Shown: one piece after another, positions 1 to 64,000 of the stretch
How positions within the stretch are numbered: position 1 is the first letter of the stretch
Layout of the letters: the number at the start of each line of letters is the position of its first letter
Assembly (NCBI RefSeq): GCF_000013225.1
Contig: NC_007776.1
Location: 2,114,501-2,178,500, forward strand
Source of the DNA: Synechococcus sp. JA-2-3B'a(2-13)
Lineage (GTDB): Bacteria > Cyanobacteriota > Cyanobacteriia > Thermostichales > Thermostichaceae
DNA length: 64,000 bases
Direction of reading: 5' to 3'
Notes under the pieces: generated by a model
Told to the model about the DNA's origin: nothing
The model's input: only the letters and a program-made list of their open reading frames with translations
The model's database searches: none
Translations under genes and position numbers: made by a program

Positions 1-562
1 CCCCCCACTCGGCCCCCAGGAGGGATCCCCGGTGACAGGCCAGCTTTTCCAGATCGAGGACTTGGGATCCCTGTTGGCGCAGATGGTGAAGCAACTGGGT
101 TTTGCCGCTCCCTGTTGGTCCGCAGAGCACTCGGTAAGTAAATTCCTGGGGCAAGATCTGCAGCTGTCGGCGCACCCAGGCCCGGTAGGTTTTGTAGCCA
201 CCTTGCAAAACCGTAACCTGCCAGCCCACCTGGGACAACACCAATGCCAAGCTGGCAGAGCGCTGCCCTCCCCGCCAGCAGTAGATTAGGGGCCGGTAAT
301 CGCGATCTTTATCGGCAAAATGGGTTTGCAAGTGGCGACTGATGTTCTGGGCCACCAAGCTTGCCCCTCGTTTGCGGGCTGTAAAGGGATCCACCTGCTT
401 GTAGAGCGTGCCCACCTCCGCCCGTTCTGTATCGTAGAGTACAGGCAAGTTGATGGCTCCCGGCCAATGATCCTCTGCGAACTCTGCCGGAGAGCGCACA
501 TCGATAATTTCGCTGTAGGTGTGCAGCCAGGGCTCTGCAGTGAAGTGAATCGGAGGAGACAC
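1..562 (-). CDS. mnmH: tRNA 2-selenouridine synthase, 5' part (cut by window edge)
   Basis: This enzyme replaces the sulfur of 2-thiouridine at the tRNA wobble position with selenium, through a geranylated intermediate. About 187 N-terminal residues are visible. An N-terminal rhodanese domain starts near IIDVRSPAEF and carries the active-site loop CWRGGQRS. It is followed by a P-loop GPTGSGKT, the domain order typical of MnmH/SelU. The frame is closed by a stop just upstream and has no ATG, so a GTG at 562 is the likeliest start; an ATT slightly upstream is an alternative. The C-terminus lies beyond position 1. No selD is visible in the window. Confidence 0.85.
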   Translation of the reverse strand, partial: MSPPIHFTAEPWLHTYSEIIDVRSPAEFAEDHWPGAINLPVLYDTERAEVGTLYKQVDPFTARKRGASLVAQNISRHLQTHFADKDRDYRPLIYCWRGGQRSASLALVLSQVGWQVTVLQGGYKTYRAWVRRQLQILPQEFTYRVLCGPTGSGKTQLLHHLRQQGSQVLDLEKLACHRGSLLGAEWG

Positions 563-781
563 AAACCTGTGGATGGAAATGGCAAGCTAGCGCAATCTTG
601 AACAGTTTCTAGCTTAGCCAACGCTGCTGCTCAAGGAAGCCCAGGGCTAACCCTAGCCTATCCCCTCGCAGGTGGACTTCTCGCTTTTCCAGAAGTTTAG
701 GCAAGGTCTCTGGAACATGCAGGATGCCATTTGCCGCTCTCAAAAAAGTTATAGAGGTTTTCAGGCTCTCCAGGTGCCACC

Positions 782-1534
782 TCAGATAGAAAGGTGAGCT
801 CGGACTTTTTCTTCGTCCATTTGGTCAGTCGGCCCCTCCATGATAAGGGATCCATTTTCCATAAGATAAAAGTAATCGGCCAGACTTTGGGCAAACTCAA
901 AATACTGCTCCACCAGCAACACCGAAACGCCCCGCTCCTTTTGAATACGGGTGATGGCTTCTTCAATCTCGATGATGATGGAGGGTTGGATCCCTTCTGT
1001 AGGCTCATCCAGGAGCAAAAGTTTGGGCTCTGCCACCAAAGCCCTGGCGATGGCCAGTTGCTGCTGCTGCCCACCGCTCAAATCCCCACCCAGCCGTTTA
1101 AGAAAAGAACGCAGAATTGGGAATAGGTCATAGACAAACTCAGGTATGATCCGTTCTCTGTCCGGTGCCGCTTCTAGCCCCACCAGCAGGTTTTCCTCAA
1201 CCGTTAGGCGAGGAAATATCTCTCGACCTTGGGGTACATAGCCAATACCGGCGCGGGCTCGCCAATTGGGAGGGTAATGGTTGATAGGACGGCCCTCAAA
1301 AGCAATTTTGCCTGTGCAGTCTTTCAGAAGTCCCATCAGGGCTTTAAGTGTGGTGGTTTTGCCCATACCATTGCGGCCCAGAAGGCAAACCGCTTGGCCG
1401 GGAAAGATCTTAAAAGAGAGATCCTTCACAATTAAACTCTGACCATAGTAAACCCTCAAGTTGGAGACCTCCAGGAGAGGCCCGGATCCATCTCGGGATA
1501 AGTTTTGTGTTGCGGTCGCGTTTTCCGTATTCAT
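782..1534 (-). CDS. urtE: Urea ABC transporter ATP-binding protein UrtE
   Basis: One of the two ATPases that power high-affinity urea import at the cytoplasmic membrane. It has Walker A GRNGMGKTT, ABC signature LSGGQQQQLAIARAL and Walker B LLLLDEP. With the ATG at 1534 the protein is 250 aa, the usual family length, and an AGG lies 5 nt upstream of that codon. The frame stays open to a TTG at 1618, which would overlap urtD by 38 nt; I consider this less likely. It is the last gene of the minus-strand urtABCDE operon. Confidence 0.93.
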   Translation of the reverse strand: MNTENATATQNLSRDGSGPLLEVSNLRVYYGQSLIVKDLSFKIFPGQAVCLLGRNGMGKTTTLKALMGLLKDCTGKIAFEGRPINHYPPNWRARAGIGYVPQGREIFPRLTVEENLLVGLEAAPDRERIIPEFVYDLFPILRSFLKRLGGDLSGGQQQQLAIARALVAEPKLLLLDEPTEGIQPSIIIEIEEAITRIQKERGVSVLLVEQYFEFAQSLADYFYLMENGSLIMEGPTDQMDEEKVRAHLSI

Positions 1535-1580
1535 AGGCCTGCGCATGAGTCGATTAGATACAGAACTATAGCCTCTTTGC

Positions 1581-2348
1581 TTAGTTTTTCCCCTTGTGGG
1601 ATCCGAGATAGACCTCAATCACTCGCGGGTCGTTTTTCACATCCTCAAAGGTACCTTCGCACAGCACCGAGCCTTGGTGTAAAACGGTAACCTTGCGGGC
1701 AATTTGTCGGACAAACACCATGTCATGTTCGATCACCAAAATGGTGTGGCTTTGGGCTAAGGATTGAATTAACTCTCCTGTAGCTTCCGTTTCTTTGTCC
1801 GTCATCCCGGCCACGCATTCATCCAGCAGCAGCAAATCCGGATCTTGAGCAATCACCATGCCGATCTCCAGCCATTGCTTTTCTCCGTGGGAAAGCAGCC
1901 CTGCCGGAACCCGATCCTTACGGCTGAGGCCAATGGTTTCCAAAAGAGCATCCGTTTTTTCTCGCAGATGCTTTTTGCCCAATAGGGTGGAAAAAACCCT
2001 TTTGTCAGGGTTGAGGGATAGCTCCAAGTTTTCTCGCACGCTCAAGTTTTGATAGACCCGCGGCGTCTGAAACTTGCGCCCAACACCCAAAATCGAGATC
2101 TCATGTTCCTTGAGCTTGGTCAGATCTTTTCCTTTAAACAGCACCCGGCCTCGAGTAGGCTTAACCTTGCCCGTCAGCACATCGAGAAACGTAGTCTTGC
2201 CTGCCCCATTGGGGCCGATGACCACCCGCAGCTCCCCTTCCTCCAGAGAGAAGTTCAGCCTGTCCAAAGCCTTGAAGCCATCAAAGCTGACGGTGAGATC
2301 CTGAGTTTGTAAAATTTGTCGGGTAGCGGTGGGAGCTGCAGTGAGCAT
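1581..2348 (-). CDS. urtD: Urea ABC transporter ATP-binding protein UrtD
   Basis: Second ATPase of the urea transporter (LivG-like). Walker A is GPNGAGKTT; the signature is the UrtD-type LSHGEKQWLEIGM rather than LSGGQ; Walker B is LLLLDE. The ATG at 2348 gives 255 aa; a TTG at 2378 is an alternative start. It lies between urtC and urtE on the same strand, so co-transcription is expected. Confidence 0.93.
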   Translation of the reverse strand: MLTAAPTATRQILQTQDLTVSFDGFKALDRLNFSLEEGELRVVIGPNGAGKTTFLDVLTGKVKPTRGRVLFKGKDLTKLKEHEISILGVGRKFQTPRVYQNLSVRENLELSLNPDKRVFSTLLGKKHLREKTDALLETIGLSRKDRVPAGLLSHGEKQWLEIGMVIAQDPDLLLLDECVAGMTDKETEATGELIQSLAQSHTILVIEHDMVFVRQIARKVTVLHQGSVLCEGTFEDVKNDPRVIEVYLGSHKGKN

Positions 2349-2522
2349 AGGGATCACATCCAAGAACGGAAAGGCCAAAGGTCAAACCGGATTCTCAACC
2401 CATCAAATAAACCCATCAAATAGGAGAGGAAACTTGGCATCGCTGGCTCACCCATCAGATCTGGGATCCTTTTACTCTGAACTTGCACCTTGCGTATGAT
2501 GCACATCGACAGAAAGCCAGAT

Positions 2523-3731
2523 TTAAGCTGGGGAAGTATCTGCCAAACGCCTGCGCCAAAGCTGAACGGTGACCCAAAGCTGCCTGCCTTGGGTGCGCAC
2601 CCAACCCACCAGTCCATCCGGCAACACCAGCACCACCAGCAGGAACAATCCCCCTTGGAAAAACAACCAAATTTCGGGAAGATTTTCGCTCAGCAAGCTC
2701 TTGGCAAAGTTAACCAACAGAGCCCCCAGCACCGCCCCCACCAAACTGGCCCGACCGCCCACCGCCACCCAGATTACCATCTCAATGGAAAAGGGAACGG
2801 CCATCGCATTGGGAGAGATGATCCCAGTTTGCAAGGTAAACAAAGCTCCGGCAATGCCTGCCAGGGCAGCAGACACGGCAAACACCAGAACTTTAAAGCC
2901 GGTGGGATCGTAGCCGGAAAAACGAACCCGTGGCTCGTCATCTCGAATGGCTACCAGGATCCGACCGAATAGGCCGCTGGTCAGCCAACGACAGAGAAGG
3001 TAAGCCAAAACCACCGCCAGAACTGTAGTGACATAGACAGCAAAGCGCATTTCGGACGAGTTGACATCTAGGCCAAACAAAGTCTGGAAGTTGGTCAGGC
3101 CGTTGGTGCCATTAATTAAGCGCTGTTGGCCGTTGAAGAAGTTAAAGAAAATAATCGTGGTGGCCTGAGTTAAAATGGAAAAATAAACCCCTCGGATGCG
3201 ATTTCTCACCACCAAATACCCCAGGGCTGCCGCCACCAAAGCCGGGATCAAGACCACAGCAACAGCCGTAAACGGAAACGAATAAAAGGGATACCAAAAC
3301 CAGGGCAATTCCGTTACCCCATAGAGGCTGAAAAACTCCGGTATCTGACCTTCCGGCAATTGCAATTTCAGGTGCATCCCCAGAGCGTAGCCCCCCAAGG
3401 CAAAGAACACCCCATGCCCCAGGCTGAGCATGCCGGTATAGCCCCAGATGAGGTCGATCCCCAAAGCTACAATGCTGAGGGCCAGAAACCGCCCCAACAA
3501 GTTGAGCCGAAAGCCAGACAGCACAGTTGGGGCCACAAAGATCAAGGCCAGCACCAAAACGATGAGGATCCCGGCCTCCCACAGAAGCTTGCGAGAAGAA
3601 TTGGGATCCCCACCCGCGGCGGGAGCAGCCACTTCATGATCAGCACGGGGGGAATGAACCAGTTTCATGGGCTTTGTGAGGGAGTAGAAGATGGAGAGTC
3701 TGGTCCTAGAGTTTTCGCCAAGCGAGATCAT
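2523..3731 (-). CDS. urtC: Urea ABC transporter permease UrtC
   Basis: Membrane permease of the urea transporter, LivM family, 402 aa. A hydrophilic N-terminal stretch of about 50 residues precedes a series of hydrophobic segments starting at LLWEAGILIVLVLALIFVAP. The permease motif region GLFGRILVAIRDDEPR is typical of branched-chain amino-acid/urea permeases. The ATG at 3731 lies 3 nt after the urtB stop, so the two permease genes are probably translationally linked. An internal Met at residue 22 could be used instead. Confidence 0.93.
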   Translation of the reverse strand: MISLGENSRTRLSIFYSLTKPMKLVHSPRADHEVAAPAAGGDPNSSRKLLWEAGILIVLVLALIFVAPTVLSGFRLNLLGRFLALSIVALGIDLIWGYTGMLSLGHGVFFALGGYALGMHLKLQLPEGQIPEFFSLYGVTELPWFWYPFYSFPFTAVAVVLIPALVAAALGYLVVRNRIRGVYFSILTQATTIIFFNFFNGQQRLINGTNGLTNFQTLFGLDVNSSEMRFAVYVTTVLAVVLAYLLCRWLTSGLFGRILVAIRDDEPRVRFSGYDPTGFKVLVFAVSAALAGIAGALFTLQTGIISPNAMAVPFSIEMVIWVAVGGRASLVGAVLGALLVNFAKSLLSENLPEIWLFFQGGLFLLVVLVLPDGLVGWVRTQGRQLWVTVQLWRRRLADTSPA

Positions 3732-3734
3732 TCC

Positions 3735-4892
3735 CTAGGCATCCACCATACGACCTTTTTCGGGGAAAAGGCCCCGAGGTCGCACCTGCAAAAAGGCCAC
3801 GATCAAAGCAAAGACCATTACCTTGGCCATGCTCGTGGTGGCAAAAAAGTTGAGGGTATCGGTCAGGATGGGCACGTTGGGAAAAATCAAAGCCAGCGTC
3901 CCGGAACCGATGACAAAGTTGGCAATCCCGATCCCAAGCGCTGCCACAATGCTGCCCAAAAGCTTACCGACACCCCCCACGACAACCACCATAAAGGTAT
4001 CCACGATGTAGTTTTGGCCGGTGTTCGGCCCCACGGATCCCAGCAGGCTGACCGCTACGCCGGCCACTCCCGCCAGACCCGAGCCGACGGCAAAGGTGAG
4101 GGCATCCACCTTTTGCGTGGGGATCCCTACACAGGCGCTCATGGCCCGATTTTGGGTAACCGCCCGGATGCGCAGCCCCCAGCGGGTGCGTTGCAAGAAG
4201 AAGTACAGCCCTAGGATGCAGAAGACAGTGAGGGCGATGATAAACAGGCGGGTATTGGGCAAAAACAGGTTGCCCACCGGGATCCCACCCCCCAGCCACC
4301 GGGGAGCCGTCACATCTTTGTTCTGGGCTCCAAACCAGGGTTGAGTGACTGCTAAAGCATAGGTTTGCGCCAGCACCCGCCCCCCCACCGCTGCAATTGC
4401 CGTGGAAAGCACCAGTAGCAGCGCCAGCGTCCACCCTTTGAGGCGCGGCCAATCCGTTCGCCTGGCCAAGAGCCACCAGCCGCCAAAAAAGAGCACCGCG
4501 AAGGCCCCCAAGCGGAAAGCCAGCACCCAATTGACGCTGCGCACAAACTGCTGCAGGATCAGGCTCACGCCCCAGGTGGCCAAAAGGGTCTCCAAGGGTC
4601 GGCCATACAAAAAGCGAATCACCCCCCGCTCCAGGGCTAGTCCCACCAGAGCCGTGACGGCAAAGGCAGCTACCAAAGCTGGAAAGATGTACAGATCCCG
4701 CCAGGGATCCCCTAGGGAACGAAAGGCATTTTGAACCACAAAAGTGGTGTAGGCCCCCAACATCATCAGCTCCCCATGGGCCATGTTGATGACCCCCATG
4801 AGGCCGAAAACAATGGCCAAGCCCAAGGCGGCTATTAGTAAGACGGTGCCGATGCTAAGGCCGTTAAACAAGCTATCCAAGAGCAAGGTCAT
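3735..4892 (-). CDS. urtB: Urea ABC transporter permease UrtB
   Basis: LivH-type permease partner of UrtC, 385 aa. The N-terminus MTLLLDSLFNGLSIGTVLLI and the segment GLMGVINMAHGELMMLGAYT are classical for this family. The conserved cytoplasmic loop around RWGLRIRAVTQNRAMS is present. The ATG at 4892 is preceded by AAGGAGG about 12 nt upstream. A roughly 100-bp gap separates it from urtA; I see no clear terminator there. Confidence 0.94.
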   Translation of the reverse strand: MTLLLDSLFNGLSIGTVLLIAALGLAIVFGLMGVINMAHGELMMLGAYTTFVVQNAFRSLGDPWRDLYIFPALVAAFAVTALVGLALERGVIRFLYGRPLETLLATWGVSLILQQFVRSVNWVLAFRLGAFAVLFFGGWWLLARRTDWPRLKGWTLALLLVLSTAIAAVGGRVLAQTYALAVTQPWFGAQNKDVTAPRWLGGGIPVGNLFLPNTRLFIIALTVFCILGLYFFLQRTRWGLRIRAVTQNRAMSACVGIPTQKVDALTFAVGSGLAGVAGVAVSLLGSVGPNTGQNYIVDTFMVVVVGGVGKLLGSIVAALGIGIANFVIGSGTLALIFPNVPILTDTLNFFATTSMAKVMVFALIVAFLQVRPRGLFPEKGRMVDA

Positions 4893-4996
4893 GGGCAGGG
4901 GATCCTCCTTCCAACTAAACTAGGGAGGCTAACCGAGCATCTAGGCGGGATCCCCGACCCTATCCAAACGGCAAGGGATCCCAGCCCTGGCCAGGA

Positions 4997-6271
4997 CTAG
5001 CTGACTTTGTAGCGACCGCCCTTGGCCGGATCTGACCAATCGCAGGCAAAGCCCTTGGTCTCTGCCACAAACTGGTTCCAGGGCTGTGGTTCCACGGCAT
5101 CCGTAGAAAAGATGACATCAAACAAGCCATCGGAGCGCACCTGGCCGATCCGCACATATTTGGTCAGGTGGTGGTTGGTGTTCATGGTTACCAAGCCTTC
5201 AGGGGCATCGAAGGTCTGGCCGTAGGCTGCCTGCCGCACGGCGTCGATCTCCACCGTTCCCGCTTTTTCTGCCGCCTGCTTCCAGATGTAAACCATGATG
5301 TAGGCGGCTTCCATCGGGTCGTTGGTGACGCGGTTTTGGCCGTATTCTGCCTTGAAAGCCTCCACAAACTTCTTGTTGGCAGGCGTATCCACCGTCATAA
5401 AGTAGTTCCAGGCGGCGAAGTGCCCTTCCAAAAATTCGGGGCCAATGGCCTGCACCTCTTCTTCGGCAATGCTGACGGACATGGAAGGATAACGATCCGG
5501 CCCCAGCCCTGCCCCTTTCAGTTGTTTGAAAAAGGCCACGTTGCTGTCGCCATTCAAGCTGTTGTAGATCACACCGCCATTGGGAAGAGCGGCCCGGATC
5601 TTGCTGATGATGGGGGTAACTTCTGTGTTGCCCAAAGGCAGATAGTCTTCACCCACCACCTTGCCCCCCAGGGCTTCCAACTGGGCCTTGATGATGGTGT
5701 TGGCCGTGCGGGGGAACACGTAGTCGGATCCCACCAGGAAGAACTCTTTGCCCTTGTTCTTGAGCAGCCATTCCACCGAAGGCTCGATCTGCTGGTTGGG
5801 GGCAGCGCCGGTGTAGAAGATGTTTTTGGAGCACTCTTGTCCTTCGTACTGCACGGGATACCAGAGCAGGTGCTGCTTGGATTCAAACACCGGCAACACG
5901 GCTTTGCGACTGGCCGAAGTCCAGCAGCCGAATACCGTTGCCACCTTGTCCACATCGATCAGTTTGGTGGCTTTCTCCGCAAAGGTTGGCCAATCGGAAG
6001 CGCCATCCTCGATAATCGGCTCGATCTGCTTGCCCAAAACCCCACCGGCGGCATTGATCTCTTTGATGGCCAGCTTTTCCGCATCCACCACGCTGGTTTC
6101 CGAAATGGCCATGGTGCCGCTAAGGGAGTGCAAAATGCCAACGCGGATGGTCTCTCCCTGGGCGTAGGCGGGCACGGATCGCTTCACCCAGATCTGCGGC
6201 CCTAGGGCAGCCCCGGCTCCGGCCAGAGCGCCCATTTTCAGCACTTGACGACGATTAAATGATAGAGCCAT
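4997..6271 (-). CDS. urtA: Urea ABC transporter substrate-binding protein UrtA
   Basis: Periplasmic urea-binding protein, 424 aa, first gene of the operon. The N-terminus has a twin-arginine-like signal, [19 protein letters not shown], so Tat export is likely. The mature part ([17 protein letters not shown]) matches the Leu/Ile/Val-binding-protein fold used by UrtA and amide-binding proteins. The ATG at 6271 has GGAG about 8 nt upstream; the frame is open further to 6340, but that would bury the signal peptide. A candidate NtcA promoter lies about 250 bp upstream. Confidence 0.95.
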
Positions 6272-6499
6272 CGGTGATCTCCGAAACGAAGTGAGTGCAA
6301 AGGGTATTAAGAAGTCCAGTTGTTGCAGCAGCCCGGCCAACAGAGGGAAGCACTTAGCTCATCACCTCGCCCATGTGTTAAATTTGCCCAACTGCAGTCG
6401 GCTGAGGCTTTCACCGAATGCCTTCCCAACGTCAACAGGGGAAAGGCTAATCCTGCAGTCGAGAAAGCGTTGTGCATCCCTGTTGCCTTAACGTGTTCC

Positions 6500-6541
6500 A
6501 TCAAACCCATTCAGCCCGGAGAGAATTGTATCGCGGGATAC
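6500..6541 (-). promoter_or_regulatory. Candidate NtcA-activated promoter of urtABCDE
   Basis: A perfect GTA-N8-TAC palindrome lies at 6528-6541. Reading toward urtA, it is followed after 22 nt by a -10-like TTTGAT at 6500-6505. This is the geometry of class II NtcA promoters. The predicted 5' leader would be about 220 nt. NtcA control of urea uptake is well established in cyanobacteria; occupancy here is inferred. Confidence 0.6.
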
Positions 6542-6654
6542 CTTTTCCCAGAATCCGAGCCCTTTCCCCACAGGCTGTAGGCAAAGGCAGGGATCCCTTG
6601 CTGCCGGCATAATAGGGGTTCTGGGGTCGAGAATTAGTTGAGAGTTAATAGCTT

Positions 6655-8583
6655 ATGGTGCAACAGGCCGGCTATGGATCTTGGCGATCCCCGATTACCG
6701 CTGACCTGGTGGTGACGGGATCCCTGCGCTTGGGACAGGTAGTTTGGGATGGAGGGGATCTCTACTGGACGGAGGGTCGCCCACAAGAGAAGGGGCGAAA
6801 CGTGCTGATGCGGCGCTCTGCCGACGGGATCCTGGTGGAGCTGACACCGGCACCTTTCAATGTGCGGACACGGGTGCATGAGTATGGGGGTGGAGCTTAT
6901 TGGGTGTCGGCAGGGGTAGTGTATTTTTGCAACTTCGCTGACCAACGGCTCTACCGCCTGCTGCCGGGTTCGGATCCCCAGCCCCTGACAGAAGCAGGCC
7001 CCTATCGCTATGCAGATGGGGTGGTGGATCGGGCGCGTGGACGCATCCTCTGTGTGCGGGAAGATCACAGCCGCCAGGGAGAGCCGGAAAACAGCCTTGT
7101 CTCGATTGACTTGGAAAGCGGATCCCAGCAGATTTTGGCTTCTGGGCACGACTTCTACGCCAGCCCGCGCCTCAGTCCAGACGGCCAGACCTTGGTATGG
7201 CTGACCTGGGATCACCCCCAGATGCCCTGGGATGGGACGGAACTGTGGCGGTCTGAGGTGAACCCTGACGGCAGCTTGGGAGAACCTCAAAAGCTGGCCG
7301 GTGGCCCTGCCGAGTCGATCTTCCAGCCCCAGTGGTCACCGCAAGGGGATCTCTACTTTGTTTCCGATTGCAGCGGCTGGTGGAACCTCTATCGCTGGGA
7401 TCCCCAGGGCCCCATTCCCCTCTGCCCTATGGAAGCGGAGTTTGGAGAGCCGCAGTGGGTGTTTGGCCTGAGCACCTACGGCTTCTGTGGCGATGGGCGC
7501 ATCCTGGCCTGTTATGAACAAGACGGGCTGTCTCATCTGGCTTATCTGGATCCCCATTCAGGACAGTTGGCAGGGATCCCCTTGCCCTACACCCAGATCA
7601 GCGGTTTGCAGGTGAGTGGGGAAAAAGCCGCTTTCCTGGCCGGATCCCCGACGGAAGCCACTGCCTTGGTCTGCCTAGACTTACCCTCCAGCCAAGTGGA
7701 GGTGGTGGCCCGTTCCAGCAGCGTGGCGGTGGATCCGGACTATCTGTCGATCCCAGAGCCCATTGTTTTTCCCACCGGTGGCGGCAAGGAAGTGGCCTAC
7801 GCCTTCTTCTATCCCCCCAAAAACCGAGACTTTGTTGCCCCTGCTGGCGAAAAGCCACCCCTGCTGGTGAAAAGCCACGGCGGGCCCACCGGGGCGACGG
7901 CAGCCGTGCTCAACCTGGGGATCCAATACTGGACCAGTCGGGGGATTGCCGTTTTGGATGTGAACTACCGGGGCAGCAGCGGCTACGGACGGGCCTATCG
8001 GGATGCTCTCAAAGGCCGGTGGGGCCTGGTAGATGTGGAAGATTGCATCGCCGGATCCCAATTTTTGGCAGAACAGGGCAAGGTGGATGGGGAACGGCTG
8101 CTCATTCAAGGGGGCAGCGCTGGCGGCTATACCACGTTGGCGGCCTTGACCTTCCACGCCGTCTTCCGAGCAGGTGCCAGCTACTACGGGGTGAGCGATC
8201 TAGAAGCCCTGGCCCAGGAGACCCACAAGTTCGAGTCTCGCTACTTGGACAGCCTCATTGGCCCCTACCCAGAGCGGCGGGATCTCTACCGGGAGCGTTC
8301 CCCCATTCATCACCTGGAGGGCCTCAATTGTCCGGTTATCTTCTTCCAAGGGTTGGAAGACGCCATCGTGCCCCCCAATCAGGCGGAGAGGATGGTGGCA
8401 GCCCTACGGGCCAAAGGGATCCCAGTGGCCTATGTGCCCTTCGAGGGAGAGCAACACGGCTTTCGCCAGGCGGCCAACATCAAACGGGCTTTGGAGGCAG
8501 AGCTTTACTTTTATGCCCAGGTGCTGGGGTTTCCGCTGGCAGAACCTCTTGAGCCGGTTCGGATCGAGAACTTGGACATCTGA
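6655..8583 (+). CDS. S9-family prolyl oligopeptidase / acylaminoacyl peptidase
   Basis: Serine peptidase of 642 aa. The N-terminal two thirds is a beta-propeller-like region with [14 protein letters not shown]-type repeats. The C-terminal alpha/beta hydrolase domain carries the nucleophile motif GGSAGGY, the Asp in [11 protein letters not shown] and the His in GEQHGFRQ. It probably degrades peptides in the cytoplasm. It is divergent from urtA across a 383-bp spacer. The gene contains 12 GGATCC sites by direct count, illustrating the genome-wide bias. Confidence 0.92.
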
Positions 8584-8640
8584 TGATGACTGCTCAATGG
8601 GTCGAATAGAAAGGGATCCCGTCCCATCTATGGCCCATTG

Positions 8641-8740
8641 TTGCTCCACAACGCTGTCGCGACAGAGCAGCCCCTCTATGATGGACTTACCAGCCAACCC
8701 GGATGGAGTCATCGATATTGCTCCGCAACACTGTCGCGAC
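8641..8740. repeat. Two copies of short dispersed repeat A upstream of the Uma2 gene
   Basis: Two direct copies of a roughly 24-bp unit lie at 8641-8663 and 8717-8740. The core is TTGCTCCGCAACGCTGTCGC, and it recurs at many other places in the window, including inside genes. The stretch between 8584 and 8760 holds no gene I can support. Confidence 0.7.
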
Positions 8741-8760
8741 TGCTGGTAAGAGAGCTGGTC

Positions 8761-9465
8761 ATGAGCGTCAGTAGCCCTTCCTTCCGTGAACTGCCCATCT
8801 TAGAAAGCGGCGATCGTCTCACCCGCGATGAGTTTGAACGGCGCTATCAAGCCATGCCTCAGCTCAAAAAAGCCGAGCTGATTGAGGGAATTGTTTACGT
8901 GGCATCTCCCCTCAGATATCGCCGACATGGCAGACCACACAGCCACATCATGGCCTGGCTGGGAGTTTATGAAGCAGCAACGCCGGGGGTTGAGTCGGCG
9001 GGCAATCCAACCGTTCGCCTGGACTTGGACAATGAGCCGCAGCCAGATGCCATATTGCGGATGCACGAATCTTGTGGGGGACAGTCCCGCATTAGCGAGG
9101 ATGACTACATTGAGGGTGCACCGGAGCTGATTGTGGAGATTGCCGCCAGCACAGCTTCCTACGACCTGCATGATAAGCTGCGGGCCTACCGGCGCAACGG
9201 CGTGCGGGAATATCTGGTCTGGCTAACCCAAGAGCAAGCCTTTCGCTGGTATGTCTTCCAGAATGGAGAGTACGTGCAGCAACAGCCCAATGAGTTGGGC
9301 GTTTTGTACAGTCGGGTGTTTCCGGGGTTGTGGTTAGCCGTGGACGCGCTGCTGACGGGCAACATGCAGCAGGTGTTGGGTGTGCTGCAAAGGGGAATTG
9401 AGTCGGAGGAACACCGAGAGTTTGCAGCGCGGTTGGCAACCCGAGAAGCAGAGGCTGGAGCCTAG
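8761..9465 (+). CDS. Uma2 (DUF820) family putative endonuclease
   Basis: Protein of 234 aa in the Uma2/DUF820 family, which is greatly expanded in cyanobacteria and has a PD-(D/E)XK nuclease fold. The expected acidic and basic residues are visible in PQPDAIL, ELIVEIA and DKLRAYRRNGVREYLVW. The ATG at 8761 fits the family N-terminus (domain start LTRDEFERRY). The open frame further upstream translates the dispersed repeats and is not part of the family. The biological role of Uma2 proteins is unknown. Confidence 0.88.
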   Translation: MSVSSPSFRELPILESGDRLTRDEFERRYQAMPQLKKAELIEGIVYVASPLRYRRHGRPHSHIMAWLGVYEAATPGVESAGNPTVRLDLDNEPQPDAILRMHESCGGQSRISEDDYIEGAPELIVEIAASTASYDLHDKLRAYRRNGVREYLVWLTQEQAFRWYVFQNGEYVQQQPNELGVLYSRVFPGLWLAVDALLTGNMQQVLGVLQRGIESEEHREFAARLATREAEAGA

Positions 9466-9508
9466 GCCATGAGTCGGAGGGACGGGTTTGCGCTCAGAAA
9501 GGCCCAGG

Positions 9509-9985
9509 TTAATGGCTGTGGGCCAACAGGTTGGGCTCGAAGACAGCCATCTCCAACCGAAACGGGATCCCCATGTGGGCCAGCCAGTCCTGCAGCGGAT
9601 CATCGGCCAGCGCCAGGATCTGCCCTTGGGGGGAAACGTGGGCCGGGCGGTGCCAATTGCCCAGTTGATGAATCACCTGGCCCATCTGGATGGGGTTTTC
9701 AGGTTGAATCAAGAGCACCGGTTCGGGTTGGGCTTTGACCCGAATGTGTCGCTGCGCATCCGCATAGAGCAGATCCCCATCGTGAAGATGGGTGCCCCGA
9801 GGCAGCATCAACTGGATCTCGGTACCCCAGTCGCTCACCAGCCGTTGCCGGGATCGCTGGCGGTCGTGCCAAGTGAGGGCAACCACTTCCAAGTGGCCGG
9901 GGATCCCCTCTGGCGGCTCGTCCAGCAGTTGCGTCACCGTAATGGCCGCGGGATCCTCTCCCGCAGCATGGGCATCTTCGCTCAT
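9509..9985 (-). CDS. ureE: Urease accessory protein UreE (nickel metallochaperone)
   Basis: Delivers nickel for urease assembly, 158 aa. The UreE-type sequence runs from LTWHDRQRSRQRLVSDWGTE through PENPIQMGQVIHQLGNWHRP, the central metal-site region. It ends in HSH, a short version of the His-rich tail of many UreE proteins. Its ATG overlaps the stop of the upstream 112-aa gene (ATGA), so the two are coupled. Other urease genes are not in the window; scattered ure genes are common in cyanobacteria. Confidence 0.9.
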   Translation of the reverse strand: MSEDAHAAGEDPAAITVTQLLDEPPEGIPGHLEVVALTWHDRQRSRQRLVSDWGTEIQLMLPRGTHLHDGDLLYADAQRHIRVKAQPEPVLLIQPENPIQMGQVIHQLGNWHRPAHVSPQGQILALADDPLQDWLAHMGIPFRLEMAVFEPNLLAHSH

Positions 9986-10320
9986 GTTAGGGACTCCAGA
10001 TATTGGCTGAGGTCTTCTTGAAGGCGAGAGAACTCCACTTCGGTGGAAAGGCGCAGCACCTTGGTTTTCAGAGTCACCAGCACCTTGGCTGCGTGGGGGC
10101 CAGCCCAGATGTTGGGGTTGCAGAACATCTCCAAGCTGAAATCTTCAGTAGGGTAACGAAACTCAACCGGCTCCTGAGGCTGCTGTCGGGAACGGATCTT
10201 GAGTCGCTCCAAGAGGATTTGCAGAGCCTTGTGCCATTGTTGTGCCGCCTCAGGCGAAAGGGAGAAACTGGCCGAGCCGGTTGCGAAGTTGAGGGCAAAC
10301 TGAGGAAAATGGGTAGTCAT
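9982..10320 (-). CDS. Conserved hypothetical protein coupled to ureE
   Basis: 112-aa soluble protein with no family I recognise. It starts MTTHFPQFALNF, has an amphipathic helix-like segment (AAQQWHKALQILLERLK) and ends in charged helical sequence. Its TGA overlaps the ureE start by 4 nt, which suggests a linked function, perhaps in nickel or urease maturation. That link is inferred from context only. Confidence 0.65.
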   Translation of the reverse strand: MTTHFPQFALNFATGSASFSLSPEAAQQWHKALQILLERLKIRSRQQPQEPVEFRYPTEDFSLEMFCNPNIWAGPHAAKVLVTLKTKVLRLSTEVEFSRLQEDLSQYLESLT

Positions 10321-10362
10321 GGAGGCCCGTACCGTTCGCGAAGCGTCCTTTGGAGGGCAGCA

Positions 10363-10689
10363 TTGGACAACAACAGTATCTTACGTCAGCTCTTGCTAAT
10401 GGGCGTGGGCACAACCACTCTGCTGGCAGAACAGTTGAGAAAGGCTGCCGACGACTTGGTGCAGAAGGGGCAGCTCAACCCAGAAGAGGCATCCAATGTC
10501 ATCAACAACCTGCTCAACCAGGTGAAGGCCGAGCAGAGTAACTTTGAATCCTACGTTCAGCGGCAGGTGCGCAACGTCCTGCAGGATCTGGGCGTGCCCC
10601 GCCAATCGGAAATGGACGAGCTGCGCGGGCGGCTGGATCGGCTGGAGCGGCAGGTGCGCAATTTGGAAAATCAGGTTTACCGCCGGTAG
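10363..10689 (+). CDS. Phasin-family / polyhydroxyalkanoate granule-like protein
   Basis: 108-aa helical protein. Residues 14-50 ([20 protein letters not shown] and following) and a C-terminal coiled coil with heptads of Leu and charged residues ([19 protein letters not shown]) match the small phasin-like family common in cyanobacteria. The best start is a TTG at 10363, with GGAGG 6 nt upstream; the only ATG in the region lies inside the conserved part. Binding to granules is inferred from the family name only. Confidence 0.75.
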
Positions 10690-10796
10690 CCGAGCCAAGC
10701 CTTCCCCTTTTGCCGGCTTTCCTTTGCCGTTGGGCAGGGTTTTGCCGAACGTTGCGATACCCTGAAGTCCTCTCTGGGAGAATTCATCAAGTTCCC

Positions 10797-11399
10797 ATGT
10801 CAAGCGAAGTTTTGACCGTCACAGGCCGAGGGATCCCCCTGCTGGGCAACGACATCGACACCGATCGGATTATCCCGGCCCGCTTTTTGAAGTGCGTCAC
10901 TTTTGACGGCTTGGGCCAGCACGTGTTTGCCGACGACCGCGCCCAGGATCCCGGCCAACACCCCTTCGATCAGCCTCAGTACCAGGGATCCCAGATCCTT
11001 GTGGTCAATGCCAATTTTGGCTGTGGCTCCAGCCGGGAGCATGCCCCCCAAGCGCTGGCCAAATGGGGGATCCGCGCCCTCATTGGCGAAAGCTTTGCCG
11101 AGATCTTCTTCGGCAACTGCTTGGCCCTAGGGATCCCTTGTGTTACGGCACCCCCGGCTGTGATTCAAGCCCTGCAGAAGGCGGTGGCGGAAAATCCCCA
11201 GCTCCAGTTGACACTGGATCTGCCCAGCAAACAGGTGTGCTGGGGGGAGAACGCCGCTGCTGTGGAGATCCCCCAGGGAGCCTGGCAAATGCTGGTGCAG
11301 GGCACCTGGGACGCCACAGGACAACTGCTGGCCGCCCAAGCCCAGATTCAGCAAGTAGCCGCTTCTTTACCCTACGTGCGTTGGCAGCGAGCCCGTTGA
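10797..11399 (+). CDS. leuD: 3-isopropylmalate dehydratase small subunit
   Basis: Small (swivel) subunit of isopropylmalate isomerase, leucine biosynthesis, 200 aa. Conserved motifs are [15 protein letters not shown] near the N-terminus and [15 protein letters not shown]. The large subunit LeuC is not in the window. The TGA stop overlaps the TTG start of the next gene, so the two are likely co-translated. Confidence 0.94.
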
Positions 11400-12451
11400 G
11401 CAATCCTCTCCCCCCTGATACCCATACATGGCTGGGCAGTGCCGACCCGGATTTTATGGATTTGGCGATCCGGGAGATAGAAGCTGCGGATCCAGAGGCT
11501 GCCGTGCAGCGGCTAAAGGAAGCACCTGGCTTGGTGTGGGTATGCAGCCAACGCTCATTTGCCGACCTGGCTGGGGCTTGGCAAGCTGACCCGCCCATTT
11601 TTTTGCGCCACATCTGCCCCATTCACCAAGAACGGCGGCTGGCCGAGGGATCCTTAGTTGAATTGCGCCTTGATGGGGAAATGTTGGCAGCCATTGACCC
11701 CGCCCTCAGCTTTTCGGTTCAGACGCGCCTGTTTGGAGAGCCGGCTCTCAAGCCCTTCCAGGTCAATGAAACCCTGGCCGAACAGGTGATGGCAGCGGTG
11801 GGATCCCCCCTGCAGGTCAAAGACCCCCAGCAGGTAATCTCGGTGGTGATCCTGGCTCAACCGATGGGCATTCGCGCTTGGCTGGGCCTATCCTTGGCTG
11901 CCCAGAACCTCTCCAACTGGGCCGGTGGGATCCATCGCTTTCGGCAGGATCCAGAGCAGATCAGCCGCTCCGAGTTTAAGCTGCTGGAGGCCATCCAGGT
12001 GTTTCAGATTCCCTTGGTGCCAGGGGGACAGGCTCTGGATCTGGGGGCAGCGCCGGGGGGATGGTCGCGCATTTTGCGTCTATATGGCCAGCAGGTCACG
12101 GCAGTGGATCCGGCGGACTTGGACGAGCGCCTCAGCCAAGATCCGGGGATCTGCCACCATCGCCTCAGCGCCCAAGCCTACTTGGCCCGTGGCCCAGGCC
12201 GGTTTCACCTGATCCTCAACGACATGCGGATGGATGGCCCGGCTTCTGCCCGCCTGATGGTGGCTTTTGCCCCCCATCTGCAGCCACAGGGGAGAGCTGT
12301 GATGACCCTGAAGTTACCTCGCCAACACCGCCTGCGGGTGCTGCGGCAAAGTTTGGAGATCTTGGGTAGTGCCTTCCCCTTGGTGAGGGCCCGCCACCTG
12401 TTTCACAACCGCAGCGAAGTCACCCTCTACTTGGGGATCCCTGCCCCTTAA
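11396..12451 (+). CDS. RlmM/FtsJ-like SAM-dependent RNA 2'-O-methyltransferase
   Basis: 351-aa protein with an N-terminal THUMP-like region and a C-terminal Rossmann methyltransferase domain. Motif I is [10 protein letters not shown]. The FtsJ-type catalytic Asp and Lys probably lie in LNDMRMDG and MTLKLP. This resembles RlmM, which methylates C2498 of 23S rRNA, although the substrate here is unproven. No ATG precedes the conserved region; a TTG at 11396 overlapping the leuD stop (TTGA) is the likely start. Confidence 0.82.
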
Positions 12452-12642
12452 TCTGCCGTTTCCACCACCTGAATCTCCCGACGGAGCACCATTTCGCGAA
12501 TGGACTCCAGCAAGCCTATCTCTTCGGGGGAGATTTTGCCGTCCGACCGGATGGCGTTGACGATTTGATCCACCTCTGTGCGGGTGAGCTTTTTGTCTTC
12601 CAGCGCTCGATCCACCAGCGCTTGCAATTGCGAAAACTCCAT
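12448..12642 (-). CDS. Small conserved hypothetical protein (helical, EF-hand-like loop)
   Basis: 64-aa acidic protein starting MEFSQLQALVDRALEDKK. The segment NAIRSDGKISPEE looks like a single EF-hand or TerB-like helix-loop-helix. It is convergent with the methyltransferase gene and overlaps its 3' end by 4 nt. Function unknown. Confidence 0.65.
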   Translation of the reverse strand: MEFSQLQALVDRALEDKKLTRTEVDQIVNAIRSDGKISPEEIGLLESIREMVLRREIQVVETAD

Positions 12643-12781
12643 AAGGCTCCTCTTGCTTGAACAGGTCTTGTCGCCTCATCTCCTCATCCAAGCTACCCGC
12701 CCTGACCCAAATCTCCTGCAAGCGCAAGATTCTCTTCAGGTATCCTAAAGAAAACGTGAAACCCACCGAGAGGAAGACATC

Positions 12782-13021
12782 ATGGCTGGCCCGGATCCCA
12801 GGAGCACTGCGCACGATTGCGCCACCCTCTGTCGAGATGGCTGTGTCTTGGGAGAGGACTGCCCCCACCGAGAGGCGGCTCGCCAAGCCGTGGCCTTTGT
12901 CATGAGCACCGACTGGGAGACCTTGATGCGGATCGCCGAATCCAAGAACCTACCCAAAAGCTCCCCTCAGGAAGAGATGGATCCCCTGCAGTTTTTGGAG
13001 AATTACCGCTTGGGCGGGTAA
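12782..13021 (+). CDS. Small cysteine-rich conserved hypothetical protein
   Basis: 79-aa protein with four cysteines near the N-terminus in the pattern DCATLCRDGCVLGEDC, suggesting a metal or Fe-S site. The C-terminal part is helical and charged. The ATG at 12782 has GAGAGGAAG just upstream. I do not recognise a named family. Confidence 0.7.
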   Translation: MAGPDPRSTAHDCATLCRDGCVLGEDCPHREAARQAVAFVMSTDWETLMRIAESKNLPKSSPQEEMDPLQFLENYRLGG

Positions 13022-13111
13022 GCCCCAACCAGTCTCCCTAAGGACAAGGGATCCCTGCTGAGGATCCAGGGGTTTTGAGCCATACTGAGTTAGGTGGGAT
13101 CCCTGGATTCT

Positions 13112-13525
13112 ATGGTTTGGCCTTGGATCATCATCGGGTTAGTCCTCATTTCTGCCGAATTGTTTTTGCCAGAATTGGTTGCCAGCTCGGTGGGGCTGGC
13201 GGCGCTCTTGGCGGGGCTTTTGGCTTATTTGGGGCTGCCGATCTGGGTACAATTTGCCAGCTGGATTGGGGCATCGGTGGTGTTGATTATCCTCAGCCGC
13301 CGTCTGGTGCCCCATGGATCGGTTCAGGTAGAGGAATCTCGCGAGGCGCGGGCAATCACCCCCATTCCCCCAGGCGAACGGGGGCGGGTTTCTTATCTGG
13401 GTTCCACCTGGAACGCCAAGTGCAGCATTCCCAACCTAGAAATCCAAGCCGGACAGGAGCTCTACGTGGTGGAGCGACAGGGGAATACCCTCATTGTCAT
13501 GCCGGCCAAGATGCTCAAGTCGTAA
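13112..13525 (+). CDS. NfeD-family membrane protein
   Basis: 137 aa. Two or three hydrophobic segments (WPWIIIGLVLISAELFLPE, then VGLAALLAGLLAYL and WIGASVVLIIL) are followed by a soluble OB-fold domain beginning near RGRVSYLGSTW. This is the short NfeD architecture. Such proteins usually partner a stomatin/SPFH protein, but none is adjacent. A GTG at 13094 is an alternative start. The stop codon TAA lies in the terminal bases of the downstream tnpB element, so the insertion may define the present C-terminus. Confidence 0.85.
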   Translation: MVWPWIIIGLVLISAELFLPELVASSVGLAALLAGLLAYLGLPIWVQFASWIGASVVLIILSRRLVPHGSVQVEESREARAITPIPPGERGRVSYLGSTWNAKCSIPNLEIQAGQELYVVERQGNTLIVMPAKMLKS

Positions 13526-13526
13526 A

Positions 13527-14738
13527 CTACCCGACCCTGACTGCTTCGCAGTACAGGGCGGGCTTTTGGTAGCCCTGCAGTTGGCAAGCCAACCACGAAC
13601 CTCTAGGCTGGTTTACAGCAGCCCCCAAAAGCGCAATCACCTTCGCACCGTTAAAATCCGCATCCCCTTCCCAACCGCAGTGCCCGCATTTGAACTGCTT
13701 ACCCTTGCGATAGGATTGAGCGGAGTCGGGATGAATATGCAGGCACTTGTGGCAGATCTGCGAGGTATAGGCCGCAGGGACAGCTACCACTTTGACACCC
13801 GCCCTCACAGCCTTGTATTCGATAAACCGCCGCAGCTGGTAGAACGCCCAGCTATTGCTACGCCGCCGCTCCTCACGACTGCGGGGGTGTTGATTGGTGC
13901 GTTCTCGAATGCCGCTTAAGTCCTCAATTGCAATGCAGGCAGAAAGAGATTTTGCTGTTTTAACGATGCTCTTAGCGATACTGTGGTTCACCCAAGCTTG
14001 AAAGCGCCTCTCCTTGCCAGACAGCCGTTGCAACAGTTCTCTGCATCTGCGCCGCGAACTGCGTGTGCCCTTACTGGCTTTGCGTTGGAGTGCCGCCCTC
14101 AGCTTGGAGTAGTGGTCTCGTACCTTGTTTAACTGCTGTCCATTCCAGTTCTTCCCCTCTGAGGTATGAGCGATATCTATCCTTCCCAAATCCACCCCGA
14201 TCACCTTGTCGGTATCTTGTTGCTTGGGTGGTTTTTTCTCTACGCAAATCTGGATGTAGTAGGAGCCATCTTTGCGCTGGACTAGGGTGGCCGATTTGGG
14301 GTTAGAGCCAGCCAGCATTCCCCTCTGGTAGTTGCCAATGGCTAGCTCAAAGCGTTCTCTTCCATCAACCGTGGCAAGCGACACTGTCCAGTCTTTCTCG
14401 CGAAACGAGAAGATACGTGCATCGTAGGTAACGAACCTACGCTTGAACTCTTTAACTGGACGGTTGCGCTGTCTCGCCACTTTGCGAGCGCCTGCCACCC
14501 GTCTGCAGACCTGCTGGGCCAGATTACTGGACAAGCCAAACCGAGCGCGAATCTGGTAATAGCAAAGGGATTGGAGTTTGACTGCGTTGACTACTTTTTC
14601 TGGTGTGTTTTGGTTGACCCAGTTCAACGCCTGCACAAAGGCATCCATTGTCGCATCCAACTTTGCGGCCTGCGACTGGGACACCTTGAGCTTGCAAGCT
14701 ACAGTCAGGGCTTGGGTCATGCGCCGATTGTACTTCAT
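13527..14738 (-). CDS. tnpB: RNA-guided nuclease TnpB of IS605-type element, copy 1
   Basis: TnpB (OrfB) of 403 aa, with an RuvC-like catalytic core split as VIGVDLGRIDIAHT (Asp), ACIAIEDLSGI (Glu) and GDADFNGAKVIA (Asp). A Zn finger of type CHKC...CGHC precedes the last motif. All expected catalytic residues are present, so the protein could be active. The C-terminus extends about 14 residues beyond that of copy 2, translating the right-end hairpin (KPALYCEAVRVG). The start at MKYN is chosen by comparison with copy 2; an internal Met (MTQALTV) is an alternative. Confidence 0.88.
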   Translation of the reverse strand: MKYNRRMTQALTVACKLKVSQSQAAKLDATMDAFVQALNWVNQNTPEKVVNAVKLQSLCYYQIRARFGLSSNLAQQVCRRVAGARKVARQRNRPVKEFKRRFVTYDARIFSFREKDWTVSLATVDGRERFELAIGNYQRGMLAGSNPKSATLVQRKDGSYYIQICVEKKPPKQQDTDKVIGVDLGRIDIAHTSEGKNWNGQQLNKVRDHYSKLRAALQRKASKGTRSSRRRCRELLQRLSGKERRFQAWVNHSIAKSIVKTAKSLSACIAIEDLSGIRERTNQHPRSREERRRSNSWAFYQLRRFIEYKAVRAGVKVVAVPAAYTSQICHKCLHIHPDSAQSYRKGKQFKCGHCGWEGDADFNGAKVIALLGAAVNQPRGSWLACQLQGYQKPALYCEAVRVG

Positions 14739-14765
14739 CAAGGAAGGCCGCATTCCTCTCGGCAC

Positions 14766-14820
14766 TGACCCTGGATAGTGGTGAGTGGGTAGTGACTAGC
14801 CACTAGTCACTAGCCACTAA
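14766..14820. repeat. Expanded TAGTGACTAGCCACTA-type repeat in the tnpB element left end
   Basis: The sequence between the two arms of the left-end hairpin is a run of overlapping direct and inverted copies of GTGACTAGCCACTA-like words. It could fold into a long AT-rich hairpin. Copy 2 has only CCCTACGGGT at this place. Confidence 0.6.
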
Positions 14821-14953
14821 TGTAGAGTGCGGGGCTCCTGCGGGCTCTAGCTGAAGCGGACAGATTCTTTTGTTCCCCTGTTGATCTGAGCGAGGGATCC
14901 CTGCTTAGGGGTGCATCGGAGGCGGGGATCTGGCATAATCACAAAAGTTAAGC

Positions 14954-15027
14954 CGGGATGTAGCGCAGCTTGGTAGCGCATCTGCTTTGGGAGCAGAGGG
15001 CCGCAGGTTCAAATCCTGTCATCCCGA
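14954..15027 (+). tRNA. tRNA-Pro (anticodon TGG)
   Basis: A 74-nt cloverleaf starts CGGGATG and ends CATCCCGA, with a 7-bp acceptor stem. The D-arm is AGCGCAGCTTGGTAGCGC and the anticodon arm reads CTGCTTTGGGAGCAG, with anticodon TGG. The T-arm is GCAGGTTCAAATCCTGT. CCA is not encoded. It lies just outside the first tnpB element. Confidence 0.96.
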
Positions 15028-15196
15028 TCCTGACTGCGACGGGAATTGAGCCGTTTACGCTATTGACCGAGAGTTTCCCACCTATCCAGAGCCCCGCAGC
15101 CAAAACCCGCATCTATCGGCAGGGGTGCAGTCTTTGTCTTGAAGGCGCAAGAAGCAAACTCTTCGATTCTTCGATGCCATGAAAGAAATGGGCGGA

Positions 15197-15571
15197 TCAG
15201 GCAGCCAAGCGGGATCCCTCGTAGCCAGGCCAAGGAGAAGCAAGCACAAAAAAGGCAGGGTTAACTTGCCCCTGCCGAGAAGATCGAGAGTTGAGAGCTT
15301 GCTCTCGTTGTCGTAATCGTTGCATCAAGGCGCGGTTCCGTTTGTCCAGTTGGCGCTTGCGTGCCGATCCCCCACGACCGCGACGGTTTCTGCCCTGATG
15401 GCGAGGAGATTCATGAGATTTCAACAGCATGGGATTCCCCTGATAAACTAAACAGTCCTGCCTGATTCTAAACGAAACCTCAGCAACTGGCCACAAGACT
15501 GGCGGCGCAAGCTGCGGCATTTGCGGCTGGGGATAGGCCGTCTTTGTCAATTTATTCGCATCATTCGGCAT
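15197..15571 (-). CDS. Hypothetical basic protein downstream of RecB-like nuclease
   Basis: 124-aa protein rich in Arg and Gln (RNRRGRGGSARKRQLDKRNR), possibly nucleic-acid binding. The start ATG at 15571 overlaps the stop of the upstream nuclease gene by 11 nt, favouring a real coupled gene. No homologue known to me. Confidence 0.45.
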   Translation of the reverse strand: MPNDANKLTKTAYPQPQMPQLAPPVLWPVAEVSFRIRQDCLVYQGNPMLLKSHESPRHQGRNRRGRGGSARKRQLDKRNRALMQRLRQREQALNSRSSRQGQVNPAFFVLASPWPGYEGSRLAA

Positions 15572-17186
15572 GGAGGACTCCTTGGGACAGCCAGTCTTTT
15601 AGGCGGTGGGTAGCCCGGCAGTCATCCTCGTTGTAGATAATCGAGTGCTCCAAATATCTGCGCTCCCGAGTTTCCAGCCATTGGCTATACCAATAAATGG
15701 ACTGGGCGCCATTGGCATCAGGCAGACGCCACTGAAACCCCAACCAGCGGGCGATGTTTTTCAGGGAATAGCTCTCGATCGGCAGCACCACCGAGCGTTG
15801 CACCCAGGCCTGTAAATCCACAAAGCGCTGCAACAACTGCCGCAGCTGTCGGGGATCCGTGCGGTATTGCTCCCCCAGCCGTCGGCAGGTCTGCACTTCA
15901 AAGCCGTGAAAGTGGTAGATGGGAGCGTCAGGATAGCGTTGTGCCAGTTGCAAGAATTGCTCCCAAGCTTGCCTTTCTTCCCGCGGCTCGGCGGCCAGGC
16001 AACTGTGATAGCTCGCAACCTTTTTCCCCTCGGCTTGCTCCACCACCAGCAGCCCCAGCAGATAGGCGACGTTGTGGCGGGGATCCGCCTCGATATCGAA
16101 GTACAGCTCTACGGGTGTGGTGGGCAGGGTTTCCGGGGGGGATTGAATCCAGAGAGGCTGCCGGCTGAGGGTGGCACGGGCTTGCAGCTGCAGTTGCAGG
16201 GCCACGCCGGATCCCAACTTGGGAATGGCTTGCAACCTATCCAACTGAGCGTTGGCCAGGGCTTCAATCGAGTGGATCCCCGCCTCTTGCAAAAGGGGAT
16301 AGCGGGATCCCGTTACGCCCGGCAGCAGGCTGAGGGGTTGAGCGGCGGCGTTCAACTGCCGACAATGCTCCCGCCAGTGGCAAAGATGGCAGCGGCTGCG
16401 GGCCATGAACACCTGCGGTGGTTCCGGCTGGTTGAGGGAGTGCAGGTACTCCTGCAGCAATTGCCGCACCTGTGCTCGTCGGCGGCTCAGGTGGACGGGG
16501 TGCCACTTCCCATCTTTCAGGATCAAAATGCCCCGCTTGGGAACGTTTCCCTGCAGGGATCCGAGCAACTCTGCCTGCAAAGCCAGCAACAATTCGTATT
16601 CCGGTTTGGGGCGTTTGCCGATACGAATATGAACCGGCAGGTAAGAGGATCGGGCGGCGTGGCGACTTCTGCCAACGAGAGCGGGATCCCGAATCAGCAG
16701 ATCCAGGGAGCTGCTCACCCAAACTGAACGTCCCTCTGGAACAGCTTCAGGCGGCAACGCAAGAGCGGGCACCATCTCGCAGTCTTCTGGGGCAGGGATG
16801 GGATCCCTTGGAGAGGAGGAGTGAGGGACAGGTTCAGAAGCAAGCTGCAACAGCTCTGCCTCAGCAGTACAGTTGAGATCTTCCTGCGGTTGCCAAAACA
16901 GCTCTGCGGCAATCCGTCCGCCGTAGATCCGCTCCGCCCCGTCGGCCATGGCTGCCAAGAGAGCTTCATTGCCCGGCGCAACCTGTTCTCCGGGGAATCG
17001 CTCAAACACAGCGGCTGCCAGGGCTTGGCGATCCCGCCGCCATTGCTCCAGCAGGTTGTCCGGCGGCAGCTTGGCCTCTTGAGGGCCAAAGCGATCCAGG
17101 TAAGGCAAGCGTCGGCAACGAAAGAAAGCAAACAGCTCCTCAGCCTCAACAGAACCCTGTCCTGCTGCTGCAACCTGGCACTCCAA
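15561..17186 (-). CDS. TM0106-family RecB-like nuclease
   Basis: 541-aa protein. The N-terminal RecB-type PD-(D/E)XK region includes a Cys cluster (CHLCHWREHCRQL). It is followed by a helix-hairpin-helix-like segment (GSRYPLLQEAGIHSIEALANAQ) and a C-terminal RNase H-like exonuclease domain (LYFDIEADP ... DCRATHRLKDWL). This is the layout of the TM0106 family. There is no ATG in the proper place; TTG at 17186 opens the frame shortly before the conserved EELFAFFRCRRLPYLDRF. Role in DNA repair is inferred. Confidence 0.85.
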   Translation of the reverse strand: MECQVAAAGQGSVEAEELFAFFRCRRLPYLDRFGPQEAKLPPDNLLEQWRRDRQALAAAVFERFPGEQVAPGNEALLAAMADGAERIYGGRIAAELFWQPQEDLNCTAEAELLQLASEPVPHSSSPRDPIPAPEDCEMVPALALPPEAVPEGRSVWVSSSLDLLIRDPALVGRSRHAARSSYLPVHIRIGKRPKPEYELLLALQAELLGSLQGNVPKRGILILKDGKWHPVHLSRRRAQVRQLLQEYLHSLNQPEPPQVFMARSRCHLCHWREHCRQLNAAAQPLSLLPGVTGSRYPLLQEAGIHSIEALANAQLDRLQAIPKLGSGVALQLQLQARATLSRQPLWIQSPPETLPTTPVELYFDIEADPRHNVAYLLGLLVVEQAEGKKVASYHSCLAAEPREERQAWEQFLQLAQRYPDAPIYHFHGFEVQTCRRLGEQYRTDPRQLRQLLQRFVDLQAWVQRSVVLPIESYSLKNIARWLGFQWRLPDANGAQSIYWYSQWLETRERRYLEHSIIYNEDDCRATHRLKDWLSQGVLHAE

Positions 17187-17246
17187 CGGTGGAAAACCTC
17201 AGCTCTGCTGCCATTGTGGCACGCCCCCAGGTTGCCCTCTGATCCT

Positions 17247-17525
17247 TCAAGACTTGGGATCCTGAGTGGGCAGGAGATGGGCAATAATGCGCTCAATCAT
17301 CTCAGATTGGCGACGAGCTGTATCGGCTTGCTGTTGACATATTGCCTTTAACTCTCCCAGCCAAGTGCTCTGCTCCTGGGATATCAGCACCTGTTGTTGA
17401 ACAATGGCTTTCAGATGGGTTAGGTCATCCTTGACGAAGCTGACGGTCTCGGCCAGGGTCAACACAGCCCCAACCAGGCGATCCAGCCGGAAGTCAATTT
17501 GGTCGAATCGGTCTTTGCTCTGCAT
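17247..17525 (-). CDS. Hypothetical coiled-coil protein
   Basis: 92 aa beginning MQSKDRFDQIDFRLDRLV. It is predominantly heptad-like and Gln/Leu-rich, resembling small cyanobacterial coiled-coil proteins sometimes associated with Uma2 or transposon regions. The ATG at 17525 is followed by a continuous frame to a stop near 17247. Function unknown. Confidence 0.6.
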   Translation of the reverse strand: MQSKDRFDQIDFRLDRLVGAVLTLAETVSFVKDDLTHLKAIVQQQVLISQEQSTWLGELKAICQQQADTARRQSEMIERIIAHLLPTQDPKS

Positions 17526-17923
17526 TTTCCTTACATTGGTTAGTAGAGGGTATCGGTGGGCGCTGAAGGGAAGTCACTTCACCAAGAAAAAGCCCCAAGC
17601 CGAACAGTCAGCCCGCTCAAGCTTGTGTCTTTATTGTTACCCGTACGTACAGATACAGCACTAGCTATTTAGTGCGACTTCCCCTATCTGCTGTACGATC
17701 ACGCCCTGCCCTGCGGACGTAACTCACCCTTCAGGTGCAATGTGCACTATTTTGCAGAGCTTGGAGAAAAACCACAGGGAACGAGATCACAGCCACGGAA
17801 GACTTGAAGGGATAGCATAAACTACTGCCAAGGGCAGGGATCCCTGATAAGACCTGCAGCTTGCTGACACGGCTGGCGTATGCTGGAGAATAAAGATTTC
17901 TTTACACTTTACCGGAGCAGACT
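17526..17923. other. Gene-free stretch upstream of an ABC ATPase
   Basis: About 400 bp with no coding frame I can support. It contains only short AT-rich pieces and the presumed promoter of the GTG-started gene at 17924. Confidence 0.5.
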
Positions 17924-18817
17924 GTGACAGCTCTTTCGACGGCCCCAACCTTGCCCCAAACCAAGACGGTGGCGGTGGAAATGCAGGGGGTGTGGAAGCG
18001 CTTTGGGCAGCAGGTTGCCGTTCAAGATTTGAGCCTGCAGATCCCCCAGGGGGAAGTGTTTGCCCTGTTGGGGCCCAACGGCGCCGGCAAATCCACCACC
18101 ATCCGCATGCTTACTAGCCTTACCCGACCCAGCCAGGGATCCATCCGGGTGGGGGGGTATGACGTGGTGCGGGATCCGGTGGCGGTGCGGCAGCAAATTG
18201 GCGTAGTTCTGCAGCCTATCACCCTAGAGGCAGAGCTGACCGTTTGGGAAAACCTGGAGTTCCACGGGCGTATGCACCACATCCCCAACCCAGAGCGGCA
18301 ACGGCGCATCGATGAATGGCTGGAGTATGTGCGGCTGGCGGATCGCCGGCAAGACAAAGTGAAAACCCTCTCAGGGGGAATGAAACGACGCTTGCAGGTG
18401 GCCAGGGCGTTACTGCATCGCCCCCAGATTTTGTTTTTGGACGAGCCCACCGTCGGGTTGGATCCCCAGGCGCGGCGGCTGTTGTGGGAGATCTTGCGGG
18501 ATCTCAATCGGCAGGGCATGACCTTGCTGATTACCACCCACTACATGGAGGAGGCAGAAGAGCTGTGCGACCGCATTGGCATCATGGATGGGGGAAGGTT
18601 AATCGAGTTGGGCAGCACCGAGCAACTGCGGGCCAAGTATGGAGAGGCCCTGCTGGTGCGATCCTGTCCTGGCCGGGAGGTGGAGTACACCTTTTTCCCC
18701 AGCTTGGCGGAAGCTCAGCGGCAGTTGGAAGCTGAACCTGACAAAACCGGCCTCATGGTGCGCCCGGCCAACTTAGAAGACATTTTTGTGCGTTTGACAG
18801 GCCGCCGCTTGGATTAA
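17924..18817 (+). CDS. ABC transporter ATP-binding protein (multidrug/DrrA type)
   Basis: 297-aa ATPase with Walker A GPNGAGKST, signature LSGGMKRRLQVARALL, Walker B ILFLDEPTVGLD and the H-loop TTHYMEEAEEL. The C-terminal extension with RPANLEDIFVRLTGRRL is typical of DrrA/NodI-type exporters. A GTG start is supported by GGAG 7 nt upstream. No permease gene follows, so the membrane partner must be encoded elsewhere. Confidence 0.9.
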   Translation: MTALSTAPTLPQTKTVAVEMQGVWKRFGQQVAVQDLSLQIPQGEVFALLGPNGAGKSTTIRMLTSLTRPSQGSIRVGGYDVVRDPVAVRQQIGVVLQPITLEAELTVWENLEFHGRMHHIPNPERQRRIDEWLEYVRLADRRQDKVKTLSGGMKRRLQVARALLHRPQILFLDEPTVGLDPQARRLLWEILRDLNRQGMTLLITTHYMEEAEELCDRIGIMDGGRLIELGSTEQLRAKYGEALLVRSCPGREVEYTFFPSLAEAQRQLEAEPDKTGLMVRPANLEDIFVRLTGRRLD

Positions 18818-18823
18818 CGGGCC

Positions 18824-18868
18824 CTCACCCCTGGCCCCTCTCCCAACGTGAAGAGGGGAGAGTTATTT
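18824..18868. terminator. Likely bidirectional terminator between convergent genes
   Basis: An inverted repeat with arms CTCTCCC and GGGGAGAG lies in the 56-bp gap between the converging ABC ATPase and response-regulator genes. A short T run follows (GAGTTATTT). Confidence 0.5.
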
Positions 18869-18873
18869 GGGGG

Positions 18874-19593
18874 TTAAGGTTTTTCCTCTCCCCATCCCTC
18901 CTTCGGAGCGGGGGGCTCAAACTTGTAGCCAACTCCACGCACGGTGCGGATCAACTCCGGTTGGCTGGTATCAGTCTCTAGTTTCTTGCGAATTTGGCCA
19001 ATGTGGACATCGACCACCCGTTCATCTCCCTCGTGGTTAAAATCCCACACCTCTTGAATCAGCTCAGCCCGTCGCCAAACCCGCCCCGGATGTCGAGCCA
19101 TAGCATAGAGCAAATCGAACTCCAGTGCTGTTAAGTTGATCAGGCGCTGCTCGCGGATGACTGCTCGGGTTTCCGGGTCGATTACCAAAGAGGCAAAGGT
19201 CAAGACCGGTGCGCTGGCAACTTCGGTCTTCATGCGTTGCCGCCGCAGAATGGCTTGCACTCGCGCCTGTAACTCCGGCAGGCTGAAGGGCTTGGTCAGG
19301 TAGTCATCTGCCCCCAACTGGAATCCGTGCAACTTATCAGCAGGGCTGACGCGGCTGGTCAACATCAACACGTACACGCCGGTCTCTTTTTGCATTTGCT
19401 GGCAGAGATCGTAGCCGCTCACATCCGGCAAGTTCAGATCCAAAATTACCAAGGCCGGCTGAAAAGCGCGCAACTGCTGTAAGCCCTCGGCCCCCGTCAT
19501 CGCCACCTCAACCGAATACCCCTGCCGCTGCAAGTACCGCTGCAGTAGAGCACAAATGCTGGGATCATCATCGATGATGAGGATGCGTGACAT
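18874..19593 (-). CDS. OmpR/PhoB-family response regulator
   Basis: 239 aa. The receiver domain has acidic pocket DDD near residue 8, phospho-acceptor Asp in VILDLNLPD and Lys in LTKPFSLPE. The C-terminal winged-helix DNA-binding domain ends in RTVRGVGYKFEPP. No histidine kinase is adjacent. The sequence does not let me assign it safely to RpaA, RpaB or another named regulator. Confidence 0.92.
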   Translation of the reverse strand: MSRILIIDDDPSICALLQRYLQRQGYSVEVAMTGAEGLQQLRAFQPALVILDLNLPDVSGYDLCQQMQKETGVYVLMLTSRVSPADKLHGFQLGADDYLTKPFSLPELQARVQAILRRQRMKTEVASAPVLTFASLVIDPETRAVIREQRLINLTALEFDLLYAMARHPGRVWRRAELIQEVWDFNHEGDERVVDVHIGQIRKKLETDTSQPELIRTVRGVGYKFEPPAPKEGWGEEKP

Positions 19594-20062
19594 GGCAGCT
19601 TGGCACTCTCGAAGTCAGCAGGAGACAAGGTTGCAGGGCGTTGGGGTGTGGGGATCCCTTCGGCAGCTCATGGGCAACAATCGTGCAGAGGTGATGGGCC
19701 CTCGGCTCGCGGGTGAATAAAGAGCCCTCTCAACAGGGCAAGCTTGACCCCAACCTCGGCCGGAAAGGGCCACAGGCGCAGGCAATTCATGAGTGATTGA
19801 ACACTTAAATCTTATTTCAAGTCTTTACGTATGGGGTCACAGGGGGAGTTCATCCTTGTCAAGGCTGCCCTTCTCTCCAAATTAACGGAGGCTTATCCAA
19901 GAATCTTGGGCATTATCTTACTGAGTTGCCCAAGGGGAAAAGTAGCGTAAGGAGGATCCGTCAAGCAAGATCCTTAGCACCTGGAGTTAATCTGGAGGCC
20001 GTGGCGCTTCCGTTCCTGTCTCGAGGTCTGGCCTTAGTGTGGGCGGTTTATCCTGGAGGCCT
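19594..20062. other. Non-coding stretch between response regulator and membrane protein
   Basis: Roughly 470 bp separate two divergent genes. It must hold both promoters. I see AT-rich patches around 19800-19830 but no motif strong enough to name. Confidence 0.45.
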
Positions 20063-20443
20063 ATGTACACCAATCCCGATGAAGTCTTCCGCAAAGATGT
20101 CTGGTTGGCCCTCTTCACGTGGGGGATCCTGGAGCTGGCTTGTTTCGTGATTATCCCATTCACTGGAGCCTACGCATTCTCGCAAGTGGCGGCTTGGCTG
20201 TGGCCCTCTTTGGTTTTGGGGCCGGTGGGGGCGGTTGTGGTGGCTTTTTGTTCTAAAGTGGTGCTGGCTGCTAACAACATCCCGGATCCCAGGAGAAAAC
20301 AAGCCCAGCGGCAAGTGGCTCAGGTGGTCAGTCTTTTTGGCTTTCTGGGCTTGGCATTGCCCCTCCTTCTGGCAGGATGGGTATTTGGCCGAGAGATTTT
20401 GACGACCGACTGGCAGAATAAGTTCACCAACACCAATAAGTAG
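20063..20443 (+). CDS. Hypothetical integral membrane protein
   Basis: 126 aa with three hydrophobic segments (LFTWGILELACFVIIPF, LVLGPVGAVVVAFCS and VVSLFGFLGLALPLLLAGWV) and a Lys/Arg-rich loop between the second and third. The ATG at 20063 has GGAGG immediately upstream. The family is not recognised. Confidence 0.72.
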   Translation: MYTNPDEVFRKDVWLALFTWGILELACFVIIPFTGAYAFSQVAAWLWPSLVLGPVGAVVVAFCSKVVLAANNIPDPRRKQAQRQVAQVVSLFGFLGLALPLLLAGWVFGREILTTDWQNKFTNTNK

Positions 20444-20487
20444 AAGCTAATCTCCGACGCCCTTGCCCTCTGGGGTCGCGTCGCCCC

Positions 20488-20577
20488 GTCAGCGTTGCGA
20501 TTCCTCTGCACAGGCCTAGCAAGAGCGCTGCGGAACACGATACATTGGGATGCAATCACGTCAGCGTTGCGCAGCAG
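20488..20577. repeat. Two partial copies of dispersed repeat A
   Basis: The core GTCAGCGTTGCG occurs at about 20488-20504 and again at about 20559-20577 in the same orientation, in the intergenic region before the SH3 protein. They belong to the same dispersed family as the copies in cbiM and near the Uma2 gene. Confidence 0.5.
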
Positions 20578-20669
20578 TCGTGCTCTGGCTTTCGTAAATC
20601 CCCGGTTTTGACGGGGATCCCATCTTCTCTGCGGATTCTTGCCTGCAGCATTGCGGGAAGGTATTTCGG

Positions 20670-21431
20670 ATGGCTAACTACCCGATGCGAGGCCGTTCTT
20701 CTCCTGCTTCTGGCGGTTTTCCCTTGGGCACCTTGGTGGTGGTGAGTGTCTCGGTTGGGGCTCTGGCCGCCTTGGCTTGGCAGTTGTGGCAGCTCGTCGC
20801 CCCCATGTTGGCCCCCCCTGCCCCGCCTCAATTTCCGCAGGCGGTGCGCTTGGATCCCTTGCCCCGCCCAGCCAGTTTTCCCTCTCCCCCCTCTGGCCCT
20901 GCTGCAGGCACTGTTGACCCTGAGGGATTTCCCCCCGGCAGCCGCGGGCGGGTGATCGAGCCAATTGGCCTGGCAATCCGCAGCCAACCTTCTGCCGATG
21001 GAGCCTACCAAGGGGGAATTGTGGTGGGGGAAACGGTGACGGTGTTGGAGTACAGCGCCGATGGTCGTTGGCAACGGGTGCGGCGGGAGTTGAACGGACA
21101 AGAGGGCTGGGTGCGCGCCGGCAATTTGGGCCCTGTGGATGGTGCTTCAGCTTCAACTTCTACAGCTCCCACGGTTGAACCCAACCCTGAATTAACTCCT
21201 TTGCCGGCTCGACCCCCCATGGTGGCAGTAGGTGGGCAGGGACGGGTGATCGAGCCCATTGGCCTGGCGCTGCGGGCCACTCCAGAGCGGGAGGGAACCT
21301 ACATTGGTGGTGTGCCCATGAACGAGGTGGTGACGGTGCTGGGCCTCAGCGAAGATGGTCGTTGGCAGCGCATCCGCCGTCAGAATGGGCAGGAAGGTTG
21401 GGTGCGGGCGGGGAATCTGGCGCAGGAGTAG
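20670..21431 (+). CDS. Membrane-anchored protein with two bacterial SH3 domains
   Basis: 253 aa. One N-terminal transmembrane segment (FPLGTLVVVSVSVGALAALAW) is followed by a Pro-rich linker. Two homologous SH3b domains follow, both beginning GRVIEPIGLA and ending NGQEGWVRAGNL. Such domains bind peptidoglycan peptides or proteins in the periplasm. The two repeats are very similar, suggesting a recent internal duplication. SD GGAAGG lies 8 nt before the ATG. Confidence 0.82.
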   Translation: MANYPMRGRSSPASGGFPLGTLVVVSVSVGALAALAWQLWQLVAPMLAPPAPPQFPQAVRLDPLPRPASFPSPPSGPAAGTVDPEGFPPGSRGRVIEPIGLAIRSQPSADGAYQGGIVVGETVTVLEYSADGRWQRVRRELNGQEGWVRAGNLGPVDGASASTSTAPTVEPNPELTPLPARPPMVAVGGQGRVIEPIGLALRATPEREGTYIGGVPMNEVVTVLGLSEDGRWQRIRRQNGQEGWVRAGNLAQE

Positions 21432-21654
21432 CCCTTGCCATAGGCATAGCCCTACAGATGCCCTGGTGGGGGATTGTGACGACCGGGAAGGCTGTGTTTC
21501 GGTAGAACAGTACCGATGCCAAGCTATGCTGGGGCTGCAGCTTGTTTACGCGACCGTGCTGGCAGCGCGGAGCAATGGTGAAGTGCGTCGGGGGATCTGC
21601 TTTCAGTGCTAGGAGGGCAGAGTTCTTGCCTCTGATCTCCTGGAGATCAAGCAG

Positions 21655-22236
21655 TTGCTGACCCCATCTTCGCCGCCCATGGACAGACCAAAACCCTGGA
21701 TCCTTTCTCGTTCTTGCTTGCTACTGCTTCTTGGCTTGCTTGAGCCTGCTCCGGCTTGGGCCCATGGGGTGGAAGCCTCTCTTCGGGCTGTTCCCGCTTT
21801 TGAGATCGAGGCCCGCTACGATTCTGGGGAACCGATGGGATCCGCCCGGGTGACGGTATTTGCGCCAACGGATCCCACTACCCCTTGGCAGGAGGGACAG
21901 ACGGATGCGCGGGGACGATTTCTGCTGCAGCCGGATCCCAACCTGACGGGCCTCTGGCAGGTGCGGATTCGCCAGGCCGGGCATGGGGTATTGGTCAATG
22001 TGCCGGTGGGCGAGGAGTTCCCTCAGACAGAAGGGATCCCCAGCGCTTCCCCACCCTTTGGGCCTTTGCAGCGGGGGGTTATGGCCGCCTGTGTCATTTG
22101 GGGCTGTCTGGGCACAGCTCTGTTCTTCTCCAGGCCCCGTCAATCTGGTTACGCAGCGGTGGAGAGCCCACCGGTTTCGGGATCTCCAGGGTCAGGAATC
22201 TCAGGCTCCCAGGCTGGCTCCTCTGCTCTGGAGTAG
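21655..22236 (+). CDS. CbiL-like secreted protein of a Ni/Co uptake locus
   Basis: About 190 aa with a signal peptide (LLLLLGLLEPAPAWAHG), a carboxypeptidase-regulatory/CbiL-like beta domain (FEIEARYDSGEPMGSARVTVF and following) and a C-terminal transmembrane segment (VMAACVIWGCLGTALFFS). It lies directly before cbiM, the usual position of CbiL/NikL-type accessory components. The TTG at 21655 has GGAG 9 nt upstream; the ATG at 21679 is an alternative with no SD. The His after the signal cleavage site may bind metal. Confidence 0.72.
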   Translation: MLTPSSPPMDRPKPWILSRSCLLLLLGLLEPAPAWAHGVEASLRAVPAFEIEARYDSGEPMGSARVTVFAPTDPTTPWQEGQTDARGRFLLQPDPNLTGLWQVRIRQAGHGVLVNVPVGEEFPQTEGIPSASPPFGPLQRGVMAACVIWGCLGTALFFSRPRQSGYAAVESPPVSGSPGSGISGSQAGSSALE

Positions 22237-22244
22237 GACTGACC

Positions 22245-22946
22245 ATGCACATCAGCGATGGCATTTTGCCGGCACCGCTTTGGCTAGGGGGTTATGGCAT
22301 CACCGCCCTGATCACCAGCTACAGCTTGCGGCTTCTCCGTCGCGCCAGCGTTGCGGAGCAATGTCCTTGGTGGGAACGGGATCCCCGCCATATTGCTACG
22401 CAACGCTGTCGCGACCAGTTGCCCAAAGCGGCTTTGCTCACGGCTGTCTTTTTTGTGGCCTCTTCGATTCACCTGCCCTTTCCCCCGGCCAGCCTGCATC
22501 TGGTGCTGAACGGGTTGATGGGTCTGATGTTGGGGGCTTTGGCCTATCCGGCGATTGTAGTGGGCTTGTTTTTTCAGGCGGTGGCCTTTGGCCATGGGGG
22601 CCTGACCACATTGGGCATCAACGCCGCCATTATGGGGATCCCGGCGCTCCTGGCCGGTGGGATTTTTCGGGCAGGCCGTCGGGTGATGGGGGCCGGAGTG
22701 TCTGCCTTCTTGGCGGGAGCGGTTGGGGTGGGTCTAGCAGTGCTGTTGTTTTACGGGGTGGTCATGGCTGCTGTGGTTGACGCTGGCAGCGGGATCCTCT
22801 CCACAGAAGCCGGTCGCCTGGCTCTTGGGAGCTTGGTGGTGGCCCACATCCCCCTGATGGTGGTGGAGGGGTTGTTCGCCAGTTGGGTGGTGCTGTTTTT
22901 GCAGCGGGTACAACCGGCGCTGCTGGGAGACTATGGCAAGAGATGA
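22245..22946 (+). CDS. cbiM: Energy-coupling factor Ni/Co transporter S component CbiM
   Basis: Substrate-specific membrane component for cobalt or nickel. It starts MHISDGILPAPLWLGGY, the conserved N-terminus whose Met1-His2 amino end coordinates the metal. Further family motifs are SIHLPFPPASLHLVLNGLMG and GGLTTLGINAAIMGIP. Residues 32-57 are an extra segment encoded by a palindromic repeat insertion (22339-22415). This falls in the first cytoplasmic loop, so function may be preserved. The ATG is 8 nt past the previous stop, and the gene overlaps cbiQ by 14 nt. Confidence 0.9.
   Translation: MHISDGILPAPLWLGGYGITALITSYSLRLLRRASVAEQCPWWERDPRHIATQRCRDQLPKAALLTAVFFVASSIHLPFPPASLHLVLNGLMGLMLGALAYPAIVVGLFFQAVAFGHGGLTTLGINAAIMGIPALLAGGIFRAGRRVMGAGVSAFLAGAVGVGLAVLLFYGVVMAAVVDAGSGILSTEAGRLALGSLVVAHIPLMVVEGLFASWVVLFLQRVQPALLGDYGKR
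22339..22415. repeat. 77-bp palindromic repeat insertion inside cbiM
   Basis: Two inverted copies of dispersed repeat A (22339-22362 and 22392-22415) flank a 29-bp centre. The arms pair almost perfectly over 24 bp. The insertion keeps the reading frame and adds about 25 residues absent from usual CbiM sequences. Confidence 0.75.
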
Positions 22947-23763
22947 AGCCGGCTCAGGGATCCCTTGCTGCTGGCGCGGTCAACAATCCCATCCTCACCC
23001 CTCCAAACCCCTTTCCTGGCTGCACCGGTGGCAACCTCTGCCCAAGGTGCTGGGCCTGATGGCGCTGATGGCGGCTTTCGCCTCGGTGAGGTGCCTGGCC
23101 CTCTTGCCGCTCATCTGGGCGCTGGTGGCTGGACTGTGGAGCCTGTCGGGATTGCCTTGGAGCCTCGGGCTGAGGCGGCTGGCAGCCCCAGGGCTGTTGG
23201 TGGCAGGGTTGATGGGGATCCTACCCTTCTGGGCGGGGGAAACCATCCTGTGGCGCTGGGGATCCCTGGCTCTGCGTTGGGAGGGGCTGCAGATGGCGCT
23301 TCGCATTGGGGGGAGAGGGCTGGCCCTATTTGCCCTCACGATGCTGCTGCTGGAGACCACTCCCACATCGGAACTGTTGGCAGCTTTGCGGGCCCTGGGG
23401 ATCCCAGACCTCCTGCTGGAACTGGCCTGGCTCACCCAGCGCTATTTGCAGGAGGTGGCCGCTCAGTGGCAGCAGATGCAACGGGCAGCCCGGCTGAGGG
23501 GTTGGCGACCGCGGGGATCCCTGTGGCGTCCTGGGCCGTCTCTAAGACAAGATCTGCCCTTTCTGGCCGCTTCGGTGGGCACCCTGTTGGTTCGCAGCTA
23601 CGAGCGCTCGCAGAGGGTTTATCAGGCTTTGCGCCTGCGGGGCTATGGACGGGCACCTCTGTTTTCGACGGCGGCTGGCGGGGATCCCTACAGTTGGGCG
23701 GCCACCGCGTTGGCCGTGGCTACGGCTCTATTGCTCCGCAACGCTGATGCGGCCCTCAACTAG
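22933..23763 (+). CDS. cbiQ: Energy-coupling factor transporter T component CbiQ
   Basis: 276-aa membrane protein coupling the S component to ATPases. Hydrophobic segments run from [20 protein letters not shown] onward. The cytoplasmic ARG-type coupling motifs appear as [12 protein letters not shown] and [18 protein letters not shown] lies before the ATG. The cbiO ATPase is not next to it; rimO follows instead. The last codons read through a copy of dispersed repeat A (23730-23752), which supplies the C-terminus [11 protein letters not shown]. Confidence 0.88.
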
Positions 23764-23809
23764 AATAGATAAGCCTCTGGCAAGCTGCCCCCTTTTTGAT
23801 GCTCAGTCC

Positions 23810-25231
23810 ATGAATGGGTTAGAAGCGACCGTCTCCAGTTTCCCATCCGTTAAGGACTCCGTCCCGCTTACGCGAACAGCGGTGCAGCGTACAAAGGCGT
23901 CGGTTGCCGTTTTACACCTGGGCTGCGAGAAAAACCGGGTGGACACCGAGCACATGCTGGGCCTGCTGGCCCAAGCGGGCTACCGGGTGGATGGGGACGA
24001 AGAGAGCGCTAACTATGTGATTGTCAACACCTGTAGCTTCATCGAGGCAGCGCGACGGGAGTCGGTCAGTACCCTGATGGAGCTGGCGGTACAAGGCAAA
24101 AAGATCATCATTGCCGGCTGCTTGGCGCAACACTTCCAGGAGGAGCTGCTGCAGGAGATCCCGGAGGCGGTGGCTATCGTGGGTACGGGCGACTATCACC
24201 AGATCGTCCAAATCATCGAGCGGGTGGAGCGGGGAGAGCGGGTCAATGCCGTTACTTCTAGCCTGGATTACATTGCCGACGAGACCGTACCTCGCTATCG
24301 CACCACCCACGCGCCGGTGGCCTACCTGCGGGTAGCCGAGGGCTGTAACTACCGCTGCTCTTTCTGCATCATCCCCCACTTGCGGGGCGACCAACGCTCT
24401 CGCTCCATCGAGTCGATCCTACGGGAAGCAGAACAGCTGGCCGAAGAGGGGGTGCAGGAGCTGATTTTAATTTCCCAGATCACCACCCACTACGGGATCG
24501 ATCTCTACGGGGAGCCGCGGCTGGCAGATCTCATTCGCGCCCTGGGCAAGATCCCCATTCCCTGGATCCGCATGCTCTACGCCTACCCCACCGGCGTCAC
24601 GCCTGCAGTGGTGGAGGCCATCCAAGAAACTCCCAATTTCTTGCCTTACCTGGATTTGCCCCTACAGCACAGCCATCCGCAGATCCTCAAGGCCATGAAT
24701 CGCCCCTGGCAAGGGCAGGTCAACGACCGGGTGATCGAGCGGCTGCGCCAGGCGTTGCCCAATGCCGTGCTGCGCACCAGCTTTATCGTCGGCTTTCCTG
24801 GGGAGACGGAGGAGCACTTCCAGCATCTACTAGACTTTGTCCAGCGCCATCAGTTTGACCATGTGGGGGTGTTTACCTTTTCTCCCGAAGAGGGCACCCC
24901 TGCCTACCACCTCCCCCATCAGGTTCCAGAGGCCGTCAAACAGGAGCGCCGTGCCCGCCTGATGCAGGTGCAGCAGGGGATCACCTTCCGCCGCAACCGC
25001 GAGCAGGTAGGCCGGGTGGTTCCCGTTCTCTTGGAGCAGGAAAACCCCAGAACCGGCGAGTGGATTGGCCGTTCCCCCCGCTTTGCCCCCGAGGTGGATG
25101 GAGTGGTGTATGTGCAGGGGCAGGGATCCCTGGGATCCCTGGTGCCGGTGCAGATCACCCGCGCTGAGCCCTATGATCTCTTTGGCCAAGTGGTGGCAGC
25201 GCCGGAGGGTTTTAGCTGGAGCGGGCGGTAG
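23810..25231 (+). CDS. rimO: Ribosomal protein uS12 methylthiotransferase RimO
   Basis: Radical-SAM enzyme that methylthiolates Asp88 of ribosomal protein S12, 473 aa. The N-terminal UPF0004 domain begins [20 protein letters not shown]; the radical-SAM cluster motif is [15 protein letters not shown]; a TRAM domain forms the C-terminus. The first about 30 residues are poorly conserved and overlap a copy of dispersed repeat B (23854-23877). The ATG at 23810 is the only sensible start. Confidence 0.94.
23854..23877. repeat. Dispersed repeat B within rimO N-terminus
   Basis: Inverse copy of the unit whose core is GTTCGCGTTGGCGGAACGGA. It is seen twice more at 34870-34897 and 34966-34993 and partially near 10329. 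It encodes the variable residues [10 protein letters not shown] in RimO. Confidence 0.6.
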
Positions 25232-25281
25232 CGGTGCAAAGCACTTTGGTAGGATCTTCATCCACGGGAGAGGAGCTGGGA

Positions 25282-25998
25282 ATGACTACCCTTCGCGTCA
25301 GCGGGACCGAGTCTTTAGATGATCTGAAACAAGCAGCAGCCCGAGCCGCGGTTCAAAAGGTGCAGTCGGGGATGGTGGTGGGGCTGGGCACGGGATCCAC
25401 AGCCGCCTTTGCCGTGAGCGCCCTAGCAGAGCGGATGCAAACCGAAGGTCTCCAGATTATCGGCGTGCCTACCTCGGAGCGCACGGCTGAACAGGCCCGC
25501 TCCCTGGGGATCCCGCTGGCTACCCTAGAAGAGCAGCCGCGCCTGGATCTGGCCATCGATGGGGCCGACGAGATTGAAGTGGGATCCCTGAACCTGATCA
25601 AAGGGGCAGGAGGGGCCCTGTTGCGGGAAAAGTTGGTGGAGGCCAGCGCTGCCGAGCTGATCATCATCGCCGATGCCTCTAAAAAAGTCGCGCAGTTGGG
25701 CATTCGCTTCCCGGTGCCGGTAGAGGTGGTGCGCTTTGGCTGGAAAACCACCTTGGCGCGGGTAGAGGCTCTGGGGTGCACAGCCACCTTACGGCGGAAT
25801 GCCAACGGGGATCCCTACTTGACGGACGAGCAGCACTACATCCTCGACTGCCAATTCGGCCCCATGGCGGATCCTGCCAAGATCGCCGATCAACTCAAGG
25901 GGACGGTGGGGGTTGTGGAACATGGCCTGTTCATCGGCATGGCCAAAGAGGCAATCATCGCCCTCCCGACTGGGATCGAAACGCTGCAACCCAGCTGA
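25282..25998 (+). CDS. rpiA: Ribose-5-phosphate isomerase A
   Basis: Interconverts ribose 5-phosphate and ribulose 5-phosphate in the Calvin and pentose-phosphate cycles, 238 aa. Motifs are GLGTGSTAAF, DLAIDGADEI and LIKGAGGALLREK. The ATG at 25282 follows GGAGAGGAGC; a GTG at 25234 would add 16 residues not typical of the family. It follows rimO by 50 bp on the same strand. Confidence 0.95.
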   Translation: MTTLRVSGTESLDDLKQAAARAAVQKVQSGMVVGLGTGSTAAFAVSALAERMQTEGLQIIGVPTSERTAEQARSLGIPLATLEEQPRLDLAIDGADEIEVGSLNLIKGAGGALLREKLVEASAAELIIIADASKKVAQLGIRFPVPVEVVRFGWKTTLARVEALGCTATLRRNANGDPYLTDEQHYILDCQFGPMADPAKIADQLKGTVGVVEHGLFIGMAKEAIIALPTGIETLQPS

Positions 25999-26318
25999 CA
26001 ACTTCCTATACCCAGTCGTGTATTGGCGTTGCCCAGGAACTGGGTTTACAGCTTTTTCCGACTTCATGGGAGTTCCGTAGCCAAGCGGGAGCCTTCCCAC
26101 GCAAGAGATTGATTGACACTGGCTGTGGTAAACAACGCTGAAAAAAGCTGTACAGCTATCCCCAACTCCCCTCTCCCCCTGGGAGAGGGGCTGGGGGTGA
26201 GGGCTGACTCCCCCTGGGAGAGGGGCTGGGGGTGAGGGGGAGCGCTTGGGAAATGTCTCAATCGGGTCTGAAATGACCATAGACGAAGAGGCTGTAGGCG
26301 AATTGGAGTTTCTGCCCG
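25999..26318. other. Intergenic region rpiA-murF
   Basis: 320 bp without a gene. It includes a 35-bp-period tandem duplication at 26173-26238 and a GCTTTTT/AAAAAAGC inverted repeat around 26050-26145, which may act as an rpiA terminator. Confidence 0.5.
26173..26238. repeat. Tandem duplication of a 31-bp G-rich unit
   Basis: Two identical 31-bp copies (26173-26203 and 26208-26238) begin CTCCCCCTGGGAGAGGGGCT and are separated by CTGA. Each copy contains its own small inverted repeat CTCCCCCTGGGAG. The unit resembles widespread cyanobacterial intergenic repeats of CTCCCC/GGGGAG type. Confidence 0.85.
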
Positions 26319-27656
26319 ATGCTGACCTTACGAACTGTGGCTGACCTGCTGCAAACTCCCCTGCAGGGGGATCCCCATTTGTTGGGTCTTCCCGTCCAAG
26401 CCATTTGCACCGACAGCCGCCAACTCCAGCCAGGCTCAGTCTTCGTGGCGCTGCGGGGGGAACGGTTTGATGGACACAACTTTATTCCACAAGCTTTGGC
26501 AAGGGGGGCCGTTGCCGTCATCAGCCAGCGTCCGGTGGCTGGGCCCCATTTTCAAGTCTCAGATACCCTAGCTGCCTACCAGCGCATTGCCAGAGGCTGG
26601 CGGGAGCAGTTTCCCCCCTCCGTAGTAGCCATCACGGGCTCAGCAGGCAAAACCACCACCAAGGAAATGCTGGCGGCTGCCCTATCCCGCTACGGCACAG
26701 TTCTCAAAAGTGAGGCCAACCACAACAACGACATCGGGGTTGCTCAAACCCTGCTCCAGATGCGACCGGAGCATCAGTTTGTGGTTCTGGAAATGGCCAT
26801 GCGAGGCCCCGGAGAAATTCGCCGCCTGGCTCAGATGGCTCAGCCCACCCACGCCTTGATCACCCATATTGGCACCGCCCACATCGGCAGACTGGGATCC
26901 CGCGCGGCCATTGCTGCTGCCAAGTGCGAGCTGCTGCAGGAGCTAGGGCAGGGGGTGGCTCTGCTGAATGGAGAAGATCCCTTGCTGTTGTCTACCGCCG
27001 CCAGCCTGTGGTCGGGACAAACCCTTACCTATGGCCTGGATCAGGGGGACTTACGAGGAGAATGGGATCCCCAAGCCCAAACGGTAACCGTGGAGGGCCT
27101 AACGCTGCCGGTGCCCTTGCCGGGAAGACACCATGCCCTCAACTGGATGGGGGTGCTGGCTGCTTTGCGCAGCTTGGGGCTGGATTGGGAGCGGCTCCGA
27201 GAACCCATCGCCTTGCCTACCCCTCTGGAGGGGCGCAACCGCCATCTCAAGCTGGCAGGAGATGTGGAAATCTGGGACGAAACCTACAACGCCTCGCCGG
27301 AAGCGATGATCGCGGCTCTACACCTGCTGGCCCAAACCCCGGGAAAACGGCGCTGGGCCATTCTCGGCCCGATGCGGGAGTTGGGAGAGCATGCGCCTCA
27401 GCTCTATGCAGAGGTGGGTCGGGCGGCTGCCCCTCTGGGGCTGGATCGGATCTTGCTCTTGGATCCCGAAGGAGAAATGCAACCGCTGCTCGACCAAAAA
27501 CCGGCAGCCCAGACAGAACGCTGCGAGGAGGTATCCGAACTGCTGGAAATCTTGCTCCATCACGTGCAAGCCGGGGATCGGCTGCTGTTCAAGGCAGCGC
27601 GGGCTGTTGAACTGGAGCGGGTGCTGCACCGCTTTTTGCAGGAGTGGCAGGCGTAG
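26319..27656 (+). CDS. murF: UDP-N-acetylmuramoyl-tripeptide--D-Ala-D-Ala ligase MurF
   Basis: Adds the D-Ala-D-Ala dipeptide in the last cytoplasmic step of the peptidoglycan precursor pathway, 445 aa. The N-terminal domain has the substrate motif ICTDSRQLQPGSVFVALRG. The Mur ligase ATP site is GSAGKTTTKEML, followed by NHNNDIGVAQTLL and later DETYNASPEAM. Full length for the family. Confidence 0.95.
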   Translation: MLTLRTVADLLQTPLQGDPHLLGLPVQAICTDSRQLQPGSVFVALRGERFDGHNFIPQALARGAVAVISQRPVAGPHFQVSDTLAAYQRIARGWREQFPPSVVAITGSAGKTTTKEMLAAALSRYGTVLKSEANHNNDIGVAQTLLQMRPEHQFVVLEMAMRGPGEIRRLAQMAQPTHALITHIGTAHIGRLGSRAAIAAAKCELLQELGQGVALLNGEDPLLLSTAASLWSGQTLTYGLDQGDLRGEWDPQAQTVTVEGLTLPVPLPGRHHALNWMGVLAALRSLGLDWERLREPIALPTPLEGRNRHLKLAGDVEIWDETYNASPEAMIAALHLLAQTPGKRRWAILGPMRELGEHAPQLYAEVGRAAAPLGLDRILLLDPEGEMQPLLDQKPAAQTERCEEVSELLEILLHHVQAGDRLLFKAARAVELERVLHRFLQEWQA

Positions 27657-27681
27657 GCTAAGCTAAGAAACGGCTGATGAA

Positions 27682-27712
27682 AAGCCCGCGTCCCTCTGTT
27701 GAGAGGGGCTTA
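27682..27712 (+). terminator. Probable murF terminator hairpin
   Basis: Stem CCCTCT/AGAGGG (27692-27707) with a GTTG loop lies inside flanking AAGC/GCTT pairing. There is no long T run, so confidence is modest. Confidence 0.4.
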
Positions 27713-27758
27713 GCCCAAGCCGGGCTCATTCCTCGTCGATAGCTGCCTTCTGTACGGC

Positions 27759-27983
27759 ATGTACTACCACAATCCCTCTCTGCGCGAAGAACCCCGCGAT
27801 CAACCGCCAACGGTGGTGCCCTCTCCTAGCAGCCTCTCCATTCTTGACTGGTTGCGCAAAGAGGGCCGGTTGATCGAGCAGCCCATTGAGGTCCCTGAGA
27901 TGATTTTGGAAGAAGACATCGACGATATCGACGATTTGATCGGGGACGACTACGACGAAGACTTCGAGCCGGAAGAAGAGTAA
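27759..27983 (+). CDS. DUF3134-family protein
   Basis: 74-aa acidic protein MYYHNPSLREEPRDQPPTVV ... ending in a run of Asp/Glu (DDIDDLIGDDYDEDFEPEEE). The N-terminal NPSLREEPR and ILDWLRKEGRLI match the small cyanobacteria-specific DUF3134 family. Function unknown. Confidence 0.8.
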   Translation: MYYHNPSLREEPRDQPPTVVPSPSSLSILDWLRKEGRLIEQPIEVPEMILEEDIDDIDDLIGDDYDEDFEPEEE

Positions 27984-28394
27984 GCACAACTGCCAGGATT
28001 ATTACGAGCTCGTTAACTCATTTATCCCTTTGCTCGGCACCGTGAGGGTGTTATTTTTTGTGCTGCCGCTGGATAGACAGCTCGAGCAAACAAAACAGTA
28101 CAGTCGTTTCAGGTTAGAGTGAGACGCCTGAGCTACCAAGAAAAGTCTTCCAGCCCCGCGCATTCAACGCTTCAGGTGTGGGTGCAGCGTTTTAGTTTGA
28201 ATCAGAATGACTATAGATGCAGACAAACGTAACTGATCCCTCAGCCTCAAGGGATCCTTTTTCAGCCTGTTTTGGATTGCTCACCACCACCCTGCGATGA
28301 TTGTTGCAAATCTAACCTTAGTGGAAGATACCCCCGCAGCCTTTGTAAGAAAGCATCTTGGGGCAGTAGAAACATCTTTTTCGGGGACTTTTTT

Positions 28395-28604
28395 CGATTT
28401 CTCACTTACCATGCAGTGCCCGGCAAAGTTCTCTCTACCTCTTTGGAAGCTGGGGAAGTGGTTACGGTCGAGGGATCCCCTGTGGAAATCTCTTTGGCTG
28501 ATGGTGTCAAGGTCAACGATGCCAATGTGGTAACAGCCGACATTGAAGCTTCCAACGGCGTGATCCACGTCATCGACAAGGTGATCCTGCCCCCGCAAAG
28601 CTAA
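28395..28604 (+). pseudogene. Fasciclin (FAS1) domain fragment, N-terminal half missing
   Basis: The frame encodes [12 protein letters not shown], then a normal FAS1 C-terminal half ([17 protein letters not shown] and [15 protein letters not shown]). The preceding about 70 bases do not encode the FAS1 N-terminal helices (TVFAPTDEAF-type). The frame has only a TTG start at 28272 with unrelated residues. The remnant probably comes from a secreted FAS1 protein damaged by deletion or insertion. Confidence 0.6.
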
Positions 28605-28651
28605 CCTGTCGGTACTGAGGTTCTAAATCCTGCGGGGTCTAGTCCTCTGGC

Positions 28652-28679
28652 AGCCCCTGCCCCTAGTGGTGGGGGCTTT
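28652..28679. terminator. Probable bidirectional terminator
   Basis: The inverted repeat AGCCCC...GGGGCT (28652-28657 with 28672-28677) is followed by TTTG. It lies between the converging FAS1 remnant and the 80-aa gene. Confidence 0.45.
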
Positions 28680-28736
28680 GCGTTGTCAGCCCGGCGATAC
28701 TCAAGGGATCCCTGACCTTGGTCTGCTCTATAGGCT

Positions 28737-28979
28737 CTATAGGTCGATGCCAACGCTGGAAGCGTAGATCGCCTCCACCGACACGCCGGACACCCGTTGA
28801 GGACGCACGATCATGTACTCATTGTCCATTTGCTTGGGCAAGGTGATGAACTCTTCGCCGCCCACCATGAGGTTGTTGATCAGCTCGGTGTATTCTCTGG
28901 CTTCTTTGACCCGTACCTGCATGGTTTGTCCACCTTCCAGCATGATGTGGACAAGATATCCGTCAGGTTTTCTGGCCAT
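28737..28979 (-). CDS. Conserved hypothetical cyanobacterial protein
   Basis: 80 aa, MARKPDGYLVHIMLEGGQTM, with alternating beta-strand-like pattern and LPKQMDNEYMIVRPQRVSGV near the C-terminus. The start is well supported by AGGAG 6 nt upstream of the ATG. It looks like a small beta-rich cytoplasmic protein. No function can be named. Confidence 0.72.
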   Translation of the reverse strand: MARKPDGYLVHIMLEGGQTMQVRVKEAREYTELINNLMVGGEEFITLPKQMDNEYMIVRPQRVSGVSVEAIYASSVGIDL

Positions 28980-29167
28980 GGATGCTCCTGCTGGGTGAAC
29001 CGAAGGACGAGACGAGGGGTGTTCTTATGAACATTATTCCCCCTTTTGAGACCCCTAACCAACCCCTGACTCTTCCGTGAAATCTGGAATTGAGCTGCGC
29101 CAAACCGAATCCCAAGCCGTAGCATAGTGAAAGTGAAATGTGCTCATTTTAATCTTCCTCGCGCTCC

Positions 29168-30076
29168 ATGCCCCATTTGCCTGATGTCTCTGCTGCCCAC
29201 CGTGAGCTGGAGTGGAACGGAGTTCCTTCCACGCCGACAAACGACGCCCAACCCCTGAGCCGCTCTACCGTGAAGGATCCCATCACCGCCCGTTCCGACA
29301 TCATCGCCGTCGGGGGAGCAGAGGATAAGGAAAATGAGCGCCACATCCTTTGGGAGTTCTTCCGCCGAGCGGGGGGAAAGTCTGCCCACATCACCATCGT
29401 GCCCGCGGCTTCTGGGATCCCGGCGGTGCTGGGGGAGATCTACGCCAACATTTTTCAGCAGATGGGGGCAGCCAGCCTCCAAGTTCTGGATATCCGCAGC
29501 CCGATGGAGGCGAGGGATCCCGATAACGTTGAGAAAATCCGCTTCTCCACCGGCATCTACTTTACGGGTGGGGATCAGGAGCGGCTGGCGGAGGTGCTGG
29601 CCCACAGCGAGCTGATGGAGGCCATTCGACAGCAGTGGCAGCGGGGGCAGACGGTAATTGCCGGAACCAGCGCCGGAGCTTCTGCGTTGGGGCAGCAGAT
29701 GATCTCCCGCGGCTACAGCGGAGAACCGCCCACGCCGGCAATTGTAACGGTGAAGACAGGCCTGGGCCTTTTGCCTCGCGTCATCATCGATCAACATTTC
29801 CATCAGCGCAATCGCCTGGTGCGGCTGGTCACGGCGGTGGCCCACTATCCCCAATGTTTGGGTATCGGCATTGATGAGAATACGGCGGTGGTGATCCAGG
29901 CCGACGATGTGATGGAGGTGATCGGCTTGGGGACGGTGACGATTGTGGACGGGACGCAACTGTACTCGACCGTTCAGGAGGCGGCAGCGGATGAGTATTT
30001 TCGGCTGCACAATGCCCGCATTCACTTTTTGCCGCCGGGATCCCGATTCGATCTCAACACCTTGTCTCCGCTGTGA
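29168..30076 (+). CDS. cphB: Cyanophycinase
   Basis: Serine peptidase of family S51 that hydrolyses cyanophycin (multi-L-arginyl-poly-L-aspartate) to beta-Asp-Arg, releasing stored nitrogen. 302 aa. Motifs are [22 protein letters not shown] (substrate pocket) and the nucleophile elbow [10 protein letters not shown]. The first about 40 residues are variable. Its TGA overlaps the menD GTG start (GTGA). Cyanophycin synthetase is not in the window. Confidence 0.94.
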
Positions 30077-31899
30077 CCGGTGAAAACTTTGTCCTGCCGA
30101 GGCGGCTGGACTGGCGCAACCTCAACACCCTCTGGGGATCCCTATTGGCCGAAACCTTGAGTCGGCTGGGTTGCCGTTTAGCGGTGGTGTCTCCGGGATC
30201 CCGCTCAGCCCCCCTGACCTACGCCCTGGCCCAGCACCCCAACATCGAGGCGATCCCGGTGCTGGATGAGCGGTCGGCAGCCTTTTTTGCTCTGGGGTTG
30301 GCCCAGCAAACCCGGCAGCCCATCCCCCTGGTGTGTACTTCCGGCAGCGCTGGCGCTCACTTTTTCCCAGCTCTCATCGAGGCGGCAGAAAGTGGCTGGC
30401 CGCTTTTGGTTTTGACGGCGGATCGGCCCCCGGAGCTGCGCCACTGCCGCGCCGGCCAAGCGATTGACCAGGTGAAGCTCTACGGCCATTACCCCAACTG
30501 GCAGGCGGAGTTGGCCCTGCCCAGCGCGGATCCAGAAGCCCTGGCCTACTTGCGCCAGACCCTGGTTCACGCCTGGGAGCGCACCCTTTACCCCTTCCCC
30601 GGCCCTGTGCATTTGAATGTGCCCTTCCGGGATCCCTTGGCTCCCATTGCCGATGGCAGCACTGCGCCGCTGCTCCATCTACAGGAAGATCCGGAGTTCG
30701 AGAAGACCTTTTTTCGTGGGGTTGCTCCTCCATGCACCGGCTCTTCCTTGCAGGCGGTGCGGAGCCCTTTTCAGACGGAGACGGTTTCTTTTTGGCAGGA
30801 GTGGCGCGGCTGTGAGCGGGGGGTGATCTTGGCGGGGCCGGCTCAACCGGCGGATCCCCAGCGTTATGTGGAGGCAGTGGCCCATTTGGCGACGGCTTTG
30901 GGGTGGCCGGTTCTGGCCGAGGGGCTCTCTCCCCTGCGCAACTACGCTTCCCTCAACCCCTATCTCATCACCACCTACGATCTCATCCTGCAGCGGGATC
31001 GGCCCCAGCTTTGGCCGGAGCAAGTCATCCAACTGGGATCCCTGCCCACCAGCAAAGCGCTGCGGCAAACCCTGGCCAAGGTTGCTCCCCGCGTTTGGCG
31101 GTTGGATCCCCGTCCCGACAATGGGGATCCCCTGCACAACCCCACCACCCACTTGCCTTTCGCCGTAGAGGAGTGGGTCGCCGGGATCCCGGAAGCGCCG
31201 GCCAAGCGAACAACTTTTCTGCAGGGCTGGCTGACAGCGGAAGCACAAATCCGTGCTGCCCTAGACCAGGCCATGACTGACCTATCGGAGTGGTTTGAAG
31301 GCAAGGTTGCCTGGTGGCTGGCCCACCACTTGCCCCCAGAGACTCCGCTGTTTATTGCCAACAGCACGCCGGTGCGGGATGTGGAGTGGTTTTGGCCCCC
31401 CAACGACCGCCGCATCCGTCCCTACTTCAATCGCGGCACCAACGGCATCGATGGCATTCTCTCTACCGCCCTTGGGGTGGCCCACGGCTCTCACAAACGC
31501 CCAACGGTGCTGCTGACCGGGGATCTGGCCTTTCTCCACGACAGCAGTGGCCTACGGCTCGGCCAACAGGTGCGGGGATCCCTGACCATTCTCCTCATCA
31601 ACAACCAGGGGGGTGGGATTTTCGAGCTGCTGCCCATTGCTGAAGTGGGCCGTCAAGGGCCAGATCCGCCCTTTGAGCCCTACTTTGCTACTCCCCAGTT
31701 GGTGGATCTTGCCCTCCTCTGCCAAGCCCACGGCATTCCCCACCGGCGGGTGGAAAGCTGGCAGGAGCTGGCCCAAGCTTTGGATCCCTTGCCTGCCCAA
31801 GGGGTGCGGGTGTTGGAGATCCTTACGGATCGAAAAGCCGATGCTCAGCGGCGGCGGGACTGGTTTCAACAGTGGTCGGAGCTGCCATCCAAGCCTTGA
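30073..31899 (+). CDS. menD: SEPHCHC synthase MenD
   Basis: Thiamine-diphosphate enzyme joining 2-oxoglutarate to isochorismate in phylloquinone (photosystem I quinone) synthesis, 608 aa. Motifs are [43 protein letters not shown] and the ThDP-binding [12 protein letters not shown] ... [13 protein letters not shown]. The GTG start overlaps the cyanophycinase stop, an unusual operon pairing. The 3' end is overlapped by the convergent miaA. Confidence 0.94.
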
Positions 31900-32887
31900 C
31901 CTGCTTCCAGATCTGCTCCGGCAAATCCTCAGCTTCGCAGTCCAGCCACAGGGCCACGCATCGACCCCTTCCCGACAGGGTGCCGTAGGCATGGCCCTTT
32001 TGGATCCCCAGCATGGCTCGAAACCAAGTCATCTGCCGCTTGGCAAATTGGCGGGTGCGCCGCACAATCAGGGGTTGCAGTTCGGCTTCCGGGATCCGCC
32101 CCTCCAGGTAAGCGCCGATCTCCGCATAGCCCAAGGTCTGCAAGAGGGGTAAGTCTGGCCCGTAGCGCTCCCGCAGGGTTTTCACCTCCTCGATCCACCC
32201 CCGCTCCATCATCTCCGCCGTGCGCCGGGCAATGCGTTGTTCCAAACGGGGCATTGGGCAGCGCAGCCCCAGGATCAAGATGGGGTAATGGGGGGGATGA
32301 GCCCGCCTTAGGCTGGAAGCCGGCTTCCCGGTGGTGTAAACGATCTCCAAAGCCCGCAGCGTGCGCACCGCGTCATGGGGATGAATGTGCTGGGCGGCAA
32401 CGGGATCCAACTGCTGCAGCCAGGCGTAGCGGATCTCAGGGGGCCAAGTTTCCAGTTGTCTTCTCAGTTGGGGCTGCGGGGGTACAGCAGGGATCCCTAG
32501 GCCAGCAGTCACCGATTGGATGTAGAGACCGGTGCCCCCCACCAAGATGGGAGTCTGTCCCTGCCGATGGGCCTCGGCGATGCGGGCTTGGGCCGCCTGC
32601 TGAAACTCAGCCACCGTGTAGGTGTGGCAGGGATCAACAATGTCGATCAACTCGTGGGGCCAAAGGGCCTGCTCGGCGGGGGTAGGCTTGGCTGTGCCGA
32701 TGTCGAACTCGCGGTAGACCTGGCGAGAGTCCGCATTCAACAACGGGGATCCCAGCCGTTGGGCCAAAAGCAGTGCCTGTCGAGATTTCCCGGTGGCCGT
32801 GGGGCCGGCAATGACGATCAATCCCGGCCATTCTGTCCGGTCAGAAGCTGCTGCAGCGGGAATGCCATTCTCGAGGGTAATGCGCAT
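31823..32887 (-). CDS. miaA: tRNA dimethylallyltransferase MiaA
   Basis: Transfers a dimethylallyl group to A37 of tRNAs reading UNN codons, 354 aa. P-loop [12 protein letters not shown], followed by [19 protein letters not shown] and the catalytic-region [12 protein letters not shown]. The last 77 nt overlap the 3' end of menD on the opposite strand, so its about 25 C-terminal residues are probably non-essential. Confidence 0.94.
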
Positions 32888-32963
32888 TCGCTACCCAAAC
32901 CATCGGCAGGGCAGACTGGCAAGCAACTTTCCTCAGAGACCAGATTAAGATTCTCGAAGAACC

Positions 32964-33866
32964 TTGTCTCTTTGGGTTAGGATCGGTTACTTACTACCCT
33001 GCTTTTTTGCTGTGCTGATCTCATCCTACATTCCTGCTTCGACGGTTTTGAGGGGCAATGGGCCACAGCCGCAGCCAGTGGCGCAGTTTTTACCTCTCCG
33101 GCTAGAGCTGTTCGCAAGGCGCGGCCTCAGCCAGATTGGACGGGCAATTGGAACAGGGTTGCTGATGGCTATGCTCATAGGTGTCCCTTGCTCGGCGCGG
33201 GGGGAGACCTTGGTGCTCAAGCAGGGAGAAGTGCGCACTCTGCCCCTGTTGCAAACCCGGGCTCGGCTGCCCTTGCAAATGGAAATGCTCTATCTGGGCA
33301 TGGTCGAGGAGCGCTTCTTGAGCTACGCCCGCGCCAACAATTGGGAGACCCTTTCTAGCGACCGGGAGGATCCCCGCTGGAGCCGCTGGCAACTGCGTCC
33401 TGGGGGTGAAGCCCTTTACCTGCCCGATTCCCCTTCATCTCAGAACTCCTTGGAGCCCCCCATCTATGCCCGTGGGTTTTATGTGCAAGCCTATTTTGTC
33501 GGCGGGCGCCTGGCGGGAATGCACCTGATTCGCAACCCTGAAGAGCCGGGCTTCAACTTGAAGGCCCTGCAAAGGCTTATCCGCGCCTGGTTTCCCGATA
33601 ATCGCCTGATGTTGTATTACCAAGTGTTGCCAGAGGATCCCGAGCAGCAGGTGCTGGGCGCCTATTTGGGCACCATTCCTCCTCCCTACCTTGCCGATAT
33701 TCGGCGCAACCACGTGCCTTTTTGTCAGACTTTTTTCAGCCCCACTTTGCCCCAGCCGATCATCCCACCCTCCGTCGATGGGCCTCCCCATTGCTTGGGC
33801 ACGACTGCTGCCAACAGCGGGACGGCGCCTCACGCTGCCCAGAAAGAGACTGCGGCTATGCGCTAG
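32964..33866 (+). CDS. Hypothetical secreted or membrane-anchored protein
   Basis: Up to 300 aa. A hydrophobic segment near residues 60-80 ending VPCSARGETL looks like a signal peptide, so translation may start at a GTG at 33078 rather than the TTG at 32964. The rest is soluble and periplasmic-looking (LEMLYLGMVEERFLSYARAN region and PIYARGFYVQAYFVGGRLAG). No recognised family. A copy of dispersed repeat A follows the stop immediately. Confidence 0.6.
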   Translation: MSLWVRIGYLLPCFFAVLISSYIPASTVLRGNGPQPQPVAQFLPLRLELFARRGLSQIGRAIGTGLLMAMLIGVPCSARGETLVLKQGEVRTLPLLQTRARLPLQMEMLYLGMVEERFLSYARANNWETLSSDREDPRWSRWQLRPGGEALYLPDSPSSQNSLEPPIYARGFYVQAYFVGGRLAGMHLIRNPEEPGFNLKALQRLIRAWFPDNRLMLYYQVLPEDPEQQVLGAYLGTIPPPYLADIRRNHVPFCQTFFSPTLPQPIIPPSVDGPPHCLGTTAANSGTAPHAAQKETAAMR

Positions 33867-33867
33867 T

Positions 33868-33889
33868 TGCAACAGTGTTGCGTAGCAAT
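33868..33889. repeat. Dispersed repeat A copy
   Basis: The sequence GCAACAGTGTTGCGTAGCAA directly downstream of the gene ending at 33866 is a reverse-oriented copy of repeat A. Confidence 0.65.
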
Positions 33890-34015
33890 AAGGTTGTGAG
33901 GCTAAAACCATTCCCCCTCTGTGGACGAAGAGCCGGGAGTGGGGGGCCAGATTAAGTCAGCGGCGCAAAGCGCCAGGGCCAAGCTGGATTTTAGAAGGGA
34001 GCAATTTCCTTCAAA

Positions 34016-34726
34016 TCAAACTGTCACCAGCTCGGGACGGCGGCTGTTGCGAATGCTGCGAATGGCTTCGGCATAGTCTTTGGCTTTGAACACTGCCGAA
34101 CCGGCCACAATGGCGTTGGCTCCTGCTTCAATCACCTGCCAAGCGTTGCTGGCTTTGATGCCGCCATCCACCTCGATCCAGGGATCCAGGCCCCGCTCAT
34201 CGCACATGGCCCGCAACTGGCGAATTTTGGGCACCACTGCCGGAATGAAGCTTTGCCCGCCAAATCCGGGGTTGACACTCATGATCAACACCAGATCCAC
34301 CAGATCCAGCACGTATTGGATCAGCTCCAAAGGGCTGGCCGGATTGAGCACCACGCCCGCTTGCTTGCCCAGATCCTTGATTTGGCTGAGGGTGCGGTGC
34401 AGGTGAATGGTGGAGCTGGACTCTGCGTGCACGGAAATAATGTCGGCCCCTGCCTTGGCAAAATCCGCCACATAGTTCTCCGGCTCTACAATCATCAGGT
34501 GGACGTCCAGGGGCTTGGCCGTCACCGGGCGCAGGGCTTCCACCACCAACGGGCCGATGGTGATGTTGGGCACAAAGCGGCCATCCATCACATCCACATG
34601 GATCCAGTCGGCCCCCGCCTCATCCACTGCCCGTACTTCCTCCCCCAACCGGCTGAAATCGGCTGAAAGGATGGAAGGGGCGATCACAATCGGCTTTTGC
34701 CCAGAGGTCGCTGACGGCTGCACCAT
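34016..34726 (-). CDS. rpe: Ribulose-phosphate 3-epimerase
   Basis: Calvin-cycle and pentose-phosphate enzyme, 236 aa TIM barrel. Motifs include [41 protein letters not shown] and IEVDGGIK, carrying the catalytic Asp pair and metal-binding His. The ATG at 34726 is preceded by AGGACT. Confidence 0.96.
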
Positions 34727-34831
34727 GGTGAGTCCTGGGGATTGAAAACAGAGAAACGGAGAAACCTGCTCCTCTATGGTACGGGGTTTGATCCCCTTTG
34801 CAAAGCGTCATATCCCCTCTCAGCTTGGCAC

Positions 34832-35143
34832 TCAAGGCTCCAGGGGGGACGTGGACTCTCGCGACAGGATCCCGTTCGCGTTGGCGGAACGGAGTCCTTT
34901 CAAGCTCGCATCGCCGGGCCACAGACCCTGCAAGACTTGGGCAACACGGTGCCAGGGATCCAGCCGTTCCGTTCGCGTTGGCGGGACGGAGCCCTTGCTG
35001 CTTTGAGGCTCTGGAGAAGACTGCTCAGAGGGAGCGGGATCCCTTTCTTCCAACTGCAGAGAAAGCTGCTGCAACTGCATGTAGATGCTGTTCACGGCCA
35101 GCATGGCCAAGACCGTGCCAAAAAACTTGGTGCGGGATCCCAT
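34832..35143 (-). CDS. Hypothetical small membrane protein carrying repeat-derived tail
   Basis: 103 aa. The first about 25 residues (MGSRTKFFGTVLAMLAVNSI) look like a signal anchor. The C-terminal half translates two copies of dispersed repeat B and has low-complexity character. It may be a small anchored protein extended by repeats, or a spurious frame. Confidence 0.4.
   Translation of the reverse strand: MGSRTKFFGTVLAMLAVNSIYMQLQQLSLQLEERDPAPSEQSSPEPQSSKGSVPPTRTERLDPWHRVAQVLQGLWPGDASLKGLRSANANGILSRESTSPLEP
34870..34993. repeat. Two direct copies of dispersed repeat B
   Basis: Copies at 34870-34897 and 34966-34993 share CGTTCGCGTTGGCGG and the following ACGGAG. A third lies in rimO and a partial one near 10329. 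Confidence 0.7.
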
Positions 35144-35293
35144 AGGTCAACCCCTGTGCGAGAACAAGAGTAGGGTCGTCGCCGGTGCGTTAGCTCCACC
35201 TTAGCTCACAGGTTTGGCTGGCTGTTGCGAGAAAATAAACCTGTTTGCACCAGATCCTGCAAAGCCCTCGGGTCAAGATCCGCCGCCAAGACG

Positions 35294-35695
35294 ATGACTA
35301 CTCCACGAAAGCCAACCTACCAGCACCTGCACACCGCCCTTTGGGTAAGCGATCTGGCCAGAGCCGAACATTTTTACGGGACAGTGCTTGGGATCCCCAA
35401 GGTGGAACGGTTGCCGTTTGACTTTCCCGGCGCTTGGTATCAAGTGGGTTCCTCCCAAATTCATTTAATCGTGGCCGAGGAGCCGATGGATCCACGGCAG
35501 CGAAGCGGAACGGGATCCTCAAAGTGGGGGCGTAATCCCCATGTGGCGCTGGGGGTAGATGACTTGGAAGCGGTGAAGGCTCGCCTGCGGCAGGAAGGGT
35601 ATGAGGTGCAACCGAGCGCTTCCGGGCGAGCGGCAGTGTTCGTCCGGGATCCGGATGGGAATGTGATAGAGCTAAGCTCGATTAGCGCAACTTAG
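35294..35695 (+). CDS. VOC (glyoxalase/bleomycin resistance) superfamily protein
   Basis: 133 aa with the paired beta-alpha-beta-beta-beta fold: HLHTALWVSDLARAEHFYGT in the first module and NPHVALGVDDLEAVKARL in the second, ending RDPDGNVIELSS. Putative metal ligands are the His in LHTALWV, the His in NPHVALGV and the Glu in NVIEL. The substrate is unknown; the glyoxalase I label would go beyond the evidence. The next gene follows 2 nt after the stop. Confidence 0.88.
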   Translation: MTTPRKPTYQHLHTALWVSDLARAEHFYGTVLGIPKVERLPFDFPGAWYQVGSSQIHLIVAEEPMDPRQRSGTGSSKWGRNPHVALGVDDLEAVKARLRQEGYEVQPSASGRAAVFVRDPDGNVIELSSISAT

Positions 35696-35697
35696 CC

Positions 35698-37314
35698 ATG
35701 AGCCATCTCCCCTCAGCAATGCCGCCGGTTGCAACAGCGTTGCGTAGCGATATGGGTTCTCGTTGCCAGTTCGATCCGGCCATCAGCCTGGTCAGTTCCG
35801 CACAGATGCAGCGCATTGAGGAGCAGATCTTCTCTGCCGGCATGCCCGTTGCCGCTCTGATGGAGAAGGTGGGGCTGGCCGTTGTTGCTCAGTTGCAGAA
35901 GGATTTTCCGCAAGCCCATCGCATTGGGATCCTCTGTGGGACAGGGCACAACGGTGGCGATGGGTTGGTGGTTGGGCGGGAGCTATGGCTGGCCCAAAAG
36001 TCGGTGAAGGTGTGGCTGGGCAAGCCGGATCTCAAACCCCTGACGGCAGACCACGCCCGCTATCTCAAGGCGCTGGGGGCAGAGTTTGTGGAGAGTCTTG
36101 AAGAGCTGGCCGATTGCGATTTGTTAATTGATGCCCTGTTTGGGATCGGTCTGAACCGGCCTTTGGGGGAGCCTTGGGCGGGGGCGGTGGGGTGGGCCAA
36201 TGGCAGTGGGATCCCCATCCTCAGCCTGGATTTGCCGTCTGGCCTCAACGACCAAACCGGGGAAGTCTGGGGCTGCTGCATTCGCGCCAGCCATACCTAT
36301 ACCCTTGGCCTTTGGAAACGGGGGCTGTGGCAGGAAGCAGCTCTGCCTTGGGTAGGACGGTTACATCGCGTTGATTTTGGGATCCCCCCTTGGGCCTGCC
36401 CAGAGGATGAGGTTCCCCGGTTGTTGCTGCGGCCTTGGCAGCACTTTCCTGCGGATCCCCCTTTGGATACCCACAAATACCGCCAGGGATCCCTGTTGTT
36501 GGTGGCAGGCTCGGCAGCCTATGCTGGAGCAGCGGTGTTGGCGGGGCTGGGATCCCGCGCCAGCGGGGTGGGCATGGTGACGATGGCGGCGCCGGCGGAG
36601 TTGAAAGGACTGATCCACAGCGCCTTGCCAGAGGTTTTGGTTCATGCCTGGGAAGGGATCCCTTCTCTGCCGCCGGTTGCCGAGAAACCCTTTCAGGCGG
36701 TGGCCGTGGGGCCGGGCTTGGGAGAAACCCGTTTGCCCCTGCTGGAGATCCTGCTGCGGGATTGGGCCGGGATCCCCTGGGTGATCGATGCGGATGGGCT
36801 GAATGCTCTGGCGGAGATGGGGGTAGAGCGCCTTCAGGAAAAAGGGATCCAGGCCATCCTCACCCCCCACCTGGGGGAATTTCGGCGGCTTTTTCCGGGG
36901 ATCCCGCTTGGGGATCGCATCGAGGCAGCCCAAAGGGCGGCAGCCCAGAGTGGAGCAGTGGTGGTTTTGAAAGGGGCGCGGACGGTGATCGCCTCTCCCA
37001 CTGGGGAATGCTGGGTGAACCCGGAAAGCACACCGGCTTTGGCCCGCGGTGGCAGCGGCGATGTCTTGACCGGTTTGATCGGGGGCCTAGTGGCGCGAAG
37101 AAGAGCTCAAGCCGGTCAACCTTTGGACGCTCCCGCCCTGCTCAGTTGCGCCTGTGCGGGGGTGTGGTGGCATGCTCAGGCGGCTGTCCATCTGGCGCAA
37201 GAACGCGGCCTAACGGGAGTGGATCCGGCACGGCTGGCGGAGCATTTGCCCCAGGCGCTGCAAGCTCTTCAACAGGAGGAAGTTGTTCATACCGTGTCGC
37301 AGGCGGGTGAATAA
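35698..37314 (+). CDS. nnr: Bifunctional NAD(P)H-hydrate epimerase/dehydratase Nnr
   Basis: Repairs hydrated NAD(P)H. The N-terminal YjeF epimerase domain (GILCGTGHNGGDGLVVGREL) and C-terminal carbohydrate-kinase-like dehydratase domain (LTPHLGEFRRLFPG and ARGGSGDVLTGLIGGLVARR) total 538 aa. The first 17 residues translate a copy of dispersed repeat A (35728-35751). The real ancestral start may be the ATG at 35752 (MGSRCQFDPA). Confidence 0.93.
   Translation: MSHLPSAMPPVATALRSDMGSRCQFDPAISLVSSAQMQRIEEQIFSAGMPVAALMEKVGLAVVAQLQKDFPQAHRIGILCGTGHNGGDGLVVGRELWLAQKSVKVWLGKPDLKPLTADHARYLKALGAEFVESLEELADCDLLIDALFGIGLNRPLGEPWAGAVGWANGSGIPILSLDLPSGLNDQTGEVWGCCIRASHTYTLGLWKRGLWQEAALPWVGRLHRVDFGIPPWACPEDEVPRLLLRPWQHFPADPPLDTHKYRQGSLLLVAGSAAYAGAAVLAGLGSRASGVGMVTMAAPAELKGLIHSALPEVLVHAWEGIPSLPPVAEKPFQAVAVGPGLGETRLPLLEILLRDWAGIPWVIDADGLNALAEMGVERLQEKGIQAILTPHLGEFRRLFPGIPLGDRIEAAQRAAAQSGAVVVLKGARTVIASPTGECWVNPESTPALARGGSGDVLTGLIGGLVARRRAQAGQPLDAPALLSCACAGVWWHAQAAVHLAQERGLTGVDPARLAEHLPQALQALQQEEVVHTVSQAGE
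35728..35751. repeat. Dispersed repeat A copy in nnr 5' region
   Basis: GCAACAGCGTTGCGTAGCGA lies within the 5' end of nnr and is translated as part of PPVATALRSD if the first ATG is used. Confidence 0.65.
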
Positions 37315-37351
37315 ATACTCTAAGTCATAGCCCAAGCCTTCCTGCTTGCTC

Positions 37352-38134
37352 CTACCCTCCACTAGGGGTCACCCGGTAAAGGGCACAGGAATAGAATTCT
37401 GGCTGGTTACTCGAAAGCCTTGGACAGGCCACCAAACCAAAGCCCGCATCCTCCACCACTATCTTCTCCGGCTGCAAGCTAAAATCCTGCGGGATCCGGA
37501 AAATCGGACTCAGGGATCCCTGAGGGGACACCCGTGCCAACCCACTGCGCCAAGACCCTTCTGCATCTTCCAAAAGACGACTCTGCCCCAACAAAGCCAC
37601 TAAGTTGGCTCCTTGTAGGTCAATATCCCGGATGGGTACAGAATCTCCACCATTTTGTTCTCGTATCACCCGCCCATCCACCACTACCGCTAGCCCCTGA
37701 CTGGGATTGGCCTTGAGAATACTCGGATTCCCTTGGTTATTGGCCAGAAAATAATACTCCTGCCCGACGAGCTTGGTTGCGGAGTTATCCGAGATAAGCG
37801 AAAACCCAGGCGGGAAAAAAGCACTCAAATCCATCACCTGAGTGGTTTGCCCTGTGGCATCCACCTGCAGCAACTCCTGACCACAACAGGAACGCAGCCA
37901 ATCCCGACTTTGCCGAGCCATAATCACCGGGAAGCTATACCGGGTGAAAACGACGCTATTGCCCACCTGAACGAGGTTGGATAGGTATTCTGCAGTTCCT
38001 CTTCCGAAGGCCCCAAATGGGAGATCATCCACAAACGTCGAGACTTGGCCCTGGGCATTCACTTTGTTCAAAACCCCCACATTCCGGGTTCCAACCCCTG
38101 CATCAAAGCTCCGAGTGCCTTTCAGCAGCATCAC
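37352..38134 (-). CDS. Hypothetical protein, probably truncated at the N-terminus
   Basis: 260 aa of beta-propeller-like sequence (GVLNKVNAQGQVSTFVDDLP, VDATGQTTQVMDLS and similar). It has no signal peptide, although the content looks extracytoplasmic. The reading frame continues upstream without a start to about 38210, giving plausible protein sequence (NEWPGYSEWFRRIGAFEDGV) that overlaps the next gene in another frame. This suggests the 3' part of a longer gene cut off by a recombination event. ATG pairs at 38134 may allow expression. Confidence 0.5.
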   Translation of the reverse strand: MMLLKGTRSFDAGVGTRNVGVLNKVNAQGQVSTFVDDLPFGAFGRGTAEYLSNLVQVGNSVVFTRYSFPVIMARQSRDWLRSCCGQELLQVDATGQTTQVMDLSAFFPPGFSLISDNSATKLVGQEYYFLANNQGNPSILKANPSQGLAVVVDGRVIREQNGGDSVPIRDIDLQGANLVALLGQSRLLEDAEGSWRSGLARVSPQGSLSPIFRIPQDFSLQPEKIVVEDAGFGLVACPRLSSNQPEFYSCALYRVTPSGG

Positions 38135-38763
38135 CCCATCTTCAAATGCACCGATTCTGCGGAACCACTCTGAATAGCCTGGCCATTCATTTTTTTCTGC
38201 ATTGTTTGACCAAGAAGATTAATTAGAGTTTCTTGGACATTAAACCTTTGCAATAGTGGCCTTAGAATATCATTTGCATTTGGGGCTTTTAGAAGAACAC
38301 GAGCATATTGCCACGCTTGAGGGTCTGACAGTTCTGGCAGTGCTTCCCGAATCTTGAGTGCAATGGATGCAACGATTTGAAAGGTTGGGTTGTCTGCTGC
38401 TTGAGTTACATTTCCAGACGCAGTTATTCCTCCCAAAGCCATGCTGTAAGCAAGCCGATAGTTTGCGATGTCTTGCTCGAACCCAATATTGTCTTTGAGT
38501 CGGATCAATACATTCTCTTCATTTCCTCCAATGGCAGCAATGATTCTATCACGATTATCCTCAGCGTCACGTATTTCAGTTGCCAGTCCGTTAATATAGT
38601 AAATTTTAGACTTGAGGACAAGTGCAGCGGTATTGAAGCTGAAATTGGGAGAAATAACTGAGTGAATATTTGGTCTGTTTGGTAATGAGCAAGACTTGAG
38701 AATCAGTACAGACAGGCAACAGCACAATAAAACAACAAGACGAACAGTATTTCGACCGAACAT
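38131..38763 (-). CDS. Hypothetical exported protein in AT-rich patch
   Basis: 210 aa with an N-terminal lipoprotein-like signal (LVVLLCCCLSVLILKSCS) and a helical Asn/Ala/Ile-rich mature part. Codon use is clearly AT-richer than neighbours, and it has few GGATCC sites. Its last codons overlap the frame of the 260-aa protein. It is likely horizontally acquired. No family recognised. Confidence 0.6.
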   Translation of the reverse strand: MFGRNTVRLVVLLCCCLSVLILKSCSLPNRPNIHSVISPNFSFNTAALVLKSKIYYINGLATEIRDAEDNRDRIIAAIGGNEENVLIRLKDNIGFEQDIANYRLAYSMALGGITASGNVTQAADNPTFQIVASIALKIREALPELSDPQAWQYARVLLKAPNANDILRPLLQRFNVQETLINLLGQTMQKKMNGQAIQSGSAESVHLKMG

Positions 38764-38781
38764 CCATTTATCCTCACTAAT

Positions 38782-39417
38782 CTAGCGAATTGGGTCAGTA
38801 CATGTCCATTCTTCTGCGCCAACGACTTGTCCAGAGAACTTGGCATCAACTGTTAAATCTGCAATGACTCTTTCTTGAGTGTTAAGCATTTGAAATTGCA
38901 CTTCCCTTACTGCCTCAGCAACCTCATCAATGAGATCAAATTGATCAACTCCGCCGAATGCCAATCTTGCACATCGCTCTGCTCGGAAACCATCAAGCAC
39001 TCTTGCACGCACCTGGTCTCGACTATCCCTGTCAACATTCACGATGCTTGCCTGTAAAGCTTTGGCGTATCGCAGCATGGCCTTCCGCTTCAGCTCATCA
39101 TTGGGATACCGGCGGTAAATCCAGCGCTGCACATCATCACGCACGCCATCTCCATCGGCATCAATCCCCTCCAAAGTTTGCTTGCCCGCCTCCCCTGGAT
39201 CCGGTGGCAAATTCGGAAACAATCTATCCAGTTCATCGACCGGGATCATATCTGGAGAGGGATCCTCACCCGGATTTTCTGGCACAAATCCAGTAGTGGG
39301 ATCAGGATTGGGCTCTTCTTCTGCACTGGGGGTAGAACCTCCCCCGCCACTGCACCCACACAGCAACACCAACACAGAAGAGAGCATCAACATAAGCAGT
39401 ATCCTGAGGCCGTTCAT
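38782..39417 (-). CDS. Hypothetical lipoprotein with calcium-binding-like loop
   Basis: 211 aa. The signal LLMLMLSSVLVLLCGCSGGGG contains a lipobox-like LLCGC. A Pro/Glu-rich linker follows, then GIDADGDGVRDDVQRWI, a thrombospondin-3/dockerin-type Asp-rich loop, and a helical domain with three cysteines. It is probably anchored to the outer side of the membrane and lies 18 bp upstream of the 210-aa gene, so the two may be co-transcribed. Confidence 0.68.
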   Translation of the reverse strand: MNGLRILLMLMLSSVLVLLCGCSGGGGSTPSAEEEPNPDPTTGFVPENPGEDPSPDMIPVDELDRLFPNLPPDPGEAGKQTLEGIDADGDGVRDDVQRWIYRRYPNDELKRKAMLRYAKALQASIVNVDRDSRDQVRARVLDGFRAERCARLAFGGVDQFDLIDEVAEAVREVQFQMLNTQERVIADLTVDAKFSGQVVGAEEWTCTDPIR

Positions 39418-39709
39418 AATCGCCTTGGTTCTAGCAGTTCAAGTGGCACAAGTGACCCCCACAGGGATCCGGCAATCCTTCTATTGGAGCTACAAGCAAC
39501 ACAAAATTAGGGCAGGGATCCCTAGAAGGAACTCTCTCAGGAGGATCTACCGTTCATCACCCGACAAGAGCAAGACTGGATTTGCAGCCTGATGCTCAAG
39601 CAGAAACTAACATCTGCTTCAACAAAGTGCAAGTGCGCTGCAACACACGGGCTCAATCTTTAGATTCGTCAGCGTATGATACGGAGCCCTTTTTTGAAGG
39701 GGAGAACCT
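39418..39709. other. Non-coding stretch upstream of the lipoprotein gene
   Basis: About 290 bp with no coding frame I trust; it includes the presumed promoter region of the lipoprotein gene cluster. Confidence 0.4.
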
Positions 39710-39847
39710 TTAATGGCTGAATCCATCAAGCCAGGTGGTGAGGTCAATCAACGACTGGAACTCCAGCAAGGCTAGACCCAGCTCTTCTAAGCGTTCCACT
39801 GGCAACGCGCGAATCTGACTTTCCACCTCCTCAGGCAGGGATCCCAT
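39710..39847 (-). pseudogene. DUF4351 C-terminal relic
   Basis: A 45-codon frame reads MGSLPEEVESQIRALPVERL, then EELGLALLEFQSLIDLTTWL and a stop. The pattern LP-x2-LE-x-L-x2-ALL-x-F-x-SL-x-DL-x2-WL is the DUF4351 C-terminal tail of Rpn/PD-(D/E)XK nuclease-like proteins common in cyanobacteria. The nuclease body is absent; a stop lies about 25 codons upstream in the same frame. Confidence 0.6.
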
Positions 39848-39932
39848 TTTGCCAATCTTCTCAGTGGGAAAAGCAGCCAGAAAGGAGTGACCACCTCAGG
39901 GATCCCCGTGGATTGTAGTTGACTGAGCTTGA

Positions 39933-40775
39933 TTAGGGTCTTAGGAACCCCAGCGCTAAACCCAAGATAATAAACAAGCCAAAGCCAATCCGATAAACAA
40001 TGAACAGCCAGGTGCTGCTGCGCTGCAAAAACTGAATTAGCCAATCGATAGACAAGTAGGAAAAGACGAAGGCCGAAAGCGTCCCCAACCCCTGCGGCAG
40101 CAGGGCCTCTGCCTCGAACTCGGAGATAAACTCCACAACCCCCGCCAAAAATAATGCCGGGATCCCCAGCAAGAAGGAGTAGCGAGCGGCAGCCGAGCGC
40201 TGCAAATGGAGAAACAGCCCTGCCGTCAGCGTCGAGCCGGAGCGCGACACCCCAGGGATCAGGGACAAAGCTTGGGCCAGCCCTACCCAGATCCCATCCC
40301 AAATGCCTAAGCTGTGAAGGTCTCGCTGGCGTTTGCCCGTTTGCTCTGCCCAGCCCAACAACACAGCCAAGCCAATGGCTGCGGTGGCGATCACCCACAA
40401 CTGGCGGGGCGGGGATCCCCAAATGGCCTTGATGGCCCAGCCGGCAACCACAATTGGCACTGTTCCCACCAGGATCCCGACCGACAGCCGCCAAGGCTCC
40501 TGCTGAAAATCTCGTTCTCGCCAAGCCTTCCAAGAGCCGAGGATCAACTGGCGCAGGTCAGAGGCAAAGTAGATCAGCACCGCCCCCAAACTGCCCAACT
40601 GGATCACCGCCGTAAACGAAGCTCCCGCATCCGGCCACCCCACCAAAGCCGGAAACACCCGCAGATGGGCCGTGCTGCTAATGGGCAGAAATTCGGTGAT
40701 CCCTTGCACCATGCCCAAAATTAGAGCCTGCCACCAATTGGGATACCAGGTGTCAGCAAGCAACAAGGTAAACAC
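39933..40775 (-). CDS. uppP: Undecaprenyl-diphosphatase UppP/BacA
   Basis: Membrane phosphatase recycling the lipid carrier for cell-wall synthesis, 280 aa from a GTG at 40775. Signature motifs are MVQGITEFLPISSTAHL and LIPGVSRSGSTLTAGLFL. Multiple transmembrane helices follow. The frame is open to a TTG at 40934, but those extra about 53 residues are hydrophilic and not family-like. No ATG is available near the conserved start. Confidence 0.92.
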   Translation of the reverse strand: MFTLLLADTWYPNWWQALILGMVQGITEFLPISSTAHLRVFPALVGWPDAGASFTAVIQLGSLGAVLIYFASDLRQLILGSWKAWRERDFQQEPWRLSVGILVGTVPIVVAGWAIKAIWGSPPRQLWVIATAAIGLAVLLGWAEQTGKRQRDLHSLGIWDGIWVGLAQALSLIPGVSRSGSTLTAGLFLHLQRSAAARYSFLLGIPALFLAGVVEFISEFEAEALLPQGLGTLSAFVFSYLSIDWLIQFLQRSSTWLFIVYRIGFGLFIILGLALGFLRP

Positions 40776-40997
40776 TCCCCCACCCAAACTTGCCGGATTT
40801 GCACAATCCCCATTCTTAGAAAAACTCAGAACTCCGGCTTTTTCCAGCAGCCCATACCACGGCGAACAAACACTTGGAGAGGGATCCCACCCCAACTGGC
40901 CGGGAACTTGGGTGTCGCTGTCCCAGACCCGCAAAAGGGCTGTGCCTATAGGATCGCCGCAAAGATCGACAGTAGGTCAGATCATCGGGTCAATAGA

Positions 40998-41564
40998 TCA
41001 GAAGCCAATCCGCTCTGGGTCTTCAATGGTAATCAGCCAGTTGCCCACATTCCGGAAGAGGGGGTTGGGTTCCGTACCCCGTACCCGCGCCTCCACCCGA
41101 TAGATGCCGGCAGACGAGGGGTTGCGCACATTGGAGAGCACCAGACGGATCTCCTGACCGGCAGCAATGGGTTGACGGGCCACCACCTCTAGAGAGCGAA
41201 ACTCCTCGTTCCAGTACACTTGATCCAGCTCTACAGGGCGGCCTTCTACCTCCAGGCGGACACTTTCCGGATCGATGCGGCCATCGAAATTCCTGTCCCC
41301 GTTGATCTGCACTTCTGCCACCGCCACATTCTGGGGGGGAATGGTCAGGCGATAGCGATCCAAACGACTGCGAACCCCGCCAAAATCGAGCCGATAGCTG
41401 AGGACAGGTACCCCTTCACTGCCGGTGATCACCAAACCCGACTGCGCCTCTGCAGAATGGGGCATCACCAGGGATCCCAGGCTCCCCATCACCAGAACCG
41501 CCAAGGCCAGCCTCATTCCTCGCCGAGCAAGGCCAAGTTCCTGCGAACATTTCCCTGCTCTCAT
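40998..41564 (-). CDS. DUF2808 secreted protein
   Basis: About 188 aa with a signal peptide (RLALAVLVMGSLGSLVMPHSAEA). The mature domain includes YRLTIPPQNVAVAEVQINGD and a C-terminal NPLFRNVGNWLITIEDP, characteristic of the cyanobacterial DUF2808 periplasmic family. The ATG at 41564 has GAGAG just upstream; a Met at 41516 is also possible. Confidence 0.8.
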   Translation of the reverse strand: MRAGKCSQELGLARRGMRLALAVLVMGSLGSLVMPHSAEAQSGLVITGSEGVPVLSYRLDFGGVRSRLDRYRLTIPPQNVAVAEVQINGDRNFDGRIDPESVRLEVEGRPVELDQVYWNEEFRSLEVVARQPIAAGQEIRLVLSNVRNPSSAGIYRVEARVRGTEPNPLFRNVGNWLITIEDPERIGF

Positions 41565-41800
41565 CACTGCTCTCAACACCCAAACCTCCGCTGGTTGAAA
41601 CACCTCAGCACCTTCAAAGCTCACTAGCGCGGCCTGTAGACAGCCTGACCGATGGCAAGCAAGGCCGACGCCTCGCCGTCCATTGTAGAGGATGGGATCC
41701 CCTCTACCGAGAGAGCTTAAGGCTTATCGAGGTGCGGAAGTGCGTAGTTCGTCCAGGATCCCAGACAAAAACTTTGGGCCGCCACACCCACGGTGCAGCT

Positions 41801-41823
41801 CCCACGCAACGCTGATTGCGACC
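41801..41823. repeat. Dispersed repeat A, diverged copy
   Basis: The intergenic core CGCAACGCTGATTGCGACC, upstream of the DUF2808 gene, matches repeat A with a few changes. Confidence 0.45.
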
Positions 41824-41866
41824 ACAAGGTGACCTTCGGTGGATTGGCCCTCGCCCTTCTACGGCT

Positions 41867-42052
41867 TCACTTGAGGAAACTCAGCACCCCCACCCCGATC
41901 ACCATCAGCACCCAGAGCAGGGATCCCACCAAAATCACATTCTTGGCCCGGCTCCAGTCGCTGGCTGAGCTGTAGAGCACTGGCACCGCCACCACCAAGA
42001 GCAAGCTGTAAAGCACCAACACCAACAAAGCAATTTGGAAAACGAGCATCAT
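41867..42052 (-). CDS. psbZ: Photosystem II protein Z (PsbZ/Ycf9)
   Basis: 61-aa protein with two transmembrane helices ([20 protein letters not shown] and [19 protein letters not shown]) joined by the conserved loop [15 protein letters not shown]. It matches PsbZ in length and pattern. It stabilises light-harvesting interactions at the PSII periphery. Two adjacent ATGs exist; a GAGGGATCCGCAAG lies upstream. Confidence 0.93.
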
Positions 42053-42194
42053 CTTGCGGATCCCTCACAAAAGTCTTGTCTTGGATAAAAGCTCCCGGCA
42101 ACACCGGACGGCAGCAGGATAGAAAGGATAACGCTTTGACTATACCAAAATGGGATCCCTCTCAAAGCCAAATCCGTTGGGGCAGTTGATGGAC

Positions 42195-42887
42195 TCACCT
42201 GGATACAGGCTGGAGGCGGAAGGGGTTAAAGTCGGTTGCCACATCGAAGTAGTCTTCTTGTTCTTGCTGCTTTAGCCAGCCGGTAATGGCATAGGTCAGG
42301 GGCGTAAACGCCACCTCAACGGCACACTTGAATACATAGTTGGAGAGTATTAAGCTGTCCAGGCCAGGGAACACCCCCCAAAAAGCCAAAGTGACAAACA
42401 GACCCGTGTCCACCGCTTGGCCCACCAAGGTAGAGCCGATGGTGCGTGTCCACAGCCACCGTCCCCGCGTCCACACCTTCATGCGGGCCAGTACGTAGGC
42501 GTTGGCAAAGCTGCCTCCCCAATAGGCGATTAAGCTGGCCAGCACAAGGCGGGGCGTCAGGCCCAGAATCTGGTCGTAGGCTTCTTGATAGGGCCAGTCG
42601 GGGGCGGCCGGCAGGGATCCCACGATCATGAATGTCACCGACATGAGGGCCGCCGAGAGAAATCCCAGCCAGATCACCCGTCGCGAGCGGGCATAGCCAT
42701 AGACCTCCGTGAGGATGTCGCCAAAGATATAGCTGAGGGGGAAGAGAATGGTGCCCCCGTCAAAGGTAAAGGGCCCCAGAAGAACGATCTTGGTCGAGGC
42801 GATGTTGGAAATCAGCAGCACGGCCACAAATAGAGCCGTCACCGCATCCAGGTGCCGATAAGCTCGCTCAAAAACCCTCTCAGACAT
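42195..42887 (-). CDS. Queuosine precursor transporter (YhhQ/VUT family)
   Basis: 230-aa inner-membrane protein. Typical motifs are ISNIASTKIV, FPLSYIFGDILTEVYGYARSRR and IAYWGGSFANAYVLARMK. It probably imports preQ0 or preQ1, although this is family-based. GGAGG lies 7 nt before the ATG, and the start overlaps the stop of the CheY-like gene by one nucleotide. Confidence 0.9.
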   Translation of the reverse strand: MSERVFERAYRHLDAVTALFVAVLLISNIASTKIVLLGPFTFDGGTILFPLSYIFGDILTEVYGYARSRRVIWLGFLSAALMSVTFMIVGSLPAAPDWPYQEAYDQILGLTPRLVLASLIAYWGGSFANAYVLARMKVWTRGRWLWTRTIGSTLVGQAVDTGLFVTLAFWGVFPGLDSLILSNYVFKCAVEVAFTPLTYAITGWLKQQEQEDYFDVATDFNPFRLQPVSR

Positions 42888-43543
42888 CAGGATCCTCCTA
42901 GAAGTTTACGGATCTGTCGCAGCTCCTTGACGATCAAGGCCAAACCCTGGGCATGTCGCTCCACTTCGCCGGCGAGCTTGCTGATCTGGGCCTCCAGATT
43001 GCTGCTGCGGGATTCCTGACGCGCCAGGCGTTGGTTGATCCCAGAAAGCCGCGCCACCACCTCCCGCTGGATCAAGTTTTCCGTACCTTGAATCAGCAGC
43101 GTCTCGATGGCGGTGAGCCGGTTCAGAATCAGTTGGGTGTTGGTTTCGGATCCCGGCTCCGGTGCAGCGGCAGGGGCAACCTGGAGGACCTTTTGGATAA
43201 GAGCCAAAAGGGCATCTGCCTCAAACGGTTTCTCGATGAAATCAAAATCGACAAAGGGCTCAGGAATGCGGGCAGTCACCTGTTCCTTCAGCCCCGACAT
43301 CATGATGATAGGAGTATTTTTCAGACTGTCTTCGCGGCGGATGGCCTGCAAGGTGTCATAGCCATCCATCTTGGGCATGACAAAATCCAGCAGGATCAGG
43401 TCGGGGTGATGTTTTTTGGCCGCTTCCAGCCCTGTCAACCCGTCTTTGGCCTCCACCACTTGGAACTGATCGGCCAAGATGCTGGCCACCATCTTGCGAA
43501 TCATGATGCTATCGTCAATGACCAACACCGTCTTGGTTGTCAT
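42887..43543 (-). CDS. CheY-like response regulator with C-terminal coiled coil
   Basis: 218 aa. The receiver domain is complete: VIDDS, phospho-acceptor Asp in LILLDFVMPKMDGYD, Thr/Ser at IMMSG and Lys in IEKPFEAD. An Ala/Pro linker and an about 90-residue helical coiled-coil follow in place of a DNA-binding domain, so it probably acts through protein contacts. It precedes the transporter gene in one transcript. Confidence 0.88.
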   Translation of the reverse strand: MTTKTVLVIDDSIMIRKMVASILADQFQVVEAKDGLTGLEAAKKHHPDLILLDFVMPKMDGYDTLQAIRREDSLKNTPIIMMSGLKEQVTARIPEPFVDFDFIEKPFEADALLALIQKVLQVAPAAAPEPGSETNTQLILNRLTAIETLLIQGTENLIQREVVARLSGINQRLARQESRSSNLEAQISKLAGEVERHAQGLALIVKELRQIRKLLGGS

Positions 43544-43798
43544 GCTGAGGCGCTCCCTCTTCCCATTATCAAATCGACCTGATCAGCCCCTTCCTCCAGC
43601 TCATAGGGCAATCGGGGACATCCTTTTGAGGACACCACTAGAGTACTCCCCTGCTTGGCCAGATGGGGTGTGCTCAGGGATCCAATTCCGCCAGGTTTTC
43701 CCCGCGCCCAGCGGCTGCCGGCCCGGCGTGGCCGCCTTGCTATAATTAAGTGTAAACAAACGTTAAGCCTTCATTCTTCATTCGCACCTTGCAGGGTT

Positions 43799-44917
43799 AT
43801 GAGCCTACAACTAAGTCCTGAGCTGTCGCTGCCGATCCCATCTCCAGTCGGAGAAGCTGCCTACCGCGCTTTTCAGTGGGGCAAAAACATCTTCGGCTTT
43901 GCCCACAAAGCGCTCTCCACCCAAGCTTCAGATCTGATGCTCTCCGTGCTCAGGGATCTGCAAAGCTTCTCCTCCGGGAGGACCCCGCCGCCGCGGGCCA
44001 AGGTGCGGGTGAGCGCTGACACGCTACAGGTGTTGCGGGCCCGTTACGAACAACTCCTGCAAGCGGACTGGCAAGATGCTGAGGCAGGGTACTACCCGCA
44101 CGCGCTCCTGTTCGACAACCCCTGGCTGGACTTTGCCCGCTATTACCCACAGGTGTGGTTGGATTTGCCGCAAATTACTCGGCGGGTTCACAGCAAGCGT
44201 TACCAAGAGTTTTCTCAAGACATCTCCACCGAGGGCTATCCGAAATACTACCTGCAAAATTTTCATTACCAAACCAACGGCTACCTGAGCGACAGCTCGG
44301 CTGAGCTTTATGACCTGCAGGTGGAGCTGCTGTTTGGGGGCACAGCGGACGCGATGCGCCGTCGGGTGATTCGCCTGCTCAAAGATGCCTTGGATCCCAC
44401 CTTGGTCAGCCCCCACATCCTCGATGTAGCTTGTGGCACGGGGCGGATGCTGCGCCTACTGCGGGGATCCCTGCCCAAAGCAGCTTTGTATGGCCTGGAT
44501 CTTTCTCCTGCCTATCTGCGCAAGGCCAACCGACTGTTGCAGGAGCTGCCGGGGGAGCTGCCCCAGCTTATCCGCGCCAACGCCGAGGCCATGCCCTATG
44601 CCGATGCCACCTTTGACGCCGTCATCAGCGTTTTTCTCTTTCATGAGCTGCCTGGCCCGGCCAGACAAAATGTCATCAACGAGATGAGTCGGGTGGTGAA
44701 GCCAGGGGGCGTGGTGGTCATCTGCGACTCGGTGCAACTGCTGGATTCGCCAGAGCTGAAGGAGACGATGGAAGCCTTTATGCAAACCTTCCACGAACCC
44801 TACTACCGCGACTACATCCACGACGATCTGGGGGTGCGCCTGCAACAGGCAGGCTGTGCGGTGCTGCGCCGGGAGACTCACTATGTCAGCGCCTACACCC
44901 TAGCCCGTAAGGGTTGA
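43799..44917 (+). CDS. SAM-dependent methyltransferase
   Basis: 372 aa. A long N-terminal helical region is followed by a class I methyltransferase domain: motif I ILDVACGTGRMLRLL, acidic end of beta-2 in YGLDLSPAYL and motif II/III DAVISVFLFHELP. This resembles UbiE/MenG-type enzymes, but the long N-terminus is distinctive of a cyanobacterial/plastid subgroup. AGGG lies close to the ATG. Substrate unknown. Confidence 0.88.
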   Translation: MSLQLSPELSLPIPSPVGEAAYRAFQWGKNIFGFAHKALSTQASDLMLSVLRDLQSFSSGRTPPPRAKVRVSADTLQVLRARYEQLLQADWQDAEAGYYPHALLFDNPWLDFARYYPQVWLDLPQITRRVHSKRYQEFSQDISTEGYPKYYLQNFHYQTNGYLSDSSAELYDLQVELLFGGTADAMRRRVIRLLKDALDPTLVSPHILDVACGTGRMLRLLRGSLPKAALYGLDLSPAYLRKANRLLQELPGELPQLIRANAEAMPYADATFDAVISVFLFHELPGPARQNVINEMSRVVKPGGVVVICDSVQLLDSPELKETMEAFMQTFHEPYYRDYIHDDLGVRLQQAGCAVLRRETHYVSAYTLARKG

Positions 44918-45077
44918 GCGCCCTTTCCACAAGTTAAGAGGAAGAGTAAATCGGCGGTCACTTGTCCAGAGGGTGTATAGTAGTTTTAGACACGAAACCT
45001 TGGATGAGAAGACGGGCCACTGACTGGATAACCTTCAGGTGCAAGTCCGTCCGAACTCTTTTCTTGTACTTAGGCTC

Positions 45078-45548
45078 ATGTCCCACCCCCATGGATCCCT
45101 CCGCGCCGGTATCACTGCTCTCAAGCAGGAGCGCTACCTGGAGGCGATCAACCTTCTCGAGTCCTTCTGCTACTGCTGTTCCATCCAAGAAAGACAAGAG
45201 AGTTTGTCCCGCCGCCTGAGCGAGCGCAATGGCTCGAGGGCAGATCCGGAAGAATGCGTTTTGGCTCGTGTAGCTCTGATCATGGCATATCAGGGCAGTG
45301 GTGACTTGGAGCGCTCAACTGCCCTTTGCCAAGAGCTGTTGGAGGAGAAGGAAACTCCTGAGTCCGCTCCCTGGGCTCGGGAATGGGCAGCTCAGGCTCT
45401 ACCTACCCTCAAGCAGGCTTCAGAACACTCCATGCCCCCTGAGGAAGTCATGGCGCGGCTACCCGTTCTCCGGCAGTTGGAAGACTGTCAGCCGCTGTGT
45501 AGCTCCCGCGATCCGGCTCCGCATCTGCTCAAATCTGCCTCTCTCTGA
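45078..45548 (+). CDS. Hypothetical TPR-like protein
   Basis: 156 aa, helical. Alternating helix pairs (AGITALKQERYLEAINLLESF and ALIMAYQGSGDLERSTALCQ) look like one or two tetratricopeptide repeats, a protein-protein interaction fold. The ATG at 45078 is chosen because earlier codons are not conserved-looking. It precedes ycf54. Confidence 0.68.
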   Translation: MSHPHGSLRAGITALKQERYLEAINLLESFCYCCSIQERQESLSRRLSERNGSRADPEECVLARVALIMAYQGSGDLERSTALCQELLEEKETPESAPWAREWAAQALPTLKQASEHSMPPEEVMARLPVLRQLEDCQPLCSSRDPAPHLLKSASL

Positions 45549-45621
45549 GGGAGAGGATCTGCAAGGAGCGGTGGACGCCCGGCTCTAGCCTTTATTCTCA
45601 ACACAGTTCCACAGCAATCTT

Positions 45622-45966
45622 ATGTCTGCTGCCGAACCGACTACCTATCATTTTGTCGTTGCCAGCCTGTCTTTCTTACGTTCTGAGCCTCTGGAAGAGG
45701 TGCTGGAGGAGCGTCGTCGATACTGCGAGGAGCACCATCACCCTGTCGATTTCTTCTGGGTGCCGCAGCCGGCCTTCATGGAGGCTCCAGAGTTAAAGCC
45801 CCTGCGGGACAAGTTGAAGGAGCCCCTGGGGGCAGTGGTATCCACCAACGCGGATTTTATTCGTTGGCTGAGCCTGCGCCTGACTTTTGTGGAAAAGGGC
45901 AGCTTTGTGGCTCCCAGCGAGTCGATCCCGGATCCCTTGCGCTCCTTGTCTGCCGCAGGAAGCTAG
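45622..45966 (+). CDS. ycf54: Ycf54, Mg-protoporphyrin monomethylester cyclase factor
   Basis: 114 aa. The sequence TYHFVVASLSFLRSEPLEEV, the central VPQPAFMEAPELKPL and the C-terminal VSTNADFIRWLSLRLTFVEKG with SESIPDPL are diagnostic. Ycf54 is required for activity or stability of the AcsF cyclase in chlorophyll synthesis. Full length. Confidence 0.93.
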   Translation: MSAAEPTTYHFVVASLSFLRSEPLEEVLEERRRYCEEHHHPVDFFWVPQPAFMEAPELKPLRDKLKEPLGAVVSTNADFIRWLSLRLTFVEKGSFVAPSESIPDPLRSLSAAGS

Positions 45967-46113
45967 GCCTGCCGATTCCCAAGATTTGGGTTGGTGGATT
46001 GGAAGGCGGGCCAAGATAAGATCGGGGCACCCCATTTCCACTTTTGTTTGCTGACGGGATCCCATTCTGTTGTGGGGCCGACGTCGGGGAAATGGGCAGG
46101 TCACCTGGGGAGC

Positions 46114-47661
46114 ATGATGACTTTGGAGCAACGATGGGGCTGGCCGGAGGGAGGGGCAGGGATCTGCCACCCCAATTCCCCTCTCCAGAATCCCCCACCT
46201 GCGTCAACGCCAACTTGGGGGCTGAAGTCAGAAGCTCTCTTGCCTGAGCCGACAGCAAGCCCCGCCCTCAGCTCGCCGGAGTGTTCTCCTGGGGATCCCC
46301 TGCCGGAGCCACCTCCTGAGGATCCCGAAAAGGGGCAAAAAGCAGAGAAGGAAGATCAAGGTCTGTCTGAGCCGGGCCTGAGAAACTTTCTTGCCGTGCT
46401 GCGCCGACGCAATTTCCTGCTGCTGTGGATGGGGCAGGTGTGTTCGCAGTTGGCGGACAAGGTGTTATTGGTGCTGCTGATCGGCTTGGTTGCCCGCGAA
46501 TTTCAACCTGAAGGGGCTTCCATCAGCGGTTGGGTCTCGGCCATCATGCTGGCTTTTACGCTGCCGGCGATGCTATTGGGCAGCCTGGCAGGGGTATTTG
46601 TGGATCGCTGGCTGAAAAAAGGGGTGTTGGTGCTCTCCAACCTGGGGCGTGGGATCCTAGTGCTGCTGTTGCCGCCGCTGCTCTGGCTCACTGCCGGGCG
46701 CGACCTTTGGCCGGGGATCCCCTTGGGGTTTGCGGGGCTGTTGCTGGTGAGCTTTGCCGTCTCGGTTCTAACCCAGTTTTTTGCTCCTGCCGAGCAGGCG
46801 ACTTTGCCCCTGATCCTGCCGAAAGGAGAGTTGCTGGCGGCCAACTCCCTGTACACCACCACGATGATGGCTTCGCTGATCGTCGGGTTTGCCGTGGGGG
46901 AGCCGCTGTTAACCCTGGCGGATCGTTGGATACGCCATTGGTTGCCGGGCTGGGAAGTGGGGCCGGAGCTGTTGGTGGGAGGAGCCTACCTCTTGGCGGG
47001 ATCCCTGCTATTGCTGCTGCAACCCCACGAGAAGCTGGAGCCCCGGCGTTGGGAAGTCCCTCACCTCTGGGAAGATCTCCGCTTGGGCCTGCAATATGTC
47101 AGCCAGATGCCCCTGATCCGAGCTGCCTTGGTGCAGGTGGTGGTGCTTTACTCGCTGTTTGCGGCGCTGGCAGTTTTGGCGGTGCGCATGGCTGAAGTGA
47201 TGGCAGAGCTGAAGCCGGATCAGTTCGGGGTGTTGTTGGCCGCTGCTGGCCTGGGCATGGGGATCGGCGCCTTTTGGGTGGGCCATACGGGCCGACGGGT
47301 GAGCCGCCGCGCCTGGGTTGGCCTGGGATCCCTGCTGCTCTGTGGGGCTCTGGCAGCCCTATCCTGGACGACCCACTGGTTGCTGCCCAGCTTGGGCTGG
47401 ATTGCCCTGTTGGGCTGTGGGGGGGCTTTGGTGGCGGTGCCGATGCAAACCTTGATCCAAGAGGAAACGCCTGACCATCTGCGAGGCAAGATCTTTGGGC
47501 TCCAGAACAACGCCGCCAACATTGCCCTCAGTTTGCCGCTGGTGTTCACGGGATTGGCGGAAGCCCGCCTTGGCCTTCCCTGGATGTTTGTGGCCCTGTC
47601 TGTTCTGGCGGGGCTGGCGGGGCTGTACACCTGGAGCCTATTGGGCAGAGAGGTCTCGTAA
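46114..47661 (+). CDS. MFS transporter with Pro-rich N-terminal extension
   Basis: 515 aa. About 100 residues rich in Pro, Glu and Ser precede a 12-helix major facilitator domain starting at RNFLLLWMGQVCSQLADKVL. The pattern around VDRWLKKGVLVLSNLGRG resembles DHA3-type exporters. The ATG at 46114 follows GGGGAG. The substrate cannot be deduced. Confidence 0.86.
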   Translation: MMTLEQRWGWPEGGAGICHPNSPLQNPPPASTPTWGLKSEALLPEPTASPALSSPECSPGDPLPEPPPEDPEKGQKAEKEDQGLSEPGLRNFLAVLRRRNFLLLWMGQVCSQLADKVLLVLLIGLVAREFQPEGASISGWVSAIMLAFTLPAMLLGSLAGVFVDRWLKKGVLVLSNLGRGILVLLLPPLLWLTAGRDLWPGIPLGFAGLLLVSFAVSVLTQFFAPAEQATLPLILPKGELLAANSLYTTTMMASLIVGFAVGEPLLTLADRWIRHWLPGWEVGPELLVGGAYLLAGSLLLLLQPHEKLEPRRWEVPHLWEDLRLGLQYVSQMPLIRAALVQVVVLYSLFAALAVLAVRMAEVMAELKPDQFGVLLAAAGLGMGIGAFWVGHTGRRVSRRAWVGLGSLLLCGALAALSWTTHWLLPSLGWIALLGCGGALVAVPMQTLIQEETPDHLRGKIFGLQNNAANIALSLPLVFTGLAEARLGLPWMFVALSVLAGLAGLYTWSLLGREVS

Positions 47662-47800
47662 ATCCTGCCGCAGCGCGAGGTTGGATATCCTCTTCCGAGG
47701 GGACGGGCCAAGGCAGGAGCTAACTCTGCTACTCTTGTAGAGGCTTGAGCATCGAGACTCCCTTTGCAGCTCAGCGTTTTAGCTCCGCGGGGATCCGCCC

Positions 47801-48970
47801 ATGCACATCGCCTGGATAGGCAAAAAAACACCTTTCTGTGGCAACGTCACCTATAGCCGCGAGGTGACCAACGGCCTTTTGGATCGAGGGCATCAAGTGA
47901 GCTTTTTTCACTTCACCAACGAGGGCCAACCGCCCGCTCTGGATCCCGGTGGTGAAGGCTGGAGGGCGGAGCTGGATCGTCGAGACGTTTCCCTCCCCTG
48001 TCTGTACAAATCGCAGATTTACACGATCCCGGCCCCCAACGCCAAGCGGTTGCTCACCCAGGCTCTCAAGGAATTGCAGCCGGATCTGGTGCATGCCTCC
48101 TTGACCATTTCTCCCATCGACTTTGTGTTGCCGGAGATCTGCGCTGAGCTCAACCAGCCGCTGGTGGCTACTTTCCACCCTGCCTTCGACCGACGGCGGC
48201 GCAACATCGCCTCTCGCACCCAATACTTGGCCTACCAGCTCTACGCACCGTGTTTGGCCAACTATCACCGCACCATCGTCTTCTCGGAAACGCAGCGGGA
48301 GATCTTGGTCAAGCTGGGGGTGCGCCCCCAACAGGTGGTGGTCATTCCCAATGGGGTCGATGTGGACAAGTATGCGCCTGGGCCCTCCACCCTCAAACAG
48401 CGGTTGGGACTGGAGCGGATCTTCGTCTATCAGGGGCGGGTTTCGCCGGAGAAAAACCTGGAGGCCCTGCTCAAGGCTTGGAAACACGCCCAAATGGGGG
48501 AGAAGTGTGGTCTGCTGATCGTGGGGGATGGGCCGCTGCTCAACACCCTCAAGCCCTTCTACACCCTTCAACATGGGATCCACTGGCTGGGCTATATTGC
48601 CGACGAGCAGCAACGCATCGAGATCTTGCGAGGAGCCGATGTGTTTATTTTGCCCTCTTTAATCGAGGGGCTCTCTTTGTCCCTGTTGGAGGCGATGGCC
48701 TGTGGGCTGGCAGCAGTGGCCACCGATGTGGGTGCTGATGGAGAGGTTTTGGCCGATGGAGCCGGGATCCCGCTGGATCCGACACGGGTGACAGCAGAGC
48801 TGCAAACGCTGCTGCCTTTGCTGCGGGATCAACGGGAGTTTACCCAACTGCTGGGGATGAAGGCCCGCCAGCGGGTGCTGGAGCGCTATACCCTCAGCCA
48901 CAACCTCAGCCAGGTGGAACAGCTCTACCGAGAGCTGTGCCAGGGATCCCGTCAGCATCGCTGGGTGTGA
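47801..48970 (+). CDS. Family GT4 glycosyltransferase
   Basis: 389 aa with two Rossmann-like halves. The C-terminal nucleotide-sugar domain includes YQGRVSPEKNLEALLKAW and the EX7E-type motif EGLSLSLLEAMACGL. It probably makes a lipid- or polysaccharide-linked glycan; the acceptor is unknown. The start MHIAWIGKKTPFCGN has the glycine-rich loop expected at the first beta-strand. Confidence 0.9.
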   Translation: MHIAWIGKKTPFCGNVTYSREVTNGLLDRGHQVSFFHFTNEGQPPALDPGGEGWRAELDRRDVSLPCLYKSQIYTIPAPNAKRLLTQALKELQPDLVHASLTISPIDFVLPEICAELNQPLVATFHPAFDRRRRNIASRTQYLAYQLYAPCLANYHRTIVFSETQREILVKLGVRPQQVVVIPNGVDVDKYAPGPSTLKQRLGLERIFVYQGRVSPEKNLEALLKAWKHAQMGEKCGLLIVGDGPLLNTLKPFYTLQHGIHWLGYIADEQQRIEILRGADVFILPSLIEGLSLSLLEAMACGLAAVATDVGADGEVLADGAGIPLDPTRVTAELQTLLPLLRDQREFTQLLGMKARQRVLERYTLSHNLSQVEQLYRELCQGSRQHRWV

Positions 48971-49050
48971 GGGATGAGTGTGATGAAGCTTGTGATATTT
49001 TTGCTAAGCTGTTTCGTTACGTTTCCAAGGGATTAACGCCAGTCTTCCCG

Positions 49051-50748
49051 ATGGATGATCACAGCCCCCAAAAGGCCGTTTTAGGGCAGCCCCCTGCCGG
49101 GCTGTCAGATTCTTTGTGGTCAGAGTCCTTGCTGGCCCAGGATTCGGGCAAAAATCCCCTCCCCCCCAATGCTCCGTCGCTGTCGCCCACGGACAATTCG
49201 GGGGACTTGCGCTCAGCTCAGACCGGCCAGGATGAGGATCCCACCTCTTCAGGTGCCGTTGCGTCCGATGATAGAGAGCTGCCGGAGGTCAAGCCGGCCA
49301 TTGTGCCTGCCCCTGCAATGCCGGATCGGGTGGCAGAACTGGAGAGAGAACACCATCGGATGCAGTATCTGCTGGCGTGGCTGGCTTTTGCTCTGCGCTC
49401 TTTTAACAACTTGAACCAGATCCTGGAGCTGACGGCTTTTGTGGCCAGCCAACTGACCGATGCCGAAGGCGGAGCCCTGGTTTTGTTCAATCCCAACGGC
49501 ACCATCCAGTTGGATCAACTGCATTGTTCCGATCTCAATCACCGCGAGCAGATTCGGGCTGAGATGGAGCAAATTACCCAGACCCTCTCGGCTCAAGAGC
49601 CCATCCTCAAAACGGAGGGATCCCTGTCTGTTAAGATCCCTGCCCTGGAACACCTCTTGGACGAACGGTTCCGCCAGAGCTTGGGGCCGGATGTACGCCT
49701 TTTCGGCACGCCGCTGCTGATTCGCAACTCTGTCCAGGGTCGCTTGTACGTCTTCAGCCGTCAGCCTGGCTACCACTGGGATGAACGTCGCCAACAACTG
49801 TTGCGCTTGGTCGCCGATCAGGCAGGGGTGGCCATCGAAAATGACCGCTTGACGGCAGCCTTGCGCCGCAAGATGGCCCTGGAAAAAGAAATGGAGATTG
49901 GCTCTTACATCCAGACCCAACTGCTACCTCGGGAGTGCCCTCAAGTCAAGGGGATTCGCTTGGCAGCCCGTTGCCGGGTGGCCAGCAAAGTGGGGGGCGA
50001 CTACTATGACTTCATCAAGATTCCCGGCGAACGCCTGGAAACATCCGACTCATCTGAAGAAACGGCAGGCTTTCGCTTGGCCATCGTCATTGGGGATGTG
50101 ATGGGCAAAGGGGTGCCCGCCGGCCTGTTGATGACCATGACCCGCGCCATGGTGCGGGCGGAGGCCCTCAACCGCCATTCGCCGGCCCGTGTTCTGCAAC
50201 ATCTGAACCGGGCCATGTACAGTGACCTGGAAAACTCCAATCGCTTCATCAGCCTGTTTTATTCGGAGTACGATCCCCGCTCCCATCGCCTCTGCTTCAG
50301 CAACGCGGCCCACAACCCCACCCTGTGGTGGCAGGCCCGCACCCGAGAAATTCAACCCCTGGACACAGAGGGGGCGCTGATCGGCTTGGAAGAAAACAGC
50401 CACTACTCGGAAAGCTGCGTGCAACTGCAACCCGGGGATGTGGTGGTGTACTACACCGATGGCTACACGGAGACAGCCAACACCCGCGGCGAGCGCTTGG
50501 AAACCTCTGGGCTGATGGACGCCATCCAGTACGCTGCCCGTCGCTACGACTCCCCCGAAGACATTTTGGAGAGCTTGTTTGAGCAGATGGATGCCTTCCG
50601 AGGCCGTCGGGGATCCCATCCTCTTCCCCTATGGCTGCCCGAGGATCCAGAGCTCCTGTTGCAGGATGAAATTTCCCTGCGGCCTGAGCCCGTGGACGAC
50701 ACAACGCTGGTGGTGTTGAAGGTGTTGCCCGACTCCGAGCCAGCCTAG
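49051..50748 (+). CDS. GAF-domain SpoIIE-type serine phosphatase (RsbU-like)
   Basis: 565 aa. A low-complexity N-terminus and a coiled-coil segment (RVAELEREHHRMQYLLAW) precede a GAF sensor domain and a PP2C/SpoIIE phosphatase domain. The phosphatase carries the metal-binding VGGDYYDFI, GDVMGKGVPAGLLM and YTDGYTETAN. It likely controls a partner-switching pathway. The frame is open to a GTG at 48937; the ATG at 49051 is preferred. The TAG stop is shared with the first base of an IS5-type element. Confidence 0.88.
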   Translation: MDDHSPQKAVLGQPPAGLSDSLWSESLLAQDSGKNPLPPNAPSLSPTDNSGDLRSAQTGQDEDPTSSGAVASDDRELPEVKPAIVPAPAMPDRVAELEREHHRMQYLLAWLAFALRSFNNLNQILELTAFVASQLTDAEGGALVLFNPNGTIQLDQLHCSDLNHREQIRAEMEQITQTLSAQEPILKTEGSLSVKIPALEHLLDERFRQSLGPDVRLFGTPLLIRNSVQGRLYVFSRQPGYHWDERRQQLLRLVADQAGVAIENDRLTAALRRKMALEKEMEIGSYIQTQLLPRECPQVKGIRLAARCRVASKVGGDYYDFIKIPGERLETSDSSEETAGFRLAIVIGDVMGKGVPAGLLMTMTRAMVRAEALNRHSPARVLQHLNRAMYSDLENSNRFISLFYSEYDPRSHRLCFSNAAHNPTLWWQARTREIQPLDTEGALIGLEENSHYSESCVQLQPGDVVVYYTDGYTETANTRGERLETSGLMDAIQYAARRYDSPEDILESLFEQMDAFRGRRGSHPLPLWLPEDPELLLQDEISLRPEPVDDTTLVVLKVLPDSEPA

Positions 50749-50800
50749 GTCGTGTTGATCTTATGTTAGGATAGAGGGAATAATTTATAGAGGAAAGAGG

Positions 50801-51178
50801 ATGAAGTTGGTTTTTTTAGATGAAAACAAATGGCAGAAGATATTGGCTTTTTTACAGACAGAAGAGAGAGTTAACATTGGGAAAGAAGCAAACTGCAAAC
50901 AGTTTATTGAAGCAGTTCTTTGGATAGCCCGTTCCGGTGCTCCTTGGCGCTACCTCCCAGAAGGATATGGCAAATGGTACACCATCTATCAAAGATTCCA
51001 CCGGTGGAGTCGTTTTGGAGTGTGGGAACGGATGTTCAAGTATTTTATTGACGACCCTGATTTAGAGCATCTCATTATTGATTCAACCATGGTTCGAGCG
51101 CACTCCTGTGCTGCCGGAAAAAAGGGGAGCAAGCTTTGGGGAGAAGCCGAGGCGGATACAGCACCAAGATTCATGTGA
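50801..51178 (+). CDS. IS5-family transposase, ORF A (N-terminal part)
   Basis: 125 aa: DUF4096-like N-terminal domain (FIEAVLWIARSGAPWRYLPE) and the first catalytic Asp in LIIDSTMVRAHSCAAGKKG. The frame then runs out-of-phase to a stop at 51178. The slippery heptamer A-AAA-AAG at 51118-51124 would shift ribosomes by -1 into ORF B, making the full DDE transposase. Confidence 0.88.
   Translation: MKLVFLDENKWQKILAFLQTEERVNIGKEANCKQFIEAVLWIARSGAPWRYLPEGYGKWYTIYQRFHRWSRFGVWERMFKYFIDDPDLEHLIIDSTMVRAHSCAAGKKGSKLWGEAEADTAPRFM
51118..51124 (+). promoter_or_regulatory. Programmed -1 frameshift site
   Basis: The heptamer A-AAA-AAG is in the ORF A frame (GGA AAA AAG). Slipping back one base continues as GGG GAG CAA GCT TTG GGG AGA, which encodes the conserved ALGRSRGGYSTK junction of IS5-family transposases. 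Confidence 0.8.
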
Positions 51179-51543
51179 GTGTAGATGGGTTGGGAAATCC
51201 GCTGGAATTGAGAATAACTGGCGGGGAAAAGAGCGATATTACTCAAGGGGAAGAATTGATAGAGGGCTGGCAGAGAAAGGATACCAAAGTAATTGGGGAT
51301 AAAGGATATGATGCGGATAAGTTGATTGAGAAGATAGGGGAAGCTCAAGCGGTTATTCCGCCTAAAAGGAATAGAAAGACGCAGCGGCATTATGACAAGC
51401 ATCTGTATAAAGAGAGGCATTTAATCGAATGCTTTTTTCATAAGTTAAAGCAGTACCGGCATCTATTTTCTCGTTTTGACAAATTGGCCAGGAACTTCTT
51501 GAGTTTTCTCTATCTCGTCAGTGCTCTCTTTTGGCTCAAATGA
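51136..51543 (+). CDS. IS5-family transposase, ORF B (catalytic C-terminal part)
   Basis: Reads GRSRGGYSTKIHVSVDGLGN, then the second catalytic Asp in VIGDKGYDADKL and the Glu region RHLIECFFHKLKQYRHLFSRF. It is expressed as a fusion with ORF A through the -1 frameshift; its own TTG at 51136 is probably not used. DDE residues are intact, so the element may be active. Confidence 0.85.
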   Translation: MGRSRGGYSTKIHVSVDGLGNPLELRITGGEKSDITQGEELIEGWQRKDTKVIGDKGYDADKLIEKIGEAQAVIPPKRNRKTQRHYDKHLYKERHLIECFFHKLKQYRHLFSRFDKLARNFLSFLYLVSALFWLK

Positions 51544-51560
51544 AAGATCAACACAACCTA

Positions 51561-52032
51561 GCTAAAAAAGTTCAAACTCAGGGTTAATGACAGCAGGCCG
51601 CAACGCTCACAATAGCTCAAGCAAGCTACTCAACGCTACTGGGCTGGGCAGCAACGGTGGGTTGGTTGACGTGGTTTTGCCGGACTACTAGGCTAGTTGG
51701 TTAGTTCTGGCATGCGTTCTGCATGGGCTAAAGCCTGCTCCAGCTTTAGTCTGTGTGGCTCTCTCAGAGAGCAAGGAGCGGCTACCTGCAGCTTGCGGGG
51801 AAGTCACGCCTGTGGAGATCCCTCTGGCGGGGCAGTGGGGGTGATCTCTGCTGCCAGCCATAGTTCGTTAAGGCAGGAAGAAAGCAGAAGCGCGGCAGAC
51901 GCTGAGCACTCCGCGCCGCCGGTGCGAGTGGAAGTGTTTGTTGGCGTTTCGTAGGTCTTTCAGAGCGGTACGCTCTAGCTGGTGGAGCTACCAGGTTGGC
52001 TGCACTGTGTTATCTACACCTGAGGTACAACC
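51561..52032. other. Mostly non-coding stretch after the IS5 element
   Basis: About 470 bp lacking an intact gene. It holds a probable TnpB C-terminal relic (51697-51954), several small inverted repeats such as CTCTCTCAGAGAG, and a perfect hairpin AGAGCGGTACGCTCT near 51962. Otherwise I see nothing. Confidence 0.5.
51697..51954 (+). pseudogene. Probable decayed TnpB C-terminus
   Basis: The frame contains HACGDPSGGAVGVISAAS followed by HSSLRQEES, which resembles the non-conserved tail of IS605-type TnpB proteins (ACGD...SLKQE). The upstream catalytic domain is absent, and another frame shows a similar ACGE fragment, suggesting frameshifts. Assignment is from memory of such tails. Confidence 0.4.
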
Positions 52033-52251
52033 ATGAACTTCTCTCCTTCTGGGTCTGAAACCGCTTCGGTTTACTTGCCGGCCCCCACGGCTTTCCAGAC
52101 GGAAATGATTGTCGGGCAGGTGTTCCGACAGGATGTGCTGGGCGATATCCGCAAGGGTTGGAATGGCTTTGTGGAATCGGGCCAAATTTGGGCGCTTTTG
52201 ATAGGGATCGTGGCGGGCTACATGCTCAAGAGCATCACCAGCTCCCACTAG
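52033..52251 (+). CDS. Hypothetical single-pass membrane protein
   Basis: 72 aa. A soluble N-terminus (MNFSPSGSETASVYLPAPTA) precedes a C-terminal transmembrane segment (IWALLIGIVAGYMLKSIT). GAGG is 8 nt before the ATG. Co-directional with argH. Function unknown. Confidence 0.68.
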   Translation: MNFSPSGSETASVYLPAPTAFQTEMIVGQVFRQDVLGDIRKGWNGFVESGQIWALLIGIVAGYMLKSITSSH

Positions 52252-52381
52252 GGCCTTGTCACCATTGCTCTAGCTGGATCCAGTTGGCCTGAGCCGGCGG
52301 GGTTTTGGCCGTCGGTATTTGGTTTTTGTGCTTTTTCTTCTGCAGCGGGGTCTTTCTTCCCATTCTTCCGGTTCCCAGCCG

Positions 52382-53815
52382 ATGTCTGAGCCGACGGTAA
52401 CTTCCACCCCTCGCCCCTGGAGCCAACGCTTCGAGGGATCCCTGCATCCTGCCATCGCCCGCTTCAACGCCAGCATCGGCTTCGACATCCGCCTGCTGCC
52501 CTACGATGTGGCCGGATCCCTGGCTCATGTGCAGATGTTGGCCGCTTGTGGCATCCTGACCCAGCAAGAGGCCGACCAGATCCGGTGGGGATTGGAGCAG
52601 ATCCAACAGGAAGCGGCTGCCGGCACCTTCCGGCCCGATCCAGAGGCAGAGGATGTCCACTACGCCGTCGAGCGTCGTTTGGTGGCTTTGGTGGGGGAAG
52701 TGGGAAAAAAACTGCATACCGGGCGCTCCCGCAATGACCAAGTGGCCACCGATCTGCGTCTCTATCTGCGAGATCAGATCGATCACCTTCGTCAAGCCCT
52801 CTGGGAGCTGCGCGGAGTTTTGTTGGACTTGGCTGAGCGGCATCTGGAGACAATCCTGCCCGGCTACACCCATCTGCAACGGGCTCAGCCGATTAGCTTG
52901 GCCCACCACCTCTTGGCCTATGAAGAAATGTTCTGGCGAGACTGGCAACGGCTGGGGCGGGTGCGGGAAGAGGTGAATGTCTGCCCCCTCGGATCCGGGG
53001 CTTTGGCCGGCACTTCTCTGCCCATCGATCGGCAGCTCACCGCCCATCTGCTGGGATTTGAGCGGATCAGCGCCAACAGCTTGGATGCCGTCAGCGACCG
53101 GGACTACCTGGTGGAGTTCCACGCTGCCGCCAGCTTGATTTTGGTGCATCTCAGCCGCCTCTCGGAAGAGGTGATCCTCTGGGCTTCCCAGGAGTTCGGC
53201 TTTGTCACCCTCACCGATGCCTGTGCCACCGGCTCCAGCCTCATGCCCCAGAAGAAAAATCCCGATGTGCCGGAGTTGGTGCGCGGCAAGGCGGGGCGGG
53301 TGTTTGGCCATCTCCAGGCTTTGTTGGTCACCTTGAAGGGGCTGCCGCTGGCCTACAACAAAGATCTCCAAGAAGACAAAGAGGGACTATTCGACACGGT
53401 CGATACCCTGAAAGCCTGCCTAGAGGCGATGACCCTTCTGCTGCGGGAAGGGATCCAATTTCAACCTGAGCGCATGGCGGCTGCTGTGCAGGAAGATTTC
53501 TCCAACGCCACCGATGTGGCCGACTACTTGGTGCGCAAAGGGATCCCCTTTCGCACAGCCCATGATTTGGTGGGGCAGATTGTGCGCATTTGTTTGGCAG
53601 AGGGGATCCTGCTGCGGGATCTGCCCTTGGAGCGCTGGAAAACCTTCCACCCGGCCTTTGAGGCGGACATTTTGACGGCCATTGAGCCCCGCCAGGTGGT
53701 GGCCACGCGGCTCAGCGCCGGGGGAACGGGCTTTGCTGTGGTGCGAGAAGCCCTGCAACGGGCCCAGGCCCGCCACCAGCAGCCAGAGCCATCGGAAGAA
53801 ACTCCACAAACTTAA
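52382..53815 (+). CDS. argH: Argininosuccinate lyase
   Basis: Last step of arginine synthesis, cleaving argininosuccinate to arginine and fumarate. 477 aa. Motifs are [14 protein letters not shown] and the superfamily signature [12 protein letters not shown] with the catalytic Ser loop. The ATG at 52382 matches the family start (WSQRFEG). The second tnpB element starts 2 nt after the stop, leaving the gene intact. Confidence 0.95.
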
Positions 53816-53816
53816 A

Positions 53817-55087
53817 GTAAACTACCCGACCCTGACTGCTTCGCAGTACAGGGGGGGCTTTCAGTAGCCCTGCAGTTGGCAAGCCAACCACGAACCTCTA
53901 GGCTGGTTTACGACAGCCCCCAAGAGCGCAATCACATTCGCACCATTCAAATCCGCATCCCCTTCCCATCCACAGTGCCCACACTTGAACGACTTGCCAC
54001 TGCGGTAGGATTGCGCAGGGTCGGGATGGATGTGCAAACACCAGTGGCAGGTCTGCGACGTGTAGGCAGGCGGCACAAGAATCAGAGAAACCCCTGCAAC
54101 CCTCGCCTTGTATTCCAGAAACTGGCGTAGTTGGTAGAACGCCCAACTGTTGGTCCTACGCCGCTCAGCTTTGCTGCGTGGCTGTTGATTGACCCTTCCC
54201 CGGATCCCTGTCAGGTCTTCCAGAGCAATAGCGCTGTTTGTGGTCTTTGCCCTAGAGACAATAGCTTTGGAGATGCGATGATTGACCCACGCCTGAAAGC
54301 GTCTCTCCTTGCCAGACAGCCGTTGCAACAGTTCTCTGCATCTGCGCCGCGAACTGCGTGTGCCCTTACTGGCTTTGCGTTGGAGTACCGCCCTCAACCG
54401 GGAGTAGCGCTCTCGGACTCTGCTCAACTGCTGTCCATTCCAGTTGTCCCCTTCTGAGGTATGAGCAATATCCGTCCTTCCCAAGTCCACCCCGATCACC
54501 TTGTCGGTATCTTGTTGCTTGGGTGGCTTTTCCTCTACGCAAATCTGGATGTAGTAGGAGCCATCCTTCCGCTGGACTAGGGTGGCCGATTTGGGGTTAG
54601 AGCCAGCCAGCATTCCCCTCTGGTAGTTACCAATGGCTAGCTCAAAGCGTTCTCTCCCTTCCACCGTGGTCAGCGACACCGTCCAGTCTTTCTCGCGGAA
54701 TGAAAAGATACGTGCGTCGTAGGTAACGAACCCACGCTTGAACTCTTTAACTGGACGGTTGCGCTGTCTCGCCACTTTGCGGGCGCCGGCCACCCGTCTG
54801 CAGACCTGCTGGGCCAAGTTACTGGACAAGCCGAATCGGGCTCGAATCTCGTAGTAGCAAAGGGATTGCAGTTTGACCGCGTTGACGATCTTCTCCGGCG
54901 TGTTCTGGTTGACCCAGTTCAACGCCTGCACAAAGACATCCATCGTCGCGTCCAATTTGGCGGCTTGCGACTGGGACGCCTTGAGCTTGCAGGATATGGT
55001 CAGGACTTGGCTCATAAGTTCATTGTACTTCATCAAAGCGCATTCCTCCCGACACTGACCCTACGGGTACAGTGCGGGGCTCCTGCG
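53817..55087 (-). mobile_element. IS605-type element with tnpB only, copy 2
   Basis: Same ends as copy 1 (GTAAACTACCC right, CTCCTGCG left). The left end forms a clean hairpin CACTGACCC-TAC-GGGTACAGTG, and the right end one around ACTGCTTCGCAGT. No tnpA gene. Sequence identity with copy 1 is high across the tnpB body but lower in patches, so the copies are not the product of a very recent transposition. Confidence 0.8.
53861..55033 (-). CDS. tnpB: RNA-guided nuclease TnpB of IS605-type element, copy 2
   Basis: 390 aa, close paralogue of copy 1. The RuvC triad is intact: VIGVDLGRTDIAHT, SAIALEDLTGI and GDADLNGANVIA. The Zn finger is CHWC...CGHC. The protein stops at ACQLQGY before the right-end hairpin, unlike copy 1. 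A TTG at 55036 with GGAGG 8 nt upstream may be the real start; a Met at 55015 is another. Confidence 0.88.
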   Translation of the reverse strand: MKYNELMSQVLTISCKLKASQSQAAKLDATMDVFVQALNWVNQNTPEKIVNAVKLQSLCYYEIRARFGLSSNLAQQVCRRVAGARKVARQRNRPVKEFKRGFVTYDARIFSFREKDWTVSLTTVEGRERFELAIGNYQRGMLAGSNPKSATLVQRKDGSYYIQICVEEKPPKQQDTDKVIGVDLGRTDIAHTSEGDNWNGQQLSRVRERYSRLRAVLQRKASKGTRSSRRRCRELLQRLSGKERRFQAWVNHRISKAIVSRAKTTNSAIALEDLTGIRGRVNQQPRSKAERRRTNSWAFYQLRQFLEYKARVAGVSLILVPPAYTSQTCHWCLHIHPDPAQSYRSGKSFKCGHCGWEGDADLNGANVIALLGAVVNQPRGSWLACQLQGY

Positions 55088-55214
55088 CTAGTAAGCTGAA
55101 CTCAAGGAGAGTTTGCAATTCTTGGGTTCTTCTCGCCAGTGTGTGCCATCCTGAGGTTCTCAGCCATCCAACGCAACTTCCAGCCTGTTGGCCTCTTCCT
55201 TGGGTGATCGTTCC

Positions 55215-55511
55215 ATGTTGGATAACCTTACCGTCCGTGTCCTAGAACATGCGGCCAAGCGTCGCTGGCGGGAACGCGCCTACAGCCGATTTTTGCAAGA
55301 TTGGCGACGGCAAGTGGTGCTGCTGCGCCGTCAACGGGCCGGCGAATTTGGCCCACCCCTGGGGGATCCCTCTTGTGTTTTCAGTGCCCACTCGGCTTGG
55401 TTGCGCTGTGCCGTCCATCCCCAAGGGCCGTGCCAGGGTTGCCCCCACTATGCCCCCGTCACCCCTCCAAAGCCAGAGCCACCTCTGGGTTCACTCGATG
55501 GACGGGTCTGA
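55215..55511 (+). CDS. DUF6464-family protein
   Basis: 98-aa basic protein whose C-terminal CAVHPQGPCQGCPHYAP with preceding FSAHSAWLR is characteristic of the small cyanobacterial DUF6464 family. The three cysteines (CX7CX2C) plus His might bind zinc. Function unknown. Confidence 0.75.
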   Translation: MLDNLTVRVLEHAAKRRWRERAYSRFLQDWRRQVVLLRRQRAGEFGPPLGDPSCVFSAHSAWLRCAVHPQGPCQGCPHYAPVTPPKPEPPLGSLDGRV

Positions 55512-55672
55512 CCGCGCCACACTGGTGGCCGAACATTTTCAGCAGCGGCGGCCTCTGCGGAACGGCCTGCCCGTTGCGCCCCAATGGCATCCGCTGTAGC
55601 TAAGTTGAGGGATCCCCGGCCAACTTGTGCCAGAATAAAAGAACGGTAACTCCATCGGCAAAGGCGAGATTC

Positions 55673-56161
55673 ATGGCCCTCTACCTCTCGGCAGACCACC
55701 TTCACAGCATCCGCCAGCACGGCGAACAAGCCTTTCCCCACGAGAGCTGCGGCATTTTAATTGGGGAAATCCGGGGATCCGACAAGATCATCCACGAGCT
55801 TTGGTCGGTGACCAACACCTGGGATCAAGCGGAAAACCCTCTGGCAGACGGGGAATCCAGCCGCCGCCGCTTTTTGATCGATCCGGCGGATTTCAAGCGG
55901 GCCAACGACCATGCGGTGCGCAAAGGGCTGGGGATCCTGGGCACCTATCACTCCCATCCCAACCATGCGGCCATTCCCTCCGAGTTTGATCGGCAGCATG
56001 CTTTTCCTTGGGGCTTTTCCTGTGTGATCGTCAGTGTGCGCGAGGGCAAGGCAGAAGAGGTGGTGAGCTGGGTTTTGGATGAGCAGGAGCAGCCCCAACG
56101 GGAGCCGATGCAGATGCTGGAAGACATTCGCATACCCCCGCTCCCGGCTTTGGCAAGCTAG
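55673..56161 (+). CDS. JAMM/MPN+ metalloprotease (Mec-like)
   Basis: 162 aa. Zn-protease signature: Glu in FPHESCGILIGE, then TYHSHPNHAAIPSEFDRQHA with the H-x-H-x10-D zinc ligands. Bacterial Mec/QbsD-type JAMM enzymes cut after the di-glycine of ubiquitin-like sulfur carriers. A MoaD-like carrier and MoeZ follow 246 bp downstream, supporting that role. Confidence 0.88.
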   Translation: MALYLSADHLHSIRQHGEQAFPHESCGILIGEIRGSDKIIHELWSVTNTWDQAENPLADGESSRRRFLIDPADFKRANDHAVRKGLGILGTYHSHPNHAAIPSEFDRQHAFPWGFSCVIVSVREGKAEEVVSWVLDEQEQPQREPMQMLEDIRIPPLPALAS

Positions 56162-56407
56162 AGTCGTTTGGGCTTTGCCGCTGTTTGAGGCTGAAGTTCA
56201 CGGCTAAGTTCAGTTGGGATCCTTGAAAGCTGGGATGGGTACCACCGGAAAAAGCGGTAGTCTAGTGCTGAACCTTGTCTGTAACATAGCTGAATCCTCA
56301 AAGTCAGTAGACAGCCCCAACAAGATCGACAAACGGATAGGTCAGCCCAGATCCTCTGGATCCTCAAAAGTCTCCAGTAGATACCCAAGATCTCTCCCCG
56401 AACTCCC

Positions 56408-56689
56408 ATGGCAACCAAAGTTCTGATCCCCTCTCCCCTGCGCCCCTACACCGACAACCTGGAAGCTGTCGAGATCGAGGGCAGCAATGTTGGCGAAGTG
56501 ATGGGCAACCTCATCGCCCGCTATGGCGAGCTGAAGCGCCACCTCTACACCGAGGATGGGAAGCTGCGCAATTTTGTCAATGTCTACCTCAACGACGAGG
56601 ATGTGCGCACGTTGCCCCAAGGCAACAACACCCCCGTGGGAGAACAAGCCGTCATCAGCATCGTTCCCGCTATTGCTGGAGGGTTGTGA
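56408..56689 (+). CDS. MoaD/ThiS-type ubiquitin-like sulfur carrier (CysO-like)
   Basis: 93 aa beta-grasp protein MATKVLIPSPLRPYTDN ... ending VPAIAGGL. Carriers of this family need a free C-terminal Gly-Gly; here one Leu follows it, implying processing before activation. It overlaps the moeZ GTG codon and is surely co-translated with moeZ. It likely donates sulfur as a thiocarboxylate for cysteine or cofactor synthesis. Confidence 0.88.
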   Translation: MATKVLIPSPLRPYTDNLEAVEIEGSNVGEVMGNLIARYGELKRHLYTEDGKLRNFVNVYLNDEDVRTLPQGNNTPVGEQAVISIVPAIAGGL

Positions 56690-56691
56690 GC

Positions 56692-57861
56692 ATGTTGAAC
56701 CTGGATACCAGCCAAGTCAGCCTCTCCCGCGAGGAGATGGAGCGGTTTTCTCGGCATTTGATCCTGCCCGAGGTGGGCCTAGAAGGACAGAAGCGGCTGA
56801 AAGCGGGCAAAGTGCTGTGCATCGGCACAGGCGGCCTTGGCTCGCCCCTGTTGCTGTACTTGGCGGCAGCCGGCGTGGGGCGGATTGGCATTGTCGATTT
56901 TGATGTGGTGGATGTGTCCAACCTGCAGCGGCAGGTGATCCACGGCACCTCCTGGGTGGGCAAGCCGAAGGTGGAATCGGCCAAGAACCGCATCCTGGAG
57001 ATCAACCCCCACTGTCAAGTGGATGTTTACAACACCGCCCTGAAGGCCCACAACGCACTGGAGCTGTTTGCCAACTATGACGTGATTGTGGATGGCACCG
57101 ATAACTTCCCCACCCGTTACCTGGTGAACGATGCCTGTGTGTTGACGGGCAAGCCCAATGTCTACGGCTCGATCTTCCGCTTCGAGGGACAAGCGACGGT
57201 CTTCAACTACGAAGATGGGCCCAACTACCGGGATCTCTACCCCGAGCCGCCCCCACCAGGACTGGTGCCCTCCTGCGCCGAAGGGGGAGTGTTGGGGATC
57301 CTCCCCGGCATCATCGGTGTTATTCAAGCTACCGAAACCGTGAAGATCCTGCTGGGCGTGGGCACAACCCTAAGTGGGCGGCTGCTGCTTTACGATGCCC
57401 TGAACATGAGCTTCCGGGAGCTGAAGCTGCGCAAAAACCCTGCCACTCCTCCCATCACCCAGCTTATCGACTATGAGCAGTTCTGCGGGATCCCGCCAGC
57501 CCAAGCCACAGAACAAGCTGGCCAGACAGAGATCCCCGAGATCACTGTGGCCGAGCTGAAAGCGCGGATGGATGCTCACCAAGACTTTGTGTTGGTCGAT
57601 GTGCGCAACCCAAATGAGTGGGAGATAGGCCGGATCCCTGGTGCTCACCTGATCCCCCTGCCCCAAATTGAAAACGGCGACGGGGTGGAGCAGGTGCGTC
57701 GCCTCCTTAACGGCTCAGAGCTGATCGTCCACTGCAAGAGTGGGGCACGCTCGGCCAAAGCCCTGAAGATCCTACAAGCTGCTGGGATCCAAGGAAAAAA
57801 CCTGCGCGGGGGGATCCTCGCCTGGGCAGAGGCTTACGATCCCTCGATTCCCAAGTACTGA
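56692..57861 (+). CDS. moeZ: Adenylyltransferase/sulfurtransferase MoeZ
   Basis: 389 aa. The N-terminal E1-like ThiF/MoeB domain has the ATP site GTGGLGSPLLLYLAAAGVG and catalytic Cys region VPSCAEGGVLG. The C-terminal rhodanese domain has the active loop VHCKSGARSAKA. It adenylates the carrier C-terminus and transfers sulfur. ATG 56692 has GGAGGG 8 nt upstream; GTG 56686 is an alternative. The MoeB zinc CxxC pair is replaced by GPNYRDLYP, as in other cyanobacterial MoeZ. Confidence 0.92.
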   Translation: MLNLDTSQVSLSREEMERFSRHLILPEVGLEGQKRLKAGKVLCIGTGGLGSPLLLYLAAAGVGRIGIVDFDVVDVSNLQRQVIHGTSWVGKPKVESAKNRILEINPHCQVDVYNTALKAHNALELFANYDVIVDGTDNFPTRYLVNDACVLTGKPNVYGSIFRFEGQATVFNYEDGPNYRDLYPEPPPPGLVPSCAEGGVLGILPGIIGVIQATETVKILLGVGTTLSGRLLLYDALNMSFRELKLRKNPATPPITQLIDYEQFCGIPPAQATEQAGQTEIPEITVAELKARMDAHQDFVLVDVRNPNEWEIGRIPGAHLIPLPQIENGDGVEQVRRLLNGSELIVHCKSGARSAKALKILQAAGIQGKNLRGGILAWAEAYDPSIPKY

Positions 57862-57971
57862 CTCTGCCTTGGGATCCCTACCTGTCGCCCGGTTTGCTCT
57901 AGCATAGATCCGGCAGATCCGGTGCCCAGAGCCGGCTGTGCCAGGTTTTCCCTTTTTGCGTCCCCTTTTCC

Positions 57972-59225
57972 ATGAGTGCCATCCCGCAGGCCGAGACAGA
58001 GACGATCTTCCACTCCATCCCCGAAGCCCTCGAAGACCTCAAGTGTGGTCGCATGGTCATCGTGGTCGATGACGAAAACCGAGAAAACGAAGGGGATCTG
58101 GTCTGTGCTGCCCAGTTTGCCACTCCGCAGGCCATCAACTTCATGGCCACCTACGGGCGGGGCCTTATCTGCCTGGCCATGCAGGGATCCCGCCTCGATG
58201 AGCTGAAGATCCCCCTGATGGTGGGGCAGAACACCGACAGCAACCAAACTGCCTTCACCGTCAGCATTGATGCTGGGCCGGAAGCCGGAGTCTCCACCGG
58301 CATTTCCGCTGCCGATCGCTCTCGCACCATTCAGGCGGCCATTCACCCGCACACGCGACCGGAAGATCTGCGCCGGCCTGGGCATGTCTTTCCGCTGCGG
58401 GCACGGGAGGGCGGAGTACTCAAACGGGCTGGCCATACGGAAGCAGCGGTGGATCTGGCGATGTTGGCCGGGCTGTATCCGGCAGGGGTGATTTGCGAGA
58501 TCCAAAACCCGGATGGCTCCATGGCCCGCCTGCCCCAGTTGATCGAATATGCCCGTCAGCACGATTTGAAGATCATCACCATCGCCCACCTCATCGAGTA
58601 CCGCCTGCGCACCGAACAACTGGTTCACCGAGAGGCTGCTGCTATCCTGCCGACGGAGTTCGGCCAGTTTCGGGTTTACGGCTACCGCGATAGCCTCAAC
58701 CAAGTCGAGCACCTGGCTCTGGTGAAAGGGGATCCGGACCAATTTGCCTCTGAGCCCGTCTTGGTGCGCGTCCATGTGGAGTGTCCCCTAGGGGATGCGC
58801 TGGGATCCCTGCGCTGCGATTGTCGCCGCCAATTGACAGCGGCCCTGAAAATGATCGACCACCAGGGCAAGGGGGTGCTGGTGTACCTGCGCCGGCAAGA
58901 GCAGGAGCTGAGTCTCATCGAGCAAATCAAGTCCTACGCCCGGCAAGATCTGGGACTTTCTGAAACCGCGCCACCGGTGGCGATGGACTTGCGCGATTAC
59001 GGCATCGGCGCCCAGATCCTACGGGATGTAGGGGTGCGCAAAATGCGCCTGATCAGCAACACCTCTCGCCACATCAGCGGCTTGAAAGGATTTGGCCTGG
59101 AAGTGGCCGAGCGCGTGCCCCTGCTGGTGGAAGAGCCGGATCTCAATTTGCATGTGGAGCCGTCCTGTTCCCTGAAACTGTTGCTGCACGACACTGGCGC
59201 AACCGATTCCGGCTCAAGCCTGTAG
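57972..59225 (+). CDS. ribBA: RibBA: DHBP synthase with GTP cyclohydrolase II-like domain
   Basis: 417 aa, starting the riboflavin pathway. The N-terminal DHBP synthase domain is complete ([16 protein letters not shown], then [14 protein letters not shown]). The C-terminal cyclohydrolase II domain keeps the zinc cysteines ([15 protein letters not shown]) but has QEQELSL where the family has EGRGIGL, and SNTSRH where it has TNNPxK. That half may be inactive. The protein is also shorter than typical cyanobacterial RibBA. Confidence 0.88.
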
Positions 59226-59648
59226 CGCGTTGTAGGGCCGAGGGCTATGGTGGAACAAAGACTGGGGTGCAGCCGGCTCGCCATCCACCACATAAGCCTT
59301 GGATCCCCAACCCCAAAAAGACCAGAAAGGACGTTCGGGCAAAGATGGAACCGAACGCGCCGGTAGGAGGGAGTCCCTGGCTGTCGGGCTCAACAGTTGC
59401 TTCGGCAAGACGGGAATGTCGGATCCCACCTGCGACCACACTTCATAGCCCTGAGGGCGCACCACCACCAGGCTGATCAGGGATCCGTGATCCATGTCGT
59501 AGCGGCAACTGGCGATGGCCTCTTGCAGCTGAGAAAAGCCCCGGTTGAAGACGTAAAAATGGTCTTGGAAGCGGATGGCCTCCCAGAAACCTTCCCGTGT
59601 AACCGCCACATAGTCGTGATTGGCGGAGGCGTAGTCGAGGATCACCAT
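59214..59648 (-). CDS. Conserved hypothetical protein
   Basis: 144 aa, MVILDYASANHDYVAVTREG, with a mostly beta-type N-terminal half (HFYVFNRGFSQLQEAI and LISLVVVRPQGYEVWSQ) and a variable Pro/Ser-rich tail. The 3' end overlaps ribBA by 12 nt on the opposite strand. No family recognised. Confidence 0.62.
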   Translation of the reverse strand: MVILDYASANHDYVAVTREGFWEAIRFQDHFYVFNRGFSQLQEAIASCRYDMDHGSLISLVVVRPQGYEVWSQVGSDIPVLPKQLLSPTARDSLLPARSVPSLPERPFWSFWGWGSKAYVVDGEPAAPQSLFHHSPRPYNALQA

Positions 59649-59762
59649 GCGTGTAAAGACTGATCAGCGATGAATCAAAATGAGAGAGCTTTTACCGTAT
59701 TTTCACTTAAGCACGATCTTGGGCAGCCTGTCATCCGCAAAATGGCTCACCTGCAACAAGGC

Positions 59763-60809
59763 TTAATGCGTTTCTTTACTCTGCAAATCGCTGCCGCCCG
59801 CCTCTCTATCCCCTCCGGCTCCAGGGATCCCACCCAATTCCCGTCTCAGCTCGGCCATGGCTGCTTCTCCGATGTGGGGGGTGGCGCAGACTAGGTTGGG
59901 TGTGCGGATTAGATCGGCTCGGGCTTGGCGCACCAAGACCCGCAGGGTGGGGTAGCTGGCCTCATCGCAAATCAGCGTATGGGCGCGGCGGATTAGGGAT
60001 CCCACCCGTTCCGTATCCGAGATCACTGCCGTCAGCACCAGCAGGTCTCCCCGCAAACTGTGGACGATCACCTCGGCAACTTCCAGCAGGGCAGTGCTGA
60101 TGCTCACCAGCCCCAGACAGGCGTAGGAAGGCAATTGGCGGATCAGGGCAATTTCGCGGGCGTAGTCAGACACCTCCACCGTCAGAACACGGGCCCCCCG
60201 GGGTTGGGCAATGGCCTCGACGGCGCTGAGAAAATAGTGCAGCGTCACCACAGTGCCGGAATGGATCTGATCCAGAACGGTGGCCAGCTCCTCCAGGGGC
60301 ACCAACTGGACCCGGATGCCCAAAGTCTGCTGGATTTGCTGGGCCATCAGTTGTCCTGTACCCAAATCCCGGTTGGGCACACACACCAGCACTTGGGCAC
60401 TGCAGCGCAATCGCCAATCGATCTCCGCTAGCAGCAGATCCCGCACCTGCTCCAAAGAAAACCCCTGCTGCAGCAGCTGGTCGATGCCCTGGCGCACCTG
60501 CTCCAGGACCTGTCGGGATCGATCCAGGTTTTCCCCCAGGCCGCGAGAGTAGTTAACCACCTGGCGGGCGGAGCGGCTCACGTAAATGCCAGATCCAGCG
60601 CGGGTTTCCACCAGGCCCATGGCCTCCAATTGGCGGTAAACCTTGTGGATGGTGTTGCGATGCAGGCCCGTTTGCATGGCCAATTGACGGGTGCTGGGCA
60701 GGCGGCAGCCGGGAGGAAACTGCCCACAGGCGATGGCGAAGCAGAGCAAATTAAAGAGCTGCACGGAGCCAGGGATCCCACTCCCCGGCTGGATGGAAAT
60801 GCGCATCAT
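59763..60809 (-). CDS. GntR-family transcriptional regulator
   Basis: 348 aa. An N-terminal winged-helix domain (LPSTRQLAMQTGLHRNTIHKVYRQLEAMGLVETRAGSG region) is followed by an all-alpha/beta effector region that is not the aminotransferase of MocR proteins. The effector part contains LVCVPNRDLGTGQLMAQQIQ, suggestive of a periplasmic-binding-like fold. Starts at paired ATGs (60806/60809). A solo IS605-like end lies just upstream. Confidence 0.82.
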   Translation of the reverse strand: MMRISIQPGSGIPGSVQLFNLLCFAIACGQFPPGCRLPSTRQLAMQTGLHRNTIHKVYRQLEAMGLVETRAGSGIYVSRSARQVVNYSRGLGENLDRSRQVLEQVRQGIDQLLQQGFSLEQVRDLLLAEIDWRLRCSAQVLVCVPNRDLGTGQLMAQQIQQTLGIRVQLVPLEELATVLDQIHSGTVVTLHYFLSAVEAIAQPRGARVLTVEVSDYAREIALIRQLPSYACLGLVSISTALLEVAEVIVHSLRGDLLVLTAVISDTERVGSLIRRAHTLICDEASYPTLRVLVRQARADLIRTPNLVCATPHIGEAAMAELRRELGGIPGAGGDREAGGSDLQSKETH

Positions 60810-60863
60810 GGCCCGTTTTTCTCCCTTTGACAACGCCGTTGCGAGCCCGTTTCTGGGCTACGT

Positions 60864-60898
60864 AAGAATCCCTCGACTTCAGTCGGCGGGAGTGTCAA
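60864..60898. repeat. Solo IS605/TnpB-type right-end relic
   Basis: The run AGAATCCCTCGACTTCAGTC followed by GGCGGGAGTGTCAA matches the recurring right-end hairpin of many IS605-family elements (GAATCCC...CTTTAG...GGGGAGTGTCAA). No tnpB gene is attached. It may be a decayed element or a non-autonomous derivative. Confidence 0.5.
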
Positions 60899-60961
60899 CT
60901 GCCTGCAAGATAGCGCCGACGCCGGATAGACAAGCTCCAGAGGAGATCGGGATTGAGAGCC

Positions 60962-62080
60962 CTATTCGGGGATGCGGTGCATCCGGCTGGGATCCCAACT
61001 TAAAGTCACCTCCGTCCCTTCCGGCAACTGCTGCAAATTCAGGCCGGGGTTGGGTTGCACAGCCAAAAGTTTCACCTCACAGCCCGACACCCATACCTGA
61101 TAGCGAATGAAAGCCCCTAGATAAGCAGTGTCGCAAATCCGTCCCCGCAAGCGGCAGTGGCCATCGGGGATCCCTTCTTCAGATAAGTCAATCCGAATGT
61201 GCTCCGGGCGCAAAGCAAACAGGGCCGCTTCTCCCACGCATCGTTCCGCCAGGGATCCCTCGATCAAGTTGGTTTGGCCGATAAAACCGGCTACAAACCG
61301 GGTGGCAGGTCGCTCGTAGAGCTCTGCCGGGGATCCCACCTGTTCGATGCGCCCGCGATTGAACACGGCAATACGATCGCTCATGGTCAGGGCCTCTTCT
61401 TGGTCGTGGGTGACGTACAAAAAGGTGAGACCAAGGCGGTGTTGTAGGGCCTTGAGTTCAAACTGCATCTGTTGGCGCAACTTCAAATCCAGCGCCCCCA
61501 AAGGTTCATCCAGCAAGAGCACCTGCGGTCGGCCAACCAAAGCCCGCGCCAAGGCCACCCGTTGCCGTTGCCCCCCTGAAAGTTGGCTGGGTTTACGGGA
61601 TCCCAGATCGGGCAGTTGTACCAGCTCCAGCGCCTCTTGCACTCGCTTTTGGCGCTCCTTCGGCGGTATGCCGCGGATCATCAAGCTGTAGCCAACGTTC
61701 TCCGCCACCGTCATGTGGGGGAAGAGAGCATAGTCCTGAAACACCGTGTTCACAGGCCGTCGGTAGGGCGGCAGACCCAAAACATTCTGGCCGTTCAATT
61801 CGATCTGCCCCTCATCCGGACGCTCAAAGCCCGCGATCATCCGCAAACAGGTGGTTTTGCCCGAACCCGACGGCCCCAACAACGTAAAAAACTCCCCCTG
61901 CTGCACCTCCAAATCCACCCCGTCCACCGCTTGGATCCCGGAAAAGTTGCGGCTGACCCTCCGCAAACGAATGGCAGGTGGGGATCCCTCCTCTCTCCCG
62001 GCTTGGGCTTTGGCGGAGCTGACATCAGAGGCGAGGACAGATTCGGCAACCATATCGACACAGGCAGCAAATGAACCCAT
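60962..62080 (-). CDS. potA: Spermidine/putrescine-type ABC transporter ATPase PotA
   Basis: 372 aa. Walker A LLGPSGSGKTTCLRM, signature LSGGQRQRVALARAL, Walker B VLLLDEPLGALD and a C-terminal TOBE domain (LFALRPEHIRIDLSEEG). It matches PotA-type importers of polyamines. No permease or binding-protein gene is next to it here. ATG 62080 with GGAG 10 nt upstream; a Met at 62053 is an alternative. Confidence 0.88.
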   Translation of the reverse strand: MGSFAACVDMVAESVLASDVSSAKAQAGREEGSPPAIRLRRVSRNFSGIQAVDGVDLEVQQGEFFTLLGPSGSGKTTCLRMIAGFERPDEGQIELNGQNVLGLPPYRRPVNTVFQDYALFPHMTVAENVGYSLMIRGIPPKERQKRVQEALELVQLPDLGSRKPSQLSGGQRQRVALARALVGRPQVLLLDEPLGALDLKLRQQMQFELKALQHRLGLTFLYVTHDQEEALTMSDRIAVFNRGRIEQVGSPAELYERPATRFVAGFIGQTNLIEGSLAERCVGEAALFALRPEHIRIDLSEEGIPDGHCRLRGRICDTAYLGAFIRYQVWVSGCEVKLLAVQPNPGLNLQQLPEGTEVTLSWDPSRMHRIPE

Positions 62081-62388
62081 TATGAGGGCTCCATTTACAG
62101 AGGTTGACAGGTCTCAGCAAGGCCGGAAAGGTTCCAGGCCAAGAGCAGAGATAGTGTGGCGCAATCGCCTGCGGTGAAAGCTCGCCGGAAACCCACCCGA
62201 CCGGTCGCGAAAGCGGGCCGGAGGCCTTTCGCGGAAGCGGACCGGAGGCCTTGTTTTTGCATGGGATCCCTGTTTTTGCATGGGATCCCTTGACCACTGG
62301 GGATCTGAACCCCATCTTGTTACAGAAATTTAGAATCGTTACAATGAGTTAGAATCTTTGCTCATCTTTGCATCGCAGGTTTTATCCT
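62081..62388. other. Intergenic region with tandem repeats, potA-doxX
   Basis: About 300 bp between divergent genes. It contains two tandem duplications: a 24-bp unit at 62205-62252 and a 19-bp unit at 62252-62289. AT-rich sequence near 62325-62360 may hold the promoter of the DoxX gene. Confidence 0.5.
62205..62289. repeat. Two adjacent tandem duplications
   Basis: The 24-bp unit is GAAAGCGG(G/A)CCGGAGGCCTT-like and present twice with three differences. It is followed directly by two exact copies of the 19-bp TGTTTTTGCATGGGATCCC. Confidence 0.85.
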
Positions 62389-62967
62389 ATGGCACCCTCT
62401 CAGCAGTTTCCCGTGCTACTCGCCTCAGCTTTGCGTCACGACAGCGTAACTCCGCGCTGGTCTCAAGTGGCGTGGACCGTTTTGCGGGTGGTGGCAGGGC
62501 TATTCATGATTCACAACGGCCTTGACAAACTGGCAGATATCGAAGGATTTGCGACGGCTTATGTAGAAGTGATCGGGTTGCCCTTCCCGATCTTCTTCGC
62601 TTATGTGGCTGCCTATACCGAGCTGATCGCAGCTCCGATGGTGGCGTTGGGTTTGTTGACCCGAGGGGCAGCACTGGGCTTGTTCGCCACGATGGCGGTG
62701 GCCATGTTCCATCACATTAAGGTGGCCGGCTTCAGCGTTCCCTACTTGGAGCTATCCGCCATCTACGCAGCGATCTTCCTGGCCTTTGCGGTGAATGGGG
62801 GGGGCTGGTTCTCTGTGGATCAGCTCTTGGTGAATGCAATCGAGTCGTGGCTGAACCGCGCCAGCCGGGAAAAGTTGGAGAGCTTGCAGTCTTCGTTGCA
62901 GGCCACGGAACGGGTAATTGCGCTGGGCGAGGAAGAGGCCGAGGCCGCCAAGACCACCGGATCCTGA
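62389..62967 (+). CDS. DoxX-family membrane protein
   Basis: 192 aa with four transmembrane segments. The DoxX signature VVAGLFMIHNGLDKLADIEGF and YTELIAAPMVALGLLTRGAALGL is present, and a soluble helical tail follows. The ATG at 62389 is favoured over a TTG at 62368. Residues 15-30 partly derive from a diverged dispersed repeat. Role unknown; quinone-related functions are proposed for some relatives. Confidence 0.85.
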   Translation: MAPSQQFPVLLASALRHDSVTPRWSQVAWTVLRVVAGLFMIHNGLDKLADIEGFATAYVEVIGLPFPIFFAYVAAYTELIAAPMVALGLLTRGAALGLFATMAVAMFHHIKVAGFSVPYLELSAIYAAIFLAFAVNGGGWFSVDQLLVNAIESWLNRASREKLESLQSSLQATERVIALGEEEAEAAKTTGS

Positions 62968-63047
62968 GCTTTGGTGGCCATTCCCGATAGCGGCGAGGCT
63001 GCTCCTCTCTCCCTCTGAGAGAGAGGTTAGCAGTGAGAGTCATCCTG

Positions 63048-64000
63048 CTAAATGCGGCTGGCGGCCCGCTCCATCAGGCGTTGGTGGGTGGAGCGCACAG
63101 GCTCTCCTGGCTTGGGTTGCCGCTGCACGTAGGTGCCATCAGGGCGCAACTCCCAGGCTTGCCGGTTGTCCGTCAGGCAGATGTCCAAGATCGCCTTGAG
63201 CTCCCGCTGCAACGCGGGATCCTCCACAGGGGTAACCACCTCAACGCGCCGATCCAGGTTGCGGGTCATGTAGTCGGCACTGCCGATGAAGTACTCTTCC
63301 TGGCCGCCATTGTAGAAGTAGAAGATGCGGGAGTGCTCCAGGAAGCGCCCGATGATGCTGATCACGCGGATGCGTTCGCTTAGGCCTGGGATCCCGGGCT
63401 TGAGGCAGCACATGCCCCGCACGATGAGATCGATCTCCACCCCGGCTTGGCTGGCCTCGTAGAGCAGCCGGATCATTTCCGGGTCGGTGAGAGAGTTGAT
63501 CTTGACGATGATACGCCCCTGGCCCCCCGCTTGGGCATGGCGGATCTCTCTGCGGATCAGGGCTTCCATGCCCTGGCGCAGGGTTCTGGGGGCCACCAAG
63601 AGCTTGCGGAATTGCCGTTGCCGCGAGTAGCCCGTCAGCAGGTTAAACAACTCCGTAACGTCGTTGCAGAGGGTCTCATCGCAAGTGAACAGCCCTAGGT
63701 CGGTATAGATACGGGCGGTTTTGGGGTTGTAGTTGCCGGTACCGATGTGGACGTAGCGGCGCAGGGATCCCTCCTCTTCCCGCACCACCAAAGCCAGTTT
63801 GCAGTGGATTTTCAGCCCCGGCAGGCCGTAGGCCACGTGGACCCCGGCTTTCTCCAGCTTTTTGGCCCAGAGGATGTTGTTTTCTTCGTCGAAACGGGCT
63901 TTGAGCTCCACCAGAGCGGCCACCTGCTTGCCGTTTTCGGCGGCCTGAATGAGGGATTTCACCACCGTCGAGTCGCCGGAGGTGCGGTAGAGGGTTTGCT
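63048..64000 (-). CDS. ppk1: Polyphosphate kinase, C-terminal part (cut by window edge)
   Basis: About 317 C-terminal residues of PPK1, which makes polyphosphate from ATP. The visible frame enters at [19 protein letters not shown]. It includes [21 protein letters not shown], the autophosphorylated His region [32 protein letters not shown] and the second His domain with [13 protein letters not shown]. The N-terminal half lies past position 64000. Confidence 0.94.

Follow-up and report, generated by a model that had tools for sequence, protein, structure and literature searches.

Cyanobacterial small dispersed repeats (SDRs) are the closest known kind of element to the one described here. Elhai et al. 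are said to have reported in 2008 that the Nostoc repeats SDR4, SDR5 and SDR6 are 20-odd nt long and show compensatory secondary structure, nesting and recent mobility, and to have proposed an RNA copy followed by reverse transcription for the Nostoc SDRs. The unit analyzed here resembles them in being a dispersed repeat of 24 nt net (the SDR range is 21-27 nt), with compensatory stems, presence or absence between strains (31 events) and nested insertions (10 of 11 copies of the subfamily that we call T-type). In contrast, it probably has another sequence, its net length is fixed at 24 bp, its first loop is mostly GNNA, and it is frequent in frame within genes. SDR5 inserts between nucleotides 3 and 4 of HIP1, GCG^ATCGC (PMC4390886), and the G^A junction is the same as in the CYG^A target of the present unit, although that target is not HIP1. 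HIP1 itself is nearly absent from these hot-spring genomes (PMC4390886). SDR5-like copies embedded in HIP1 were observed in genome G098 (L148, L151), where they read GCG-TA[GGCgtaGCC]C[GCCgtaGGC]-ATCGC, that is, two abutting GNA mini-hairpins.

The window that we analyzed is a stretch of 64,000 nucleotides (C1:2114501-2178500) of the G000 genome, which comprises 3,046,682 bp. At 22245..22946, on the plus strand, it carries cbiM, the host gene of the repeat, which encodes the substrate-specific subunit of a cobalt ECF transporter (PF01891, E 5.9e-43; NF004906, 332 bits, over the cut-off) and is homologous across relatives. The gene upstream (21655-22236) resembles a NikL-type ECF accessory subunit, with an NF058648 score of 28 bits that is below the cut-off. 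Within cbiM, an inverted repeat is formed by two arms of 24 nt each, at 22339-22362 and 22392-22415, which lie 29 nt apart and match at 22 of 24 positions (92% complementary). The reading frame stays open through both units. Each arm is a copy of a dispersed repeat that has 60 matches in the genome with up to 3 mismatches, while the control has 0. An earlier note had correctly recognized two inverted copies of a dispersed repeat with this spacing in cbiM coding DNA; it had also taken them for the ends of a single 77-bp palindromic, MITE-like unit to which the 29-bp centre belonged, and this part does not agree with what relatives of the strain carry.

The left 24/25-nt unit (GTCGCGCCAGCGTTGCGGAGCAATG; 22339..22363, plus strand) is of the TTGC/GCAA stem subfamily, scores 35.2 bits with our covariance model R1 (E 5e-7) and folds into two abutting hairpins with DNA parameters. 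The right 24/25-nt unit (22391..22415, minus strand) reads GTCGCGACAGCGTTGCGTAGCAATA on that strand and scores 36.9 bits (E 1.9e-7). Each adds eight codons, and each is missing from G001, G002, G003 and G005. The DNA between them (22364..22390, plus strand), the supposed centre, is native cbiM: GGTGGGAACGGGATCCCCGCC aligns with GGTTGGAAAAGGATCCCCGCC of G001, 18 of 21 positions in the core being identical, and it encodes a DP motif that is conserved in the family alignment of cyanobacterial CbiM. Cutting the two 24-bp units from cbiM leaves LLRPWWERDPRHQLPK, compared with LLQRLEKDPRRQLPK in the insertion-free G001, the former being longer by one codon. Since the centre is native and the relatives have empty sites, we conclude that two single units were inserted separately and in opposite orientation. 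The cbiM feature thus very probably arose when a 24-bp unit was inserted twice, independently, on either side of about 27 bp of native DNA.

Insertion of one 77-bp MITE- or REPIN-like palindrome in a single step would explain why two inverted copies are closely spaced, and one known class of mobile elements, the REPINs, consists of inverted REP doublets (PMC3116915). At cbiM this explanation is rejected by the empty sites of the relatives, and the centre is native. Elsewhere, single units insert alone: G004 has its own in-frame 24-bp unit in cbiQ (C67:51923-51947), which is missing from five other genomes, and lone insertions are found at C67:65184 of G004 and at other sites. Neighbors lying within 150 bp of each other (n = 75) are direct in 45 cases and inverted in 30, with variable spacing; variable spacing and mostly direct pairs rule out a REPIN or MITE unit here. 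A second close inverted pair, at C67:55645/55679 of G004, brings together two units of different stem subfamily with 9-10 bp of native DNA between them, and neither terminal inverted repeats nor target-site duplications were found. MITEs and the present unit are alike in being non-autonomous, dispersed and non-coding, but the unit lacks the terminal inverted repeats and target-site duplication of MITEs and is far shorter. Altogether, we consider a one-step 77-bp insertion highly improbable.

In the protein, about 17 residues are extra when compared with unit-free relatives, and 16 of these come from the two 24-bp units. The frame is unbroken, as the earlier note had stated, while its figure of about 25 added residues was too high. 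Protein and DNA alignments place the extra loop only in G000 and its closest relative G004; it is absent from the CbiM of G001, G002, G003 and G005 and from the other cyanobacterial CbiM proteins that were aligned, and the conservation in distant CbiM proteins that would have spoken against an insertion was not seen. The loop is predicted to connect the first hydrophobic helix with the second; CbiM relatives of known structure are 5x3x and 4m58. Among the 11 differences between the G000 and G004 proteins, 4 are located in the eight residues of the left unit (Fisher p 1.7e-4), and judged by these substitutions the left insert is evolving fast, as expected of a free loop. Selection of the added loop for a function in CbiM would be compatible with the retention of both insertions in G000 and G004 and with the open frame. 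This idea is very hard to reconcile with the rapid change of the left insert and with the insertion of the same unit into many other genes, and we give it almost no weight. Most likely, the units have a neutral effect on CbiM and lengthen the loop that joins its first and second membrane helices. The description of the element as adapted to coding sequence is, likewise, weak: although its length is divisible by three and it is open in most readings, the left insert changes fast. For the transporter CbiM the finding is ordinary; for mobile DNA it is interesting.

The unit has the consensus N-T-[CGC-GNNA-GCG]-[NNNC-G(G/T)A-GNNN]-Y-N, which corresponds to a pair of abutting mini-hairpins. Searching exactly for this dual hairpin, with any stem allowed, gave 136 matches and none in the control; the first stem was CGC in 123 of them, CCC in 11 and CAC in 2. 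TTGC, GGAC, GTGC, GGCC, GCGC, TCGC, TGCC and AGCC are among the second stems. Variation in both stems is compensatory. When only the constant part was required, 142 copies were recovered with 13 different stems, and 116 of these copies keep all four Watson-Crick pairs of the second stem; the mean number of pairs is 3.78, against 2.35 for shuffled arms (shuffled maximum 2.64). In alignment A4 all cells pair and 49 have changes on both sides; as its rows were picked with intact stems, the constant-part test on 142 copies is the unbiased one.

DNA energy parameters give the two-hairpin fold for all six units tested, while RNA parameters give it for three of the six, with neither cbiM copy among them. 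The two loops, cGNNAg and cGNAg, are both closed by C-G, and cGNNAg is a stable DNA tetraloop. A purine occupies the third position of the first loop in only 18%, and the loop is thus not the GNRA loop of RNA. As for the second loop, triloops of the d(GNA) type, when closed by a C-G pair, are known as a stable motif in DNA (PMC5815330). The unit ends are not complementary and form no terminal inverted repeats, and an Rfam search with the unit returned nothing above the gathering threshold. The unit is non-coding and, at 24 bp, among the smallest known mobile elements, of which it is an unusually clear case.

A looser pattern of the arms has 265 matches in the G000 genome and 4 in the control. 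Copies with up to 2 mismatches number 174 in G000, 244 in G004, 107 in G005, 34 in G001, 28 in G002, 13 in G003, 6 in G007 and 1 in G006, and the same search found none in the remaining five genomes searched. With R1, among the best candidates listed (at most about 55 per genome), many copies are present in all six members of the genus; with the same limit on the candidates scored, smaller numbers were obtained from some cyanobacteria outside the genus, family f32 and genome G139 in particular. The units form a genus-wide superfamily of dual mini-hairpins. In G003, a relative of this dual mini-hairpin has a GTA triloop in each hairpin (GGCgtaGCC TGCCgtaGGCA; L149, L152, L153, L154); it is also found in the f32 genome G115, where three adjacent GNA mini-hairpins stand in a row at about 739-775 of L150.

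In the window, the minus strand carries a unit with a GGAC/GTCC stem at 23852..23876 (R1 37.8 bits, E 1.1e-7), a degraded unit close to the 3' end of cbiQ, with a TTGC/GCAA stem, at 23729..23753 (22.3 bits, E 9e-4) and two further members of the family that are direct neighbors, at 8639..8663 (24.4 bits) and 8716..8740 (30.9 bits). On the plus strand, family members were located at 25292..25316 (24.0 bits), 34875..34899 (20.5 bits) and 34972..34996 (23.6 bits), and a tandem pair with GGCC-type stems and a 24-bp period occupies 62204..62252 (37.4 and 18.0 bits). The commonest words of the whole window are GGGATCCC and its extensions, the HIP1 substitute of these strains (cf. PMC4390886).

Units have moved recently, singly and with precise ends. 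We sampled 652 kb of G000 (about 21% of the genome) and 699 kb of G004, of which 533 kb could be aligned in 99 blocks. Clean indels between the two genomes peak at exactly 24 bp, with 24 events, 21 of which contain a 4-bp stem and a GNA loop. At neighboring lengths there are 7 indels of 21 bp, 2 of 25 bp and 2 of 27 bp, and none of 22, 23 or 26 bp in the 533-kb alignment. Altogether, 31 events of unit presence or absence were scored, and in 29 of them the flanks are good. In place of a single base in the empty allele, the occupied one carries 25 nt, a net gain of 24; in 25 of the 29 events, the base that is exchanged is A (background 0.205, p 6e-14). Upstream of the insertion, position -3 is C in 21/29, position -2 a pyrimidine in 27/29 and position -1 G in 17/29. 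The unit thus prefers CYG^A as its target, in arbitrary context, and the A is swapped for a 25-nt unit. Insertion of 24 nt before the A and replacement of the A by 25 nt are told apart only statistically, because the last base of the unit is A in 12/29 events; outgroups do not always have A at the insertion site. None of the 31 empty sites shows a target-site duplication. No mutual information was detected between the variable loop bases and the flanks, and a model in which the loop NN acts as a guide dictating the target failed. Hairpin-loop targeting in general fared no better, as flank complementarity equals that of shuffled pairs and the target flanks are not hairpins.

Units also occur nested and in arrays. 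Of 11 T-type units, with stems CCC/GGG and TGCC/GGCA, 10 are nested within another unit's loop, even though such loops provide only about 1.8% of CGGA sites. They can be regarded as parasitizing another parasite; the copy in the window (31969..31993, plus strand; R1 33.6 bits) is the only T-type copy found un-nested. Tandem arrays have a period of 24 bp, and one of 14 units starts at C1:2805418 of G000 (L162, C1:2805000-2806200). Array sizes (L162, L163, L166, L165) are 14, 6 and 4 units in G000 and at least 11 in G005, and the three G000 arrays have their flanks in common but not their number of units. Such exact 24-bp-period arrays, the 14-unit one included, fit local growth, as would be expected if host template switching or replication slippage made the copies with no dedicated enzyme. 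As a general mechanism we give this little credence, since dispersed copies at unrelated sites, the CYG^A target and the exact ends would all be left unexplained by it.

On landing in a gene, the unit adds exactly eight amino acids and the frame is kept. Genes were called with a simple hexamer gene finder, and the ORFs are accordingly predicted ones. Of 205 unique copies, 91 lie in predicted ORFs, compared with 78% at random; copies in predicted genes are in sense orientation in 49 cases and in the opposite orientation in 42, and this lack of bias argues against insertion at the mRNA level. Recent insertions fall in predicted ORFs in 21/31 cases, which supports, for the whole family, the view of a mobile DNA that tolerates coding sequence. 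Shared copies do so in 21/34 cases; selection against genic copies was considered and set aside, as recent and shared copies show no difference. Rickettsia palindromic elements (RPEs) insert in frame into genes, are translated and measure about 150 bp (PMC10969869). In-frame insertion into protein genes is what the present unit has in common with them, but it has 24 bp instead of about 150 and belongs to another group of organisms. We know of no dual mini-hairpin architecture in RPEs.

Two SDR-like insertions at cbiM, together with a unit family that moves by copying of single-stranded DNA (ssDNA) with an enzyme acting in trans, would be the best explanation overall, and we consider it likely. 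In our model, the unit would be copied as a short single strand in which both loops, with their C-G closure, could fold as DNA, and the enzyme would be supplied in trans, a Y1/IS200-type ssDNA transposase being the best candidate. A route through RNA and a host reverse transcriptase is disfavored. For the ssDNA step taken by itself, we see about even chances.

The RNA alternative holds that single units move via a reverse-transcribed RNA copy, and the compensatory stems are equally compatible with RNA. No reverse transcriptase (RVT_1, PF00078), however, was found in any of the six genus genomes, while positive controls were detected; the loops match stable DNA loops better than GNRA; and units inside genes lack orientation bias. 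The lack of a reverse transcriptase in the genus and the DNA-type loops favor an ssDNA route over one through RNA, which we regard as improbable. GC skew is weak in the sampled stretches, too weak for reading a replication-strand bias.

Under the ssDNA route, the units might be mobilized in trans by a Y1 (IS200/IS605) TnpA whose 3' flank carries units. IS200-type Y1 transposases are present in 6/6 genus genomes, and enzymes of the IS200/IS605 group bind ssDNA hairpins of 20-25 nt (PMC6006769). In the high-copy genomes G000, G004 and G005, the Y1 domain is followed by R1 matches no more than about 110 bp downstream at 6/9 loci, and the loci examined in the low-copy genomes G001, G002 and G003 have no such matches. 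Against this proposal, the units seem to be inserted into the right-end region of the IS and not to be IS ends (L170 compared with L173), the IS copies are mutually related, a guide tetranucleotide was not seen, and in G004 those Y1 genes that lie near units contain stops. Nor does the number of Y1 genes track that of units: G001 has 19 Y1 matches and few units, while G000 has one intact Y1. As units are inserted in IS right ends and Y1 numbers do not follow them, the association stays a lead, and the IS may be a mere landing place; we hold mobilization by such a TnpA to be possible but rather unlikely.

The end hairpins of IS200/IS605 and the present unit have in common the lack of target duplication, a sequence-preferred target and ssDNA hairpins. 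In contrast to those elements, the unit shows no IS608-like guide covariation between loop and flank and has no coding capacity, and the whole of it has the length of one IS end hairpin. REPs and REPINs, like our units, are short high-copy hairpins, some of them near Y1 transposase genes. However, RAYT-linked REPs have a GTAG/CGTC tag that the unit lacks, and a single stem in place of its two mini-hairpins; and where the REPIN is a fixed-spacing inverted doublet, the mobile unit here is a single copy that is common inside genes. In the comparison with RAYTs, Y1 genes do have units at their 3' flank, and these appear to be inserted there. As the identity of the unit, REP/REPIN, MITE and RPE were each rejected, since each fails a tested defining feature.

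Separately, units were seen to cluster just downstream of Y1 genes in three unit-rich genomes (L167, L169, L170, L171, L175, L179).

More tentatively, and with somewhat less than even confidence, we hypothesize that the element is a 24/25-nt ssDNA unit, possibly the smallest of its kind, for which two extra-stable DNA mini-hairpins would suffice. Such a unit would swap with the one A of CYGA without reverse transcription, its length of 24 would preadapt it to genes, and the T-type would be parasitic on it.

As to how gene-less elements of about 20-25 nt get from place to place, a close pair of genomes with dozens of clean empty sites, together with exact ends, the CYG^A target, strong covariation and no detectable reverse transcriptase, makes the choice between RNA and ssDNA directly testable. 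For their hosts, the units are a steady source of eight-codon protein insertions in a hot-spring cyanobacterial lineage.
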